Shown here piece after piece: positions 1 through 64,000 of a DNA stretch of 64,000 nt. This DNA comes from Moraxellaceae bacterium. GTDB taxonomy: Bacteria > Pseudomonadota > Gammaproteobacteria > Pseudomonadales > Moraxellaceae. Each line of letters begins with the position of its first letter. The stretch's first letter is position 1. A model generated the notes under the pieces. That model was not told the origin of the DNA and searched no databases. It saw nothing but the letters and a program-made list of their open reading frames with translations. The position numbers and the translations under genes are program-made. The stretch is taken from assembly GCA_029237815.1 (NCBI GenBank), contig JAQZBP010000006.1, positions 434,001 to 498,000 on the forward strand, in the 5' to 3' direction.

Positions 1-1
1 C

Positions 2-1063
2 CCGGTGGCGGCGAGCTGCACCGCCGCCGGCGGCACCTGGGTCGCGGGCGGCGTGCCGACGGGCCAGGCGGCCTTCGCCGCGCTGATCCGCGACGGCCAC
101 CTGCATGCCTACAACCAGCAGATCGAGGTGCGCGATCCGACCAGCGCGACGCCGACCTCCGTCTACGACTGGAGCCTGCTCTACACGCTCGGCAAGCTCG
201 ACGCCGACGTCCTGCTCTACCCGGAAGGCCGCGCGCCGGGCGTGACGCCCACCAGCACCGGCACCGGTCTCAAGGCCGACATCACGCTCACGGCGCAGTC
301 GCCCGGCCACTGGGCCAAGGCCAACAGCGCCAGCGCCGCCGTGCGCGCCACCGCCGGCGCCGGCTGGGCCACCAACACCCACTTCATGGTCGCCGACACC
401 CGCGTCGGCGGCGTTGCCGGGCAGCAGTACGGCGTCGGCCTCGTCAACGCCGACCTGCTCTGGGCCACGCGCAACCTCTACTTCCGCGTGGTGGGCAGCG
501 ACAGCGGCTATCCGCTGATGCCGGGCGGCCTCTGGCTGCAGACCGACACCAGCGCGCTCTACCATTTCCGCGGCGTGCTGGGCGGCGGCAACCTGCTCGA
601 CCTGTCCGCGCCCACGGGCGTCGCCCTGCTCGACCTGCGTCTCTCCACCAACCGCTTCATCTTTGCGCTGAGCCCGGTGGCACCGGTCGCGGGCGACGCG
701 CCCATCGGCTTCGCCGGCCTGCTGGACCTCGACGGCAGCACCTATCTCTCGCTGGGCGAGGTGTCGAGCCCGTCCAGCACCTTCCGGCTCTACGACCTGC
801 AGGGCCGCATCGGCTGGCGCAACGGCACGGTCAACCTGGTCTCGGGCCAGAACAGCGCGGACGGCCTGCCGCGTCTCGCCATCAGCAACGATCTGCTGTT
901 CGGCTCCTCCGCCAATTTCAGCGACCCCGGCGCGGCGAGCCCCACAGGCGGCGGCGCACCCCTGATCGGCCGGGTCGGTTTCGGCAGCGAGAACTTCGGC
1001 CGCTTCGTGCTGCCGGCCGGCGCCTGGCACAGCGAGGTCAGCCTGAAGATCCCGGGCACCTGA
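2..1063 (+). CDS. C-terminal part of an unrecognised secreted or surface protein (5' truncated)
   Basis: The reading frame is open from the first bases of the window and ends in TGA, so the real start lies upstream. The visible 350 or so residues are rich in Gly, Ala, Ser, Thr and Asp and show alternating hydrophobic/polar strands, as in beta-rich extracellular or outer-membrane-associated proteins. No catalytic motif, transmembrane helix or named domain is recognised. The C-terminus is a compact beta-like stretch ending in KIPGT. Some proteobacterial pilus-system or adhesin-like proteins have this composition, but that is only a resemblance. A lipoprotein hydrolase follows after 86 bases on the same strand. 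Coding potential is convincing; function is unknown. Confidence 0.6.
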   Translation, partial: PVAASCTAAGGTWVAGGVPTGQAAFAALIRDGHLHAYNQQIEVRDPTSATPTSVYDWSLLYTLGKLDADVLLYPEGRAPGVTPTSTGTGLKADITLTAQSPGHWAKANSASAAVRATAGAGWATNTHFMVADTRVGGVAGQQYGVGLVNADLLWATRNLYFRVVGSDSGYPLMPGGLWLQTDTSALYHFRGVLGGGNLLDLSAPTGVALLDLRLSTNRFIFALSPVAPVAGDAPIGFAGLLDLDGSTYLSLGEVSSPSSTFRLYDLQGRIGWRNGTVNLVSGQNSADGLPRLAISNDLLFGSSANFSDPGAASPTGGGAPLIGRVGFGSENFGRFVLPAGAWHSEVSLKIPGT

Positions 1064-1149
1064 ATTCGAAACGCCGCCGCCCTGCGCGGCGACCGCACAA
1101 CAAACGCGTCGCTCACGGACGCCAGAAGTACAAGCACCGGAGACCTGTC

Positions 1150-2838
1150 ATGTCGACCCCCTCGCGCCTCACCGCGCTCCTGCTCGTCGCCCTGCTGGGC
1201 GGCTGCACTTACCACACCCAGCCGCCGCGCATGCACTCCGCGAAGCAGGCCGTGTGGCCCAAGTACTACCACGCCGAGGTCGATGCGGAAGACGGCACCC
1301 GCATCCGCATGACGGTCTACCAGCCGGCGCTGAAGCCGGGGCAGACGGCGCCGCTGCTCATCCATGCGCACGGCTTTGCGCTGCACCGCATGAAGCGGCC
1401 GCTGTCGCTGTACGGACAGTTGCTGATCGCCGGCCGGATTGCCAAGGACGCCTGGAAGGACGGTTACTGGGTCATCAGCTTCGACCAGCGCGGCTTCGGC
1501 AACAGCGAGGGCAGCGTCGGCCTGATCCGGCCGGAGAAGGAAGGCCGCGACGTCTCGCGGGTGATCGACTGGGCCGTGCGCTACCTGCCGATTGCCTACC
1601 GCGACAACGACCCTGTCGTGGGCATGATCGGCGAGAGCTACGGCGGCGGCGTGCAGATGGCGGCGACCCTGGTGGACAAGCGCATCGACGCGCTGGTGCC
1701 GCTCACCACCTGGTCCAATCTCGACAAGGCGCTGTATCCCAACAATGTCGCCAAGACCGACTGGCTGACGCTGCTCGGCGCCGCGGGCTACGCGGTCAGC
1801 CCGCTCAGCATGGACAGCAACGTCGCCACGGGCACGCTGAGCGAAGTGTTCGGCAAGGGCGACCCCTGGCTGCGCAACCTGCTGCGCGCCAACAGCCTCG
1901 TCGAGCACTGCGGCGGCGCCGGCGGCCCGCAGGCCGACGCCCTGCTCATACAGGGCATGCGCGACGTGCTCTTCCCCTTCAACCAGGCGCTGGACGCGCG
2001 CCAGTGCTTCCAGCGCGCCGGGCGCGACGTGCGCCTGCTCGCCATCGAGCACGGCCACATGCTGCCGGGCTCGCAGTGGTACTGGGGCTTTCCGGTCTGG
2101 AATGCGCAAAGCGAGGTGACCTGCGACGGCAAGCGGCTGAAGACGGCCGCCATCATCCGCGACTGGCTGGACGGCAAGCTGCGCGGCAACGCCGCGGCGC
2201 TCGCGCGCGTGCCGTCGTTCTGCGTCACCGGCGATGCGGTCGCGGACGCGAAGCAGGCCCGCGGTGAAGTCGCGCTGCAGTGGCAGGCGCTGCCCAAGGT
2301 GCATGTCGGCAGCGGACTGGCCGGACGCATGGAATATGTCGCGCAGCCGCTCGACCGGCTCGGCAACCTGCTGCTGCCGGCGCGCCTGCCCAAGGACTGG
2401 CAGCAGCCTGGCAACGGCTGGCTGCGCCCGGCGCGCGTGCCGCTGTTCACGCCCGCAGAGCCGACCTGGATCGCCGGCGCGCCGCGCGTCGAGCTCACCT
2501 GCAGCGACACCGACCGCGAGAAAGCCGTGGTCTTCCTGCGCCTCGCGGTGTGGCGCCCCGGCGCCGGCAGCTACCGCGTGCTCAACGACCAGGTCACGCC
2601 GGTGCGCTGCCCGGGCAGCGAACCCTTCGAGGTGGAGCTCGCCGCGGTGCGCGCAAAACTCGCGGCAGGCGAGGTCCTCGGCCTGCTCGTCGAGGGCTAC
2701 AGCAACCAGTTCCGTCTCTCCGGCTCCGGCCTCGGCGTCGATGCCAGCGTGGCCGGCCGCATCGGCCTGCCACTCATTGCGCCGGAACCCGGCGCGCTGG
2801 CACGTCAGGACGCCCCGGCCAGCCCGCCCGGCAGCTGA
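1150..2838 (+). CDS. Lipoprotein alpha/beta hydrolase of the CocE/PepX (S15)-like type
   Basis: The 562-residue product starts with a lipoprotein signal peptide whose lipobox is LGGC, with Cys19 as the lipidation site. The +2 residue is Thr, so outer-membrane anchoring is likely. The hydrolase core shows the oxyanion HAHGF segment (about 72-76), FDQRGFGNS (111-119), the nucleophile elbow GESYGG with Ser163, an acid in QGMRD (Asp272) and a histidine in EHGH (301 or 303). A C-terminal region of about 180 residues looks like the beta-sandwich that follows the hydrolase in S15/CocE-type enzymes. It probably cleaves an ester or amide at the cell envelope; the substrate cannot be read from sequence. 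An ATG with GGAG upstream supports the start. Confidence 0.8.
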   Translation: MSTPSRLTALLLVALLGGCTYHTQPPRMHSAKQAVWPKYYHAEVDAEDGTRIRMTVYQPALKPGQTAPLLIHAHGFALHRMKRPLSLYGQLLIAGRIAKDAWKDGYWVISFDQRGFGNSEGSVGLIRPEKEGRDVSRVIDWAVRYLPIAYRDNDPVVGMIGESYGGGVQMAATLVDKRIDALVPLTTWSNLDKALYPNNVAKTDWLTLLGAAGYAVSPLSMDSNVATGTLSEVFGKGDPWLRNLLRANSLVEHCGGAGGPQADALLIQGMRDVLFPFNQALDARQCFQRAGRDVRLLAIEHGHMLPGSQWYWGFPVWNAQSEVTCDGKRLKTAAIIRDWLDGKLRGNAAALARVPSFCVTGDAVADAKQARGEVALQWQALPKVHVGSGLAGRMEYVAQPLDRLGNLLLPARLPKDWQQPGNGWLRPARVPLFTPAEPTWIAGAPRVELTCSDTDREKAVVFLRLAVWRPGAGSYRVLNDQVTPVRCPGSEPFEVELAAVRAKLAAGEVLGLLVEGYSNQFRLSGSGLGVDASVAGRIGLPLIAPEPGALARQDAPASPPGS

Positions 2839-3228
2839 GCGCTCAACGTAAACCGGTACGCCGACGACAGGGCGCGACGGCCGAAGCGGCGCGGCCGTCC
2901 GCAAGCGCAGCAGGGCAAGACCCCTGAGGTGGCGAGGGCCGGAGGGCGGCCTCCCGTTTCCCTGCGCCAGACGGATTGTTCGCCGGCGTAATTCAGGGCG
3001 TGGACGTCGCTGCCCGCCACCGGCCCGGGCGGACCAGGACATGGCCGTTCGCGCGCGATTCCTGCCGCAGCGACAGGCGCGTCGGCAGCCCTCGCCGGCA
3101 GCGCGGAGATCGCCGTCGTTGCCGCGCCAGAACCGCAACCATCCATTTCCTTGATTCACCTCAAGCAAGACGCACCTCTTCATCCCGCATTTGCTACCGC
3201 TCGGTAAGGCCTACCTCTGATGCGGGTA
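2839..3228. other. Intergenic stretch without a recognised gene
   Basis: About 390 bases separate the hydrolase stop from the putative pilin promoter. Open frames here are short, GC-driven and lack recognisable domains or good ribosome sites. I see no terminator with a T-tract and no repeat. The stretch could be the remnant of a lost gene or a long leader. Confidence 0.4.
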
Positions 3229-3257
3229 TTGTGAGAGCCAGCTCACACTTCTAGCGT
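3229..3257 (+). promoter_or_regulatory. Putative sigma-70-type promoter of pilin 1
   Basis: TTGTGA, a 17-base spacer and TAGCGT lie about 104 bases before the pilin ATG. The -10 element is a weak match, but TAGCGT recurs with a similar upstream hexamer before the other two pilin genes. No sigma-54 -24/-12 element with correct spacing was found, although pilin genes often have one. Confidence 0.3.
3232..3247 (+). promoter_or_regulatory. Candidate CRP/Vfr-family operator upstream of pilin 1
   Basis: The sequence reads TGAGA-N6-TCACA with AG at the centre, matching the TGNGA-N6-TCACA core of the Pseudomonas Vfr consensus. It is embedded in a perfect TGTGAG-N6-CTCACA inverted repeat (3230-3247). 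It overlaps the proposed -35/spacer region of the pilin promoter. Vfr is an established regulator of type IV pilus functions in Pseudomonas; regulation here is inferred. Confidence 0.35.
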
Positions 3258-3361
3258 TAACCGCGTAACACTTTTGTGGAATTTGCGCCAACTCTCGCCA
3301 CCTTCGCCCGTTCGTGGCGCGGGCTGTTGGCCCCTGAAATTTCTTTGCGGAGTTCAACGAT

Positions 3362-3811
3362 ATGAAAGCTGTGCAGCAGGGCTTCACCCTGATTGAACTG
3401 ATGATCGTGGTGGCCATCATCGGCATCCTGGCCGCGGTGGCCATTCCCGCCTATCAGGACTACACCGTGCGCGCCAAGGTGTCCGAGGGCCTGCAGCTCG
3501 CCAGCGGGGTCAAGACCACGATGGCGGAAACCCGGCTGTCGATGGGTCGCTGGCTCACCGGCGGCAATGCGTCCTACGGCCTGGCCAACTGGCAGAGCAT
3601 CAAGGGCAATAACGTGGCGGGCGTCGGCATCGTGCTGGGCGCTGACCCGCTCATCTCGATCGAGTATTCGAATGACTCGGCAATCCAGGGCAAGCGCCTG
3701 GGCCTGGCCCCGACCATCGGCAGCAATGCATCGATCGTCTGGAGCTGCACCAATCCCTGGACCGGCACAGCCGTGGACAACAAGTACCGGCCGTCCACCT
3801 GCCGCAACTGA
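3362..3811 (+). CDS. Type IV major pilin-like prepilin, copy 1
   Basis: The product has 149 residues. A short positively charged leader MKAVQQG is followed by [18 protein letters not shown], the class III signal cut by prepilin peptidase between Gly7 and Phe8, with Glu5 of the mature chain conserved. The following hydrophobic helix and the [18 protein letters not shown] segment are typical of PilA/PilE. Two C-terminal cysteines (WSC and STC) can form the D-loop disulfide. It resembles the two pilins at 5366 and 6135. The product should be assembled by a type IV pilus machine encoded elsewhere. An ATG with GGAG upstream supports the start. A terminator follows. Confidence 0.93.
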
Positions 3812-3915
3812 TTCGCCTGGCGCAGCCGGACAGCCCGCGCCGGCGGGCTGTCTCATTTCTGCCACGGTGCCGTGGCGTCTCGCCCCCGGGCAGGTCGCCG
3901 CATCGCCCAGGCAAT

Positions 3916-3944
3916 AAAAAAGCCCCGCAGTGCGGGGCTTTTTT
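3916..3944. terminator. Bidirectional intrinsic terminator (pilin 1 / lipase)
   Basis: An A-tract, a GC-rich stem AGCCCCGC / GCGGGGCT with a 3-base loop, and a T-tract lie between two convergent genes, so it can act in both directions. Confidence 0.9.
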
Positions 3945-3957
3945 ATTAAGCGGGTCC

Positions 3958-4962
3958 TTACAGACCGAGGTTCTTCAGGCGGTTGGCCTGGCTGCGGAAC
4001 ACGGCCTTCGGATCGGTTTCGAAGAGGCTGGTCAGGCCCATGACCTGATTCACTTCGTCGAGGTGGTTCATGAAGTAGTTGTCGCGTATCACCTTGCCGA
4101 GATGGCTGGAGCAGCGACCCACGAGGCCGTCATTGGGCTCCGGGAACACGAGGCCGAGGGCGGCCAGCGGCACGTCGACCAGGTCGAGCGCGTTGGTCAG
4201 GTGGCCGGTGCCGCTCCAGGAGAAGTAGCGCACGCCGTTCACGCTGTAGGCGCCTTCCGCGCAACGGTTGGTGGCGGCCGGGATGCCGGCCGGGAAGCGG
4301 CGCGTGAAATCGGCGGAGCCGGCCGTGGTCAGCGAGGCGAGGCCCGCCAGCGCATCCTGGCGGTATTCCTGGCCGGAGAGGATGTCGACCAGCGAGAAGA
4401 AGCCGTTCACGACACCGGCCAGGATCGGCTCGGCGATGGGGCCGAGGCCCGGGATCTCGCGGGCGCCATTGATCACGTCGGCTACCGGGGAGCCGCCGTT
4501 GGGGCCACCAACGGCCGTGGCGGACGCGATGCGGGCGGGCATCACGCCGGCCACGTAGCGGATGGAGTGGCTGCCGTGGCTGTGGCCGATCAGGTTGACC
4601 TTGGGCTGGCCGGTGATGGCCAGGATCATCTGTACCTGGCCGAGCAGCTGCTCGCCGCGCGCTTCGGAGGAGCTGAAGGAGGCGACCTGGGTCACGTAGA
4701 CGCTGGCGCCGTTCTTGGCCAGGTCCTGGGGAATGCCGTACCAGTAGTCCAGCGGGCCGATCTTGGAGAAACCGGCCATGCCGTGGGCCAGCACGATGGG
4801 GAATTTGGTCTTGGCGTAGGTGGTCTTTTCCCAGAACCAGGTGAAGACGTCTTCGCTCTTGCAGCTGGTGGCGTTGCAGATCTGGTAGTCGACGGCCTGG
4901 GCGGCGCCGCTGGTGAACAGGGCGGTGGCGGCGAGCAGTCCGGCGGTGAGGGTGCGCTTCAT
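3958..4962 (-). CDS. lipA: Secreted triacylglycerol lipase, Pseudomonas/Burkholderia LipA family (subfamily I.1/I.2)
   Basis: The 334-residue enzyme begins with MKRTL and a Sec signal peptide cut after AQA (residue 23). The start is chosen because an AGAGGAAG ribosome site lies just upstream and the signal peptide begins there. The oxyanion segment is AHGM (59-62). The nucleophile elbow is GHSHG with Ser128. Asp278 (NDGLV) and His300 (MNHLD) complete the triad, and Cys234/Cys284 correspond to the family's conserved disulfide. The family hydrolyses long-chain triacylglycerols outside the cell and is normally exported by type II secretion with help from a membrane foldase (Lif). No foldase gene is adjacent; pilin genes flank it instead. 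Confidence 0.92.
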   Translation of the reverse strand: MKRTLTAGLLAATALFTSGAAQAVDYQICNATSCKSEDVFTWFWEKTTYAKTKFPIVLAHGMAGFSKIGPLDYWYGIPQDLAKNGASVYVTQVASFSSSEARGEQLLGQVQMILAITGQPKVNLIGHSHGSHSIRYVAGVMPARIASATAVGGPNGGSPVADVINGAREIPGLGPIAEPILAGVVNGFFSLVDILSGQEYRQDALAGLASLTTAGSADFTRRFPAGIPAATNRCAEGAYSVNGVRYFSWSGTGHLTNALDLVDVPLAALGLVFPEPNDGLVGRCSSHLGKVIRDNYFMNHLDEVNQVMGLTSLFETDPKAVFRSQANRLKNLGL

Positions 4963-5289
4963 GTGAACTTCCTCTCTTTGTTGTTCGTGTCCCTCCAGAC
5001 ATCCGCGACGAGCGCTTGGCAGGGGACAGGTTCTTGTTCTGGGCCGGGTGCATCGGGGCACCGCGTTCAGTGGGCACACGATAGGCGGACGGCCCGGTCG
5101 CGCTAAGTGGCAAAAAGGACACCCGGTTAACCGGACAGGACAACCCCCCGTCTGCCGACGGGCGGCGAGGGCGCCGGGAAACGACCGCCCGGGGTCCTCT
5201 GGATACCGCCGGCCCCCTCCGGAGAGCGCCAGCCGGAGGCGCGCGACGCCTGCTGTCGCCTATCGGCCCGCTCACCCCCTTCCGGGATA
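4963..5289. other. Divergent intergenic region between lipase and pilin 2
   Basis: The first bases carry the lipase ribosome site on the minus strand. The rest is GC-rich with no convincing gene. It must hold the lipase promoter, but I cannot place -10/-35 elements with confidence. Confidence 0.4.
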
Positions 5290-5319
5290 TTGCTGCCGTG
5301 CCCCCGGCGGCTCTAGCGT
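5290..5319 (+). promoter_or_regulatory. Putative promoter of pilin 2
   Basis: TTGCTG, an 18-base spacer and TAGCGT end 46 bases before the ATG. TAGCGT is shared with the regions upstream of pilins 1 and 3. The match to consensus is weak. Confidence 0.28.
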
Positions 5320-5365
5320 CGCGAAACGGCGGTGTGCCGTCCCGGCGCCAGCGAGGACTCTCCGG

Positions 5366-5818
5366 ATGCGTACCCCCAAAGGCTTCACCCTGATCGAGCT
5401 GATGATCGTGGTCGCGATCATCGGCATCCTGGCCGCGGTGGCGATTCCCGCCTACCAGGACTACACGGTGCGCTCGAAGGTGTCCGAAGGGCTGCAACTC
5501 GCCGCCGGCGCCAAGACCACCGTCTCGGAAACGCGCATGTCGCTCGGACGCTGGCTGGCCGGCAGCAATGCCTCCTACGGCCTGGCGAATGCCTGGAGCA
5601 TCTCCGGCAACAACGTCGCCGCCGTGCATGTCGTGAACGGCCCCTTCGGCCACATCGTCATCTACTACACCAACGAGAATGCCATCCGCGGCAAGCGCCT
5701 CTATCTGCTCCCGACCCTCAATGACTACGCGTCGGTCGTCTGGGGCTGCGGCTCGCCCGATATTCCGGGCAAGTACCTGCCCGCCAATTGCCGCGACAAT
5801 CCGAATACGCCGTTGTAA
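5366..5818 (+). CDS. Type IV major pilin-like prepilin, copy 2
   Basis: The product has 150 residues. The start is placed at the ATG giving MRTPKG followed by [18 protein letters not shown], because the prepilin leader must be short; a much longer in-frame extension upstream is spurious. Cleavage is expected between Gly6 and Phe7. The N-terminal half is nearly the same as copies 1 and 3, while the central and C-terminal parts differ. The C-terminal cysteine pair (WGC and ANC) encloses a D-loop ending KYLPANCR, as in copy 3. It is probably an alternative pilin subunit. Confidence 0.92.
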
Positions 5819-6022
5819 TGGCGCCGCAGGCGGATGAGGGCAGGCGGGCCTGACTCCGGGAGCGCGGCACCGGCACGGTCCCCGCCGTCTGCTGCCGCAG
5901 CGGCGGAGCATGGCGCGGGCACCGGCCGCGTAACCCGCTACGCTGGTATGCGGCGCCCGCTGCCTTTCATCCCTCAAAGCCGCCACTGGATACGTTTCCG
6001 TGGGGCGCGCACGGGGCCTTGC
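5819..6022. other. Spacer between pilins 2 and 3
   Basis: About 200 GC-rich bases precede the proposed pilin 3 promoter, with no supported gene and no clear intrinsic terminator. Together with the leader of pilin 3 the gene-free gap is 316 bases. Confidence 0.4.
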
Positions 6023-6051
6023 TTGTCGCCCGCAGGTGCCTGCCGTAGCGT
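6023..6051 (+). promoter_or_regulatory. Putative promoter of pilin 3
   Basis: TTGTCG, a 17-base spacer and TAGCGT lie 83 bases before the ATG. This is the third occurrence of the TAGCGT element upstream of a pilin gene in this cluster. Experimental support is lacking. Confidence 0.28.
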
Positions 6052-6134
6052 CAAGGCCCGAGGACGCGGCAGCCCGGCGACGCAATGACCGGGCGGCCAT
6101 CTATTGCAACGCCTGAGCAGGGAGCAAAGAGGAA

Positions 6135-6584
6135 ATGAGCAGTTCGCAGAGTGGCTTTACCCTGATCGAGCTGATGATCGTCGTGGCGATCATCGGCATC
6201 CTGGCCGCGGTGGCGGTTCCTGCCTACCAGGACTACACCGTGCGCACCAAGGTGTCCGAAGGGCTGCAGCTCGCCGCCGGCGCCAAGACCACCATTGCGG
6301 AAACGCGGATGTCCGTCGGGCGCTGGCTCACCGGCGGCAATGAGTCCTATGGTCTGGCGTCGGCTTACAGCATCCAGGGCAACAACGTGGTGGCCGTCAC
6401 GGTGGTGATCGGTCCGCCCAGCCATATCGGCATCACCTACACCAACGACGTCGCCATCCAGGGCAAGCGGCTGTACCTGGTGCCCACGACGGGAAGCAAC
6501 TCCTCCATCATCTGGAGCTGTGGCTCCACCGAGATCGCGCACAAGTATCTGCCCGCCAACTGCCGCAAGGACCCGTGGACATGA
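6135..6584 (+). CDS. Type IV major pilin-like prepilin, copy 3
   Basis: The product has 149 residues with leader MSSSQSG cut before Phe8 and the usual [18 protein letters not shown] helix. An AAAGAGGAA ribosome site immediately precedes the ATG. From [13 protein letters not shown] through the middle it follows copy 2 closely, and its C-terminal cysteine loop (WSC...KYLPANC) is of the copy 2 type. The first part of the gene shares long identical DNA with the other copies. An AraC-type regulator starts 78 bases downstream on the same strand. Confidence 0.93.
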
Positions 6585-6662
6585 GTACGGGCTCTCGCAC
6601 GCAGCATGGCCGCGACGGCGCCTCATCCACGATCCGTCCCAACCACCTGACGTAATGCCCGC

Positions 6663-7712
6663 GTGGACATGACGGACGCTCCCCCGCCCAGCCAGCAGGT
6701 CATCTCCGCACTCGTGGTGCAGCAGTGCATCCGCCTGGCGAAGTCGCGGGGCATGGCGACGGACAGCTTTCTCAAGGGCGCCGGCATCACGCGCGAGCAG
6801 CTTGCACTGCCGCATGTGCAACTGCCCTTCCTGCCGGTGCAGCAGCAGCTGCGCCGCGTGCTGGAGGAAATGCAGGATCCGCTGATCGGCCTGCGCATCT
6901 CCGCGCTCATCAATCTCGCCACGCTCGGCGTGCTGGGCTATGCGCTACAGACCAGCAGCACGCTGCAGGACCTGATCGCCACCACCCTCCGCTTCGACCT
7001 GCTGCTCAGCAACGTGGGCCATAGCTGGGAGCGCAGGGAGGGCAACACGGCGCTCTGGGGCTGGGACTGCCACATCGAGGACGAACTCGTGCGGCGCCAC
7101 GCCGTCGACTGCGTGATCGGCTGTCGCGCCTTGATGATGGTGAACCTGCTGCGCCGCCGCTCGACCTCGCCGGTGCTGGGCGTGCGCTTCGCGCACAGCG
7201 CGCCGAAGGACCCGGAGCTGTTGCGCGAATACGAGAATTTCTTCGGCTGCCCCGTGCTGTTCAACCAGAAGGAATCGGCGCTGCTGATCGCGCCCGATGC
7301 GCTGCCCCAGACGCTCTCCCTCGCCGACCCCGAGCTGCACAGCCGGCTTGAGGAGCACGCCAGCCTGCTGCTCAACAAGCGCGTCGGCAGCGTCACGCTG
7401 GTCGACCAGGTGCGCGGCGCCGTGCGCGGTCGGCTGGTGCAGGGCACGGCGCCGACGCGCGAGGAAATCGCCGGGTCACTCGGCATGAGCGGGCGCACCC
7501 TGCATCGCCGCCTGCAGGAGGACGGCTCCAGTTTCCGCGAGATCCTCGACGACATCCGCCTGCAGCTCGCGCGCGACTACCTGCGCGACTCGGCGCTCAC
7601 GGTGGAGGCGATCGCGCAGAAGCTGGGCTTCCAGGAAAGCCAGTCCTTCATCCGCTGGTTCCGGCCGCTGGCCGGCACCACGCCCGGCGAATTCCGCCAG
7701 CAGGCCCTGTAG
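6663..7712 (+). CDS. AraC-family transcriptional regulator with an arabinose-binding-type N-terminal domain
   Basis: The product has about 349 residues. It starts at GTG 6663 or at the in-frame ATG 6669; neither has a strong ribosome site. Residues of roughly 25-215 resemble the long N-terminal ligand/dimerisation domain found in OruR/ArgR-like AraC proteins. The C-terminal 100 residues are a double helix-turn-helix (SLGMSGRTLHRRLQEDGSSF and IAQKLGFQESQSFIRWF). Such regulators often control lipid, ester or amino-acid catabolism genes. Proximity to the pilin-lipase cluster makes those genes candidate targets, but no operator was identified. Confidence 0.85.
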   Translation: MDMTDAPPPSQQVISALVVQQCIRLAKSRGMATDSFLKGAGITREQLALPHVQLPFLPVQQQLRRVLEEMQDPLIGLRISALINLATLGVLGYALQTSSTLQDLIATTLRFDLLLSNVGHSWERREGNTALWGWDCHIEDELVRRHAVDCVIGCRALMMVNLLRRRSTSPVLGVRFAHSAPKDPELLREYENFFGCPVLFNQKESALLIAPDALPQTLSLADPELHSRLEEHASLLLNKRVGSVTLVDQVRGAVRGRLVQGTAPTREEIAGSLGMSGRTLHRRLQEDGSSFREILDDIRLQLARDYLRDSALTVEAIAQKLGFQESQSFIRWFRPLAGTTPGEFRQQAL

Positions 7713-7761
7713 GCCGTCCCCGCGTAGCGGGACGCCAAGGCAGCATCCGTGCCGGCAAGCG

Positions 7762-9939
7762 CTACACCGCCTCCAGGCGCGCGTACTGCGCCACCAGCCA
7801 TTTGCTGCCGACATCCGTGAAGTTCACCTGGATGCGCGCGTTCGGCCCGTTGCCCTCGAATTTCAGGATGATGCCCTCGCCGAAGCGCGGGTGGCGCACC
7901 GGCTGACCGAGGCGGAAACTGCCGTCCCCCGACTCGTTGCCGCCGAGGCGTGACGGCGCGGTGCTGATACCCGCCGAGGGAAAACTGAAACCGCTGTTGG
8001 CGACACCGGCGCGCACCGCCTGCACCAGCTGCGCCGGAATCTCGCGAATGAAGCGCGAGGGCGCGTTGTGCTTCTCGTCACCGTAGAGCCGGCGGATCTC
8101 GGCATAGGTGATCACGAGCTCGCGCATGGCGCGCGTGATGCCGACGTAGCAAAGACGGCGCTCTTCCTCGAGATTGTTTTCCTGCAGCGCCATCTCGTGC
8201 GGGAACAGGCCTTCCTCCATCCCGACCAGAAAGACCACGGGGAATTCGAGTCCCTTGGCGGAGTGCAGCGTCATGAGCTGCACCGCGTCCTCGAACTCGC
8301 TGGCCTGCGCTTCGCCCGCCTCCAGCGCGGCGTGATCGAGGAAGGCGGCCAGCGCGGTCGGCGCCTCCTCCTCGTCCCACTCGAATTCGCGCGCGGCGGC
8401 GACGAGCTCCATCAGGTTCTCGAGACGGGCCTGGCCTTTCTCGCCCTTCTCCTTTTCATAATGCGCCCTCAGGCCGGACGCCTGGATGACTGCCTCGACA
8501 CGCTCATGCAGCGGCACGTCGGCGGTCGTGGTCTCGAGGTCCCGGATGAGATCCGTGAAGACACTGAACTTGCTGATGGCGGCCGAGGGCAGCAGGCGCT
8601 CCACCGCGGCCTTTTGCACAGTCTGCCAGAGCGAGACGCCCAGCTCCTTGGCCAGCGCGCGCAGCGTCTCCAGGCTCTTGTCGCCGATGCCTCGCACCGG
8701 CAGGTTGACCACGCGCTCGAAGGCGGTGTCGTCGTGCGGGTTGCCGATCAGGCGCAGGTAGGCCATGGCGCTCTTGATTTCCGCGCGCTCGAAAAAGCGC
8801 AGGCCGCCATGGATGCGGTAGGGCAGGCGCGCGCGGATCAGCGCCTCTTCCAGCACGCGCGACTGGGCATTGGAGCGGTAGAGGATGGCGATCTCGCGCC
8901 GTGCCATGCCGCGGTCCACGTACTGGCCGATCTCGCGCACCACGAAGGCGGCCTCGTCGAGGTCGTTGTAGCCGGTGTAGAGGCGGATGGGCGTGCCTTC
9001 CACGCCCTGTGTCCACAGCTCCTTGCCGAGGCGCTCCGCGTTGTTGGCGATGACGGCGTTGGCGGCGGCGAGGATGGTGCCGGTAGAGCGGTAGTTCTGC
9101 TCCAGGCGGATCACGTCGGCCTCGGGGAAGTCGCGCTGGAACTCGCGGATGTTCTCGATCTTCGCGCCGCGCCAGCCGTAGATGGACTGGTCGTCGTCGC
9201 CGACCACGGTGAGCATGCCGTCCGTGCCGACCAGCATGCGCAGCCAGGCGTACTGGACGGAGTTGGTGTCCTGGAACTCGTCCACCAGCACCTGGCGGAA
9301 ACGGCCGCGGTAATGGGCCAGGATGTCCGGGCGCTTCAGCCAGAGCTCGTGGCTGCGCAGCAGGAGCTCGGCGAAGTCCAGGGTGCCGCCGCGGGCGCAG
9401 GCCTCCTCGTAGCTCTGGTAGATGCGCGCCATGGTGGCCAGGAAGAGGTCGCCATTGTGGCTGATGTGCTGGGGCCGCAGGCCCTCGTCCTTCTGGCCGT
9501 TGATGAACCAGGCGGCCTGCCGCGCCGGCCATTTCTCTTCGTCCAGGTTGAGCTCGCGGATCACGCGCTTGAGCAGGCGGACCTGGTCGTCGGCGTCCAG
9601 GATCTGGAAATTCTGCGGCAGGCCGGCCTCCGCCCAGTGGGTGCGCAGGAAGCGGTGGGCGATGCCGTGGAAGGTGCCGATCCAGAGCGCCTGCGTGGGA
9701 ATGCCGAGCAGGCCCTCGAGGCGGTGGCGCATCTCGGCGGCCGCCTTGTTGGTAAAGGTGACGGCCAGCACACTCCAGGGCGAAAGTCCGTGCTCCTGGC
9801 AGAACCACGCTATACGTGTAGTAAGGACACGTGTTTTGCCGGAGCCGGCGCCGGCCAGCACCAGCAGGTGCTGGGCATCGGACGTCACCGCGGCGAGTTG
9901 TGCCGGATTGAGGCCGGCCGTCATATGGGTCGTTGGCAT
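7762..9939 (-). CDS. uvrD: ATP-dependent DNA helicase II, UvrD/Rep superfamily 1A
   Basis: The product has 725 residues, close to the 720 of E. coli UvrD. Motifs in order: Walker A AGAGSGKT (about 30-37), FTNKAA, the DEFQDTN Walker B region, GDDDQSIYGWRGA (motif III), QNYRST (motif IV), a motif V/VI block with HSAKGLEFP and a final VGITRAMRELV. A C-terminal segment (LGQPVRHPRFGEG...) matches the UvrD-specific Tudor-like tail that contacts RNA polymerase and UvrB partners. It unwinds DNA 3' to 5' in nucleotide-excision and mismatch repair. An alternative start is Met6. It is monocistronic and divergent from the GGDEF/EAL gene. Confidence 0.95.
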   Translation of the reverse strand: MPTTHMTAGLNPAQLAAVTSDAQHLLVLAGAGSGKTRVLTTRIAWFCQEHGLSPWSVLAVTFTNKAAAEMRHRLEGLLGIPTQALWIGTFHGIAHRFLRTHWAEAGLPQNFQILDADDQVRLLKRVIRELNLDEEKWPARQAAWFINGQKDEGLRPQHISHNGDLFLATMARIYQSYEEACARGGTLDFAELLLRSHELWLKRPDILAHYRGRFRQVLVDEFQDTNSVQYAWLRMLVGTDGMLTVVGDDDQSIYGWRGAKIENIREFQRDFPEADVIRLEQNYRSTGTILAAANAVIANNAERLGKELWTQGVEGTPIRLYTGYNDLDEAAFVVREIGQYVDRGMARREIAILYRSNAQSRVLEEALIRARLPYRIHGGLRFFERAEIKSAMAYLRLIGNPHDDTAFERVVNLPVRGIGDKSLETLRALAKELGVSLWQTVQKAAVERLLPSAAISKFSVFTDLIRDLETTTADVPLHERVEAVIQASGLRAHYEKEKGEKGQARLENLMELVAAAREFEWDEEEAPTALAAFLDHAALEAGEAQASEFEDAVQLMTLHSAKGLEFPVVFLVGMEEGLFPHEMALQENNLEEERRLCYVGITRAMRELVITYAEIRRLYGDEKHNAPSRFIREIPAQLVQAVRAGVANSGFSFPSAGISTAPSRLGGNESGDGSFRLGQPVRHPRFGEGIILKFEGNGPNARIQVNFTDVGSKWLVAQYARLEAV

Positions 9940-10199
9940 CGCACTATCTTAAGAGGCGGTTGGGGTTTCCGCTTGCGCCACCCCTGAACAAGGGGTGAAC
10001 ATCGGGAATATTGCAGCGAAATGCCGCGTCGGCACAGCGAATGACCAGCATTGAAGCGTCCAGCCCGTCGGTACTCGGTTAACAATGCATTAAGGGCGGT
10101 GATATCTTCGCCTGAAATGCACATCTGGGGGAGATTTGTCACCTCCAGATCAGGCCACGGACGCCTCAATAATAAGAAGTAATCAGGGGAAAGAGTCCT

Positions 10200-13109
10200 A
10201 TGTCCGTGAATCCGGTCAGTGAGCCGCTCGCTGCCCACCCTCGTCCGTCCGGGGGAGGCACTGCTGCATCCGGTGAAACGGCAAACACCCTGGAAATCAT
10301 GCAGAACCGGCAGATCTACGACCAGCTGCCCGCCTTCATTGCCGTTTCCACCTTCTCCGCCTTCGCCACCGTCGCCCTCTACTGGAACGACGCCCTGGTC
10401 AATCGCCTGCACCTGGAGATCTGGCTCGGCCTCTTCCTGGGCTTCATGCTGCTGCGCACCGCGGTGGTGTGGAAAGTCCGGCGGAACATGCCCGACAGCA
10501 CCCGCCTGGCACGCAACCTGGTCACGCTCTCGGCGGCCATCACCGGTGTGTTCTGGGGCGTGGCCTGCGTGCTCTTCAACCCGATCCCGTTTCCGGCAGG
10601 TCCGGAAAGCGGCGCCAGCTTCTTCCAGCAGGCCCTCTTCGGCGCCCTGCTGGGCAGCCAGGGCATCGCCGCCCTCGCCTGCTACGCGGCCTCCTTCCCG
10701 TCCTTCCTGGCCTTCGTCAGCACCAGCCTGGTGCCGTCGCTCATCTACGCGCTGCTGCAGCCCTCGCCCGTCGCCCACCTCGTGGCCGGCATCGGCGGCC
10801 TGCTGCTGGTCTTCCTGCTGGCCACCAGCCGGCGCCTGAACGCCACGACGCTGTCCTCGCTCCGCCTGCGCCTGCGCAATGAAGACCTGATCAGCTTTCT
10901 GGAAACCTCCAAGAAGGAAATGGAGAGCATCAACCAGAAGCTGGCGCTGGAAATCTACGACCGCAAGAACGCCGAAGTGCGTCTGCAGGAAATGAACGAC
11001 AACCTGGAGCGCAAGGTCGCCGAGCGCACGCAGGCGCTGTCCACGCTGAACGACGCGCTGCGCCAGAGCCAGGAGCGCCTGTCGCTGGCCATCGACGCCT
11101 CCGGCATCGGCCTGTGGGACTGGCACCTGCCCTCCGACGACATCTACCACTCCAACTTTGAACAGCTCCTCGGCTACTCCAGCAAGGAACTCACCGGCTT
11201 CATGGGCCACCTGAAGCCGCTGGTGCACCCGGACGACTACCAGTTGGTGAAGAAGGCCATCGTGCTGCACCTGCGCAAGCGCACGCCGATCTACCACGTG
11301 CAGTACCGCATGAAGCACCGCCGCGGCCACTGGATCTGGGTGGAGGACAACGGCCGCGTCGTGGCCTGGAACGAGGAAGGCCGCGCCATCCGCATGATCG
11401 GCACCCGGCGCGATATCACCAAGGAGCGCGAGCTCGAGCAGCGCCTGCGCCTCGCCGCCTCCGTGTTCCACCATGCCGCCGAGGCCGTGTTCATCCTCGA
11501 CCGCGAGCTGCGCTACGTCTCCATCAACCCGGGCTTCACGCAGATCACCGGCTACACCGAATCGGAAACCCTGGGCTCGCGCATCACCGACCTGCGCCCG
11601 CACTGCCCGGAAGTCCACTCCACCTACCTGCAGATCGCGCAGGCGCTGGAAAAGCAGGGCGAATGGCAGGGCGAGTTCACCGAATACCGCAAGAACGGCG
11701 AGGCCTTCCCCGAGTGGCTGCACCTCACCGCGGTGCGCGACGAGAACGGCGACGTGACCCACTACATCGGCCTGTTCAACGACATGACGGCGCGGCGCGA
11801 AGCCGAAGAACGCCTGCGCTACCTGTCGAACTACGACAAGCTCACCGGCTTCGCCAACCGCAACCTCTTCCGTGACCGCCTGCATGCCGCCATCTCGCGC
11901 GCGCGCGACGGCAACCACCAGGTGGCGCTGCTCTACATCGACCTCGACCGCTTCCGCCAGATCAACGACACGCTGGGCCACGAAGTCGGCGACGAACTCC
12001 TGAAGAAGGCCGGCAAGCGCATCAGCTCGGTGGACGCCAGCATCGACACCATCTCGCGCATCGGCGGCGACGAGTTCACGATCATCCTGGACAACTACCA
12101 GGACCGCGCCGAACTCGAGCACTTCTGCGAACGCATCATCGCCGAGCTGCGCCGCCCCTTCCGCATCGGCGAGCACGAGCTGCTGCTCGGCGCCTCCATC
12201 GGCATATCGATCTTTCCGGAGAACGGCCGCGAGCTGCAGATCCTGCTCAACCACGCCGACATCGCCATGCACCAGGCCAAGCGCCTGGGCGGCAACACCA
12301 CCAAGTTCTACACCGCCGATCTGCGCGTGGCCTCGATCGAGCAGCTCAACCTCGAGACCAGCCTGCGCAAGGCGATCTTCCGCGACGAGTTCGTGGTGCA
12401 CTACCAGCCCAAGATGGACCTGCGCACGAACCGCATCGTCGGCGTGGAGGCGCTGGTGCGCTGGGCACACCCGTCGCTGGGCCTGCTCTACCCGGGCGAC
12501 TTCATTCCGCTCGCCGAGGAAACCGGCCTCGTCTCCGCCATCGGCGAGCTGGTGCTGGACAAGGCCTGCCGCCAGGCGCAGCAGTGGAAGGAAATGGGCC
12601 TTGGCGACATCCGCACCTCGGTGAACATTCCCGCGCACCAGGTGCGCAAGGGCAACCTCGCCCAGGTCATCAAGCGCGTGCTGGACAACAGCGGCCTCGA
12701 TCCGACGCTGCTCGAGCTTGAGCTGACCGAGTCGTCGCTCATGGAAGAGAGCGAGAGCGTGCTCACCATGCTCAACGAGCTGCGCGGCCGTGGCATCGTG
12801 ATCTCGCTCGACGACTTCGGCACCGGCTACTCCTCGCTCTCCTACCTGAAGCGCTTCCCCATCGACGTGCTGAAGATCGACCAGGCCTTTATCCGCGACA
12901 TCGGCACCAACCCGGGCGACGAGGCCATCACGCGCGCCATCATTGCCATGGCGCACAGCATGAAGATGGAAGTGGTGGCGGAAGGCGTGGAGACGGAGAA
13001 GCACCTGGACTTCCTGCGCAAGGAAGGCTGCGACTACATCCAGGGCTACCTGCTGAGCCGCCCCATTCCCGACCAGGAGCTCTCGCAGCTGCTGCGCCGG
13101 CAGGGGTGA
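10200..13109 (+). CDS. Membrane-bound sensor with two PAS domains, diguanylate cyclase (GGDEF) and c-di-GMP phosphodiesterase (EAL) domains
   Basis: The product has 969 residues. An N-terminal membrane module (about 40-210) has some six hydrophobic segments, followed by a coiled coil (228-290). PAS/PAC 1 (about 290-410) and PAS/PAC 2 (about 420-535) lead to GGDEF (545-705) with an intact GGDEF at 622-626. A613 sits where the Arg of an RxxD inhibitory site would be, so product inhibition by that route is not expected. The EAL domain (725-965) has E750-A-L, ELTES, DDFGTGYSS and AEGVET, so the metal- and substrate-binding residues look intact. Both activities are therefore possible. The GGGGAAAG before the ATG fits as a ribosome site. 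Confidence 0.93.
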   Translation: MSVNPVSEPLAAHPRPSGGGTAASGETANTLEIMQNRQIYDQLPAFIAVSTFSAFATVALYWNDALVNRLHLEIWLGLFLGFMLLRTAVVWKVRRNMPDSTRLARNLVTLSAAITGVFWGVACVLFNPIPFPAGPESGASFFQQALFGALLGSQGIAALACYAASFPSFLAFVSTSLVPSLIYALLQPSPVAHLVAGIGGLLLVFLLATSRRLNATTLSSLRLRLRNEDLISFLETSKKEMESINQKLALEIYDRKNAEVRLQEMNDNLERKVAERTQALSTLNDALRQSQERLSLAIDASGIGLWDWHLPSDDIYHSNFEQLLGYSSKELTGFMGHLKPLVHPDDYQLVKKAIVLHLRKRTPIYHVQYRMKHRRGHWIWVEDNGRVVAWNEEGRAIRMIGTRRDITKERELEQRLRLAASVFHHAAEAVFILDRELRYVSINPGFTQITGYTESETLGSRITDLRPHCPEVHSTYLQIAQALEKQGEWQGEFTEYRKNGEAFPEWLHLTAVRDENGDVTHYIGLFNDMTARREAEERLRYLSNYDKLTGFANRNLFRDRLHAAISRARDGNHQVALLYIDLDRFRQINDTLGHEVGDELLKKAGKRISSVDASIDTISRIGGDEFTIILDNYQDRAELEHFCERIIAELRRPFRIGEHELLLGASIGISIFPENGRELQILLNHADIAMHQAKRLGGNTTKFYTADLRVASIEQLNLETSLRKAIFRDEFVVHYQPKMDLRTNRIVGVEALVRWAHPSLGLLYPGDFIPLAEETGLVSAIGELVLDKACRQAQQWKEMGLGDIRTSVNIPAHQVRKGNLAQVIKRVLDNSGLDPTLLELELTESSLMEESESVLTMLNELRGRGIVISLDDFGTGYSSLSYLKRFPIDVLKIDQAFIRDIGTNPGDEAITRAIIAMAHSMKMEVVAEGVETEKHLDFLRKEGCDYIQGYLLSRPIPDQELSQLLRRQG

Positions 13110-13123
13110 GTGACGCGCTCATG

Positions 13124-13151
13124 AAAAAGCCCGCTGTTGCGGGCTTTTTTT
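13124..13151. terminator. Bidirectional intrinsic terminator
   Basis: AAAAAGCCCGC, a 4-base loop and GCGGGCTTTTTTT form a strong hairpin between the convergent GGDEF/EAL gene and the cstA-yjiX block. Confidence 0.9.
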
Positions 13152-13180
13152 ATGGGAGTGCCGCCGCAGGCCGGGCCCAC

Positions 13181-13462
13181 TCAGGTCATGTCGTCCTGGC
13201 CGGGCCAGACCGCGTGGCGCAGCTGCCGCGCCCGGAGCTGCGCCGGGTTGCCCGCCAGCCGCTTGACCAGCCGCTCCACGAAGGTCCGGTCCTGCCGCTG
13301 CAGGGCGAGCTCGGCCGCGCTGAGCGGCACGCTGAAATCCCCGGCCATGACGCCGGCCACCTTGAAGGTCACGAGGTACTCGCCGTCGTCTTCGAAGAGC
13401 ACGAAGCTCCAGGGCTCCTCGACCAGGATGCGCTGGCGCTTTGGTTTCCCCGGCGTCAGCAC
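13181..13462 (-). CDS. Small unrecognised protein encoded downstream of yjiX
   Basis: The GTG at 13462 overlaps the end of yjiX by 7 bases and opens a 93-residue frame. The first residues are PGKPKRQR, followed by a compact stretch with EEPWSFVLFEDDGEYLVTF (about 15-33) and a helical basic tail. That amino-acid pattern looks protein-like and not like random GC-rich translation. Longer in-frame starts inside yjiX exist but would overlap it completely. I do not recognise the family. Translational coupling to cstA-yjiX suggests an accessory role with the transporter. Confidence 0.55.
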   Translation of the reverse strand: MLTPGKPKRQRILVEEPWSFVLFEDDGEYLVTFKVAGVMAGDFSVPLSAAELALQRQDRTFVERLVKRLAGNPAQLRARQLRHAVWPGQDDMT

Positions 13463-13719
13463 GGGCACTTGCCGCCGCCCTTGCCGCCGTAGCGCGCTTC
13501 CATGCGCGCACGCACGAAGGCCTCGCGCGACAGCGGCGCCAGCTCCGGATGGGTTTCCTGCATGTGCGCGACATAGCGCGCGTAGTCGGGCACGCCGACC
13601 ATGAGCGCGCCGCCTTCGCGCAGGCGCTGCCACAGCGCGCCGACGCGCTGGCGGAGATTCACCGGCATGCCGGCGCCGGCAACGGGTGCGGACACCTGAA
13701 CTTCGCTCCGGCGACTCAT
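13456..13719 (-). CDS. YbdD/YjiX family small protein (DUF466)
   Basis: The 87-residue product has the YPDYxxYVxHxxxxHPE-like core typical of this family (VPDYARYVAHMQETHPE at about 42-58), then REAFVRARMEARYGG and a cysteine-rich C-terminal CPC. Its ATG overlaps the cstA stop in an ATGA arrangement, so the two are translationally coupled. The family almost always accompanies CstA/BtsT transporters and seems to help their function. The extra N-terminal 20 residues are variable. Confidence 0.88.
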   Translation of the reverse strand: MSRRSEVQVSAPVAGAGMPVNLRQRVGALWQRLREGGALMVGVPDYARYVAHMQETHPELAPLSREAFVRARMEARYGGKGGGKCPC

Positions 13720-15797
13720 GCCGACGCCTCCGTCACGACATCTTTCGGGCCAATGGGCGCTGCCGCCACCTCCTGCGCCGTCACTGCCGGGTTGCGCCAG
13801 GCCTGCAGCATGGCGCGCACCGCGAAGCCCAGCATGGCCAGCAGCACCGTCATGAAGACCGCGCAGAGCGTGGCGTTGGTGTAGTCGTTCACGATGATCT
13901 GCTGCATCTGCGCCAGGCTCTTGGCCGGCGCCAGCACCTCACCCGTCGCCAGCGCGCCCTGCCATTTCTCGGCATGCGCCAGGAAGCCGATCTTGGGATT
14001 CTCGTGGAAGAGCTTCTGCCAGCTTGCGGTGAGCGTGATGACGAGCACGACGCAGGCCGGCGCCAACGTCACCCAGGCGTACTGCTGGCGCTTCATCTTG
14101 ATCAGGATGGTGGAAGCGAGCAGCAGCGCGATGCCGGCGAGCATCTGGTTGGCGATGCCGAACAGCGGCCACAGCGAATTGATGCCGCCCAGCGGATCCA
14201 CCACGCCCTGGTAGAGGAACCAGCCCCAGCCGCCCACGCAGAGCGCGGTGGCGACGAGGTTGGCGCCCCAGGAACCGGTGTGCGCCAGCGGCGCGTGCGC
14301 CATGCCCATCAGGTCCTGGATCATGAAGCGGCCGACGCGCGTGCCGGCGTCGATGGTGGTGAGGATGAAGAGCGCCTCGAACAGGATGGCGAAGTGGTAC
14401 CAGAAGGCCATCATCGCCGGGCCGCCGATCACGCTGGAGAGGATGTGCGCCATGCCGATGGCGAGCGTCGGCGCACCGCCGGCGCGCGAGAGGATGCTGC
14501 CCTCGCCGATGTCGGTGGCGGTCTGCGCCAGCATCTCCGGCGTGATCGCGAAGCCCCAGGTGGAGATGGCCTGCGCCGCGCTTTCCACCGTGGTGCCGAT
14601 CAGCGCCGGCGGCGAGTTCAGCGCGAAGTAGATGCCCGGCTCCAGCACGCAGGCGGCGATCATGGCGGCGACTGCGACCAGCGACTCCATGAGCATGGCG
14701 CCGTAGCCGATGAAGCGCGCATGCGATTCCGTCTCCAGCATCTTCGGCGTGGTGCCGGAGGAGACCAGCGCGTGGAAGCCGCTGATGGCGCCGCAGGCGA
14801 TGGTGATGAAGAGGAAGGGGAAGAGCGCGCCCGCGAACACCGGGCCGGTGCCGTCGATGAACTTCGTCACGGCCGGCATCTGCAGGTGCGGCTGCACGAT
14901 GACGATGCCGAGCAGCAGGCCGACGATGGTGCCGATCTTGAGGAAGGTGGAGAGGTAGTCGCGCGGCGCCAGCAGCAGCCACACCGGCAGCACCGAGGCG
15001 ACGAAGCCGTAGCCGATCAGCCACAGCGCGATGGTCTCGCCCTTCAGCGTGAAGAAGGGGCCCCAGTAGGGATGCGCGGCCACATGGCCGCCGAACCAGA
15101 TGGAGGCCAGCAGCAGCAAAAAGCCGATGACGGAAATCTCGCCGATGCGCCCGGGCCGCAGGTAGCGCATGTAGAGCCCCATGAACACGGCGATGGGAAT
15201 CGTCGCGGCGATGGTGAACATGCCCCAGGGCGAGTGCGCCAGCGCCTTCACCACCACGAGCGCGAGCACGGCCAGCAGGATGATCATGATGGCGAGGATG
15301 CCGAAGGAGGCGACAACGCCGGGCAGCGTGCCCATCTCGCTCTTGATCATGTCGCCGAGCGAGCGGCCGTCGCGCCGCGTCGAGGCAAAGAGGATCACGA
15401 AGTCCTGCACGGCGCCGGCGAACACGACGCCCGCGAGCAGCCACAGCGTGCCCGGCAGGTAGCCCATCTGCGCGGCCAGCACCGGGCCGATCAGGGGGCC
15501 GGCGCCGGCGATGGCGGCGAAGTGGTGGCCGAAGAGCACGTAGCGGTCGGTGGGCACGAAGTCCATGCCGTCGTTGCGGCGCACCGCCGGTGTCACACGG
15601 TGGTCGTCGAGCCGGAGCACGCGGCTCGCGATAAACAGGCTGTAGAAGCGGTAGGCGATCAGGTAGACGCAGACCGCGGCCACCACCAGCCAGACGGCGT
15701 TGATGGACTCGCCACGGTGCAGGGCGAGCACGCCGAGCGCGAAGGCGCCCGTGAGCGCCACCAGGGACCAGATAAGGATCTGCTTGATTGATTGCAT
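13716..15797 (-). CDS. cstA: CstA-family carbon starvation / pyruvate transporter
   Basis: The product has 693 residues when started at MQSIKQ (ATG 15797, with AGAAG upstream); the longer frame upstream lacks hydrophobic or conserved content. The family core GHHFAAIAGAGPLIGPVLAA lies near residues 85-105, with many further transmembrane helices (about 16 in all) and the C-terminal CstA extension. E. coli CstA (701 residues) and BtsT (716) import pyruvate or peptides when carbon is scarce. It is followed by the coupled yjiX gene. Upstream, read in the same direction, is a NarX/NarL-like two-component pair that could regulate it. Confidence 0.92.
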   Translation of the reverse strand: MQSIKQILIWSLVALTGAFALGVLALHRGESINAVWLVVAAVCVYLIAYRFYSLFIASRVLRLDDHRVTPAVRRNDGMDFVPTDRYVLFGHHFAAIAGAGPLIGPVLAAQMGYLPGTLWLLAGVVFAGAVQDFVILFASTRRDGRSLGDMIKSEMGTLPGVVASFGILAIMIILLAVLALVVVKALAHSPWGMFTIAATIPIAVFMGLYMRYLRPGRIGEISVIGFLLLLASIWFGGHVAAHPYWGPFFTLKGETIALWLIGYGFVASVLPVWLLLAPRDYLSTFLKIGTIVGLLLGIVIVQPHLQMPAVTKFIDGTGPVFAGALFPFLFITIACGAISGFHALVSSGTTPKMLETESHARFIGYGAMLMESLVAVAAMIAACVLEPGIYFALNSPPALIGTTVESAAQAISTWGFAITPEMLAQTATDIGEGSILSRAGGAPTLAIGMAHILSSVIGGPAMMAFWYHFAILFEALFILTTIDAGTRVGRFMIQDLMGMAHAPLAHTGSWGANLVATALCVGGWGWFLYQGVVDPLGGINSLWPLFGIANQMLAGIALLLASTILIKMKRQQYAWVTLAPACVVLVITLTASWQKLFHENPKIGFLAHAEKWQGALATGEVLAPAKSLAQMQQIIVNDYTNATLCAVFMTVLLAMLGFAVRAMLQAWRNPAVTAQEVAAAPIGPKDVVTEASA

Positions 15798-16000
15798 GGG
15801 GCCGTCTTCTTGTTGTCCGGACAGGGGGCGCGGCGCGCCACGCCGGCTGCTGATATTCCCTGCTCGGCGCGGCCGCGGCAACCGCTTCGCGCCCTAGCGA
15901 CGGGGCGCCAGCCGCAGCCGGGGGCTCGCCGGCCAGGCCCGGGCCGCACCGACAGGACCGGATACCGTCTCCCGTGCCGCCTGCTGGCCCCGTGGCCGGC

Positions 16001-16025
16001 AAAAAAAAGCCGCCACAATGGCGGC
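16001..16025 (-). terminator. Intrinsic terminator of the two-component operon
   Basis: On the minus strand GCCGCC, a 5-base loop and GGCGGC are followed by eight T. It lies between the response regulator stop and the cstA start, so cstA has its own promoter in the 200 bases that follow. Confidence 0.85.
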
Positions 16026-16055
16026 GGCCTCCTTTGCCCTGGCGTTACGCGGCCG

Positions 16056-16697
16056 TCAGTCGCGCAGCTTTTCCAGCGCCCACACCACCGCCTCGACCCG
16101 CGAGCGGATACCGAGCTTCTGGAACAGGTTTTTCACATGCACCTTCACGGTGCCCTCGGTGATGCCGAGCTGCATGCCGATCATCTTGTTGCTGTGCCCG
16201 CCCACCAGCATGCGCAGCACGTCGACCTCGCGCGCGGTGAGGTCGCTGTTGACCTGCAGCGGATCATTCTCGATCGAGTCGTCGAGCAGCGCGGCGAGGC
16301 GCTCGCTGATCACCACGGCACCGTCGAGCGCCTGGTGCACCTGGCGCAGCAGGTCGGCCGGCTCCATGTCCTTCAGCAGGTAGCCGTCGGCGCCGTTGCG
16401 CATGGCGGCACGCACGTCCTCCTCGGCATCGGACACCGTGAACAGCAGCACCTTGCCGGCATAGCCGGCCTTGCGCAGGCGCACCAGGGTTTCCACGCCG
16501 CTCAGGCTGGGCATCCGGTTGTCGAGCAGCACCAGGTCCGGACTCAACTGGGCCTGCAACGCCAGCGCTTCTTCGCCGCTCGCGGCCTCGGCGATCACGT
16601 CGAGGCCATCCTCCAGCTCGAGCAGCTGGCGCAGGCCGCGACGCATCAGTGGATGGTCGTCGACGAGCATGACGGTCGGTCGTGCCGGGTGATTCAT
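16056..16697 (-). CDS. NarL/FixJ-family response regulator
   Basis: The product has 213 residues. The receiver domain (about 8-125) has the acidic pair DD at 13-14, phosphoacceptor Asp59 in LLDNRMP, a Thr/Ser switch in LFTVSD and Lys in LLKDMEP. The LuxR/GerE helix-turn-helix (about 148-210) has TAREVDVLRMLVGGHSNKMI and GTVKVHVKNLFQKL, close to NarL/NarP. Its ATG overlaps the kinase stop (ATGA). No nitrate or nitrite reductase genes are in the window, so the NarL name is not assigned. Confidence 0.9.
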   Translation of the reverse strand: MNHPARPTVMLVDDHPLMRRGLRQLLELEDGLDVIAEAASGEEALALQAQLSPDLVLLDNRMPSLSGVETLVRLRKAGYAGKVLLFTVSDAEEDVRAAMRNGADGYLLKDMEPADLLRQVHQALDGAVVISERLAALLDDSIENDPLQVNSDLTAREVDVLRMLVGGHSNKMIGMQLGITEGTVKVHVKNLFQKLGIRSRVEAVVWALEKLRD

Positions 16698-18478
16698 GGT
16701 GTGTGTCCCCGTGGTTGTTCGGACAGGAAGCCCGGGCGGAAGCGCAACTGCAGTCGCGTGCCCCCTGCCTGTCCCGATTCGATGTGTAGCGTACCGGCAA
16801 TGCTGCGCGCACGCTCGTGCATGATGGCGATGCCGTGATGCTGCCAGTCGTCGTCCTGCGGCGTCATGCCGCAGCCGTCATCCTCCACGACAAGCTCGAT
16901 TTCCTGTCCATCCGCGCGCAGGACGACCCGCGCCTCGGAGGCCCCGGCATGACGCACGCAGTTGGCGAGCGCCTCGCGCATGATCTGCACGAGATGGATC
17001 TGCTCCGCCGCGGAGAGCGGCACGGCCAGGCTCTCGGCCTGCAGATGGATGCTGACGTCGCCGCGCCGCGAAAACTCCTGCACCGCCTCCTGCAGCGCAT
17101 CGGCCAGGGCGACGCCGCCGATGTCCAGGCGGAAGGTGGTGAGCAGCTCGCGCAGCTGCCGGTAGGCATCGTTGATGCCCTCGCGCAGCTCGTCGGCCAC
17201 CGCTTCCACGGCATGGCAGTCCTCACCCTGCAGGATCAGCGCCTGCAGGCGGGCGATCTGCAGCTTCATGAACGACAGCGACTGCGCCAGCGAGTCATGC
17301 AGCTCGCGCGCAATCGTGTTGCGCTCGCCCAGCAGCAGCAGGCGATTCTCGTGCTCGCGCTGCCGGCTCAGCATGAGTGCGCTGCCGATATGGTCGGCGA
17401 GCGCCTGGATCAGCGCGGCCTCCCACTCCACCAGGTCACGGGCCTCGCTGAAGCGGGCGCGCAGCTCGCCGAGGACCTTGCCCTGGCTACGTACCGCATA
17501 CACCTGCTGGTGCGCCTCGTTGCACGCTTCGCCGTGGACGTCGGCCACGCTGTTGCCGTTCAGGGTGACGAGGTGGCCGGCCGGCTGGTCCGGATCCGAC
17601 TGCAGGGAGAGGGCGAGATGCAGGCCGGGCAATAGCGGCTGGAAGCGGCGCAGCAGCTCCTCGAGCGCGCCGGCCCCACTGGGGCTTTGCGCCAGGGTGT
17701 GGCTGCTGCGGAAGAGCAGCTCCAGCGCGGCATTGGCCTGTGCCAGCCGGTGCACCTTGTTCTGCACCTGCTCCTCGAGCTGGCGGTGCGAATCCGCCAG
17801 CGCATCGGCCATGGTGTTGAAGCTGAGGGCGAGCCGGCCAAGCTCGTCCTGCGCCTGGTAGCCGACACGGATGCCAAGGTTGCCGGCGCGGAATTTCTCG
17901 GTGGCGTCGACCAGCTCCTGCAGCGGTAGTGCCACCTTGCGGCGCAGCGTGTAGATGGCGAGGAGCTGCAGGCTGATCACCAGCAGCATGGTGACGATTA
18001 CCTGCATGAGGTCGAGCGACTGGAGACGCGCATGTTCTTTCTGCAAGCCGGTCGCGAGTGCATCGAGCTCCGCCACGAAGGGCCGCGCCTCACTCAGGAA
18101 ACGCCCGTTGTCGCCTTGCTCCAGCGCCGGTAGCAGTCCTTGCTGCCACTGCTGCCGCAGGCGCTCATGGATGGCTTTCAGGGAATCGCGGCCCGGTCGC
18201 TCCAGGGCCAGCCGCAGCGCTTCGCTGTCCAGGTTGCGCTGCAGCGCGGCGATGGCGACCGTCTCTGCCGGCAATGCCTCGCTGGCGCTCGCCTCGAGGG
18301 TCAGCTGATAAAGGCCGGAGCGCAGGGCACTGGTGGTGTCGATGGCAACGTCGTCATGGCGCTCGAGCCAGTTGAGGCCGCTGACGAAGAACACCCGGAT
18401 GAGGGCGAGAAGGAACAGCACCCCGATGACGAACGAGGCCTGGGCGATCAGGGAGGAGCGCAATTGCCGCAACAGCAT
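16694..18478 (-). CDS. NarX-type membrane sensor histidine kinase
   Basis: From the ATG at 18478 the product has 594 residues; an in-frame TTG 33 bases upstream is an alternative. It has TM1 (about 10-34), a periplasmic helical sensor of some 120 residues, TM2 (about 157-178), HAMP (180-235), a GAF-like central module and a HisKA_3 domain with phosphoacceptor His394 in ERNTIARELHDSLAQS, followed by an HATPase_c domain (NCVRHA and DDGCGM). This architecture is that of NarX/NarQ. The first periplasmic helix (DTTSALRSGLYQL) lacks the characteristic GxxRMxS P-box that binds nitrate, so the signal may differ. It is translationally coupled to the response regulator. Confidence 0.9.
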   Translation of the reverse strand: MLLRQLRSSLIAQASFVIGVLFLLALIRVFFVSGLNWLERHDDVAIDTTSALRSGLYQLTLEASASEALPAETVAIAALQRNLDSEALRLALERPGRDSLKAIHERLRQQWQQGLLPALEQGDNGRFLSEARPFVAELDALATGLQKEHARLQSLDLMQVIVTMLLVISLQLLAIYTLRRKVALPLQELVDATEKFRAGNLGIRVGYQAQDELGRLALSFNTMADALADSHRQLEEQVQNKVHRLAQANAALELLFRSSHTLAQSPSGAGALEELLRRFQPLLPGLHLALSLQSDPDQPAGHLVTLNGNSVADVHGEACNEAHQQVYAVRSQGKVLGELRARFSEARDLVEWEAALIQALADHIGSALMLSRQREHENRLLLLGERNTIARELHDSLAQSLSFMKLQIARLQALILQGEDCHAVEAVADELREGINDAYRQLRELLTTFRLDIGGVALADALQEAVQEFSRRGDVSIHLQAESLAVPLSAAEQIHLVQIMREALANCVRHAGASEARVVLRADGQEIELVVEDDGCGMTPQDDDWQHHGIAIMHERARSIAGTLHIESGQAGGTRLQLRFRPGFLSEQPRGHTP

Positions 18479-18675
18479 GAGACGGGTCTCGTTATCCGGG
18501 GCCTGCCGCAAGCGGCCGCCGGTGACGTGCCGCGTCGTTTCCCTTCATGACGGCGGCACTGTCTTTATCCGTGCTCCATCAAGGCGGTCCGGGGACTCTG
18601 AACGTTGACGGAACTATATATCCCGGCCGGATTATGCCGGGGGTGATACGCGTGGTGACTTGTACGTAAGAGGTA

Positions 18676-18718
18676 GTTCCGGTTCACCTGCCGTTATTAC
18701 CGACAGATGAACCGGAAC
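18676..18718. repeat. Inverted repeat downstream of the monooxygenase gene
   Basis: An 11-base perfect inverted repeat (GTTCCGGTTCA / TGAACCGGAAC) encloses 21 bases, just after the stop of the minus-strand monooxygenase. No T-tract follows, so it could be an imperfect terminator, an mRNA-stabilising hairpin or a protein-binding site. Confidence 0.6.
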
Positions 18719-18730
18719 AGGGGGGCAGGA

Positions 18731-20206
18731 TCAGGCCGTGGCGCGACGGCGTACCGGGCTGCCGAACTCGAGCACGCCGTCTTCCATCTTGCCGAAGCGC
18801 AGCGCCATGAGGTCCAGCGTGTAGTTCTGGTTGAGCCGCCACGGCGCCTTGTTGCCCTGCTTGGGCAGCTTGCCGGCGGCGCGCTGGATGTAGCCGGAGG
18901 CCAGGCCGATCATTTCCTCCTGATGCACGGACGCGTCGTGATTGCGCGGCGTCACCAGGCGCACGCCTTTCTTGTCCATGAGCTTGAGCAGGCGGCAGAT
19001 GTATTCGCTGGTCAGGTCGGCCTTCAGCGTCCAGGAGGCGTTGGTGTAGCCAAAGGTCATGCCGAAATTGGGCAGGTCCTCGAACATGACGCCCTTGTAG
19101 TACATCTTCTCGCCAGGATTGTAGGGCTGGCCGTCCACGCGGACGTCCATTCCGCCCATCATCTGCAGGTCGAGGCCGGTCGCGGTGATGATGATGTCGG
19201 CGTCGAGATGCTGGCCCGACTTCAGCTGGATGCCGGTTTCGGTGAAATGGTCGATGTGATCGGTCACCACCGCGGCCTTGCCCTTGCGGATGGCCTTGAA
19301 CATGTCGCCGTTGGGCACGGCACAGAGGCGCTCGTCCCAAGGATTGTAGCTCGGCGAGAAGTGCGTCATGTCGTAATCGGCGCCCAGCGAGCGCCTGATG
19401 CGCGAGAGGATGAAGCGGCGCATGGCCTGCGGCTTGGCGCGGCTGAACTTGTACAGGCCGAGCGTGATCGCCACGTTGCGTGCGCGGGTGATGCGGTACA
19501 CCGCCTTCTCCGGCAGGAATTCGCGCATCTTCTCCACCATCGGGTCGATCAGCGGCACCGAGAGCACATAGGTCGGCGAGCGCTGCAGCATGGTGACGAG
19601 CGCGGCCTTGTCGGTCATGGAGGGAATCAGCGTCACGGCGGTGGCGCCGGAGCCGATCACCACGACCTTCTTGCCCACGTAGTCCAGGTCTTCCGGCCAC
19701 TTCTGCGGGTGGACGATCTGGCCCTTGAAGTTCTCGCGGCCTGCGAACACGGGCTCGTAGCCATGGTCGTAGTTGTAGTAGCCGGTGCAGGACATGACGA
19801 AGCCGGCGGTAAAGGTGAGCTTCTCGCCGCTGCCGACCTTTTCGGCTTCCACCGTCCACAGCGCGCTGTGGCTGTCCCAGGACGCACGACGAACCTTGAT
19901 GCCGTAGCGGATCTTCTTGTCGACGCCATGCTCGGCCGCCGCTTCGCGGATGTAGGCGCGGATGTCGGGACCGTCGGCGATGGACTTGGTATTGGTCCAG
20001 GGCTTGAAGTTGTAGCCCAGGGTGAACATGTCGGAATCGGAGCGGATGCCGGGATAGCGGAACAGGTCCCAGGTGCCGCCGCTGGCGTTGCGCGCCTCGA
20101 GGATGGCGAAGGATTTCTTCGGGCATTCGCGCGTCAGGTGGCAGCCGGCGCCGATGCCGGACAGGCCGGCGCCGATGATGAGTACGTCTACGTGTTCGAC
20201 TGGCAT
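18731..20206 (-). CDS. almA: Flavin-containing monooxygenase, AlmA-like (long-chain alkane/ketone oxidation)
   Basis: The product has 491 residues. An N-terminal FAD-binding Rossmann motif is GAGLSGIG (about 11-18), followed by GGTWDLFRYPGIRSDSDM (about 43-60), strongly conserved in AlmA and Baeyer-Villiger-type enzymes. A second, NADPH-binding motif is GSGATAV. The fingerprint reads FKGQIVHPQKWP, with His-Pro where classical Baeyer-Villiger enzymes have His-Ser/Thr, as I recall for Acinetobacter AlmA. AlmA is required for growth on very long n-alkanes; ketone or other substrates are possible. It appears monocistronic. The gene symbol is a family-level assignment. Confidence 0.78.
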   Translation of the reverse strand: MPVEHVDVLIIGAGLSGIGAGCHLTRECPKKSFAILEARNASGGTWDLFRYPGIRSDSDMFTLGYNFKPWTNTKSIADGPDIRAYIREAAAEHGVDKKIRYGIKVRRASWDSHSALWTVEAEKVGSGEKLTFTAGFVMSCTGYYNYDHGYEPVFAGRENFKGQIVHPQKWPEDLDYVGKKVVVIGSGATAVTLIPSMTDKAALVTMLQRSPTYVLSVPLIDPMVEKMREFLPEKAVYRITRARNVAITLGLYKFSRAKPQAMRRFILSRIRRSLGADYDMTHFSPSYNPWDERLCAVPNGDMFKAIRKGKAAVVTDHIDHFTETGIQLKSGQHLDADIIITATGLDLQMMGGMDVRVDGQPYNPGEKMYYKGVMFEDLPNFGMTFGYTNASWTLKADLTSEYICRLLKLMDKKGVRLVTPRNHDASVHQEEMIGLASGYIQRAAGKLPKQGNKAPWRLNQNYTLDLMALRFGKMEDGVLEFGSPVRRRATA

Positions 20207-20513
20207 GGGAGGCTCTCAGGCAGCCCGCGCTCGTCGCGTTCCTGCTGTGGGCTGCCGGAGTCCTGGGGCAGCGCACGGGCAAGCGCGCGGAAGGCGGGGT
20301 TTCCGGGGGCGCGAGACGGCGCCGTCATTCAGTTCTGCTTCGGGCCGGCGCCTCGGGCGCGGCCGTGCTCAGCGGCCATCCGGTGGCCTGCTGCCGGCCG
20401 ATTGTGGCACGGCGTGCAACAGGCCAGCACGGTGGGGTTGGGACATTTGCTTGTCAGGGACGGCCATGCGTCGGCGATATGCGGCGGCCGCGCGCTCGGG
20501 GGCACCCCACGAA
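20207..20513. other. Intergenic region upstream of the monooxygenase
   Basis: About 300 GC-rich bases lie between the monooxygenase start and the glmS terminator. It must contain the monooxygenase promoter, but I cannot identify the elements. No supported gene is present. Confidence 0.4.
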
Positions 20514-20545
20514 TGCAAAGCCCCGGACGGGTCCGGGGCTTTGCA
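20514..20545 (-). terminator. Intrinsic terminator of glmS
   Basis: A 15-base perfect stem (TGCAAAGCCCCGGAC and complement) with a 2-base gap lies 16 bases after the glmS stop. The T-run is short (TTT), but the stem is very stable. Confidence 0.75.
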
Positions 20546-20560
20546 GTGAACGGCCGTGGC

Positions 20561-22387
20561 TTACTCCACCGTGACGCTCTTGGCCAGGTTGCGCGGTTTA
20601 TCTACATCGGTGCCGCGCGCCAGCGCGGTGTGATACGCCAGCAACTGCACCGGCACCGAATGGATGATCGGCGACAGGATGCCGACATGGCGCGGCGTGC
20701 GGATCACGTGCACACCTTCCGACTCCACGAAATGCGAATCGAGGTCGGCGAACACGAAGAGCTCGCCGCCACGGGCGCGCACTTCCTGCATGTTCGACTT
20801 TACCTTCTCCAGCAGCGTATCGTTGGGCGCGATCACCACCACCGGCATGTCCTCGTCCACCAGCGCGAGCGGGCCATGTTTCAGCTCGCCAGCCGGGTAG
20901 GCCTCGGCATGGATATAGGTGATTTCCTTGAGTTTGAGCGCACCTTCCAGCGCCACCGGGTAATGCACGCCACGGCCGAGGAAAAGCGCGTGGTGCTTTT
21001 CGGCAAAGCGGTCGGCCCAGGCCTTCACCTGCGGCTCCAGGTTCAGCGCGTGCTGCACCGAGCCCGGCAGATGGCGCAGCGCATCGAGATACACGGTCTC
21101 TTGTTCGGCGCCGACACGTCCATTGAGCTTCGCCAGTGTCACGGCCAGCGTGAACAGCGCCACCAGCTGCGTCGTGAAAGCCTTGGTCGAGGCCACGCCG
21201 ATCTCGGCACCGGCCTTGGTGTAGAACACCAGCGCGGACGAGCGCGGGATCGCGGACTCGCGCACGTTGCAGATCGACAGGGTTTTTTCCTGCCCCAGCG
21301 ACTTCGCGTACTTGAGCGCCTCCATCGTGTCCAGCGTTTCGCCAGACTGGGAAATGGTGACGATGAGGTTCTTCGGATTCGCCACGGCGGCGCGGTAGCG
21401 GTATTCGCTGGCGATCTCCACGGCGCAGGGCAGCCCCGTGATGCTCTCGATCCAGTAGCGCGCCACGGAGCCCGCGTAGAAGCTGGTGCCGCAGGCAATG
21501 ATCTGGACGCTCTGCACGTCCCTGAAGACCGCCGTGGCATCGCCCTCGAAAAGCGCCGGCGAGAATCCCTCTTCCAGGATCTGTTCGATGGTGTCGGACA
21601 GCGCGCGCGGCTGCTCGTGGATTTCCTTCTGCATGAAGTGGCTGTACGGGCCAAGCTCCAGCGAAGCCAGGGACACATCGGACAGATGCAACTTGCGCTC
21701 GATGCGCGCGCCCGAGCCGTCGAACACCTGCACGCCCTCGCGCGTCACGGTGGCGACATCGCCCTCTTCCAGGTACATCACGCGGCGCGTCGCGGAGAGC
21801 ACGGCAGAGACGTCGGAGGCCACGAAGTTCTCGCCCTCGCCCACGCCGATCAGCAGCGGGCAGCCCATGCGCGCCACCACCAGCAGGTCCGGATTGTCCT
21901 TGGTGATCACGGCGATGGCGTATGCGCCCACCAGCTCCTTCACCGCATCCTGCACGGCGGCGAAAAGGTCGCCGCGCTGCTGGTAGTAGCGGTGCACGAG
22001 GTGCGCGATAACTTCGGTGTCGGTCTGCGAGGTGAACACATAGCCTTGGGCCTTGAGCTCGTCCCGCTTCTCGTCGTGGTTCTCGATGATGCCGTTGTGC
22101 ACCACCGCGATCAGGTCGCCGGACACATGCGGATGCGCATTCGGCTCGGTCACGCCGCCATGCGTGGCCCAGCGCGTGTGGCCGATGCCGAGCTCGCCCG
22201 CCACGCCCTCGGCGGCGGCGGCGTTTTCCATTTCAGCGACGCGCCCGACACGGCGCACGCGGCGAATCTCGCCATCCAGCACCGCGATGCCGGACGAGTC
22301 ATAGCCGCGGTATTCCAGCCGCTTCAGCCCATCCACCAGCATCGGGACGATGTTGCGTTTGCCGATTGCGCCGACGATTCCACACAT
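20561..22387 (-). CDS. glmS: Glutamine--fructose-6-phosphate aminotransferase (isomerising)
   Basis: The product has 608 residues (E. coli 609). Cys2 in MCGIVGAIG is the N-terminal nucleophile of the class II glutaminase domain (about 1-240). Two SIS domains follow (about 285-425 and 455-595), with SQSGETLDT for sugar-phosphate binding and a C-terminal AKSVTVE. It makes glucosamine-6-phosphate, the first step to UDP-GlcNAc for peptidoglycan and LPS. It lies 106 bases downstream of glmU on the same strand, which provides a later step, so co-transcription is likely. Confidence 0.97.
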
Positions 22388-22493
22388 TTCTGCTTACCTG
22401 TCTGCCGCGCCGGGGCGCGGCCTTCTGTTCATCATTGTCCGGAGCAACGTTGCCGCCCCGGCTGCCGGTTCGTGGCGATAACTGCCGCCACGC

Positions 22494-23873
22494 TTACTTG
22501 TTCTTTGTCGGCCGCTGCCAGCCGTCGATAGTCACCTGCTTGCCGCGCGCCACGGCGAGCGCGTTGTCCGGCACATCCTTGGTGATGGCCGAGCCGGCGC
22601 CAGTCGTCGCGCCATTGCCGATCGTCACCGGCGCCACCAGCGAGCTGTTGGTGCCGATGAAGGCGTTGTCGCCGATACGTGTCAGGTGCTTATTGGCGCC
22701 GTCGTAGTTGCAGGTGATGGTGCCGGCGCCGATGTTCACGCCGCTGCCGATCTCGGCATCGCCCAGGTAGGCCAGGTGGTTGGCCTTGGAACCCTTGCCC
22801 AGGATCGCCTTTTTGGTTTCCACGAAGTTGCCGATGTGCACATCGTCGGCCAGCACGGTGCCCGGCCGCAGGCGCGCGAAGGGGCCGATCTCCGCGCCAC
22901 TGCCGACACGCGATTCCTCGATCAACGTGTTCGGCTTGATGGTGACGTTGTCGCCGATCACGCAGTCGCGAAGCTGGCAGTTGGCACCGATGCGCACGTT
23001 GTTGCCCAGTCGCACCCGGCCCTCGATGATGACATTGGGTTCGATGTGCACGTCCATGCCGTGCTCGATTTCGCCGCGCAGGTCGAAGCGGGCCGGGTCG
23101 ATCAGCGTTACGCCGGCACGCATCAGGGCATCGGCCTGCACGCGCTGGTGCACGCGCTCGAGGGTGGCCAGCTGCAGCTTGTCGTTGATGCCGTCCACTT
23201 CCCAGCCGAACTCGGGCTGCACGGTTTCGATGCGGATGTCCTGGGCGGCCGCCATGGCGACGATATCCGTCAGGTAATACTCGCCCTGTGCGTTGTTGTT
23301 GCCGAGCGCCGGCAGCCACTTGTGCAGCAGACTGTTGGGCACGCAGAAAATCCCCGTGTTCACCTCACGGATCGTCTTCTCTGCGTCGGTCGCATCCTTC
23401 TGCTCGACGATGCGCACCACCTTGCCGGCGATGTCCCGCACGATGCGTCCGTAGCCGGCAGGATTAGCCATTTCCAGCGTGATCAGGCCCATGCTGCCAA
23501 CGTCGGCGACCTTGCCGATCAGGTCTGCCAGCGTCTCGGGCGTCGTGAGTGGCACGTCGCCGTAGAGAATCAGCGTCTTGCCGTGCTCCGGAAGTTGCGG
23601 TAACGCCATTTGCACCGCATGCCCCGTGCCCTTCTGCTCCGCCTGCTCGGCCCAGAGCAGCGGCCCTTCATTGCGGGTTTCGCTGAAGGCCTTCTTCACC
23701 AGCTCGCCGCCGTGGCCATACACCACCAGAGTGCGTACGGCATCAAGGCGCGCCGCAGTGTCCACGACATGGCGCAGCAGGGGGCGGCCCGCCAGGGGCT
23801 GCATGACCTTGGGCAACACAGACTTCATGCGAGTGCCCTTGCCAGCGGCAAGAATGACGACGTTGAGTTCCAT
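22494..23873 (-). CDS. glmU: Bifunctional GlcN-1-P acetyltransferase / GlcNAc-1-P uridyltransferase
   Basis: The product has 459 residues (E. coli 456). The N-terminal pyrophosphorylase motif is [11 protein letters not shown] (about 8-18) with [13 protein letters not shown]. The C-terminal half is a left-handed beta-helix of hexapeptide repeats ([14 protein letters not shown] region and [12 protein letters not shown]), which carries the acetyltransferase. It converts glucosamine-1-phosphate to UDP-GlcNAc. It heads the glmU-glmS unit and is insulated from the upstream ATP synthase operon by a terminator. Confidence 0.97.
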
Positions 23874-23936
23874 AAGGGTTCGTTGGCCTCAGGTCCCGGC
23901 CCGGGACGGCATAGCTAAACTGCTGATACGGAAAAT

Positions 23937-23966
23937 AAAAAAGGGCAGCCTAGGCTACCCTTTTTT
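23937..23966. terminator. Terminator of the ATP synthase operon
   Basis: An A-tract, a stem GGGCAGCC / GGCTACCC with one mismatch, and a T-tract lie between atpC and glmU. It works in the minus direction for the atp operon. Confidence 0.88.
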
Positions 23967-23997
23967 GTACCGCGTTTCATGCGACAGCGTGCCGCGA

Positions 23998-24426
23998 TCA
24001 GCCGCGGCCGGCGCGATTCTTCATCTGCTGCAGCGTCCGCAGTTGTGCTGCGGCTTCAGCCAGCGCAGCCAGAGCAGCGGACGTGTCCATCTCGCTCTTC
24101 TGGTTCTGCAGCGAGGCCAGGGCGGCCTGGCGGGCCTGCTCGGCAGCCGCCTCGTCCACGTCATGCGCGCGCAGGGCGGTATCGGCCAGAACGGTGACGT
24201 GGTAGGGCTGCACTTCCAGCATGCCGCCGGACACGTAGTACACCTCTTCCTCGCCGCCTTCCTTCACGATGCGCACCGGGCCCGGCGTGAGCTGGGTCAG
24301 GAGCGGGGCATGCCCCGGCAGGATGCCGAGGTCGCCCTGGACACCGTGTGCGATGAGCATCGACACCGTGCCGGTGTAGATGGCTTCGCTCGCACTGACG
24401 ATGTCGCACTTGATGGTATGAGCCAT
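23998..24426 (-). CDS. atpC: ATP synthase F1 subunit epsilon
   Basis: The product has 142 residues (E. coli 139). The N-terminal beta-sandwich carries HTIKCDIVSASEAIYTG and GDLGILPGHAPLL, followed by YVSGGMLEVQP. The C-terminal two-helix domain (about 88-142) carries the inhibitory helices. It is the last gene of the atp operon, 24 bases after atpD, and forms part of the central rotor stalk. Confidence 0.97.
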   Translation of the reverse strand: MAHTIKCDIVSASEAIYTGTVSMLIAHGVQGDLGILPGHAPLLTQLTPGPVRIVKEGGEEEVYYVSGGMLEVQPYHVTVLADTALRAHDVDEAAAEQARQAALASLQNQKSEMDTSAALAALAEAAAQLRTLQQMKNRAGRG

Positions 24427-24450
24427 TTTCGTCTCCAGGCCTTAGGCCAA

Positions 24451-25890
<1,440 letters not shown>

Positions 25891-25935
25891 TTAAACAACC
25901 GCGACGCCACCCACAATTTCCGTCTTTCCTGGTAC

Positions 25936-26805
25936 TTAAACCGCCGCAGCGCCGCCGACGATTTCCGAAATTTCCTGGGTGATTGCCGCCTGGCGCAGCT
26001 TGTTGTAGACGAGCTGCAGCGAGCGGATAAGGTCGCCCGCGTTGTCGGTCGCCGACTTCATGGCGACCATGCGCGCGGCCTGTTCGCAGGCGATGTTTTC
26101 CACCACACCCTGATACACCTGGGACTCGATGAACCGGACAAAGAGCGCGTCGAGCAGCTTCTGCGCGTCCGGCTCGTACAGGTAATCCCAGCTGTGATCA
26201 CGCTGCTGCAGGGCGTCTTTCTCGTCGGCCGCCAGCGGCAGCAACTGCTGGACGTTGGGGCTCTGCGTCATCGTGTTCACGAACTCGTTGAACACCAGAT
26301 AAAGGCGATCAATCTGTCCGCTCTCGTAAGCGTCCAGCATCACCTTCACCGTGCCGATCAGCTGGTCAAGGCCCGGGGCGTCACCCAGATGGGTTTTCAC
26401 TGCCACGACCTTGCCGCCCACGCTCTTGAAGAAGGTGGTGGCCTTCTGACCGATCAGGCAGAACTCCGCCTCAACACCCTGTGCCTGATGCTCACGCACA
26501 GACTGAACCGTCTTCTTGAACAGGTTGATGTTCAGGCCGCCGCAAAGACCGCGGTCGCTCGATACCACGATGTAACCCACACGCTTGACCGGACGCTCCT
26601 CCATGTAGGGGTGCTTGTAGTCCGGCGTTGCCTGGGAGAGATGCGCAATCACCTGGCGGATCTTCTGCGCATACGGCTTGCCGGCCGCCATGCGCTCCTG
26701 GGCCTTGCGCATCTTGGACGCCGCCACCAATTGCATCGCTTTAGTAATCTTCTGCGTGCTCTTGATGCTGGCAACCTTGCTGCGAATTTCTTTCAAGTTG
26801 GCCAT
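25936..26805 (-). CDS. atpG: ATP synthase F1 subunit gamma
   Basis: The product has 289 residues (E. coli 287). The N-terminal helix [20 protein letters not shown] and the C-terminal helix with [12 protein letters not shown]...[18 protein letters not shown] form the coiled-coil axle of the motor. The central Rossmann-like part contains [11 protein letters not shown]. An AAGGTAAAAAG region provides the ribosome site. Confidence 0.97.
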
Positions 26806-26867
26806 GTCTTTTTACCTTGATGCAGCCCGGACATCGGTCACGGGCTGCGCTCGCGCAAGTGTGCGAA

Positions 26868-28410
<1,543 letters not shown>

Positions 28411-28425
28411 GCTAGTTCCTCAAAC

Positions 28426-28965
28426 TCAAGAATTCAGGGTGGCTGCAAGCTTGTTCAGCTTGCCGCGCACGGAGGCGTCGATGACCAGATCACCGGAGCG
28501 AATGACCACGCCGCCAATCAGCGAGCGGTCCACGGTCACCTCTTCAATGTCGATCTTGCGGCCAAGCTTCTGGCCCAGCTTCGCAGCCAGTGTCTGGCGT
28601 TGCGCATCGCTCAGCTCGTAGGCAGACAGCACCACCACGTTGGCCGCCTGCTCGAACTCGGCACGCAGCGCGTCGAACAGGTCGGCAATGGCAGGCAGTG
28701 CGTCCACTCGCTTGTTGTGCACAATCTCGGTCACGAAATTGCGAACGTCACCGCCGAGCTTGTCACCCGCCGCCTTCAGGAAGGCTTCGGCCTGCTGCTC
28801 CACGGTCAGGAGCGGGCGTGCCAGATAGCGGGCGAAGTCGTCATCGCTCGCCACGGCAGCAGCCAGCGCCAGTTGCGCCGACCATTCCGCAAGAAGGCCT
28901 TTTTCGCGGGCGAATTCAAACGCCGCCTTTGCATAGGGCCGCGCTACAGTGGTCAGTTCTGCCAT
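28426..28965 (-). CDS. atpH: ATP synthase subunit delta
   Basis: The product has 179 residues (E. coli 177). The N-terminal helical domain starts MAELTTVARPYAKAAFEFA, and the C-terminal part contains VVLSAYELSDAQRQTL and GGVVIRSGDLVIDASVRGKL, hallmarks of delta/OSCP. It connects the peripheral stalk to the top of F1. It lies 17 bases after atpF and 15 before atpA. Confidence 0.97.
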   Translation of the reverse strand: MAELTTVARPYAKAAFEFAREKGLLAEWSAQLALAAAVASDDDFARYLARPLLTVEQQAEAFLKAAGDKLGGDVRNFVTEIVHNKRVDALPAIADLFDALRAEFEQAANVVVLSAYELSDAQRQTLAAKLGQKLGRKIDIEEVTVDRSLIGGVVIRSGDLVIDASVRGKLNKLAATLNS

Positions 28966-28982
28966 ATTGGTGTGCCTTCGAA

Positions 28983-29453
28983 TTAGAGCTCGGCAGCCAG
29001 TTTGTCGAGCATGCCGGCATGGGCCTTGGCGTCCACCTGCGACTCGAGAATCTTCTCGGCGCCGGCAACGGCCAGAGCAGCAACCTGTGCACGCAGGGTG
29101 TCACGGGCTGTGGCAATTTCCTGTTCGATCTGTGCGCGAGCCTGTGCAAGCTGACGCTGACCTTCATCGGCGGCCTGGGCCTTGGCCTCTTCCACCATCT
29201 GGTTCGCGCGCTTGTTGGCCTGCTCGATCAGCACGGCGGCCTGGGCCTTGGCGGCCTTCAGCTCTTCGGCGACCTGGGCATGAGCACTTTCGAGATCACG
29301 CTGCGCCTTGTCGGCTGCATTCAGGCCTTCGGCGATCTTCTTCTGGCGTTCGGCCAGAGCGATCGTCAGCGGCGGCCACACGAACTTCATGCAGAACCAG
29401 ACGAAGATCGCAAACGCAATGGCTTGCCCGATTAGGGTTGCATTGATGTTCAC
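28983..29453 (-). CDS. atpF: ATP synthase Fo subunit b
   Basis: The product has 156 residues, the same as E. coli. One N-terminal membrane helix (about 5-27; [20 protein letters not shown]) is followed by a long charged, Ala-rich coiled coil that forms the peripheral stator. The start matches family members exactly. Confidence 0.97.
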
Positions 29454-29519
29454 GCTGTCACCTCATTCATTTTTCCAGCCGCCCGATTGCGGCCGGAAAT
29501 CCTCTGCCGGAGGGCAGAA

Positions 29520-29786
<267 letters not shown>

Positions 29787-29804
29787 TTAAGGTGGAAAGG
29801 GTTG

Positions 29805-31113
<1,309 letters not shown>

Positions 31114-31163
31114 AGCAGACGGGCTGTCGAGAAAATGAACAGCCCACTTTTTGAGCGCGGCGG

Positions 31164-31192
31164 ATTATAGATAGCGGCCTATCCTTCCGCAA
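31164..31192 (-). promoter_or_regulatory. Promoter of the ATP synthase operon
   Basis: On the minus strand TTGCGG (31192-31187), a 17-base spacer and a perfect TATAAT (31169-31164) lie about 50 bases before atpI. This is the best sigma-70-type promoter seen in the window. Confidence 0.75.
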
Positions 31193-31293
31193 CGGCCGTG
31201 GGCAGTCCGGCGAGCCTAAATCTCAGTCCCTCGCCTGAGCGGGCCACGAAAAACACAAGATATAGTGGCTCGCCCGATAGGATGGCACCTCAG

Positions 31294-31306
31294 ATTGAGA
31301 ATCAAT
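31294..31306. promoter_or_regulatory. Short palindrome in the divergent atpI / barrel-protein region
   Basis: ATTGA-GAA-TCAAT is a perfect 5+3+5 inverted repeat followed by a T-run. It faintly resembles half of a Fur box. It lies in the 369-base divergent gap between atpI and the outer-membrane protein gene, in which I see no other gene. Confidence 0.25.
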
Positions 31307-31482
31307 ATTTTTTTCGACGCCGGCACTGGACACCAATCTTCACGCTTTAGGGGTAAATCTTTGCCTGCCTCACCCAGTGACACATACCCCCGACAAAGAC
31401 TTAACCCTTCATGCCCCCCCCACACCCGGTCAGTCGCTAAGGTGACTCATGGAACATTTTGTTTGGGCTCAAGGAGGTGGTT

Positions 31483-32043
31483 ATGTTTCGTCCGTATTTG
31501 TTAGCGGCCGTACTGGGTTTCGGGGCAAGTACGGCTCACGCAGCCTTTTCCTATGACTTTATAGAGGGCGGCTTTGGCGAAGTAGATGAGGGTGATGCCG
31601 TCTTCCTGAACGCCAGTAAGGGCATCGACAACAACCTCTTCGTGTTAGGCAGTGCCTACATGATTGACTCCGGAATAAACATTCCCGGCTATGACGGCGA
31701 GGGGTTCTACCTGGAGGGGGGGCTGGGTTATGCGATGCCGCTTGCCCCCAACGCCGACTTCTTTGCGAATGCCCAGGTGCTCTACGCCAACTTCGACCTT
31801 CCTGGCGAAGATGATGACATCGGGGGAATTGCCCGGGCTGGATTGCGCTATATCCCTGTCGACAAGGTCGAACTACAAGGATCCGTAGCCATGAGCTCAA
31901 ATGACTTTCTCGTGGATGACGGCTTTGGCCTGGATGCCTCGGCACGCTACCACTTCGATCCGCGGCTCTCGGTCGCCGTTGGCTATAGCAGGGATACCGA
32001 GCTAGATGGGGCCTTCCTGAACCTGCGGTATACGTACCAGTAA
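31483..32043 (+). CDS. Small outer-membrane beta-barrel protein, function unknown
   Basis: The product has 186 residues from the ATG at 31483, which has a near-perfect AAGGAGGTGG ribosome site; an upstream in-frame start would spoil the signal peptide. The signal peptide MFRPYLLAAVLGFGASTAHA is cut at AHA/AF. The rest alternates polar and hydrophobic residues in about eight strands with acidic turns (GEDDDIGG, DDGFGLD) and ends in an aromatic-rich strand, YTYQ. This is the pattern of small eight-stranded barrels (OmpW/Ax21-like size). I cannot assign a family. A strong terminator follows. Confidence 0.75.
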   Translation: MFRPYLLAAVLGFGASTAHAAFSYDFIEGGFGEVDEGDAVFLNASKGIDNNLFVLGSAYMIDSGINIPGYDGEGFYLEGGLGYAMPLAPNADFFANAQVLYANFDLPGEDDDIGGIARAGLRYIPVDKVELQGSVAMSSNDFLVDDGFGLDASARYHFDPRLSVAVGYSRDTELDGAFLNLRYTYQ

Positions 32044-32060
32044 ACTCCAAAGTCCGTAGC

Positions 32061-32089
32061 GGAAAAGCCTGGCTCAGCCAGGCTTTTCC
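32061..32089 (+). terminator. Intrinsic terminator of the barrel-protein gene
   Basis: A 13-base perfect stem GGAAAAGCCTGGC / GCCAGGCTTTTCC with loop TCA, followed by ATTTTTG, starts 17 bases after the stop codon. Confidence 0.88.
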
Positions 32090-32338
32090 ATTTTTGCTCC
32101 AGGGTCGCGCCGAGACTGCCCTGCCTTATCCTTTCGCCATACCTTAATGATTCAACGCCTTCCTTCGAGCAACACACCCAATGCCGGGAGGCTTCATGAG
32201 AAGCCCACTTCAAGGTTTGAGAACCTCACCTCAAACCTGGCCGACGAGTGGTGGCCAATTGGTGGAAATCGTCGAGGCTTGTTCGCACAATACGAGCACC
32301 AAGGACAATCAGCCGCGGCCCAAGGAAGGAAGCTTGAT

Positions 32339-33607
32339 ATGGCACGTTCATCGTCTTTAGCACCCTGCTTTCTCACCCTTGTTCTGGCTCCGGTGCTCGG
32401 CATCGCGGCGCCTGCGTCTACGCCTGCCACACAGGCTTGTTCCGGTGCCAGCGGTACGGCCGCTACGGTGCCCGCAAGCGACATTGACTACCCGGCCATC
32501 AATCGGCACCTCCTCACTCCTGAAGCCACGCAGCGACTGATCGGGCTGCAGGCCGAGATCCGCAAACTGGATCTTTCCCGCGCGCCCGAAGCCACCCTCG
32601 TGCGGCACCGTCTGCTGCTCGCCCAGGCGCAGACGCAGGCCAAGCTCGGTATGAGTGTCGCCGCAATGAGCTCCCTCAAGAGCCTTCCGGTGACGAGCCC
32701 GCAAGCGCCCGAAGCGCTGCTGATGCTGGCTGAAATGGAGGTGAAGAACGGCCGGCCCAAGGCCGCTGTCCGCTGGCTGCGCCAGATGGCGGAAGTCTTC
32801 CCCGAAGAGCCCCTCACCATCCAGGCACTGTGGCGCGCAGCAGAGCTGAATTACCCGCACTCGAGGCAGGCCATCGCACTGTGGCAGCAGGCCGCACGAC
32901 ACGCCGACCAAGCGCTGGCGTCCGCCCAGAGCTGGCACGCCCGCAGTCAGCAACCGGATTTCCTGGACAGGATGAATAGCGACAAGCTCTCACCCGAGCT
33001 CTGGCGTCTGGCGCGGGCGGCATTGACCGATCCGGCCTTTGCCAGTGCAGATGCAATGCAAACCGAGGCACGCCGCCAGCTCCAGTGCCTGACCGTGAAT
33101 CAGGATGCGCAGCTGCGCCGCATGGAAAAAAATCCGCGCCTGCTGGCGGACCTCAACGAGACGGTCGAAACACTGACTGCGCAGCTGCAAGCGTCGCGGA
33201 GCGATATCGCCCAGCGTGAAAAGGCCTTCCTTGTTACTGCACAGGGCCTGAAAGACTGCGAGGCCCGGCATGGCAATTGTGATGAACTGAAAGACCAGCA
33301 TGCCGCGCAAGGGCGGGAGCTCACTGGCTGGCGTAACCGGGTGCAGGGAATTGAGCGGAAGCTGGCCTTCCTGCGCCAGGAAGAGGAAAACCTGCGGGTG
33401 TCAGGCCCGTCGGGCAGCGCTGGAACCGCCGTGGCGAGTCAGCTGACCAGCCGACTCAGCAGCACCCGCACCTTCATGCACGAACTGTTGCAGCAGTCGT
33501 TGGCGGACGCCGTGCAGGACTGGGAAAGCCTGAGCGCGGAGGCGCACTACAAGCTCGCCGTTGCGCAAGAACCTCGCGTGCATCCTGGTGTGGTTCCGCA
33601 GAAGTAA
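32339..33607 (+). CDS. Exported helical-repeat and coiled-coil protein, function unknown
   Basis: The product has 422 residues from the ATG at 32339, preceded by AAGGAAGGA; an upstream extension to 32147 lacks a ribosome site. A signal peptide (MARSSSLAPCFLTLVLAPVLGIAAPA) suggests the periplasm. Residues of about 80-200 look like TPR-type helical pairs (EALLMLAEMEVKNGRPKAAV, WLRQMAEVFPEEP). Residues of about 255-375 are a long charged coiled coil starting at RRMEKNPRLLADLNETVETL. The layout suggests a scaffold or assembly factor at the envelope. No homologue is recognised. Confidence 0.78.
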   Translation: MARSSSLAPCFLTLVLAPVLGIAAPASTPATQACSGASGTAATVPASDIDYPAINRHLLTPEATQRLIGLQAEIRKLDLSRAPEATLVRHRLLLAQAQTQAKLGMSVAAMSSLKSLPVTSPQAPEALLMLAEMEVKNGRPKAAVRWLRQMAEVFPEEPLTIQALWRAAELNYPHSRQAIALWQQAARHADQALASAQSWHARSQQPDFLDRMNSDKLSPELWRLARAALTDPAFASADAMQTEARRQLQCLTVNQDAQLRRMEKNPRLLADLNETVETLTAQLQASRSDIAQREKAFLVTAQGLKDCEARHGNCDELKDQHAAQGRELTGWRNRVQGIERKLAFLRQEEENLRVSGPSGSAGTAVASQLTSRLSSTRTFMHELLQQSLADAVQDWESLSAEAHYKLAVAQEPRVHPGVVPQK

Positions 33608-33618
33608 GAATGTTGCGC

Positions 33619-33647
33619 AAAAAAGCCTCGCTCAGCGAGGCTTTTTT
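33619..33647. terminator. Bidirectional intrinsic terminator
   Basis: AAAAAAGCCTCGC, loop TCA and GCGAGGCTTTTTT lie between the convergent coiled-coil protein gene and the START-domain gene. Confidence 0.92.
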
Positions 33648-33685
33648 ATTTCTGAGCCAACACTTCCGTGATTGGCAAGTCCGGC

Positions 33686-34345
33686 TCACGGCTCACGGAT
33701 ATAGGGTAGCTTCTTCCCGAGGTATTTTTCACGAGTCAGCATTTGCCGCAAGTTGCGAAGCGTTTGCATGGGCTCATCGGGCAAGTTGTAGTTGAAGATC
33801 AGCGGCGGCACGTATCCGCCTGGATCTCCATGCCCCCACAGCTCGATCTTGACCACCCCTCCCTTCTCCGGTGTCAGTCGCCAAATGCTGTGCATGTTGG
33901 TGAGGCGAACGCGTTTGGGATGACGGCCGACCATGCCGCCAACAGCATGCGTCACAACTTCGACAACCCCGCTCTTTTTCTGGCTCAGGGTGGCGTGCAA
34001 AACGGCCTCACGCTCCACAAACGGATAAGGAAGCTGGTAGACGCCGTGCACCCACACCTCGCGATTGGCATCGCGCCTCAGCATGCGTGCGGCACGCATG
34101 CGGGCAACCCACTCCGGCATGGCGGGCACGTCGGAGAGAACGGCTACGATACTGGAAAGACTGACCTTGACTCTGGTCGTGGCATAGAAGCCCTTGTAGG
34201 CGGTGCCAGGTACATCACGCAGGTAGGCACGGATGTCCCGCGCCTCATCGCGACGAACCAGCTGCCATTCCTCGGCGCCACTCACCCCGGGGCTCAGCAG
34301 AAGCCACAAAGACACGACCAGCCAGCGCACGGGAAATTCCTGCAT
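33686..34345 (-). CDS. Exported START/SRPBCC-domain lipid-binding-type protein
   Basis: The product has 219 residues. A signal peptide of about 24 residues (LVVSLWLLLSPGVSGA) is followed by a START-like fold: EWQLVRRDEARDIRAYLRDV, YKGFYATTRVKVSLSSIVAVLSDV, PEWV, QLPYPFVEREAVL, IWRLTPEKGGVVKIELWGHGDPGG and a C-terminal helix with NYNLPDEPMQTLRNLRQML. This order of segments matches bacterial START proteins that bind lipids or hydrophobic ligands. Export to the periplasm suggests a role in lipid handling at the envelope. It follows the barrel-like gene by 17 bases, so the two likely form one transcript. Confidence 0.85.
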   Translation of the reverse strand: MQEFPVRWLVVSLWLLLSPGVSGAEEWQLVRRDEARDIRAYLRDVPGTAYKGFYATTRVKVSLSSIVAVLSDVPAMPEWVARMRAARMLRRDANREVWVHGVYQLPYPFVEREAVLHATLSQKKSGVVEVVTHAVGGMVGRHPKRVRLTNMHSIWRLTPEKGGVVKIELWGHGDPGGYVPPLIFNYNLPDEPMQTLRNLRQMLTREKYLGKKLPYIREP

Positions 34346-34362
34346 CGGGATTGACGAACTAC

Positions 34363-35307
34363 TCAGGGAAGCATGTAGGTAATGCTAAGGCCCAAGCCTT
34401 CCTGCTCCTGGTTGCCATGCTGCACACGATCACCGCTAACGTAATCCACTTCTGCATCATCTGCCCAGCCATAGCTGCCGGACGCGGCCAGACGCACATT
34501 CGGGGTAATGAAATAGCCCGCCGTAAGCGTGAAGGTATAGGCGGCAATATCATTGGTTGACAAAGTGGCGGTGCGCATTCCCTGCTGCCAGCTGGCGCTG
34601 CCACTCAAACGCATATACGCAGCATTGCCTATATGCTGCAGCACGCCCAGCTGCAGGCCGTAGGTATCCTCAGTGTCCTTTTCGTCATCCGTGCCCATGG
34701 ACAGCTCATACTCGAGCACGGTGCGGTCCCACTTGGTGCTGCCGGCGAGTTGCGGCGAAACCCGGGTATAGCCCCGGCCTCTTCTGCCCTCGTCGAGCGT
34801 GGTGAACTGGATCCCGTTCACGGTCTCGGCCGTAGTTCCACTGTAGTCGCTGGCTGTCGGGATGAGCACTGCAACGCGCGCTACCATCGCAGTTGCCGCA
34901 CTGGCGAACAGCCGGTACTCAAGCCCGGCCCCCAGATCGTCGAAACCCTCCTGGCGGGCATCATATTGCGCCCTGATCGGGAGATTGTTCACGAATCGTC
35001 CTTGAAAGGCGGTGTCAAAGTCGGATTCGGAAAAGCCACCAGACAGGTAAGCATTGAGGTTATCCCTCAAGCCGAACACCAGGACCAGGCCGGTTTGCTT
35101 GGTCGTCACTTCGGCAACACCGAGCAGCGGCTCAACTACCGACGGGTTGCCCGCAATGCTGTAGCGCGAGTCGAATTGAAGTTCCGAGCGGCTACTGCTG
35201 AAGCTGGCAAGGGCTTCACCCGCCTTGATCATGTCGGTGTTGTAAAGCGGCAGTGCCGCCTGGGCCACTGGCGCCGCCAGCAGCAGAAGGGAGAGTGCGC
35301 AGCGCAT
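34363..35307 (-). CDS. Putative outer-membrane beta-barrel protein, function unknown
   Basis: The product has 314 residues from the ATG at 35307, which has AAGGA six bases upstream. The signal peptide MRCALSLLLLAAPVAQA is cut before ALPLYN. The mature part has repeated amphipathic strands (GLVLVFGLRDNLNAYLSGGF, GLEYRLFASAATAMVARVAVLIP, TRVSPQLAGSTKWDRTVLEYELSMG) and ends in a strand, GLGLSITYMLP, as expected for a barrel of 12 or so strands. It lies only 29 bases after parB on the same strand and just before the START-domain gene. Function is not recognised. Confidence 0.75.
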   Translation of the reverse strand: MRCALSLLLLAAPVAQAALPLYNTDMIKAGEALASFSSSRSELQFDSRYSIAGNPSVVEPLLGVAEVTTKQTGLVLVFGLRDNLNAYLSGGFSESDFDTAFQGRFVNNLPIRAQYDARQEGFDDLGAGLEYRLFASAATAMVARVAVLIPTASDYSGTTAETVNGIQFTTLDEGRRGRGYTRVSPQLAGSTKWDRTVLEYELSMGTDDEKDTEDTYGLQLGVLQHIGNAAYMRLSGSASWQQGMRTATLSTNDIAAYTFTLTAGYFITPNVRLAASGSYGWADDAEVDYVSGDRVQHGNQEQEGLGLSITYMLP

Positions 35308-35336
35308 CAAAATTCCTTTTTTGGGGTGACGGTCGA

Positions 35337-36236
35337 TTACTTGATGTGGGCCAGGATGCCGTCCAGCTCGTCCAGCGAGTTGTAGTTGATCACCAGGCGG
35401 CCTTTGCCGCGGGCGTTGTATTCGATCTGCACTGTCGCGCCAAGCCGCTCGCTGATCTCGTCCTGCAACTTGCGGACATTGGGGTCCAGTGTCTTCTCGG
35501 TTTCGCTGGGCTGGTCTTTCTGTGCGAGCAGCGCGCGCACCATCGCTTCGGTCTGGCGGACGGAGAGGCCCTTGGCGACGACAGCCTTGCCCGCCTTGCC
35601 CTGCATGTTGTCAGGCAGCCCGAGCAGCGCCTTGGCATGCCCCATTTCCAGGTCGCCGCGCTCGAGCAGCGTCTTGGCTTCGCCATTGAGCGACATCAGA
35701 CGCAGCAGGTTGGTGACGGTGGCGCGGGACTTGCCCACCGCATCGGCCACCTGCTGGTGGGTGAACTGGAATTCGTCGGCAAAGCGCTGCAGCGCGATCG
35801 CCTCTTCCATCGGGTTCAGGTTTTCGCGCTGGATGTTCTCGATGAGGGCCATGGCAATGGCGGTCTCGTCGGGAATGTCACGAATGATGACCGGGATAGT
35901 GTCGATGCCGGCGAGCTGCGTCGCGCGCCAGCGACGCTCACCGGCAATGATCTCGTATTTGTTCTCGCCGATCGGACGCACGACGATGGGCTGCATCACG
36001 CCCTGGGTCTTGATGGAGTCGGCCAGCTCCTGCAGCGCGGCCGGATCCATGTCACGACGTGGCTGGTAGCGGCCGCGCTGCAGGTACTCGACCGGCAGAT
36101 TCTTCAGGTCGCCCTCGGAAGGCACCTTGCCTTCCTCGACCGCCGCCACGGTTTCCTTCACCTGGCGCACGCCGGAAAGCAGGGCATCGAGACCCCGGCC
36201 GCCGCCGAGTCCGCGTTTCTTCGTTGTCGTCGTCAT
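35337..36236 (-). CDS. parB: Chromosome-partitioning protein ParB (Noc/Spo0J family)
   Basis: The product has 299 residues, started at MTTTTKKRGLGGGRGLDALL, the usual N-terminal ParA-interacting region. The CTP-binding/N-engagement domain includes GRYQPRRDMD and the GERRWRATQLAG motif. The helix-turn-helix domain has TNLLRLMSL and the preceding HQQVADAVGKSRATV. A C-terminal dimerisation domain ends NSLDELDGILAHIK. ParB loads on parS sites as a CTP-dependent clamp; two perfect parS sites are present in recF. It is 83 bases downstream of parA. Confidence 0.96.
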   Translation of the reverse strand: MTTTTKKRGLGGGRGLDALLSGVRQVKETVAAVEEGKVPSEGDLKNLPVEYLQRGRYQPRRDMDPAALQELADSIKTQGVMQPIVVRPIGENKYEIIAGERRWRATQLAGIDTIPVIIRDIPDETAIAMALIENIQRENLNPMEEAIALQRFADEFQFTHQQVADAVGKSRATVTNLLRLMSLNGEAKTLLERGDLEMGHAKALLGLPDNMQGKAGKAVVAKGLSVRQTEAMVRALLAQKDQPSETEKTLDPNVRKLQDEISERLGATVQIEYNARGKGRLVINYNSLDELDGILAHIK

Positions 36237-36319
36237 GATAAGCCTCAGGCACTGCAGGGCAGCGCGATTTCCATAATTAGAGCAGCACCGGGCAATGGCA
36301 CGAGGGCCGGTGCAAAAAT

Positions 36320-37114
36320 TCAGACGGCTTCGGCAACCGCCTGCCTGCTGCCGTCCTGACGCCGCAGCAGCTCGGCCGCAAGGGCCAGATAGGACATGGC
36401 GCCGCGTGAGGCGCGATCGTAGTTCAGCGCCGGCATGCCATGCGCGGGCGCCTCGGCAAGGCGAACGTTGCGCGGAATGATGGTTTCGAACAGACGGTCC
36501 GGGAAATGCGCGAGCAGTTCTGCGGATACATCGGTGGCCAGCGTGTTGCGCGGATCGAACATGGTGCGCAGGATGCCGGTGACGTGCAGCTTCGGGTTCA
36601 CGGTTTGTGCGACCTGCTCGATCGTATCGATCAGCGCAGCGAGACCTTCGAGCGCGAAATACTCGCACTGCATGGGAATGATGACGCCATCCGCGGCGAC
36701 AAGGCCATTCACCGTCAGGATGTTCAGCGACGGCGCGCAGTCGACGATGATGAAATCATAGCGATCGCGGATGCTGTCCAGCGCCTGGCGCAGTCGCAGC
36801 TCGCGACCGATCACTGTCATCAGCTCAACCTCTGCCGCCACGAGGTCGCTGTTGGCACCGATCACGTGATAGCCCGCCTCGAGGTCCGCGATGATCGCCT
36901 TGTCGATGGTGCAGCGCTTTGTCAGGACGTCATAGGCGCTGTGGGGAAGCTCGTGCTTGTCTACGCCGGAAGCCATGGTGGCATTGCCCTGCGGATCCAG
37001 ATCGATCAGCAGCACACGACGCTTGGTCGCCGCCAGGGAAGCCGCCAGATTGACACTGGTCGTGGTCTTCCCGACACCGCCTTTCTGGTTGGCAATTGCC
37101 AGTATCTTGTCCAT
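36320..37114 (-). CDS. parA: Chromosome-partitioning ATPase ParA (Soj)
   Basis: The product has 264 residues from MDKILAIANQKGGVGKTTTS, where the deviant Walker A KGGVGKT begins near residue 11; the 13 residues upstream in frame are non-conserved. It has FIIVDCAPSLNILTVN (Walker B region) and the MQCEYFALEGLAAL segment. ParA binds DNA as an ATP dimer and is stimulated by ParB to move origin regions. It lies between rsmG and parB. Confidence 0.97.
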   Translation of the reverse strand: MDKILAIANQKGGVGKTTTSVNLAASLAATKRRVLLIDLDPQGNATMASGVDKHELPHSAYDVLTKRCTIDKAIIADLEAGYHVIGANSDLVAAEVELMTVIGRELRLRQALDSIRDRYDFIIVDCAPSLNILTVNGLVAADGVIIPMQCEYFALEGLAALIDTIEQVAQTVNPKLHVTGILRTMFDPRNTLATDVSAELLAHFPDRLFETIIPRNVRLAEAPAHGMPALNYDRASRGAMSYLALAAELLRRQDGSRQAVAEAV

Positions 37115-37130
37115 GTTCTTCCCCGTTCGG

Positions 37131-37154
37131 CTTGTCCCTCTCCGGAGGGACAAG
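37131..37154. repeat. Inverted repeat between rsmG and parA
   Basis: CTTGTCCCTC-TCCG-GAGGGACAAG is a perfect 10-base stem with a 4-base loop. There is no T-tract, so it may be a processing or attenuating hairpin in the mnmG-rsmG-parAB transcript. Confidence 0.6.
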
Positions 37155-37193
37155 TGAAGACGTCTTTAATTATGGCCGCAAAGGCGGGCTTGT

Positions 37194-37823
37194 TTATTCC
37201 GCGCGAACGATGCGTACGAGGTGCCGATCTTCCCCGAGGAAGGGCACCTCCAGCGCAAACACGCCGTCCGCCTTGAATCCCGGGGGTAGCGCCGCGACTT
37301 CCTCGTCCGGACGCACCCCCTTCATCGCGAGAAACTCACCCCCCTCCTCCAGCAGGTGCGCGCTCCACTCGATCATGTCGGCGAGCGTGGCAAACGCACG
37401 ACTCGTCACGACAGCAAACTTTCCGTCAAACGCCTCGACCCGGCTCTGCACGGCCTCGGCGTTGCTGATCTGCAGATCGGCAATCACCTGGCGCAGAAAG
37501 CGGACCTTCTTGCCATTCGAATCCAGCAGCGTGACCTTGAGGCCAGGCCGGGCAATGGCCAGCACGAGTCCCGGCAGGCCAGCTCCGGTGCCAACGTCGA
37601 TCAGCGTGCCGCCCCGCAACCGCGGCAGGATGCTCAGGCTGTCGAGCAGATGCTTCACCAGCATCTGCTCGGGCTCACGCACCGCCGTCAGGTTGTAGGC
37701 GGCGTTCCACTTCCCCAGCAACGCCAGATAGGCCAACAGCCTCTGCTCGGCGCCCTCGGGCAAGTCCGTAAGCGCAAGGCGGCTGATTCCGTCATGCAGC
37801 TTTTTTGCCAGTGCGTCCGTCAT
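37194..37823 (-). CDS. rsmG: 16S rRNA (guanine527-N7)-methyltransferase RsmG (GidB)
   Basis: The product has 209 residues (E. coli 207). The SAM-binding loop is LIDVGTGAGLPGLVLAI (about 95-111), followed by VTLLDSNGKKVRFLRQV and VVTSRAFATLADMI. The N-terminal NLTAVREPEQMLVKHLLDSL is typical. It methylates G527 of 16S rRNA. Its ATG overlaps the mnmG stop (TGATG), so the two are translationally coupled. Confidence 0.97.
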   Translation of the reverse strand: MTDALAKKLHDGISRLALTDLPEGAEQRLLAYLALLGKWNAAYNLTAVREPEQMLVKHLLDSLSILPRLRGGTLIDVGTGAGLPGLVLAIARPGLKVTLLDSNGKKVRFLRQVIADLQISNAEAVQSRVEAFDGKFAVVTSRAFATLADMIEWSAHLLEEGGEFLAMKGVRPDEEVAALPPGFKADGVFALEVPFLGEDRHLVRIVRAE

Positions 37824-39715
37824 CAGGCGATTTTTTCCGAAGCGGCCGGGCGTGCGGAGTATTTCTTCATCCAGATCATCAACAGCGAAACGGCAGCTGG
37901 CGTCACGCCCGGGATGCGGCCGGCCTGGGCCAGCGTCTCCGGGCGGGCATTCTTGAGCTTCTGGCGGACTTCGTTCGAGAGGCCCTTCACAGCATCGTAA
38001 TCGAAGCCTGCCGGGAGCCGGGTTTCTTCCTGCCGCTTGAGACGCTGGATCTCGTCGGCCTGCCGGTCGATATAGCCGGCATAGCGGGCGTTGATCTCGA
38101 TCTGCTCACCGACGGCTGTGCTGGCGTCACTGTCGGCGAGCGCGCGGATTTGCGCGTAGCTCACCTGGGGACGCTTGAGCAGATCCATCAGGCTGTATTC
38201 GCGGGAGAGATCCTGGCCCGTCGTGGCCAAGAAGCGTTCGGCCAGTGGCGTTCCCGGATGGATCCAGGTGCTTTTCAGGCGCTGGGTCTCATGGGCGATG
38301 GCGTCCATCTTTTCGCAATAGGCGGCCCAACGGACATCATCGACCAAGCCGAGCTCCCGGCCCTTCTCGGTCAGGCGCTGGTCGGCATTGTCCTCGCGCA
38401 GCATCAGCCGGTACTCGGCACGCGAGGTGAACATGCGGTAGGGCTCTTTCGTGCCCAGTGTGATCAGGTCGTCGACCAGTACGCCGAGGTAGGCCTCGTC
38501 GCGGGTCGGATACCAGCCCTCTTTCTCCTGCGCGCGCAGGCCGGCGTTGAGGCCGGCCAGAAGGCCTTGGGCGGCTGCCTCTTCATAGCCCGTGGTGCCA
38601 TTGATCTGGCCGGCGAAGAAGAGGTTGTGGATCACGCGGGTCTCCAGCGTGTGCCTGAGGTCCTGCGGATTGAAATAGTCGTACTCGATGGCATAGCCCG
38701 GGCGCGTGATGTGGGCGTTCTCCATGCCGCGGATGGAGCGCACCAGGGCCAGCTGCACGTCGAAGGGCAGGGACGTGGAAATGCCATTGGGATAGAGCTC
38801 GTGGGTATCCAGGCCCTCGGGCTCGATGAAGATCTGGTGCGAGGCCTTGTCGGCGAAGCGGTGGATCTTGTCCTCGATGGACGGGCAGTAGCGCGGGCCC
38901 ACGCCTTCGATCACCCCGGTGTACATGGGCGAGCGGTCGAGGCCGCCGCGGATGATGTCGTGGGTCTGCTCGTTGGTGCTGGTGATCCAGCAGCTCACCT
39001 GGCGCGGGTGCAGCTCGCGGCTGCCCATGAAGGACATCACCGGCAGCGGCGTATCGCCGGGCTGCTCCTGCATCACGAAAAAATCCACACTCTTCGCGTC
39101 GATGCGCGGCGGTGTGCCAGTCTTGAGACGGCCGACGCGCAGCGGCAGCTCGCGCAGGCGGTTGGCCAGCGCGATCGAAGGCGGGTCGCCGGCGCGGCCG
39201 CCGCGATGGTTCTCGAGGCCGATGTGGATGGTGCCGCCGAGGAAAGTGCCGGTGGTCAGCACCACGGTCTTCGCATCGAAGCGGATGCCGGTCTGCGTCA
39301 CCACGCCCTTCACGGTCTCGCCTTCGACGATGAGGTCGTCGGCGGCCTGCTGGAAGATGTCCAGGTGGGGCTGGTTTTCCAGCATGGACCGGACGGCGGC
39401 CTTGTACAGCACGCGGTCGGCCTGGGCGCGGGTGGCGCGCACGGCCGGGCCCTTGCTGGAATTGAGGATGCGGAACTGGATGCCGGCGCGGTCGGTGGCC
39501 AGCGCCATGGCGCCGCCCAGGGCATCGATCTCTTTGACCAGGTGTGATTTGCCGATGCCGCCGATGGCCGGGTTGCAGCTCATCTGGCCCAGGGTTTCCA
39601 CGTTGTGCGAGAGCAGCAAGGTGGCGCAACCCATTCGTGCGGCCGCCAGCGCGGCCTCGGTGCCGGCATGGCCGCCACCGATCACAATCACGTCATAGGT
39701 CCTGGGATAGCGCAT
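37823..39715 (-). CDS. mnmG: tRNA uridine 5-carboxymethylaminomethyl modification enzyme MnmG (GidA)
   Basis: The product has 630 residues (E. coli 629). The FAD motif is [19 protein letters not shown] (about 11-29). Further signatures are [22 protein letters not shown], the [12 protein letters not shown] segment and [16 protein letters not shown]. With MnmE it places the cmnm5 group on U34 of certain tRNAs, using FAD and methylene-tetrahydrofolate. It is the first gene of the mnmG-rsmG-parA-parB run. The partner mnmE is 1.9 kb away. Confidence 0.98.
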
Positions 39716-39811
39716 GGCCAGCCGTTACCGGAAAAAAAGGGGAACGTAGTATAAGGGCTGACCCGGTAAAGAGAAGCGCCGTGGTCAGTTTTTAACCATC
39801 CCGGAGCCCGC

Positions 39812-40339
39812 ATGGCGCCTGATCTCGACGAGCTTTTTTCACCCTGGGTGGATGCCCTCGGAAAGGACTACCCCGGCTACCGGAATCATGTCGAGCGCTT
39901 GCTCGGCATATGCGAGCTGCTGGCAGGTGACGCCTGGAAGGGAATGGATCCGATGGCCTTCCGGGTAGCGGCCGTCTATCACGACATCGGCATCTGGAGC
40001 GACCGGACGTTTGACTACCTGGCGCCTTCGTCAACGCGTGCCGAGGCGTATCTGCGCCAACATGGGCATGAGGCGCTGGTGCCCGTGGTCGACGCGATGA
40101 TTCAGCAACATCACAAGCTGCGGCCTGCAGGATCCGCCCATGACCCGGTGGAAATCTTCCGGCGCGCCGACTGGGTCGATGTCACCCTGGGATTACTGCA
40201 TTTCACTATCTCGCGCGCTGACTATCGAGCGCTGCTGCGGCGCCATCCCGATGCCGGTTTCCACTGGAACCTGGTGAAGCTCACAGGTAGGCGTGCACTT
40301 ACAAACCCGCTAAGCCCTCTGCCTATGTTCCGGTGGTAG
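39812..40339 (+). CDS. HD-domain protein, putative phosphohydrolase
   Basis: The product has 175 residues with a GGAG ribosome site. Metal-binding HD-domain residues are His in YRNHVERLLGI (about 26), the HD pair in VAAVYHDIGIW (about 57-58), and later His/Asp in MIQQHHKLR and RADWVD. Such small HD proteins hydrolyse nucleotides or other phosphates, but the substrate is unknown. It runs opposite to its neighbours, between mnmG and the transporter, and looks like an insertion into the conserved block. Confidence 0.8.
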   Translation: MAPDLDELFSPWVDALGKDYPGYRNHVERLLGICELLAGDAWKGMDPMAFRVAAVYHDIGIWSDRTFDYLAPSSTRAEAYLRQHGHEALVPVVDAMIQQHHKLRPAGSAHDPVEIFRRADWVDVTLGLLHFTISRADYRALLRRHPDAGFHWNLVKLTGRRALTNPLSPLPMFRW

Positions 40340-40345
40340 TCGCGC

Positions 40346-41626
40346 CTATCCCACGTCCGTCAGGTTCACGTCGCGGGTTTCGTGTACCAGTGCGACGGCC
40401 AGCAGGCTGATAAGTGCCGCGCCGCTCACGTAGCCTCCCACCCATGCCAGACCGCCAGCCATGACCAGCCGCTGCGCGAGATAGGGCGCAAACGAGGCGC
40501 CAACGATTCCGCCCAGGTTGTAGGCCACCGACGCGCCCGTGTAGCGGACCGTGGTGGGAAACTGCTCCGGCAGGAATGCGCCCATGGGGCTGAAGATCAG
40601 GCCCATGAGGAAGAGTTCGATGGCCAGGAAGGCCGTGATCCCTACACTGCTGCCGCTACTGAACAGCGGCTCCATCAGGAACCCCGACAGCGCTGCCAGG
40701 ATGCAGCCCGCGGCCATTACGGGTCGGCGCCCATGACTGTCCGCCAGCCAGGCCGACAAGGGAATGGCGAGCGCCATGAACACGATCGCCAGACACTCGA
40801 GACCCAGAAAGGTCTGCCGGGAGAAGCCCAGCTCACGGGTGCCATAGCTGAGCGAGAAAACGGTCGCGATGTAGAAAAGCGCGTAGCAGATCACCATCGC
40901 CATGGTCCCCAGCAATGCCGGTCGCCAGTGATCCTGCAGCAGCGCCGCAAGCGGAATACGTACCGGAGCGGCACGTGCCAGGGCCTGCTGGAACACGGGA
41001 GTCTCGACGAGCCGGAAACGCACATAGAGGCCGACTCCGAGCAGCACGGCGCTTAGCAGGAAGGGAATGCGCCAGCCCCAGGCCCTGAATTGCTCTTCCG
41101 ACAGCAGCAGCGCCAGCAGCAAGAAGACGCCATTAGCCAGGAGGAAACCAATGGGAGCGCCCAGCTGGGGAAACATGCCAAACCAAGCGCGCCGGCCGGC
41201 CGGTGCGTTCTCCGTCGCCAGCAGCGCCGCCCCGCCCCACTCGCCGCCCAGTCCGATGCCCTGCCCGAAGCGCAACAGACACAGGATGATCGGAGCCCAG
41301 ACCCCAATGGCCGAATAGGCCGGTAGCAGCCCGATCAGCGTGGTCGACAATCCCATGATTAAAAGCGAGGCCACCAGCGTGACCTTTCGCCCCACCCGGT
41401 CGCCGAAGTGGCCGAACAGCACAGAGCCCAGCGGACGCGCAATGAAGGCGATGCTGAAGCTGGCGAACGCGCTCAGCAGCTGCGCACTGTCGGACTCTCC
41501 CGGAAAGAACAGGGGCCCCAGGATCAGGGCAGCGGCCGTCGCGTAAATGTAAAAGTCGTAGTACTCGATCGCCGTGCCGACCAGGCTGGCCATCAGGACA
41601 CGTCCGGTGGTGTTGGGGTTGCTCAT
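40346..41626 (-). CDS. MFS transporter, metabolite:H+ symporter (MHS) type
   Basis: The product has 426 residues from MSNPNTTGR; the upstream in-frame extension is hydrophilic and non-conserved. The N-terminal GTAIEYYDFYIYATAAALIL and FGHFGDRVGRKVTL (motif A) are typical of the ProP/KgtP/ShiA group. Twelve membrane helices are apparent, with a second motif A copy (LADSHGRRPVM) in the middle. It probably imports an organic acid or osmolyte with protons; the substrate cannot be deduced. It is convergent with the HD gene, the stops being 6 bases apart. Confidence 0.9.
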   Translation of the reverse strand: MSNPNTTGRVLMASLVGTAIEYYDFYIYATAAALILGPLFFPGESDSAQLLSAFASFSIAFIARPLGSVLFGHFGDRVGRKVTLVASLLIMGLSTTLIGLLPAYSAIGVWAPIILCLLRFGQGIGLGGEWGGAALLATENAPAGRRAWFGMFPQLGAPIGFLLANGVFLLLALLLSEEQFRAWGWRIPFLLSAVLLGVGLYVRFRLVETPVFQQALARAAPVRIPLAALLQDHWRPALLGTMAMVICYALFYIATVFSLSYGTRELGFSRQTFLGLECLAIVFMALAIPLSAWLADSHGRRPVMAAGCILAALSGFLMEPLFSSGSSVGITAFLAIELFLMGLIFSPMGAFLPEQFPTTVRYTGASVAYNLGGIVGASFAPYLAQRLVMAGGLAWVGGYVSGAALISLLAVALVHETRDVNLTDVG

Positions 41627-41651
41627 GGCAGTGTGCTTCGCCTTGTTTGCA

Positions 41652-43034
41652 TTATTTGCCGATGCAGAAGCTGGAGAAGATCCGGCCCAGCAGATCGTCC
41701 GGAGTGAACTCCCCGGTAATTTCCGAAAGCGCTCCCTGCGCCAGGCGCAGGTCTTCCGCCACCAATTCACCCGCGCCGCGCTGCAGCAGTTGTTGCAGCG
41801 CAATCTCCAGGGCGGCGCGTGCTGATTCGAGCGCCTCCAGGTGCCGGCGTCGTGCCGTGAACAATCCGGCGTCCCCGCTCTGGAAGCCCATCAGGTCCTT
41901 CAGGCTTTCGCGAAGCTGTTCCATCCCCAAGCCCTGGTGGGCAGAGAGCACGATTTCCCGATAGGACCTGCCATGAGTATCCACCTGCACTCGACATCCG
42001 GGCGCCAGCCCCGGGACCAGATCACACTTGTTGGCCACCAGGAGAAGCTTTTCCGGCAGGGGCAAGGGCGAGAAAAATCCGGCGGCCTGCTGCAGGGCGT
42101 TATCGCTTTCGGTCAGGTCGTGAACGAAGAGGATGCAATCCGCCTTTTCCACTTCCCGCATGGCGCGACGCACGCCCTCCTGCTCGACGATATCGCTGGT
42201 CTCGCGCAGGCCCGCGGTGTCGATGATATGCAGGGGCATGCCGTCAATCTGGACCAGCTCGCGCAGCACGTCGCGCGTGGTGCCGGCAATCTCGGTCACG
42301 ATGGCCGCGTCGAACCCGGCCAGTGCATTCAGCAGGCTGGACTTGCCGGCATTAGGCTTGCCGGCGATCACCGCATGCATGCCTTCGCGCAGCAAGGCGC
42401 CCTGGCGAGCCTGACCCAGGACTTCCTGCAGCTCCATCTGCAGGCGCCGCAGCTCCTTTTCCACATGTCCGTCGCTGAGAAAGTCGACCTCCTCATCCGG
42501 GAAATCGATGGCAGCCTCTACATACATGCGCAACTGGATCAGGCCCTCGACCAGGCTGTGGATGCGTGCCGAGAACACGCCTCTCAGGGAGCGCACGGCA
42601 GAGCGGGCAGCCTGCTCGCTTCCGGCATCGATGAGATCGGCTATCGCCTCGGCCTGGGCCAGGTCCAGCTTGTCGTTGAGGAAGGCGCGCTCGGAAAACT
42701 CGCCTGGCCGGGCCATCCGCGCACCAAGCTCAAGTACTCGACGCAGCAGCAGATCCATGACAACGGGTCCACCATGGCCTTGCAGCTCGACGACATCCTC
42801 GCCAGTGAACGAGTGCGGGCCCTGAAAGGCCAGGACCAGGCCCTCGTCGATGCCGCTGCCATCAGCCGCATGAAAAGTCGCAAACACTGCTTTGCGAGCC
42901 GGCAATGCCGACTCGCGCTGCAACAGGCGTGCGGCAATGCTCCAGGCCTTGGGGCCGGAGAGTCTGACAATGCCTATGCCGCCGCGTCCGGGTGGCGTGG
43001 CAATCGCGGCTATGGTGTCGTTCGCTACCATCAT
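41652..43034 (-). CDS. mnmE: tRNA modification GTPase MnmE (TrmE)
   Basis: The product has about 460 residues (ATG 43034 or the adjacent ATG 43031), beginning [19 protein letters not shown]. The folate-binding N-domain is followed by helices and a G domain (about 215-380) with [14 protein letters not shown] (G1), EIAGTTRD (G2), DTAGLRE (G3) and NKCD (G4). The C-terminal CIGK carries the conserved catalytic cysteine. It works with MnmG. Residues upstream of the ATG in frame are not conserved. Confidence 0.97.
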
Positions 43035-43119
43035 CAACGTCTCGCGTACGTCCTTTTGTCGTTGACTGTCGCCATCGGCATGCGGTTGCTCAAGCTGCCG
43101 ACGGGCAACTTCGATGCAG

Positions 43120-43147
43120 AAAAAAGGCTCCTCTCGGAGCCTTTTTT
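43120..43147 (-). terminator. Intrinsic terminator downstream of yidC
   Basis: AAAAAAGGCTCC, loop TCTC and GGAGCCTTTTTT lie between the yidC stop and mnmE, separating the two transcripts. The A/T tracts allow either direction. Confidence 0.9.
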
Positions 43148-43159
43148 CAAGCATTGGCG

Positions 43160-44848
43160 TCAGGCGTGCTTGCCGTCAGCTTTCTCGATCTGCCGGGTGA
43201 TCACGGCCTGCTGGGCAATCGAGAGGATGTTGTTCACTACCCAGTAGAGCACGAGACCCGCCGGGAACCACAGGAACATTACCGTGAAGACGATGGGCAT
43301 CAGCTTCATCACGCGGGCCTGCATGGGATCGGGCGGCGGCGGATTCAGCATCATCTGCACGAACATCGACGCACCCATGATGAGCGGCAGGATGAAGTAG
43401 GGATCCATCACCGAGAGGTCACGAATCCAGAGGACCCACTCGGCGTGGCGCAGCTCCACCGATTCCATCAGCGTCCAGTAGAGCGCGATGAACACTGGCA
43501 TCTGTACCAGGATCGGCAGGCAGCCGCCCAGCGGATTGATCTTTTCCTTGCGGTACAGATCCATCATGGCCTGCGACATCTTTGCGCGATCGCTGCCGAA
43601 CTGTTCGCGGATGCGCTGGATTTCGGGCGTCACGCGGCGCATATGCGCCATGGACTTGTAGCTGGTCGCGGAGAGCTGGAAGAAGGCCGCCTTCACCATG
43701 ATTGTCAGGATCACGATGGCCCAGCCCCAGTTGCCCACAAAGCCATGGATCTTCACCAGCAGCCAGAACAGGAACTGCGCAATGAACCACAGCATGCCGT
43801 AATCGACCGTCAGTTCCAGGCCGTCGGAGATCTGCTCAAGGCGGCTCTGGATTTTGGGCCCGACATAAAGTGCCGTGGACTGCGTCGCCGTTGTGCCGGG
43901 TACAACCGTAATAGCAGGCCCCGTAAATCCCGCGAAGTTCTCGCCAGTCTCCGATTTGACCCTGGTCGTATAAGTGTTCTTCGCCTTGGCGTCGGGTACC
44001 CAGGCCGCCACGAAGTAGTGCTGAACCATTGCAATCCAGCCGCCGCTCACCGAGGCCTGCACCGGTTCTTCCGCGAATTCGTCGAGTGCAACCTTGTTGT
44101 AGCTCTTCTCCGGTGTCCACCACGCAGCGCCAAGGAAGGTCGACATTCCGAAACCCTGATTGCTGGCGCTAGGATCCTTGCTGTTGTCGCGCTTGAATTG
44201 CCCGAACAGGTTGGCGCTCCAAGGGGCAGTGCCCTTGTTCGCGATCTCGTAGCTGACCTTGACCAGATAATCGCCACGCGCGAACTCATAAATCTTGCGG
44301 ATTTCGACGCCGTCCTGTGCCGGAAGCGACAAAACCACTTTCAGGGATTTTTCCCCATCCTGGAGTACATATTCTGGGGCAGAAGCCGAGTAGCGCGGAC
44401 GACCCGTCGCGCTGGCGTCGGGTCCGTTCGTCCCGACCAAGCCTGTCTGCGCAACATAGGTATGTGCCACGGACTGGTCCATGAGTACGAAGGAATTCTT
44501 GCTGTCGATCGACTCCTTGAACGCAGGCAGCGCAACTCGCACGAGATCGCCGCCGGCAAGGTCAATCTTTACATCGAGAACATCTGTCTTTACGGAGATT
44601 ACAGCGGTGTTGGCCACAGGCACGGCCGAATCCATTGGAGTAGCCGTTTGCGGCGCCACCGGAATATCTGCATCTGCCGCCGGCTGGCTCGGCGCCGCCG
44701 GTACGTCACCCGCTGCCGTCGACGCCGGAGCTGCTGCCTGTGAGGCTCCAGAGATAGAGGCAGCGCTGTATTCCTTCTGCCAGTTGATCAGAAGGAAGTA
44801 GCCGACAACGGCCATCGCGACGATCAAGAGGGTGCGACGAAGTTCCAT
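43160..44848 (-). CDS. yidC: Membrane protein insertase YidC (Oxa1 family)
   Basis: The product has 562 residues (E. coli 548). An N-terminal membrane anchor ([20 protein letters not shown]) is followed by a Pro/Ala-rich linker and the large periplasmic beta-sandwich domain (about 90-330). The C-terminal insertase core (about 350-550) has [19 protein letters not shown], a conserved Arg/Lys-rich loop ([21 protein letters not shown]) and [12 protein letters not shown]. It inserts membrane proteins such as ATP synthase subunits a and c. yidD lies immediately upstream. Confidence 0.97.
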
Positions 44849-44851
44849 AGC

Positions 44852-45106
44852 TCAGGACGCCTTGGGAGGTTGCGCGCTTGCGCGAAAGGAAAATGTTTCA
44901 GGTACCGGATCCAACCCACCCTCAGCCCATGGATGGCAACGCATAAGCCGATGCGTTGCGAGATAGGCGCCCTTGAGGGTGCCGAAGTGCGTTATCGCTT
45001 CTACGGCGTAGGCTGAGCAGGTTGGATAAAAACGGCAATGTGGCGCCATCAATGGACTGATGGCGACCTGGTAGAAGCGGATAGGAAGGATCAATAGAAC
45101 CTTCAT
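44852..45106 (-). CDS. yidD: Membrane protein insertion efficiency factor YidD
   Basis: The product has 84 residues. The signature [15 protein letters not shown] (about 24-38) and the following [16 protein letters not shown] identify the family. Its ATG overlaps the rnpA stop (ATGA) and its stop lies 3 bases before yidC, so rpmH-rnpA-yidD-yidC form one tight cluster. Confidence 0.95.
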
Positions 45107-45495
45107 TGCCTGGCCCCGATGGCCGGCGACGAGGTCTGTCCGTACTTCCGTTGCACCCGCTTCCAGGCCTGCTCCAGCGCCGTGCGAAAATCCGGCGAGG
45201 GCAGTGCCGTCAAATCCTGTCTAGCCAGGAAGATGACATCTACGGCAGGCAGCTGGTTCTGATGCAGGCGGAAACTGTCGCGAATCTGGCGCTTGAGCCG
45301 ATTCCGATCCACCGCGCGGCGAACCTTCTTCTTGGCAATCACCAGCCCGAGGCGGGGATGTCCAAGATCATTGCAACGAACCAGAAGCAGGAAGTTCGCT
45401 TCGCCAACCTTGAAGGAAGTACTGTCGAAAACCGCCTGGAATTCTGCGGGCCGCAACAGGCGCAGCGCAGGGGAAAAGCCGAGGCGATTATCCAA
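45103..45495 (-). CDS. rnpA: Ribonuclease P protein component
   Basis: The product has 130 residues if started at TTG 45495, giving (M)[21 protein letters not shown]. No ATG or GTG exists at a sensible place; a CTG at 45513 would overlap rpmH. The RNR signature is present as [21 protein letters not shown] (about 51-71). It binds the RNase P RNA to mature tRNA 5' ends. The gene starts 10 bases after the rpmH stop. Confidence 0.93.
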
Positions 45496-45505
45496 GCACT
45501 GATGG

Positions 45506-45649
<144 letters not shown>

Positions 45650-45904
45650 TCAAAAAATAGACAAATCCGGGCAAACCCGGAGAGGGCGGCCATTCTAGGG
45701 AGGCTGCTGCTGCTTGGCAATGGGCAAATGACGCCGGTGGGCATGATCCTCGCTGGCACTCAGGGTGGGGATGCCATGGGGGTCGAATGCCGCACCGTTG
45801 GCCGAGCCGCTTGCGGCGAGGCCGGTTTTCTAGAAAGCAGACCTTAAATATCTTTAAAGGATTATATAAAGATAAGAGCTATATCTATTACATCGCACGT
45901 CGTC

Positions 45905-45913
45905 TGTGGATAA
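45905..45913 (-). promoter_or_regulatory. DnaA box 1
   Basis: Perfect TTATCCACA on the minus strand, next to the AT-rich block. Confidence 0.8.
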
Positions 45914-46003
45914 GCATCCTTTGTATTTAGAAATCAGGTGCTTAGAAAAACTCCAAATATGTGCGCGAACGGTATCCCTGACACTTGAAAATCTGTGGAC
46001 AGT

Positions 46004-46012
46004 TGTGGATAA
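46004..46012 (-). promoter_or_regulatory. DnaA box 2
   Basis: Perfect TTATCCACA on the minus strand. A weaker box (two mismatches) is adjacent at 45994-46002, in the same orientation and ten bases away. These may also autoregulate dnaA. Confidence 0.8.
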
Positions 46013-46129
46013 CTTAGCCTCTTCTTTCTGTCCCCGGTGTTTGCCCTGCCATCAGGTGCATCCATCCACAGCCTTTTATACGGCGTGGAGGGGTCGGTTT
46101 TTGCTGTTTTTGCTGTTCAGGATGATGTT

Positions 46130-47476
46130 GTGGCGATCTGGCCTGGCTGCCTGGAGCGTTTGCAGGACGAGCTCCCGCAGAACCTTTTCAATATGTGGAT
46201 TCGGCCCTTGCAGGCTGAGGAAGGCGCGCAGTCATTAAAACTGCTGGCGCCCAACCCCTTCTTTGTCCGGCACATTGCAGACAAGTACATGGGCCGCATC
46301 CGTGAGCTGGCCCTGGATCTGAGCCAGGGACGCATGACACAGGTGCAGATCGAGGTAGGTAACAAGCGGGACCGTGAGCTGCCCCAGAGCCCGTCCCGTC
46401 CGTCAGCGCCTGCTGCAACACCGGCTCCCATTGTAGATAGCTTGCCTCGCCTGGCTAGCAACCTTAATCCACTGTTTACGTTCGAGAACTTTGTCTCCGG
46501 CAAATCCAACCAGCTTGCCTTCGCGGCCTGTCACCAGGTTGCTGAAAAGCTTGGCAGCTCGGGTCATAACCCGCTCTTTATCTATGGCCCCACCGGCCTC
46601 GGTAAGACTCACCTCATGCATTCGGTAGGCAATGCCGTGCTCAAGGGAAATCCTGGCGCGCGCATTCTCTACATTACTTCCGAGCGCTTTGTAGGCGATT
46701 TCGTGACAGCGTTGCAGCGTGACCTGATGAACGACTTCAAGCGCCTTTATCGGTCTCTTGATGTGCTCCTCATCGATGACATTCAGTTTTTTGCGGGAAA
46801 GGGGGGCTCTCAGGAGGAGTTCTTCCATACCTTCAATGCGTTGCTGGAAGGTTCCCGCCAGATAATTTTGACTTCTGACAAATTTCCAAGAGAAATCAAT
46901 AATTTAGATGAACGTCTCAAGTCTCGTTTCGCTTGGGGCCTAACATTGCAGGTGGAGCCTCCCGAGCTTGAGACTCGGGTCGCCATCCTCATGAAGAAGG
47001 CGGAACAGAACGGGGTCATTCTGCCCCAACCGTCGGCCTTTTTCGTCGCGCAACATGTCCAGGCCAACGTTCGTGAACTTGAAGGTGCCCTGAACAAGGT
47101 GATTGCTACCGCCAGATTCAAAGGCAAGCCGGTTGATCTGGACTTGGTTAAAGAGGCCCTGAAGGACATTCTTGCCGTTCGTGCCAAACAGATCAGTATC
47201 GACAATATTCAGAAGGTAGTGGCCGAGTACTACCGTATTCCCTTGCGGGAACTGACGGGTAAGAAGCGAAACCGCTCTTATGCTCGGCCGCGCCAGGTAG
47301 CTATGGCACTGTCCAGAGAGCTTACGGCCCACAGTTATCCGGAAATCGGTCATGCCTTTGATGGCAGAGACCATTCCACTGTGATCCACGCCTGTGAAAA
47401 GATTGAGGATTTGAAGAAATCCGAACCGAACATGGCCGAGGATTACAACAACCTTCTTCGCCTGCTCCAGACTTAA
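46130..47476 (+). CDS. dnaA: Chromosomal replication initiator DnaA
   Basis: The product has 448 residues from the GTG at 46130 (AGGA upstream), giving MAIWPGCLERLQDELPQNLF; this start lines up with other DnaA proteins, whereas the frame extends upstream to 46037 without conservation. Domain I (about 1-80) precedes a linker rich in Pro/Ala/Ser. The AAA+ domain has Walker A GPTGLGKTH and Walker B LLIDDIQFF. Domain IV (about 355-448) has RNRSYARPRQVAMALSREL and the signature HAFDGRDHSTVIHA, which recognises DnaA boxes. Confidence 0.97.
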   Translation: MAIWPGCLERLQDELPQNLFNMWIRPLQAEEGAQSLKLLAPNPFFVRHIADKYMGRIRELALDLSQGRMTQVQIEVGNKRDRELPQSPSRPSAPAATPAPIVDSLPRLASNLNPLFTFENFVSGKSNQLAFAACHQVAEKLGSSGHNPLFIYGPTGLGKTHLMHSVGNAVLKGNPGARILYITSERFVGDFVTALQRDLMNDFKRLYRSLDVLLIDDIQFFAGKGGSQEEFFHTFNALLEGSRQIILTSDKFPREINNLDERLKSRFAWGLTLQVEPPELETRVAILMKKAEQNGVILPQPSAFFVAQHVQANVRELEGALNKVIATARFKGKPVDLDLVKEALKDILAVRAKQISIDNIQKVVAEYYRIPLRELTGKKRNRSYARPRQVAMALSRELTAHSYPEIGHAFDGRDHSTVIHACEKIEDLKKSEPNMAEDYNNLLRLLQT

Positions 47477-47493
47477 CGCTCAAGGAAGCCAAG

Positions 47494-48597
47494 ATGAAAC
47501 TGTCTATTTCTCGTGATCAACTTCTCAAGCCACTCCAGCAGGTTTGCGGTGTGGTTGAGAAACGGCAAACCTTGCCGGTCCTGGCCAACGTGCTTGTGGA
47601 AGTGGAGCGGGGCAGGCTTTCACTCACCGGTACGGACCTTGAGGTAGAGCTCATCGCCCATGCCGAGTTGACCGGTGAGTTTGGCGAGGGAGAGGTCACA
47701 GTGCCGGCGCGCAAGCTTCTGGATATCTGCAAGTCGCTCCCGGCCAGTGCCGAGATTGAACTTAAGCTTGATGCCCAGAAACTTACCCTCAAGTCGGGCA
47801 AGAGCCGCTTCACCCTTACCACCCTGCCGGCGAACGAATTCCCGAATCTGGAAGAAGGCGTAGGCGCGTTCAGCTTCACCATCAGCCAGAAGGCGCTTAA
47901 GAAGCTTATCGAAAAAACCTCATTTGCCATGGCTCAGCAGGATGTTCGTTACTACTTGAACGGAATGCTTTTCGAAGTGACGGCGGGTCGCCTTCGAACT
48001 GTGTCGACTGATGGCCATCGTTTGGCCATGTGTGATGCCGAGGCCCGAACTGAGGGCGATGACCGTATGCAGGTCATCGTTCCCCGCAAGGGTGTGCATG
48101 AGCTTTCCCGGCTGCTTACGGACGAAGATGGTGAGGTAACGCTGACGCTGGGCGCTAACCATATTCGCGCTACTGTCGGGAATGTCACCTTCACGTCGAA
48201 GCTTATCGATGGAAAGTTCCCGGACTATGAACGAGTCCTGCCAAAGGGTGGCGATAAGGTTGTCTTGGCGAATCGTGAGGAACTGCGGCAGTCCTTGCAG
48301 CGTGCCTCCATTCTTTCCAACGAGAAGTTTCGGGGTATTCGGCTTCAGTTGACCCCTGACTTGCTGCGCATCCAGGCCAATAACCCGGATCAGGAAGAGG
48401 CAGAGGAAGATCTCTCCATCGAGTACGCCGGGGCGTCGCTGGAGATTGGTTTCAATGTGCAGTATCTCTTGGATGTACTGGGCGTGCTGGAGACTACTAC
48501 CGCCAAGGTTACCCTCGGGGATGCAAACAGCTCTGCATTGCTTCAGGACGCAGACAGCAATGCTGCCCTGTATGTCGTCATGCCGATGCGGCTGTAA
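47494..48597 (+). CDS. dnaN: DNA polymerase III subunit beta (sliding clamp)
   Basis: The product has 367 residues (E. coli 366). Three clamp domains are readable: the N-terminal MKLSISRDQLLKPLQQVCGVVEKR, the middle RYYLNGMLFEV...TVSTDGHRLAMC and the C-terminal VMPMRL, part of the peptide-binding pocket. It lies 17 bases after dnaA, with AAGGAAG as the ribosome site. Confidence 0.98.
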   Translation: MKLSISRDQLLKPLQQVCGVVEKRQTLPVLANVLVEVERGRLSLTGTDLEVELIAHAELTGEFGEGEVTVPARKLLDICKSLPASAEIELKLDAQKLTLKSGKSRFTLTTLPANEFPNLEEGVGAFSFTISQKALKKLIEKTSFAMAQQDVRYYLNGMLFEVTAGRLRTVSTDGHRLAMCDAEARTEGDDRMQVIVPRKGVHELSRLLTDEDGEVTLTLGANHIRATVGNVTFTSKLIDGKFPDYERVLPKGGDKVVLANREELRQSLQRASILSNEKFRGIRLQLTPDLLRIQANNPDQEEAEEDLSIEYAGASLEIGFNVQYLLDVLGVLETTTAKVTLGDANSSALLQDADSNAALYVVMPMRL

Positions 48598-48615
48598 GGT
48601 CGGGGCCGACTGACG

Positions 48616-49692
48616 ATGACGTTGTATCGTCTGGAGATTGGCCATCTGCGCAATCTCCAGTCTGTTTCTCTCTTTCCACATCCCCATCTGAATGTATTGA
48701 GTGGCCCTAATGGCAGCGGCAAGACCTCGCTTCTGGAGGGCATTCACCTGCTTGGTACGGGCCGTTCGTTCCGCGTTAATCGAGTCCGGCGCCTTGTTGA
48801 AGATGGCCAAGAATCCTGCACAGTCTTTGCCGCCTTTGCGGATGGCTCCAAGGCTGGCATCCGCTGTACCCCTGCAGGTATCTCCGAGCTGAGGATTGAC
48901 GGCTCACCAGCTGCCGGGCTGGCAGATCTGGCTCGTGCCCTCCCATTGCTGCTCTTTGAACCGGCCAGCTTTGAAGTCTTTGATGAGGGCTCGAAGCCCC
49001 GGAGAGCCCAATTGGACTGGGGAGTGTTCCACGTGGAACATGGCTTCTATTCCGTGTGGCGTAACTACCAGCGAGCACTCAAGCAAAGGAATTCACTACT
49101 GAGATCAGGTAGTATTTGCGGCTTGGAAGCGCAGTCATGGCATGTACAGATGACCGAGGCGGCCACCCTCCTCCATGCTTTCCGATCCAGCTTCATGGCT
49201 CGTTGGGAACCCAGCTGGCAGCAACATCTGCAGGATTTCCTGCCTGGCGTGGATCTGAGCCTGGACTACGTACCTGGCTGGGATACGGAGACGGCGCTCG
49301 GCGCCCTGTTGACCGAACAATGGAGCAAGGATACCGAGAGGGGTTTCACGCAGTACGGCCCGCATCGTGCCGATCTCCGGATTCGTGCAGGGAACGTCCC
49401 GGCGTCGGAGGTGCTGTCTCGAGGTCAGCGCAAGCTGGCCCTGTTTGCGCTCAAGCTCTCGCAACTTTCGTTGCTGGAAGGCTTGGGCCAGCGCTGTATT
49501 CTGATGGTTGATGACTTGGCGTCTGAGTTGGATGCTGAAGCGAGGAGCCGCCTCCTTGGCTATCTGGCAAAAAGTCCTTCACAGGTCTTTGTCACGGCGA
49601 TTGACGCGGAAGCAGTAGCGCTGCCCTTGAGGGAGGCTAATCAAGAGTACAAGTTGTTCCACGTGGAACATGGGAATATCCAGGAGGGCTGA
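48616..49692 (+). CDS. recF: DNA replication and repair protein RecF
   Basis: The product has 358 residues (E. coli 357). Walker A is GPNGSGKTS (about 33-41), followed by GIHLLGTGRSFR. The ABC signature region is LSRGQRKLALFALKLSQL and Walker B is ILMVDDLASELD. It loads RecA at gaps together with RecO/RecR. Two parS sites are embedded in the gene and read as FHVEHG at residues 138-143 and 348-353. Confidence 0.96.
   Translation: MTLYRLEIGHLRNLQSVSLFPHPHLNVLSGPNGSGKTSLLEGIHLLGTGRSFRVNRVRRLVEDGQESCTVFAAFADGSKAGIRCTPAGISELRIDGSPAAGLADLARALPLLLFEPASFEVFDEGSKPRRAQLDWGVFHVEHGFYSVWRNYQRALKQRNSLLRSGSICGLEAQSWHVQMTEAATLLHAFRSSFMARWEPSWQQHLQDFLPGVDLSLDYVPGWDTETALGALLTEQWSKDTERGFTQYGPHRADLRIRAGNVPASEVLSRGQRKLALFALKLSQLSLLEGLGQRCILMVDDLASELDAEARSRLLGYLAKSPSQVFVTAIDAEAVALPLREANQEYKLFHVEHGNIQEG
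49025..49040. promoter_or_regulatory. parS site 1 (ParB-binding)
   Basis: The perfect 16-base palindrome TGTTCCACGTGGAACA equals the proteobacterial parS consensus. It lies within recF, 3.0 kb from the origin and 12 kb from parAB. Confidence 0.9.
49655..49670. promoter_or_regulatory. parS site 2 (ParB-binding)
   Basis: A second perfect copy of the 16-base palindrome, 630 bases from the first and in the same recF reading frame, near the gene's 3' end. Confidence 0.9.
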
Positions 49693-49758
49693 CGTGCCCT
49701 CCTTTCTGCAGAAAGACAGGCAGCCCATCGCCGCGGAGCGCGAAGGCGTAGCGGATGA

Positions 49759-52206
<2,448 letters not shown>

Positions 52207-52230
52207 GGGTTCGATTACGCAGCAGTAGTG

Positions 52231-52256
52231 AAAAAGGTCCTTGAAGGGCCTTTTTT
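52231..52256 (+). terminator. Intrinsic terminator of gyrB
   Basis: AAAAAGGTCC, loop TTGAA and GGGCCTTTTTT form a hairpin (one G-T pair) 24 bases after the stop codon. Confidence 0.85.
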
Positions 52257-52359
52257 ATTGGACGCTGGCCAAGGTAGAGGAGGCCGCGAATTTGCCGGAG
52301 GCCAAAGAATATAGGTCTCACGGAGTGAGCAAGCACATACAAACAGCGGCGTTTGCAGG

Positions 52360-53031
52360 TTAATGGGCAGAGTGGGCATCGCCGAGTCTTCGACGCAGCA
52401 AAGTCTGCACACCCCAAGCCATCACTCCGCCGACCGTGGCCAGCGCCATGTCCTTCTGCGCATCCCAGATATCCCCCTGAGTCCCCAGGTATGCTACGCC
52501 CAGCTCGCCACCAAATACTTCTGCGGCCGCCCACTCGATCAGTTCGTAGACCAGCGAGCTGGCCATGATGAACTCCAGGGGATACCAGTCACGCCAGCGG
52601 CCATCAAGGCGGGCGGACATCGTCATCCACTCCTGCAGCGGCTTGTAGAGCAGCAGGCCCCACAGGAAATGGATCACGCGGTCGAAGTTGTTGCGCTCCC
52701 AGCCCAGCAGGCCGTCGAGAGACACCCCCAGCAGTTCCTGCCCCCAGCGCTCGTAGGGGACGTTTGAATAGGTGTAATGGGCACCAAGCGTATGCAGCAT
52801 GGTGAAAATAAAGAGAAGGACATAGGAGGTGGAGGACAGTGGGAAGTGATGCCGGCTAAGGTAAAGAGCGATCCCGCAGGTCAGCGTCAGAAAGTTCTCG
52901 AGGGCCCAGTCCGCCCGGTCGTAGGGCGCAACCCCGAGGACGATCCAATAGACAGTCAGGAAACAGACTAGCCCGCGTACGACGCTTCCCTTCGCCATTG
53001 CTTTGCGTCTCCTGTACCGGATTTCGACCAT
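52360..53031 (-). CDS. YjdF-like inner-membrane protein (DUF2238)
   Basis: The product has 223 residues; an internal Met (MAKGSV, 52998) is an equally good start. Six to seven hydrophobic helices are visible. Conserved polar segments include YDRADWALEN, HTLGAHYTYSNVPY, FDRVIHFLWG and WEWAA-like ELIEWAAAEVFG with DIWDAQKDM, which match the DUF2238/YjdF family. Function is unknown. It is a minus-strand gene placed between gyrB and the nuo operon. Confidence 0.85.
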   Translation of the reverse strand: MVEIRYRRRKAMAKGSVVRGLVCFLTVYWIVLGVAPYDRADWALENFLTLTCGIALYLSRHHFPLSSTSYVLLFIFTMLHTLGAHYTYSNVPYERWGQELLGVSLDGLLGWERNNFDRVIHFLWGLLLYKPLQEWMTMSARLDGRWRDWYPLEFIMASSLVYELIEWAAAEVFGGELGVAYLGTQGDIWDAQKDMALATVGGVMAWGVQTLLRRRLGDAHSAH

Positions 53032-53086
53032 GGTCTAATGGACCCTCTCCCATCCCCTGACACGGTGGGTCAAGCTGTACCAAGAG

Positions 53087-53308
53087 ATGAGCAAAACAGT
53101 TGGGATTCCGCTTGATCTGCCTCATATCCGCGATGAAAAGGATGCAAATCAGGCTTTTACCCGGCTAGAATCGCCGGTCATACAAGCATGGGCCCGCAAA
53201 GGGCCCGCCCCCGTGGCGTATCGCTCACAATGGCGTGTCGAGACCCTTTCCGCACCTGGCGTGACGATTCGAGCCACTTTTCGCTCTAGTCAGGAAGCCG
53301 TAGCGTGA
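53087..53308 (+). CDS. Possible small protein in front of nuoA
   Basis: A 73-residue frame starts at ATG 53087 and ends in a GTGA overlap with the nuoA start, the same kind of coupling used through the rest of the operon. There is a weak AAGAG close to the ATG. The product is soluble, without a recognised motif, with a Trp- and Arg-containing middle. It could be a real leader or regulatory peptide or a chance frame in the nuo promoter region. Confidence 0.3.
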
Positions 53309-53724
53309 CCTACTCGCCCGATTATTGGTCCCTTGCTGTATTCATCATTGGCGTGGTGGGCATGTGCGCCTTCATGCTCCTCGTCCCGGTCTGGCTGGGC
53401 GGCCGCAACTGGGGTCGAGCCAAGGGCGAGCCCTTCGAGTCGGGGGTCGTCAGTCAGGGCAGCGCCCGCCTTCGCTTCTCCGCCAAGTTCTACCTCGTGG
53501 CCATGTTCTTCGTGATCTTCGACGTCGAAGCCCTCTTCCTCTATGCCTGGGCGGTCTCCGCCAAGGAAGCCGGATGGATGGGCCTGATCGAAGTCACCGT
53601 ATTCATCACCATACTGCTGGCCGGCTTGGTCTACCTCTGGCGCCTGGGTGCGCTCGAGTGGGCGCCGGAAGCTCGCCGTCGTCGCCGTGCGCAGCAGAAG
53701 TCCGAATCTGCCGGTATTTACTGA
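53305..53724 (+). CDS. nuoA: NADH-quinone oxidoreductase subunit A
   Basis: The product has 139 residues with a GTG start. Three membrane helices are visible, with the conserved [11 protein letters not shown]-type loop and [23 protein letters not shown] in helix 2, which carries the acidic residues of the E-channel region. It is part of the membrane arm of complex I and the first subunit gene of the operon. Confidence 0.96.
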
Positions 53725-53737
53725 ATCGAGACCCGTC

Positions 53738-54412
53738 ATGAAATACACCCTCACCCGTGTCGACCCGAACGCTCCCAACGAGCGTTATCCGATGCAGCAG
53801 AAGGAGACGGTGGACGATCCCGTCGAGGAACAGATCAAGAATTCGGTCTTCATGGGCCGTCTGGAAGACATGGTCCACGGCGCCGTGAACTGGGGCCGCA
53901 AGAATTCCCTCTGGCCGTACAACTTCGGCCTTTCCTGCTGCTACGTGGAAATGGCGACGGCCTTTACCGCGCCGCATGACCTGGCGCGTTTCGGCGCCGA
54001 AGTGATCCGCGCCTCACCGCGCCAGGCCGACGTGATGGTCGTGGCCGGCACCTGCTTCATGAAGATGGCCCCGGTGGTACAGCGACTGTACGAACAGATG
54101 CTGGAACCGAAGTGGGTGATCTCCATGGGTGCCTGCGCCAACTCCGGCGGCATGTACGACATTTATTCCGTGGTCCAGGGCGTGGACAAGTTCCTGCCGG
54201 TGGACGTGTACATCCCGGGCTGCCCGCCCCGCCCCGAGGCCTTCCTGCAGGCGCTGATGCTGCTGCAGGAGTCCATCGGCAAGGAGCGCCGCCCGCTCTC
54301 CTGGGTGGTGGGCGACCAGGGCGTGTACCGCCCGCAGATGCAGCCCGAGCGCGACCGCAAGCAAGAGCAGCGGATTGCGGTCACGAACCTGCGGACACCG
54401 GATTCAATTTGA
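53738..54412 (+). CDS. nuoB: NADH-quinone oxidoreductase subunit B
   Basis: The product has 224 residues from [12 protein letters not shown]. Ligands of the N2 4Fe-4S cluster are the tandem cysteines in [10 protein letters not shown], the Cys in [10 protein letters not shown] region and the Cys in [12 protein letters not shown]2 passes electrons to quinone. It starts 13 bases after nuoA and is followed by a double hairpin instead of directly by nuoCD. Confidence 0.97.
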
Positions 54413-54422
54413 GTGCTCCCTA

Positions 54423-54472
54423 GGTCGGGCGTCAGCCCGACTTACGGAAGAGCGTCGGGCTGACGCCCGACC
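54423..54472. repeat. REP-doublet (REPIN-like) inverted repeat between nuoB and nuoCD
   Basis: GGTCGGGCGTCAGCCCGAC is followed after 12 bases by its exact reverse complement (19 of 19). Each arm is itself a hairpin (GTCGGGC / GCCCGAC with a 4-base loop). This is the structure of paired REP elements spread by RAYT transposases. Only this copy was seen in the window, and no RAYT gene. Confidence 0.8.
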
Positions 54473-54543
54473 AAAAGAAAAGATTGCGGGTGAGGAGCCG
54501 AGTCGGCGCCCTGCCCAACCGACTTTTGATCTATTGCGACGAC

Positions 54544-56325
54544 ATGACGATGGCTGATAACGCCCCGCTTACGCCCAGCACGCCGGGCACCGAGTACGAA
54601 GTCGTGCGTGAACTGCAATCCCGCTTCGGCGATGCGATTGTGTTCCAGCCGACCAAGGATGCGGTGCCGACGCTGTGGGTGCCCCGCGAACAGCTGCTCG
54701 ACGTGCTGCGCTACCTGCGCCAGGCGCCGAAGCCCTATGTGATGCTGTTCGACCTTTCCGCGATCGACGAGCGCCTGCGCAAGCACCGCGAGGGCCAGCC
54801 GAAGTCCGACTTCACGGTGTTCTACCACCTGCTGTCCATCGAGCGGAATTCCGATGTGCGCATCAAGGTGGCGCTGCAGGAAGGCGATCTTTCCGTGCCC
54901 ACCGTGACCGGCATCTGGCCGAACGCGAGCTGGTACGAGCGCGAGGTCTGGGACATGTTCGGCATCGACATCGCCGGCCACCCACGCCTCTACCGCATCC
55001 TGCTGCCGCGCACCTGGAAGGGCCATCCGCTGCGCAAGGACTACCCGGCGCGCGCCACCGAATTCGATCCCTATGAACTGACCGCGCTGCGCCAGGACCA
55101 GGAGCAGGAAGCGCTGCTGTTCCGGCCCGAGGAATGGGGCATGCAGAAGGGCCGCGACGACGAGGACTTCATGTTCCTCAACCTTGGCCCCAACCATCCT
55201 TCCGCGCACGGCGCCTTCCGCATCGTGCTGCAGCTCGATGGCGAAGAGATCCTGGATTGCGTGCCCGACATCGGCTACCACCACCGTGGCGCCGAGAAGA
55301 TGGGCGAGCGCCAGAGCTGGCATTCCTACATCCCCTACACCGACCGCATCGACTACCTGGGCGGGGTGATGAACAACCTGCCCTATGTGCTGGCGGTGGA
55401 GAAGCTGGCCGGCATCGAGGTGCCGGACCGCGTCAAGACCATCCGCATCATGATGTCGGAGTTCTTCCGCATCACCTCGCACCTGCTCTTCCTGGGCACC
55501 TATATCCAGGACGTGGGCGGCATGACGCCGATCTTCTTCATGTTCACCGACCGCATGAAGGCCTATGACGTGATCGAGGCCGTCACCGGCTTCCGCATGC
55601 ACCCGGCCTGGTACCGCATCGGTGGCGTGGCGCACGACCTGCCGCGCGGCTGGGAAAAGCTGGTGAAGGAATTCGTGGACTGGATGCCGAAGCGCCTGGT
55701 GGAGTACGAGAAGGCCGCCATCCGCAACAGCGTGCTGAAGGCCCGTACCGTCGGCATTGCCCAGTACAACACCGCCGAGGCGCTGGCCTGGGGCGTGACC
55801 GGTCCCAACCTGCGCGCCACCGGCCTCGACTACGACCTGCGCAAGCAGCGTCCGTATTCCGGCTACGAGAACTTCGAGTTCGACACCGCGGTGGCGCAGA
55901 ACGGCGACGCCTACGACCGTGCCCTGGTGCGCATCGAGGAAATGCGGCAGTCGCTGCGCATCATCCGCCAGTGCATGGAGAACATGCCGGCCGGCGCCTT
56001 CAAGGCGGACCATCCGTTGACCACGCCGCCGCCCAAGGATCGCACGCTCGCCGACATCGAAACCCTGATCACGCACTTCCTGAGCGTGTCCTGGGGTCCG
56101 GTGATGCCGGCCGGCGAATCGTCGCAGCTGATCGAGGCCACCAAGGGCATCAACAGCTACTACCTGACCTCCGACCAGGCGACGATGAGCTACCGCACGC
56201 GTATCCGTACGCCGAGCTACCCGCACCTGCAGCAGATTCCCTCGGTGATTCGCGGATCCATGATCCCGGATCTGATTGCCTACCTGGCGTCTATTGATTT
56301 CGTGATGGCCGATGTCGACCGTTAA
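54544..56325 (+). CDS. nuoCD: NADH-quinone oxidoreductase fused subunit C/D
   Basis: The product has 593 residues from [10 protein letters not shown]; the frame extends 20 codons upstream but without conservation. The N-terminal NuoC part (about 25-190) contains [20 protein letters not shown] and [10 protein letters not shown] linker leads to NuoD (about 210-593) with [20 protein letters not shown] and [18 protein letters not shown], lining the quinone pocket. The C/D fusion is typical of gammaproteobacterial complex I. No strong ribosome site is seen. Confidence 0.97.
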
Positions 56326-56821
56326 TTCCTCCCAGATCATTGCGACCAGCCGTTACACGCTGTCGCCCGAGGTGCGTGCCGAGATCGAGCGCGCGAAACA
56401 TCATTATCCGGATGCACGTGCCGCCAGCATCGACGCGCTCAAGAGCGTGCAGCGCGAGCACGGCTGGGTGCCCGATGGCGCGATCTACGCCATCGCCGAC
56501 ATCCTCGGCATTCCCGCGAGCGACGTGGAAGGCGTGGCGACGTTCTACAGCCAGATCTTCCGCGTGCCGGTGGGTCGCCACGTGATCCGCATCTGCGACA
56601 GCATGACCTGCTACATCAACGGCTACGAGCCGGTGGTGGAGGAGCTCAAGCGCCATCTCGGCATCGAGCTCGGCGGCACCACGCCGGACAACCGCTTCAC
56701 CCTGATTCCCGTCTGCTGCCTCGGCAACTGCGACAAGGGGTCGACCCTCATGATCGATGACGACACCTTCGGCGGCCTCGAGCCGTCCATGGTTGCCGGC
56801 CTCCTGGAGAAGTACGCATGA
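56312..56821 (+). CDS. nuoE: NADH-quinone oxidoreductase subunit E
   Basis: The product has 169 residues; the start overlaps the nuoCD end by 14 bases. The N1a 2Fe-2S ligands are in CDSMTC (about 88-93) and CCLGNC (about 129-134). The N-terminal helical part has [15 protein letters not shown] and [13 protein letters not shown]. It sits beside NuoF in the NADH-oxidising module. Confidence 0.97.
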
Positions 56822-58170
56822 AACTCTCCTCCTTCGGCCCCGCCAACACGACCGCGCGCAAGCCCGAGACGCATCCGCTGACCTGGCGCCTGCGCGACGA
56901 CGGTGACACCGTGTGGCTCGCGGAATACGAAAGCAAGAACGGCTATGCCGCCGCCCGCAAGGCGCTGGCCCAGATGTCTCCCGACGAGATCGTCGGCGCG
57001 GTCAAGGACGCCGGCCTCAAGGGCCGCGGCGGTGCGGGCTTCCCCACCGGCGTGAAGTGGTCCCTGATGCCCAAGGATGAAAGCCAGAACATCCGCTACC
57101 TGCTTTGCAACGCGGACGAGATGGAGCCCAACACCTGGAAGGACCGCCTGATCATGGAGCAGCTGCCGCACCTGCTCATCGAAGGCATGCTGATTTCCGC
57201 GCGGGCGCTGAAGGCGTCCACCGGCTACATCTTCCTGCGCGGCGAGTATGTGGATTCTGCCCGCATCCTGAACCGCGCCCTCGACGAGGCGCGTGCCGCC
57301 GGCCTCATCGGCAAGAACGTGCTGGGCTCCGGTTTCGACTTCGAGCTTTACGTGCACACCGGTGCCGGCCGCTATATCTGCGGCGAAGAAACCGCGCTGA
57401 TCAATTCGCTGGAAGGCCGTCGCGCCAACCCGCGCTCCAAGCCGCCCTTCCCCGCGGCCGTGGGCGTGTGGGGCAAGCCCACCTGCGTCAACAACGTCGA
57501 GACCCTGGCCAATGTGCCGGCCATCGTGGGCGACGGTGTCGAGTGGTACAAGTCGCTGTGCCGTCCCGGCTCCGAGGACCATGGCACCAAGCTCATGGGC
57601 TTCTCCGGCAAGGTCAAGAATCCCGGCGTGTGGGAACTGCCCTTCGGTGTCACCGCGCGCGAGCTCTTCGAGGATTGCGCCGGCGGCATGAAGGACGGCT
57701 ACACGCTGAAGTGCTGGCAGCCCGGCGGCGCCGGCACCGGCTTCCTGCTCCCCGAGACGCTGGATGCGCAGATGTATGCGGCCGGCATCCTCAAGGTCGG
57801 CACGCGCATGGGCACCGGTCTCGCCATGGCAGTGGACAACACCATCAGCATGGTCTCGCTGCTGCGCAACATGGAAGAGTTCTTCGCGCGCGAATCCTGC
57901 GGCTGGTGCACGCCCTGCCGCGACGGCCTGCCCTGGAGCGTGAAGCTCCTGCGCGCGCTGGAAAAAGGCGAAGGCTGCCCCGGCGACATCGAGATCCTGC
58001 AGCAGCTCGTGGATTTCCTGGGCCCGGGCAAGACCTATTGTGCGCACGCTCCCGGCGCGGTCGAACCGCTCGGCACGGCGCTGCGCCTCTTCCGATCCGA
58101 ATTTGAACAAGGTATTTCGGCGACGGCCCCGACCCGTTCCGAACGGCCTGCCATGACGGGGGTGCTGTGA
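56818..58170 (+). CDS. nuoF: NADH-quinone oxidoreductase subunit F
   Basis: The product has 450 residues (E. coli 445). FMN/NADH-binding glycine-rich motifs are [16 protein letters not shown] (about 63-78) and [19 protein letters not shown]. The N3 cluster ligands are in [12 protein letters not shown] (about 360-371), with a further Cys near [11 protein letters not shown]. The start ATG overlaps the nuoE stop (ATGA). It is the NADH entry point of complex I. Confidence 0.98.
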
Positions 58171-60869
58171 TGGCGACCATCCATGTAGACGGCAAGCAGT
58201 ACGAAGTTAACGGCGCCGACAACCTGCTCGAGGCTTGCCTCTCGCTTGGCCTGGACATCCCCTATTTCTGCTGGCACCCGGCCCTGGGCTCGGTGGGCGC
58301 CTGCCGCCAGTGCGCGGTAAAGCAGTACGCCAACGCCGACGACAAGCGCGGCCGCATCGTGATGTCCTGCATGACGCAGTCCACGGACAACCTGCTCATC
58401 TCGATTGACGACGAAGAGGCGAAGGCTTTCCGCGAATCCGTCGTCGAATGGCTCATGACGAACCACCCGCACGATTGCCCGGTCTGCGAGGAAGGCGGCC
58501 ACTGCCACCTGCAGGACATGACCGTGATGACGGGGCACAGCACCCGTCGCTACCGCTTCAGCAAGCGCACCCACAACAACCAGGACCTCGGCCCGTTCAT
58601 CAGCCACGAGATGAACCGCTGCATCGCCTGCTACCGCTGCGTGCGCTACTACAAGGACTATGCCGGCGGCACCGACCTCGGCGTCTACGGCGCGCACGAC
58701 AACGTGTACTTCGGTCGCCCGGAGCCCGGTGTCCTCGAGTCCGAATTCTCCGGCAACCTCACCGAGGTCTGCCCGACCGGCGTGTTCACCGACAAGACCC
58801 ACAGCGAACGCTACAACCGCAAGTGGGACATGCAGTTCGCGCCCAGCATCTGTCAAGGGTGCTCGGTGGGTTGCAACACGTCCCCGGGTGAGCGCTACGG
58901 TGAAATCCGCCGGATTGAGAACCGCTACAACGGCACGGTGAATCACTATTTCCTCTGCGACCGTGGCCGCTTCGGCTATGGCTTCGTGAACCGCGAGGAC
59001 CGTCCGCGCCAGCCCCTGCTTGCCGATGGCAGCAAGCTCTCCGCCGACGCCGCGCTCGACAAGATCGGCGTTGCGTTGCGCACCGCGACGCGTGTGATCG
59101 GTATCGGCTCGCCGCGTGCCAGCCTCGAGGCCAACCACGCACTGCGTGAACTGGTCGGCGCCGGCAACTTCTTCGCCGGCGTCAGCGCGGCCGAGATGGA
59201 GCAGCTCACGCTGGCCCGCGACATCCTGAGCCGCGGTGTCCGCACGCCCGCGCTGCGCGAGATCGAAGGCTTCGATGGCGTGCTCGTGCTGGGCGAAGAC
59301 GTGACGCAGACGGCTCCGCGCGTCGCGCTGGCGCTGCGCCAGTCCGCCAAGAACAAGACCGTGAAGATGGCGGCAGCCAGCAATGTGCAGCCGTGGCAGG
59401 CCGAGGCGCTGGCCAACATCGGCCAGGGCGCGATGAGCCCGGTGTTCATTGCCAGCTTCGAAGCCACCCGTCTCGACGACATCGCCGCCAGCACCTATCA
59501 CGCCGCGGCGGACGACATTGCCCGCCTCGGCTTTGCCGTGGCGAATGCCATCGACAGCGCCGCCCCGGCCGTGACAGGCCTTGATGCAGAAACCGCGGCG
59601 CTCGCCCAGAAGATTGCCGCGGCCCTGATGGCGGCCGACAAGCCGCTCGTGGTCTCCGGCACCGGCCCGCAAAGCAAGGCCGTGCTGGAGGCCGCCGCCA
59701 ATATCGCCGTGGCACTGCAGAAGAAAGGCAAGGCTGCCGGCATCACCCTGTGCCTGCCGGAAGCCAATAGCCTGGGTCTCGCCCTGCTGGGCGGCCAGCC
59801 GCTGGACGGCGCGCTGACCACGCTGGAGCACGGCGATGCCGATGCTGTCGTAATCGTGGAAAACGACCTGTATCGCCGCGCCGAAAAGTCGCGGGTCGAT
59901 GCCGCCCTTGCGCGCGCCAAGGTCATCGTGGCCATCGATCATCAGCAGACGACTACCACGCAGAAAGCGGGCTTCGTATTGCCGGCAGCCAGCTTCGCCG
60001 AAGGCGATGGCACCCTCGTCAACAACGAAGGGCGTGCGCAGCGCTTCTTCCAGGTCTACGACCCGGTTTACTACAAGCCGGAAATCGTCATGTACGAAGC
60101 CTGGCGCTGGCTGCATGCGTTGCACACCACTATGGAGCAGCGCGAGATCGACTGGACGCTGCTGGACGATGTGACGGCGCACTGCGCCGCTGCCAACCCG
60201 GCGCTCGCAGGCATCGTCGATGCGGCGCCCAACGCCAGCTTCCGCATCAAGGGCCTGAAGATCGCGCGTTCGCCTCGGCGATACTCCGGCCGCACCGCGC
60301 AGCGCGCACCGATCTCCGTGCACGAGCCGCGCGTGCCGCAGGATGCGGATTCCGCACTGGCCTTCTCGATGGAAGGCTATGCCGGTCCGAACGAGTCCTC
60401 GCCGCTGGTTCCCTTTGCCTGGGCGCCGGGCTGGAACTCGCCGCAGGCCTGGAACAAGTTCCAGGACGAGGTGGGCGGGCACCTGAAGGGTGGCGATTCG
60501 GGCGTGCGCCTGCTCGAAGGCAGGCAGGACCTGGGTTACTTCACTTCCGTTCCGGCGGCCTTTGCCGCGGGCGGCGACCTGCGCATCGCGCCGCTGTACC
60601 ACATCTTCGGCAGTGACGAGATGTCGTCACGCGCGAAGCCGGTGCAGCAGCGCATTCCGGAACTGTATGTCGCACTGTCCACCACGGACGCCACCCGTCT
60701 CGGCCTGGCCGATGGCAAGAAAGCGTCGGTGAAGGTCGGTGACGGACTGATGGAGCTCGTGGTGCGCGTCAGCTCCACGCTGCCGGCGGGCCTTGTCGGA
60801 CTGCCGGTGGGCTTCGCCGAACTGCCGGTCGTGACGGGCAAGACCGCCTTTGTGGGAGCTGCCGCATGA
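58167..60869 (+). CDS. nuoG: NADH-quinone oxidoreductase subunit G
   Basis: The product has 900 residues (E. coli 908). The N-terminal 2Fe-2S domain has GACRQCAV and SCMTQ, then the His-Cys cluster [16 protein letters not shown] and [13 protein letters not shown] with EVCPTG. The molybdopterin-like domain carries a full CQGCSVGC...LC set (about 230-270) that would hold the extra N7 cluster, as in E. coli. It passes electrons along the peripheral arm. Start and stop overlap nuoF and nuoH by 4 bases each. Confidence 0.97.
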
Positions 60870-61891
60870 GCGAGACGATGAATTCGATCATGGCCTGGTT
60901 CACCCCCGAGGTGGTGGCCATCCTGGTGGCGGTGATGAAGGCCGTCGTCATCCTGCTGGTGACGGTGATCGCCGCCGCCCTGCTCAGCTTTGTCGAGCGT
61001 CGCCTGCTCGCGCTGTGGCAGGACCGCTACGGTCCCAACCGCGTCGGGCCCTTCGGCATGTTCCAGCTGGCGGCCGACATGCTGAAGATGTTCTTCAAGG
61101 AAGACTGGACGCCACCCTTCGCCGACAAGCTCATTTTCTGGCTGGCGCCCGCCGTCGCCATGGCCGCCCTGCTGCTGGTGATGGCCGTGATTCCCATCAC
61201 GCCGGACTGGAGCGTGATGGCGGACATGAACGTCGGGGTGCTGTTCTTCCTGGCGATGGCCGGCCTCAGCGTCTACGCCGTGCTCTTCGCCGGCTGGTCC
61301 TCCAACAACAAGTACGCGCTGCTCGGCAGCATGCGCGCCTCGGCGCAGACACTGTCCTATGAAGTGTTCATGGGTATCGCGCTGATGGGCGTGGTGGTGC
61401 TGGCCGGCTCGTTCAGCCTGGCCGACATCGTCGAGGCACAGCGCGGCATGTGGTACGTGGTGCCGCAGTTCCTCGGCTTCTGCACCTTCCTGATCGCCGG
61501 CATCGCGGTGACCCACCGTCATCCCTTCGACCAGCCTGAAGCCGAGCAGGAATTGGCCGACGGCTATCACATCGAATACTCCGGCCTGAAGTGGGGCATG
61601 TTCTTCGTGGGCGAATACGTTGGCGTGGTGGTGATTTCCGCGCTGATCGCCACGCTGTACTTCGGGGGCTGGATGCCCCTGCCGATTCCCTACATCGAGA
61701 ACATCCCGCCCTTTTTCTGGTTCGCCGCCAAGACCGGCTTTTTCATCATGCTGTTCGTGCTCGTGCGTGGTGCGCTGATCCGCCCGCGCTACGACCAGGT
61801 GATGACCTTCGGCTGGGTGGTCTGTCTGCCGCTGACGTTGCTGAACTTGCTCGTCACCGGTGCCATCGTCCTCTACATGCAGATGCCCTGA
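60866..61891 (+). CDS. nuoH: NADH-quinone oxidoreductase subunit H
   Basis: The product has 341 residues (E. coli 325). There are eight membrane helices, with [21 protein letters not shown] at the first loop, [15 protein letters not shown] (the acidic quinone-channel loop) and [15 protein letters not shown]. It joins the quinone site to the proton-pumping arm. Confidence 0.97.
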
Positions 61892-61901
61892 GGTAATCGC
61901 C

Positions 61902-62444
61902 ATGACACCCAAAGGTATTCTGATCGGCACTTTCACCCAGCTGCGCAGCCTGGTGATGGTGTTTTCCCACGCGTTCCGCAAGCGCGACACGATCCAGTAT
62001 CCGGAAGAGGCCGTCTACGTGCCGCCCCGCTACCGTGGCCGCATCGTGCTGACGCGCGACCCGGACGGCGAGGAGCGCTGTGTTGCCTGCAACCTCTGCG
62101 CAGTGGCCTGCCCTGTCGGCTGCATCTCGCTGCAGAAGGCCGAGCGGGAAGATGGACGCTGGTATCCGGAATTCTTCCGTATCAACTTCTCGCGCTGCAT
62201 TTTCTGCGGCATGTGCGAGGAGGCCTGTCCGACGGCGGCCATCCAGCTGACGCCCGATTTCGAGATGGCCGAGTTCAATCGCCAGAACCTGGTCTACGAA
62301 AAGGAACACCTGCTGATTTCAGGCCCGGGCAAATACCCGGATTACAACTTCTATCGCGTGACGGGCATGGCCATCACCGGCAAGCTCAAGGGTGATGCCG
62401 TGAACGAAGCCAAGCCGGTCGACGTGAAAAGCCTGCTGCCCTGA
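61902..62444 (+). CDS. nuoI: NADH-quinone oxidoreductase subunit I
   Basis: The product has 180 residues from MTPKGILIG (GAGGTAA upstream). Two 4Fe-4S ferredoxin motifs, [15 protein letters not shown] and [15 protein letters not shown], hold clusters N6a and N6b. The N-terminal amphipathic helix anchors it to the membrane arm. A longer upstream frame inside nuoH is spurious. Confidence 0.97.
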
Positions 62445-62456
62445 TTGGAGCTCACC

Positions 62457-62975
62457 GTGTCAGTTCTCGAAACCGGATTTTTCATTGCAGCAGCCGTGGC
62501 GATCACCGCCACGCTGGGCGTCATCCTGGGTAGCAACCCGGTGCGCTCACTGCTCAACCTGATCATCTCGCTGCTGGCGGTGGCCGTGATCTTCTTCATG
62601 CTGGGCGCGCCCTTCGCCGGCATGCTGGAGATCATCGTCTATGCCGGCGCCATCATGGTGCTGTTCGTGTTCGTAGTGATGATGCTGAACCTTGGCGAAT
62701 CCACCATGAAGCAGGAGCGGCTGTGGCTGACGCCGCAGGCCTGGCTCGCGCCGGGCGTGCTCGCCATGGTGCTCATCGCGGTGCTGGCCCATGTGCTGAG
62801 CAGCAACGGCCTGACGCCTGCCGGCCACGCCACCGTGTCGGCCAAGCAGGTGGGCATTTCCCTTTACGGGCCGTATCTGCTGGCGGTGGAGCTGGCCTCC
62901 ATGTTGCTGCTGGCCGGCCTTGTGACGGCCTATCACCTGGGCCGTCCGCGCACGGACAAGGAGCTCGGCGAATGA
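62457..62975 (+). CDS. nuoJ: NADH-quinone oxidoreductase subunit J
   Basis: The product has 172 residues from the GTG at 62457, with GGAG eight bases upstream. Five membrane helices are visible, including the conserved [17 protein letters not shown] helix with a pi-bulge glycine. The stop overlaps nuoK (ATGA). Confidence 0.95.
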
Positions 62976-63280
62976 CTGCCATTCCCATGGAATACGGCCT
63001 GCTGCTTGCGGCCATCCTGTTCACGCTTGGCCTGGTCGGCGTGCTGGTCCGCCGCAACCTGCTGTGGATGCTGATGAGCCTCGAAGTGATGATGAACGCG
63101 GCCGCCCTGGCCTTCGTCGTCGCCGGCGCCCGCTGGGTGCAACCCGATGGCCAGATCATGTTCATCATGATCCTCACGCTGGCGGCCTGCGAGGCCAGCG
63201 TCGGCCTGGCGATCCTGCTCCAGGTTTACCACCGGTTCCGCACGCTCGATGTGGACGCAGCCAGTGAGATGCGCGGATGA
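62972..63280 (+). CDS. nuoK: NADH-quinone oxidoreductase subunit K
   Basis: The product has 102 residues. Three membrane helices include the conserved glutamates in [10 protein letters not shown] and [11 protein letters not shown], used in proton transfer. ATG 62972 is chosen for the overlap with nuoJ; an internal ATG at 62987 is an alternative. Confidence 0.96.
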
Positions 63281-64000
63281 ACTTTCTTTTCCTCACCATC
63301 GTCTTCCCCCTCGTCGGCTTCCTGCTGCTGGCGTTCGGCCGCAATCGCCTGCCGGAGAATGCCGCCGCTGCGATTGGCGTCGGCTCCATCGGCCTCTCCG
63401 CGCTGACCACGCTCTGGGTCGGCATCGACTTCACGCAGCACACCCCGGCCGGCGGCGTCTTCACGCAGGAGCTGTGGACCTGGATCAACGCCGGCGGCTT
63501 CGTGCCGAAGTTCGCGCTGCACCTGGACGGCCTCTCGCTCACCATGCTGGGCGTGATCACCGGTGTCGGCTTCTTCATTCACCTGTTCGCGTCCTGGTAC
63601 ATGCGCGGTGAGGAGGGCTACGAGCGCTTCTTCTCCTACATGAACCTGTTCGTCGCCAGCATGCTGGTGCTGGTGCTCGGCAACAGCCTGGTCTCGCTCT
63701 ATCTCGGTTGGGAAGGCGTGGGCCTCTGCTCCTTCCTGCTGATCGGCTTCTACTACAAGGATCCGGCAAACGGGCAGGCGGCGCGCAAGGCCTTCGTGGT
63801 CACGCGTGTCGGTGACACCTTCATGGCCATCGGCCTGTTCATCCTGTTCCGCGAGCTGGGCACGCTGAACATCCAGGAAATCCTCACGCTGGTGCCGCAG
63901 AAGTTCCAGAGCGGAGATCCCGTGCTGTCGCTGGCCGCGCTGCTGCTGCTCGGTGGCGCCGTCGGCAAGTCGGCGCAGCTGCCGCTGCAGACCTGGCTGC
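63277..64000 (+). CDS. nuoL: NADH-quinone oxidoreductase subunit L (3' truncated by window end)
   Basis: About 241 residues are present out of the usual 610-660. [15 protein letters not shown] opens the antiporter-like subunit; [20 protein letters not shown] carries the key glutamate, and [15 protein letters not shown] the conserved lysine. It starts in an ATGA overlap with nuoK. nuoM and nuoN are expected beyond the window. Confidence 0.97.

Follow-up and report, generated by a model that had tools for sequence, protein, structure and literature searches.

The window, a stretch of 64,000 nucleotides from a genome of the Moraxellaceae, carries parA (36320..37117), parB (35337..36260), a gene for a probable outer-membrane β-barrel protein of 314 amino acids (34363..35307) and a gene for a START-domain protein of 219 amino acids that is predicted to be exported (33686..34345). 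All four genes lie on the minus strand and follow one another in this order. The products of parA and parB are ordinary by Pfam, with matches to AAA_31 and related models for ParA and to ParB_N, HTH_ParB and ParB_C for ParB. The parB stop codon (35337–35339) and the ATG of the barrel gene (35307) are separated by an intergenic gap of 29 bases; an in-frame TTG at 35310 is the source of the gene end given in an earlier, sequence-only reading of this DNA. Between the stop codon of the barrel gene (34363–34365) and the ATG of the START gene (34345) are 17 bases, and the START stop codon ends at 33686. The close spacing and single strand behind parAB described in that reading are right. The barrel and START proteins both open with a signal-peptide-like stretch, as read from their sequences.

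The START gene converges with a plus-strand gene for an exported TPR-like protein (32339..33607), which has weak TPR matches; a TPR-like gene adjoins START also in four congeners (G059, G038, G053 and G439). A hairpin that could serve as a bidirectional terminator (33619..33647) lies between the two convergent genes. The 51 bases at 33612–33662 fold into a 13-pair stem with a U tract (−21.1 kcal/mol; z −3.7), and none of 200 shuffled sequences was equally stable, which bears out the strong terminator that had been placed after START. The hairpin was not listed by a consensus terminator scanner. Further along, a small exported protein resembling an outer-membrane protein is encoded on the plus strand (window 31483–32043) and weakly resembles the Ax21/OmpO porin model; a counterpart is found near the same place in the congener G013 (L048 5717–6268).

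Fold of the START protein

The START protein matches the Pfam model PF01852 barely above the curated cut-off (23.0 bits, cut-off 22; E 5.9e-5). Its ortholog in G053 does not match PF01852 at any E-value up to 10 and has only sub-threshold matches to Polyketide_cyc2, which are also seen for the window protein. By sequence, the window protein matches 3qsz, the structure of a STAR-related lipid transfer protein from Xanthomonas, with an E-value of 7e-19. A structural model, built from an alignment of 15 orthologs that excludes those of L023 and L031, has a pLDDT of 85.5 and shows the helix-grip fold. The best structural match of the model is again 3qsz (Z 24.0, rmsd 1.7, 26% identity, 174 residues), which has the same fold over the whole domain. 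Lipid-binding START domains match with Z 15.8 to 18.2 and the aromatase/cyclases of Streptomyces with Z about 14. The eukaryotic START domains of STARD4, STARD5, CERT and ACOT11 have the helix-grip fold in common with the model (Z 17 to 18), but are only 12–18% identical to it and are not bacterial exported proteins; their ligands are not transferable. A hydrophobic signal-like N-terminus precedes the START domain in all 19 orthologs. Together with the PF01852 and 3qsz matches, this upholds the earlier description of the gene product as an exported START protein.

The barrel protein

None of the curated family models searched with the barrel protein passed its cut-off. The protein has 13 alternating (amphipathic) segments, compared to 7.0 (sd 2.1) in shuffled sequences, of which 2 in 500 reached as high a count; the test is a home-made one in which Y and W are counted as hydrophobic. 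The excess is also seen in the G053 homolog (6/500 shuffles) and in the nearby small outer-membrane-like protein (3/500). By the same test, alternating segments are not above chance in the START, ParA, ParB, GidB and TPR proteins, nor in a distant barrel homolog from G770 (116/500). The structural model of the barrel was built from 3 sequences and has a pLDDT of 38.9; the best Foldseek matches of this low-confidence model are outer-membrane porins. The barrel profile gave no match to solved structures, and a comparison with plasmids gave none either. As the model is too poor, the family cannot be named. A C-terminal aromatic residue is common, although not obligatory, in outer-membrane β-barrel proteins. 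It is absent here: the protein ends in ...SITYMLP, with Y three residues before the end. This β-rich exported protein of 314 residues is probably an outer-membrane barrel, as had been proposed; the amphipathic strands support that assignment, and the porin matches of the poor model agree with it.

The barrel is rare. Among 348 Moraxellaceae genomes its profile found the gene in 2, which both belong to the genus of the window (the window genome, G000, and G053), and it found the gene in 2 of 369 genomes of a class-wide sample, namely the window's own and G770 (1 of 368 others). No START gene is present among the open reading frames of the 8.5 kb around the G770 gene. A search of 390 genomes of the order returned the window genome and one weak match of the C-terminal type. 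Another search gave matches in 8 of 61 genomes at E 1e-3, but six of them were discounted as not the same gene; these cover roughly the last 80–110 residues only, at 26–32% identity, in open frames of 404–545 amino acids. Kinship of the barrel to a 340-residue protein of G027 was likewise rejected (hhalign E 0.22). The two family barrels occupy the same site in the same orientation, adjoining START. They are 31% identical, compared with 89% for ParB and 65% for START of the same two genomes, and this low identity reflects either fast divergence or separate gain. The barrel gene is a rare, lineage-specific insertion between parB and START.

Linkage of START to parB

A profile search of 344 Moraxellaceae genomes found START orthologs in 19, which represent 4 of the 16 genera. 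Within the window's genus, seven of nine genomes have the gene; the two that lack it are 82% and 59% complete. START lies downstream of parB, on the same strand, in every one of the 18 loci in which parB is visible; in the 19th (G439) the contig ends before parB. Sixteen of the 18 loci are without the barrel. The interval between parB and START contains nothing in 11 loci, the barrel in two, and a 132-residue open reading frame, a 122-residue open reading frame and four small open reading frames in one locus each. The remaining two have gaps of about 300 or 700 bases; since parB of G031 is split by unread bases, its gap of ~300 bases is unsure. The four genomes of other genera with open reading frames or long gaps are G020, G004, G031 and G012. 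In the congener G013, parB and START are separated by a terminator-like hairpin. In 11 of the 18 loci the START gene overlaps the parB stop codon or begins no more than about 60 bases from it, and in several genomes the start is a few bases past the end of parB or inside it. Downstream of START, atpI is found within the locus in eight genomes and is directly next to START in seven.

In a tree of 60 START proteins, the 19 parB-type sequences form one clade with a support of 100/100, a grouping reached in none of 500 shuffles. The tree contains the 19 proteins, among them that of G439, where parB lies beyond the contig, and 41 paralogs encoded at the loci studied, a subset of the paralogs. The clade comprises genomes of Perlucidibaca, Paraperlucidibaca, Amnimonas, Agitococcus and Fluviicoccus, and of the window's genus. 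Of the START matches in the 390 sampled genomes of the order, three pass 1e-40, one of them outside the Moraxellaceae (G290); this one was rejected as a parB-linked gene, there being no parB in the locus read. A contig filed as Pedobacter sp. (JAVHYE010000072.1, L047) encodes a ParB 90% and a START protein 66% identical to those of the window, and is probably from a mislabelled Moraxellaceae MAG.

With the barrel in 2 of 348 genomes and START behind parB in 18 of 18 loci, the conserved unit is parA-parB-START, and the conserved linkage to parB is a real feature. Among the papers listed in the literature searched, which mostly lacked subscription journals, none concerned a parB-linked START gene.

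START paralogs

The window genome has three START-family matches in total, that is, two further START genes besides the parB-linked one. One paralog is located elsewhere in the genome (G000:C9, about 26.3 kb) after pnp and the genes for a 345-residue lipoprotein and an AdeT1_2 solute-binding protein; the cluster spans about 26.3–29.2 kb on the minus strand (L093 10278–13242). Related loci are L095, L096, L097 and L098. The order pnp-lipoprotein-AdeT-START is found in G000, G013, G053, G038 and G059, with parts of it in G027, G439 and G047, and in G053 and G038 a gene for a 714-residue DctM-domain protein separates AdeT from START. AdeT itself matches DctP-type TRAP proteins weakly, below the cut-off. 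The START proteins of these loci are exported family members like the parB-linked one, but they belong to a different clade and have AdeT1_2, DctM and the lipoprotein as neighbours, not parB. The arrangement suggests that START proteins of this genus may hand apolar acids to TRAP-type importers, and the START-TRAP-transporter locus is the better lead on function. The sterol binder BstC of Methylococcus capsulatus, which is associated with the outer membrane, is classed in the TRAP T-component superfamily (PMC10942540). The Bst transporters (BstA, BstB and BstC) are comparable to the proposed START carrier in that they too provide periplasmic lipid carriage on a route from the inner to the outer membrane; they differ in that the portion of PMC10942540 consulted describes none of the three as a START protein.

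The number of START-family matches varies widely among genomes. Genomes of the Agitococcus/Fluviicoccus type have 27 (G004), 40 (G012), 29 (G020) and 23 (G041), compared to the 3 of the window genome. Tandem START genes that overlap by about 4 bases occur in five family genomes (L033 to L037); one member of one such pair is over the START cut-off and the other is only near Polyketide_cyc. At three Aquabacterium loci (L063, L065 and L068), START lies downstream of a chalcone-isomerase-like (Chalcone_3) gene on the same strand. At L080 (G439), a START gene has an AdeT1_2 gene on one side and, on the other, a gene whose product matches the AsmA family.

Discussion

The sequence-only reading had suggested that START and the barrel form a lipid-transfer pair, an idea that would fail if the two genes did not co-occur in other genomes. 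Such co-occurrence is nearly absent: only two genomes of the family carry both, most carriers of START being free of the barrel, and a conserved pair was rejected on this distribution. G038, without the barrel, can be compared to G053, which has it. Their ParB proteins are 100% identical over 300 residues and their START proteins 93% identical, with dN 0.043 and dS 0.233 (simple counting on a single pair). START is hence kept under the same constraint in a genome without the barrel, and we infer that it is independent of the barrel. It is unlikely that the START protein and the barrel exchange a hydrophobic ligand, in either direction, for passage across the outer membrane, with relatives that lack the barrel using another outer-membrane protein. 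The tight spacing, common strand and two exported products would agree with such a partnership, as would the presence of both family barrels at the same site beside START, which a facultative partnership would also give. Other membrane-type genes adjoin START in G027 (the 340-residue protein) and G013 (the small outer-membrane-like protein), so another barrel might replace this one. However, the G027 protein is not detectably related to the barrel, the one further barrel found (G770) has no START neighbour, the START sequence is nearly unchanged without the barrel, and the two genes differ greatly in frequency within the family (2/348 versus 19/344). That the START protein is an enzyme of the aromatase/cyclase type, or a binder of a small signal, instead of a lipid carrier is very unlikely; the sub-threshold Polyketide_cyc2 matches and the similarity to the Streptomyces enzymes point in this direction, but lipid-binding START domains score higher and 3qsz higher still.

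The position behind parAB had also been taken to mean co-transcription and a tie to growth. Co-transcription is plausible at the window from the spacing, and the START genes that begin near or inside the end of parB in several genomes fit it; it is not general, given the hairpin in G013 and the open reading frames or gaps in G020, G004, G031 and G012. A link of START to growth would be possible. One could go further and suppose that START stays behind parB owing to a need for its dosage or expression to keep pace with chromosome partitioning or growth; it would then be a gene for periplasmic lipid supply that is linked to the cell cycle. The order kept at all 18 visible loci, the short or overlapping junctions in 11 of them and the single clade of orthologs are consistent with this. 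We nevertheless regard it as improbable: a terminator-like hairpin separates the two genes in a congener, insertions or long gaps are found in 7 of 18 loci, and the ortholog is absent from 12 of the 16 family genera. Moreover, the order gidAB-parAB-atp may just be stable, with START linked to it passively. Quite improbable, too, is a par operon with START as its functional third gene in this Moraxellaceae clade. Synthesis of the predicted periplasmic lipid carrier would then be coupled to chromosome partitioning and to the neighbouring ATP-synthase genes, and the supply of lipid to the envelope would follow the cell cycle.

The most likely role of the START protein is that of a soluble periplasmic carrier for a hydrophobic ligand, one that works without this barrel. 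Such a periplasmic carrier would be the ordinary reading of the protein. We consider it probable, as a whole, that this soluble carrier was ancestrally fixed behind parB, that the barrel is not needed and that its insertion is lineage specific. A Sec signal peptide would direct export of the START protein. The helix-grip pocket would hold one hydrophobic ligand, be it a phospholipid, a fatty acid or another apolar compound, shield it in the periplasm and pass it between the membranes or to an inner-membrane uptake system, with no part for the neighbouring barrel. Fixation of the gene immediately after parB may date to the ancestor of a Moraxellaceae clade that branched off early; the gene's place at parAB would be inherited gene order, presumably at least partly read through from parB. 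The barrel would be an outer-membrane protein that is specific to its lineage and diverges fast, its gene having been inserted between parB and START in the window genome and in a single congener.

In the titles and abstract openings of the literature searched on bacterial START-domain periplasmic lipid transfer, no exported bacterial START protein is described. Exported bacterial START proteins are thus little described in that literature. The parB-linked clade and its sister paralogs at TRAP genes provide a small set of named strains for ligand identification, with Paraperlucidibaca baekdonensis, Agitococcus lubricus and Amnimonas aquatica among the carriers.
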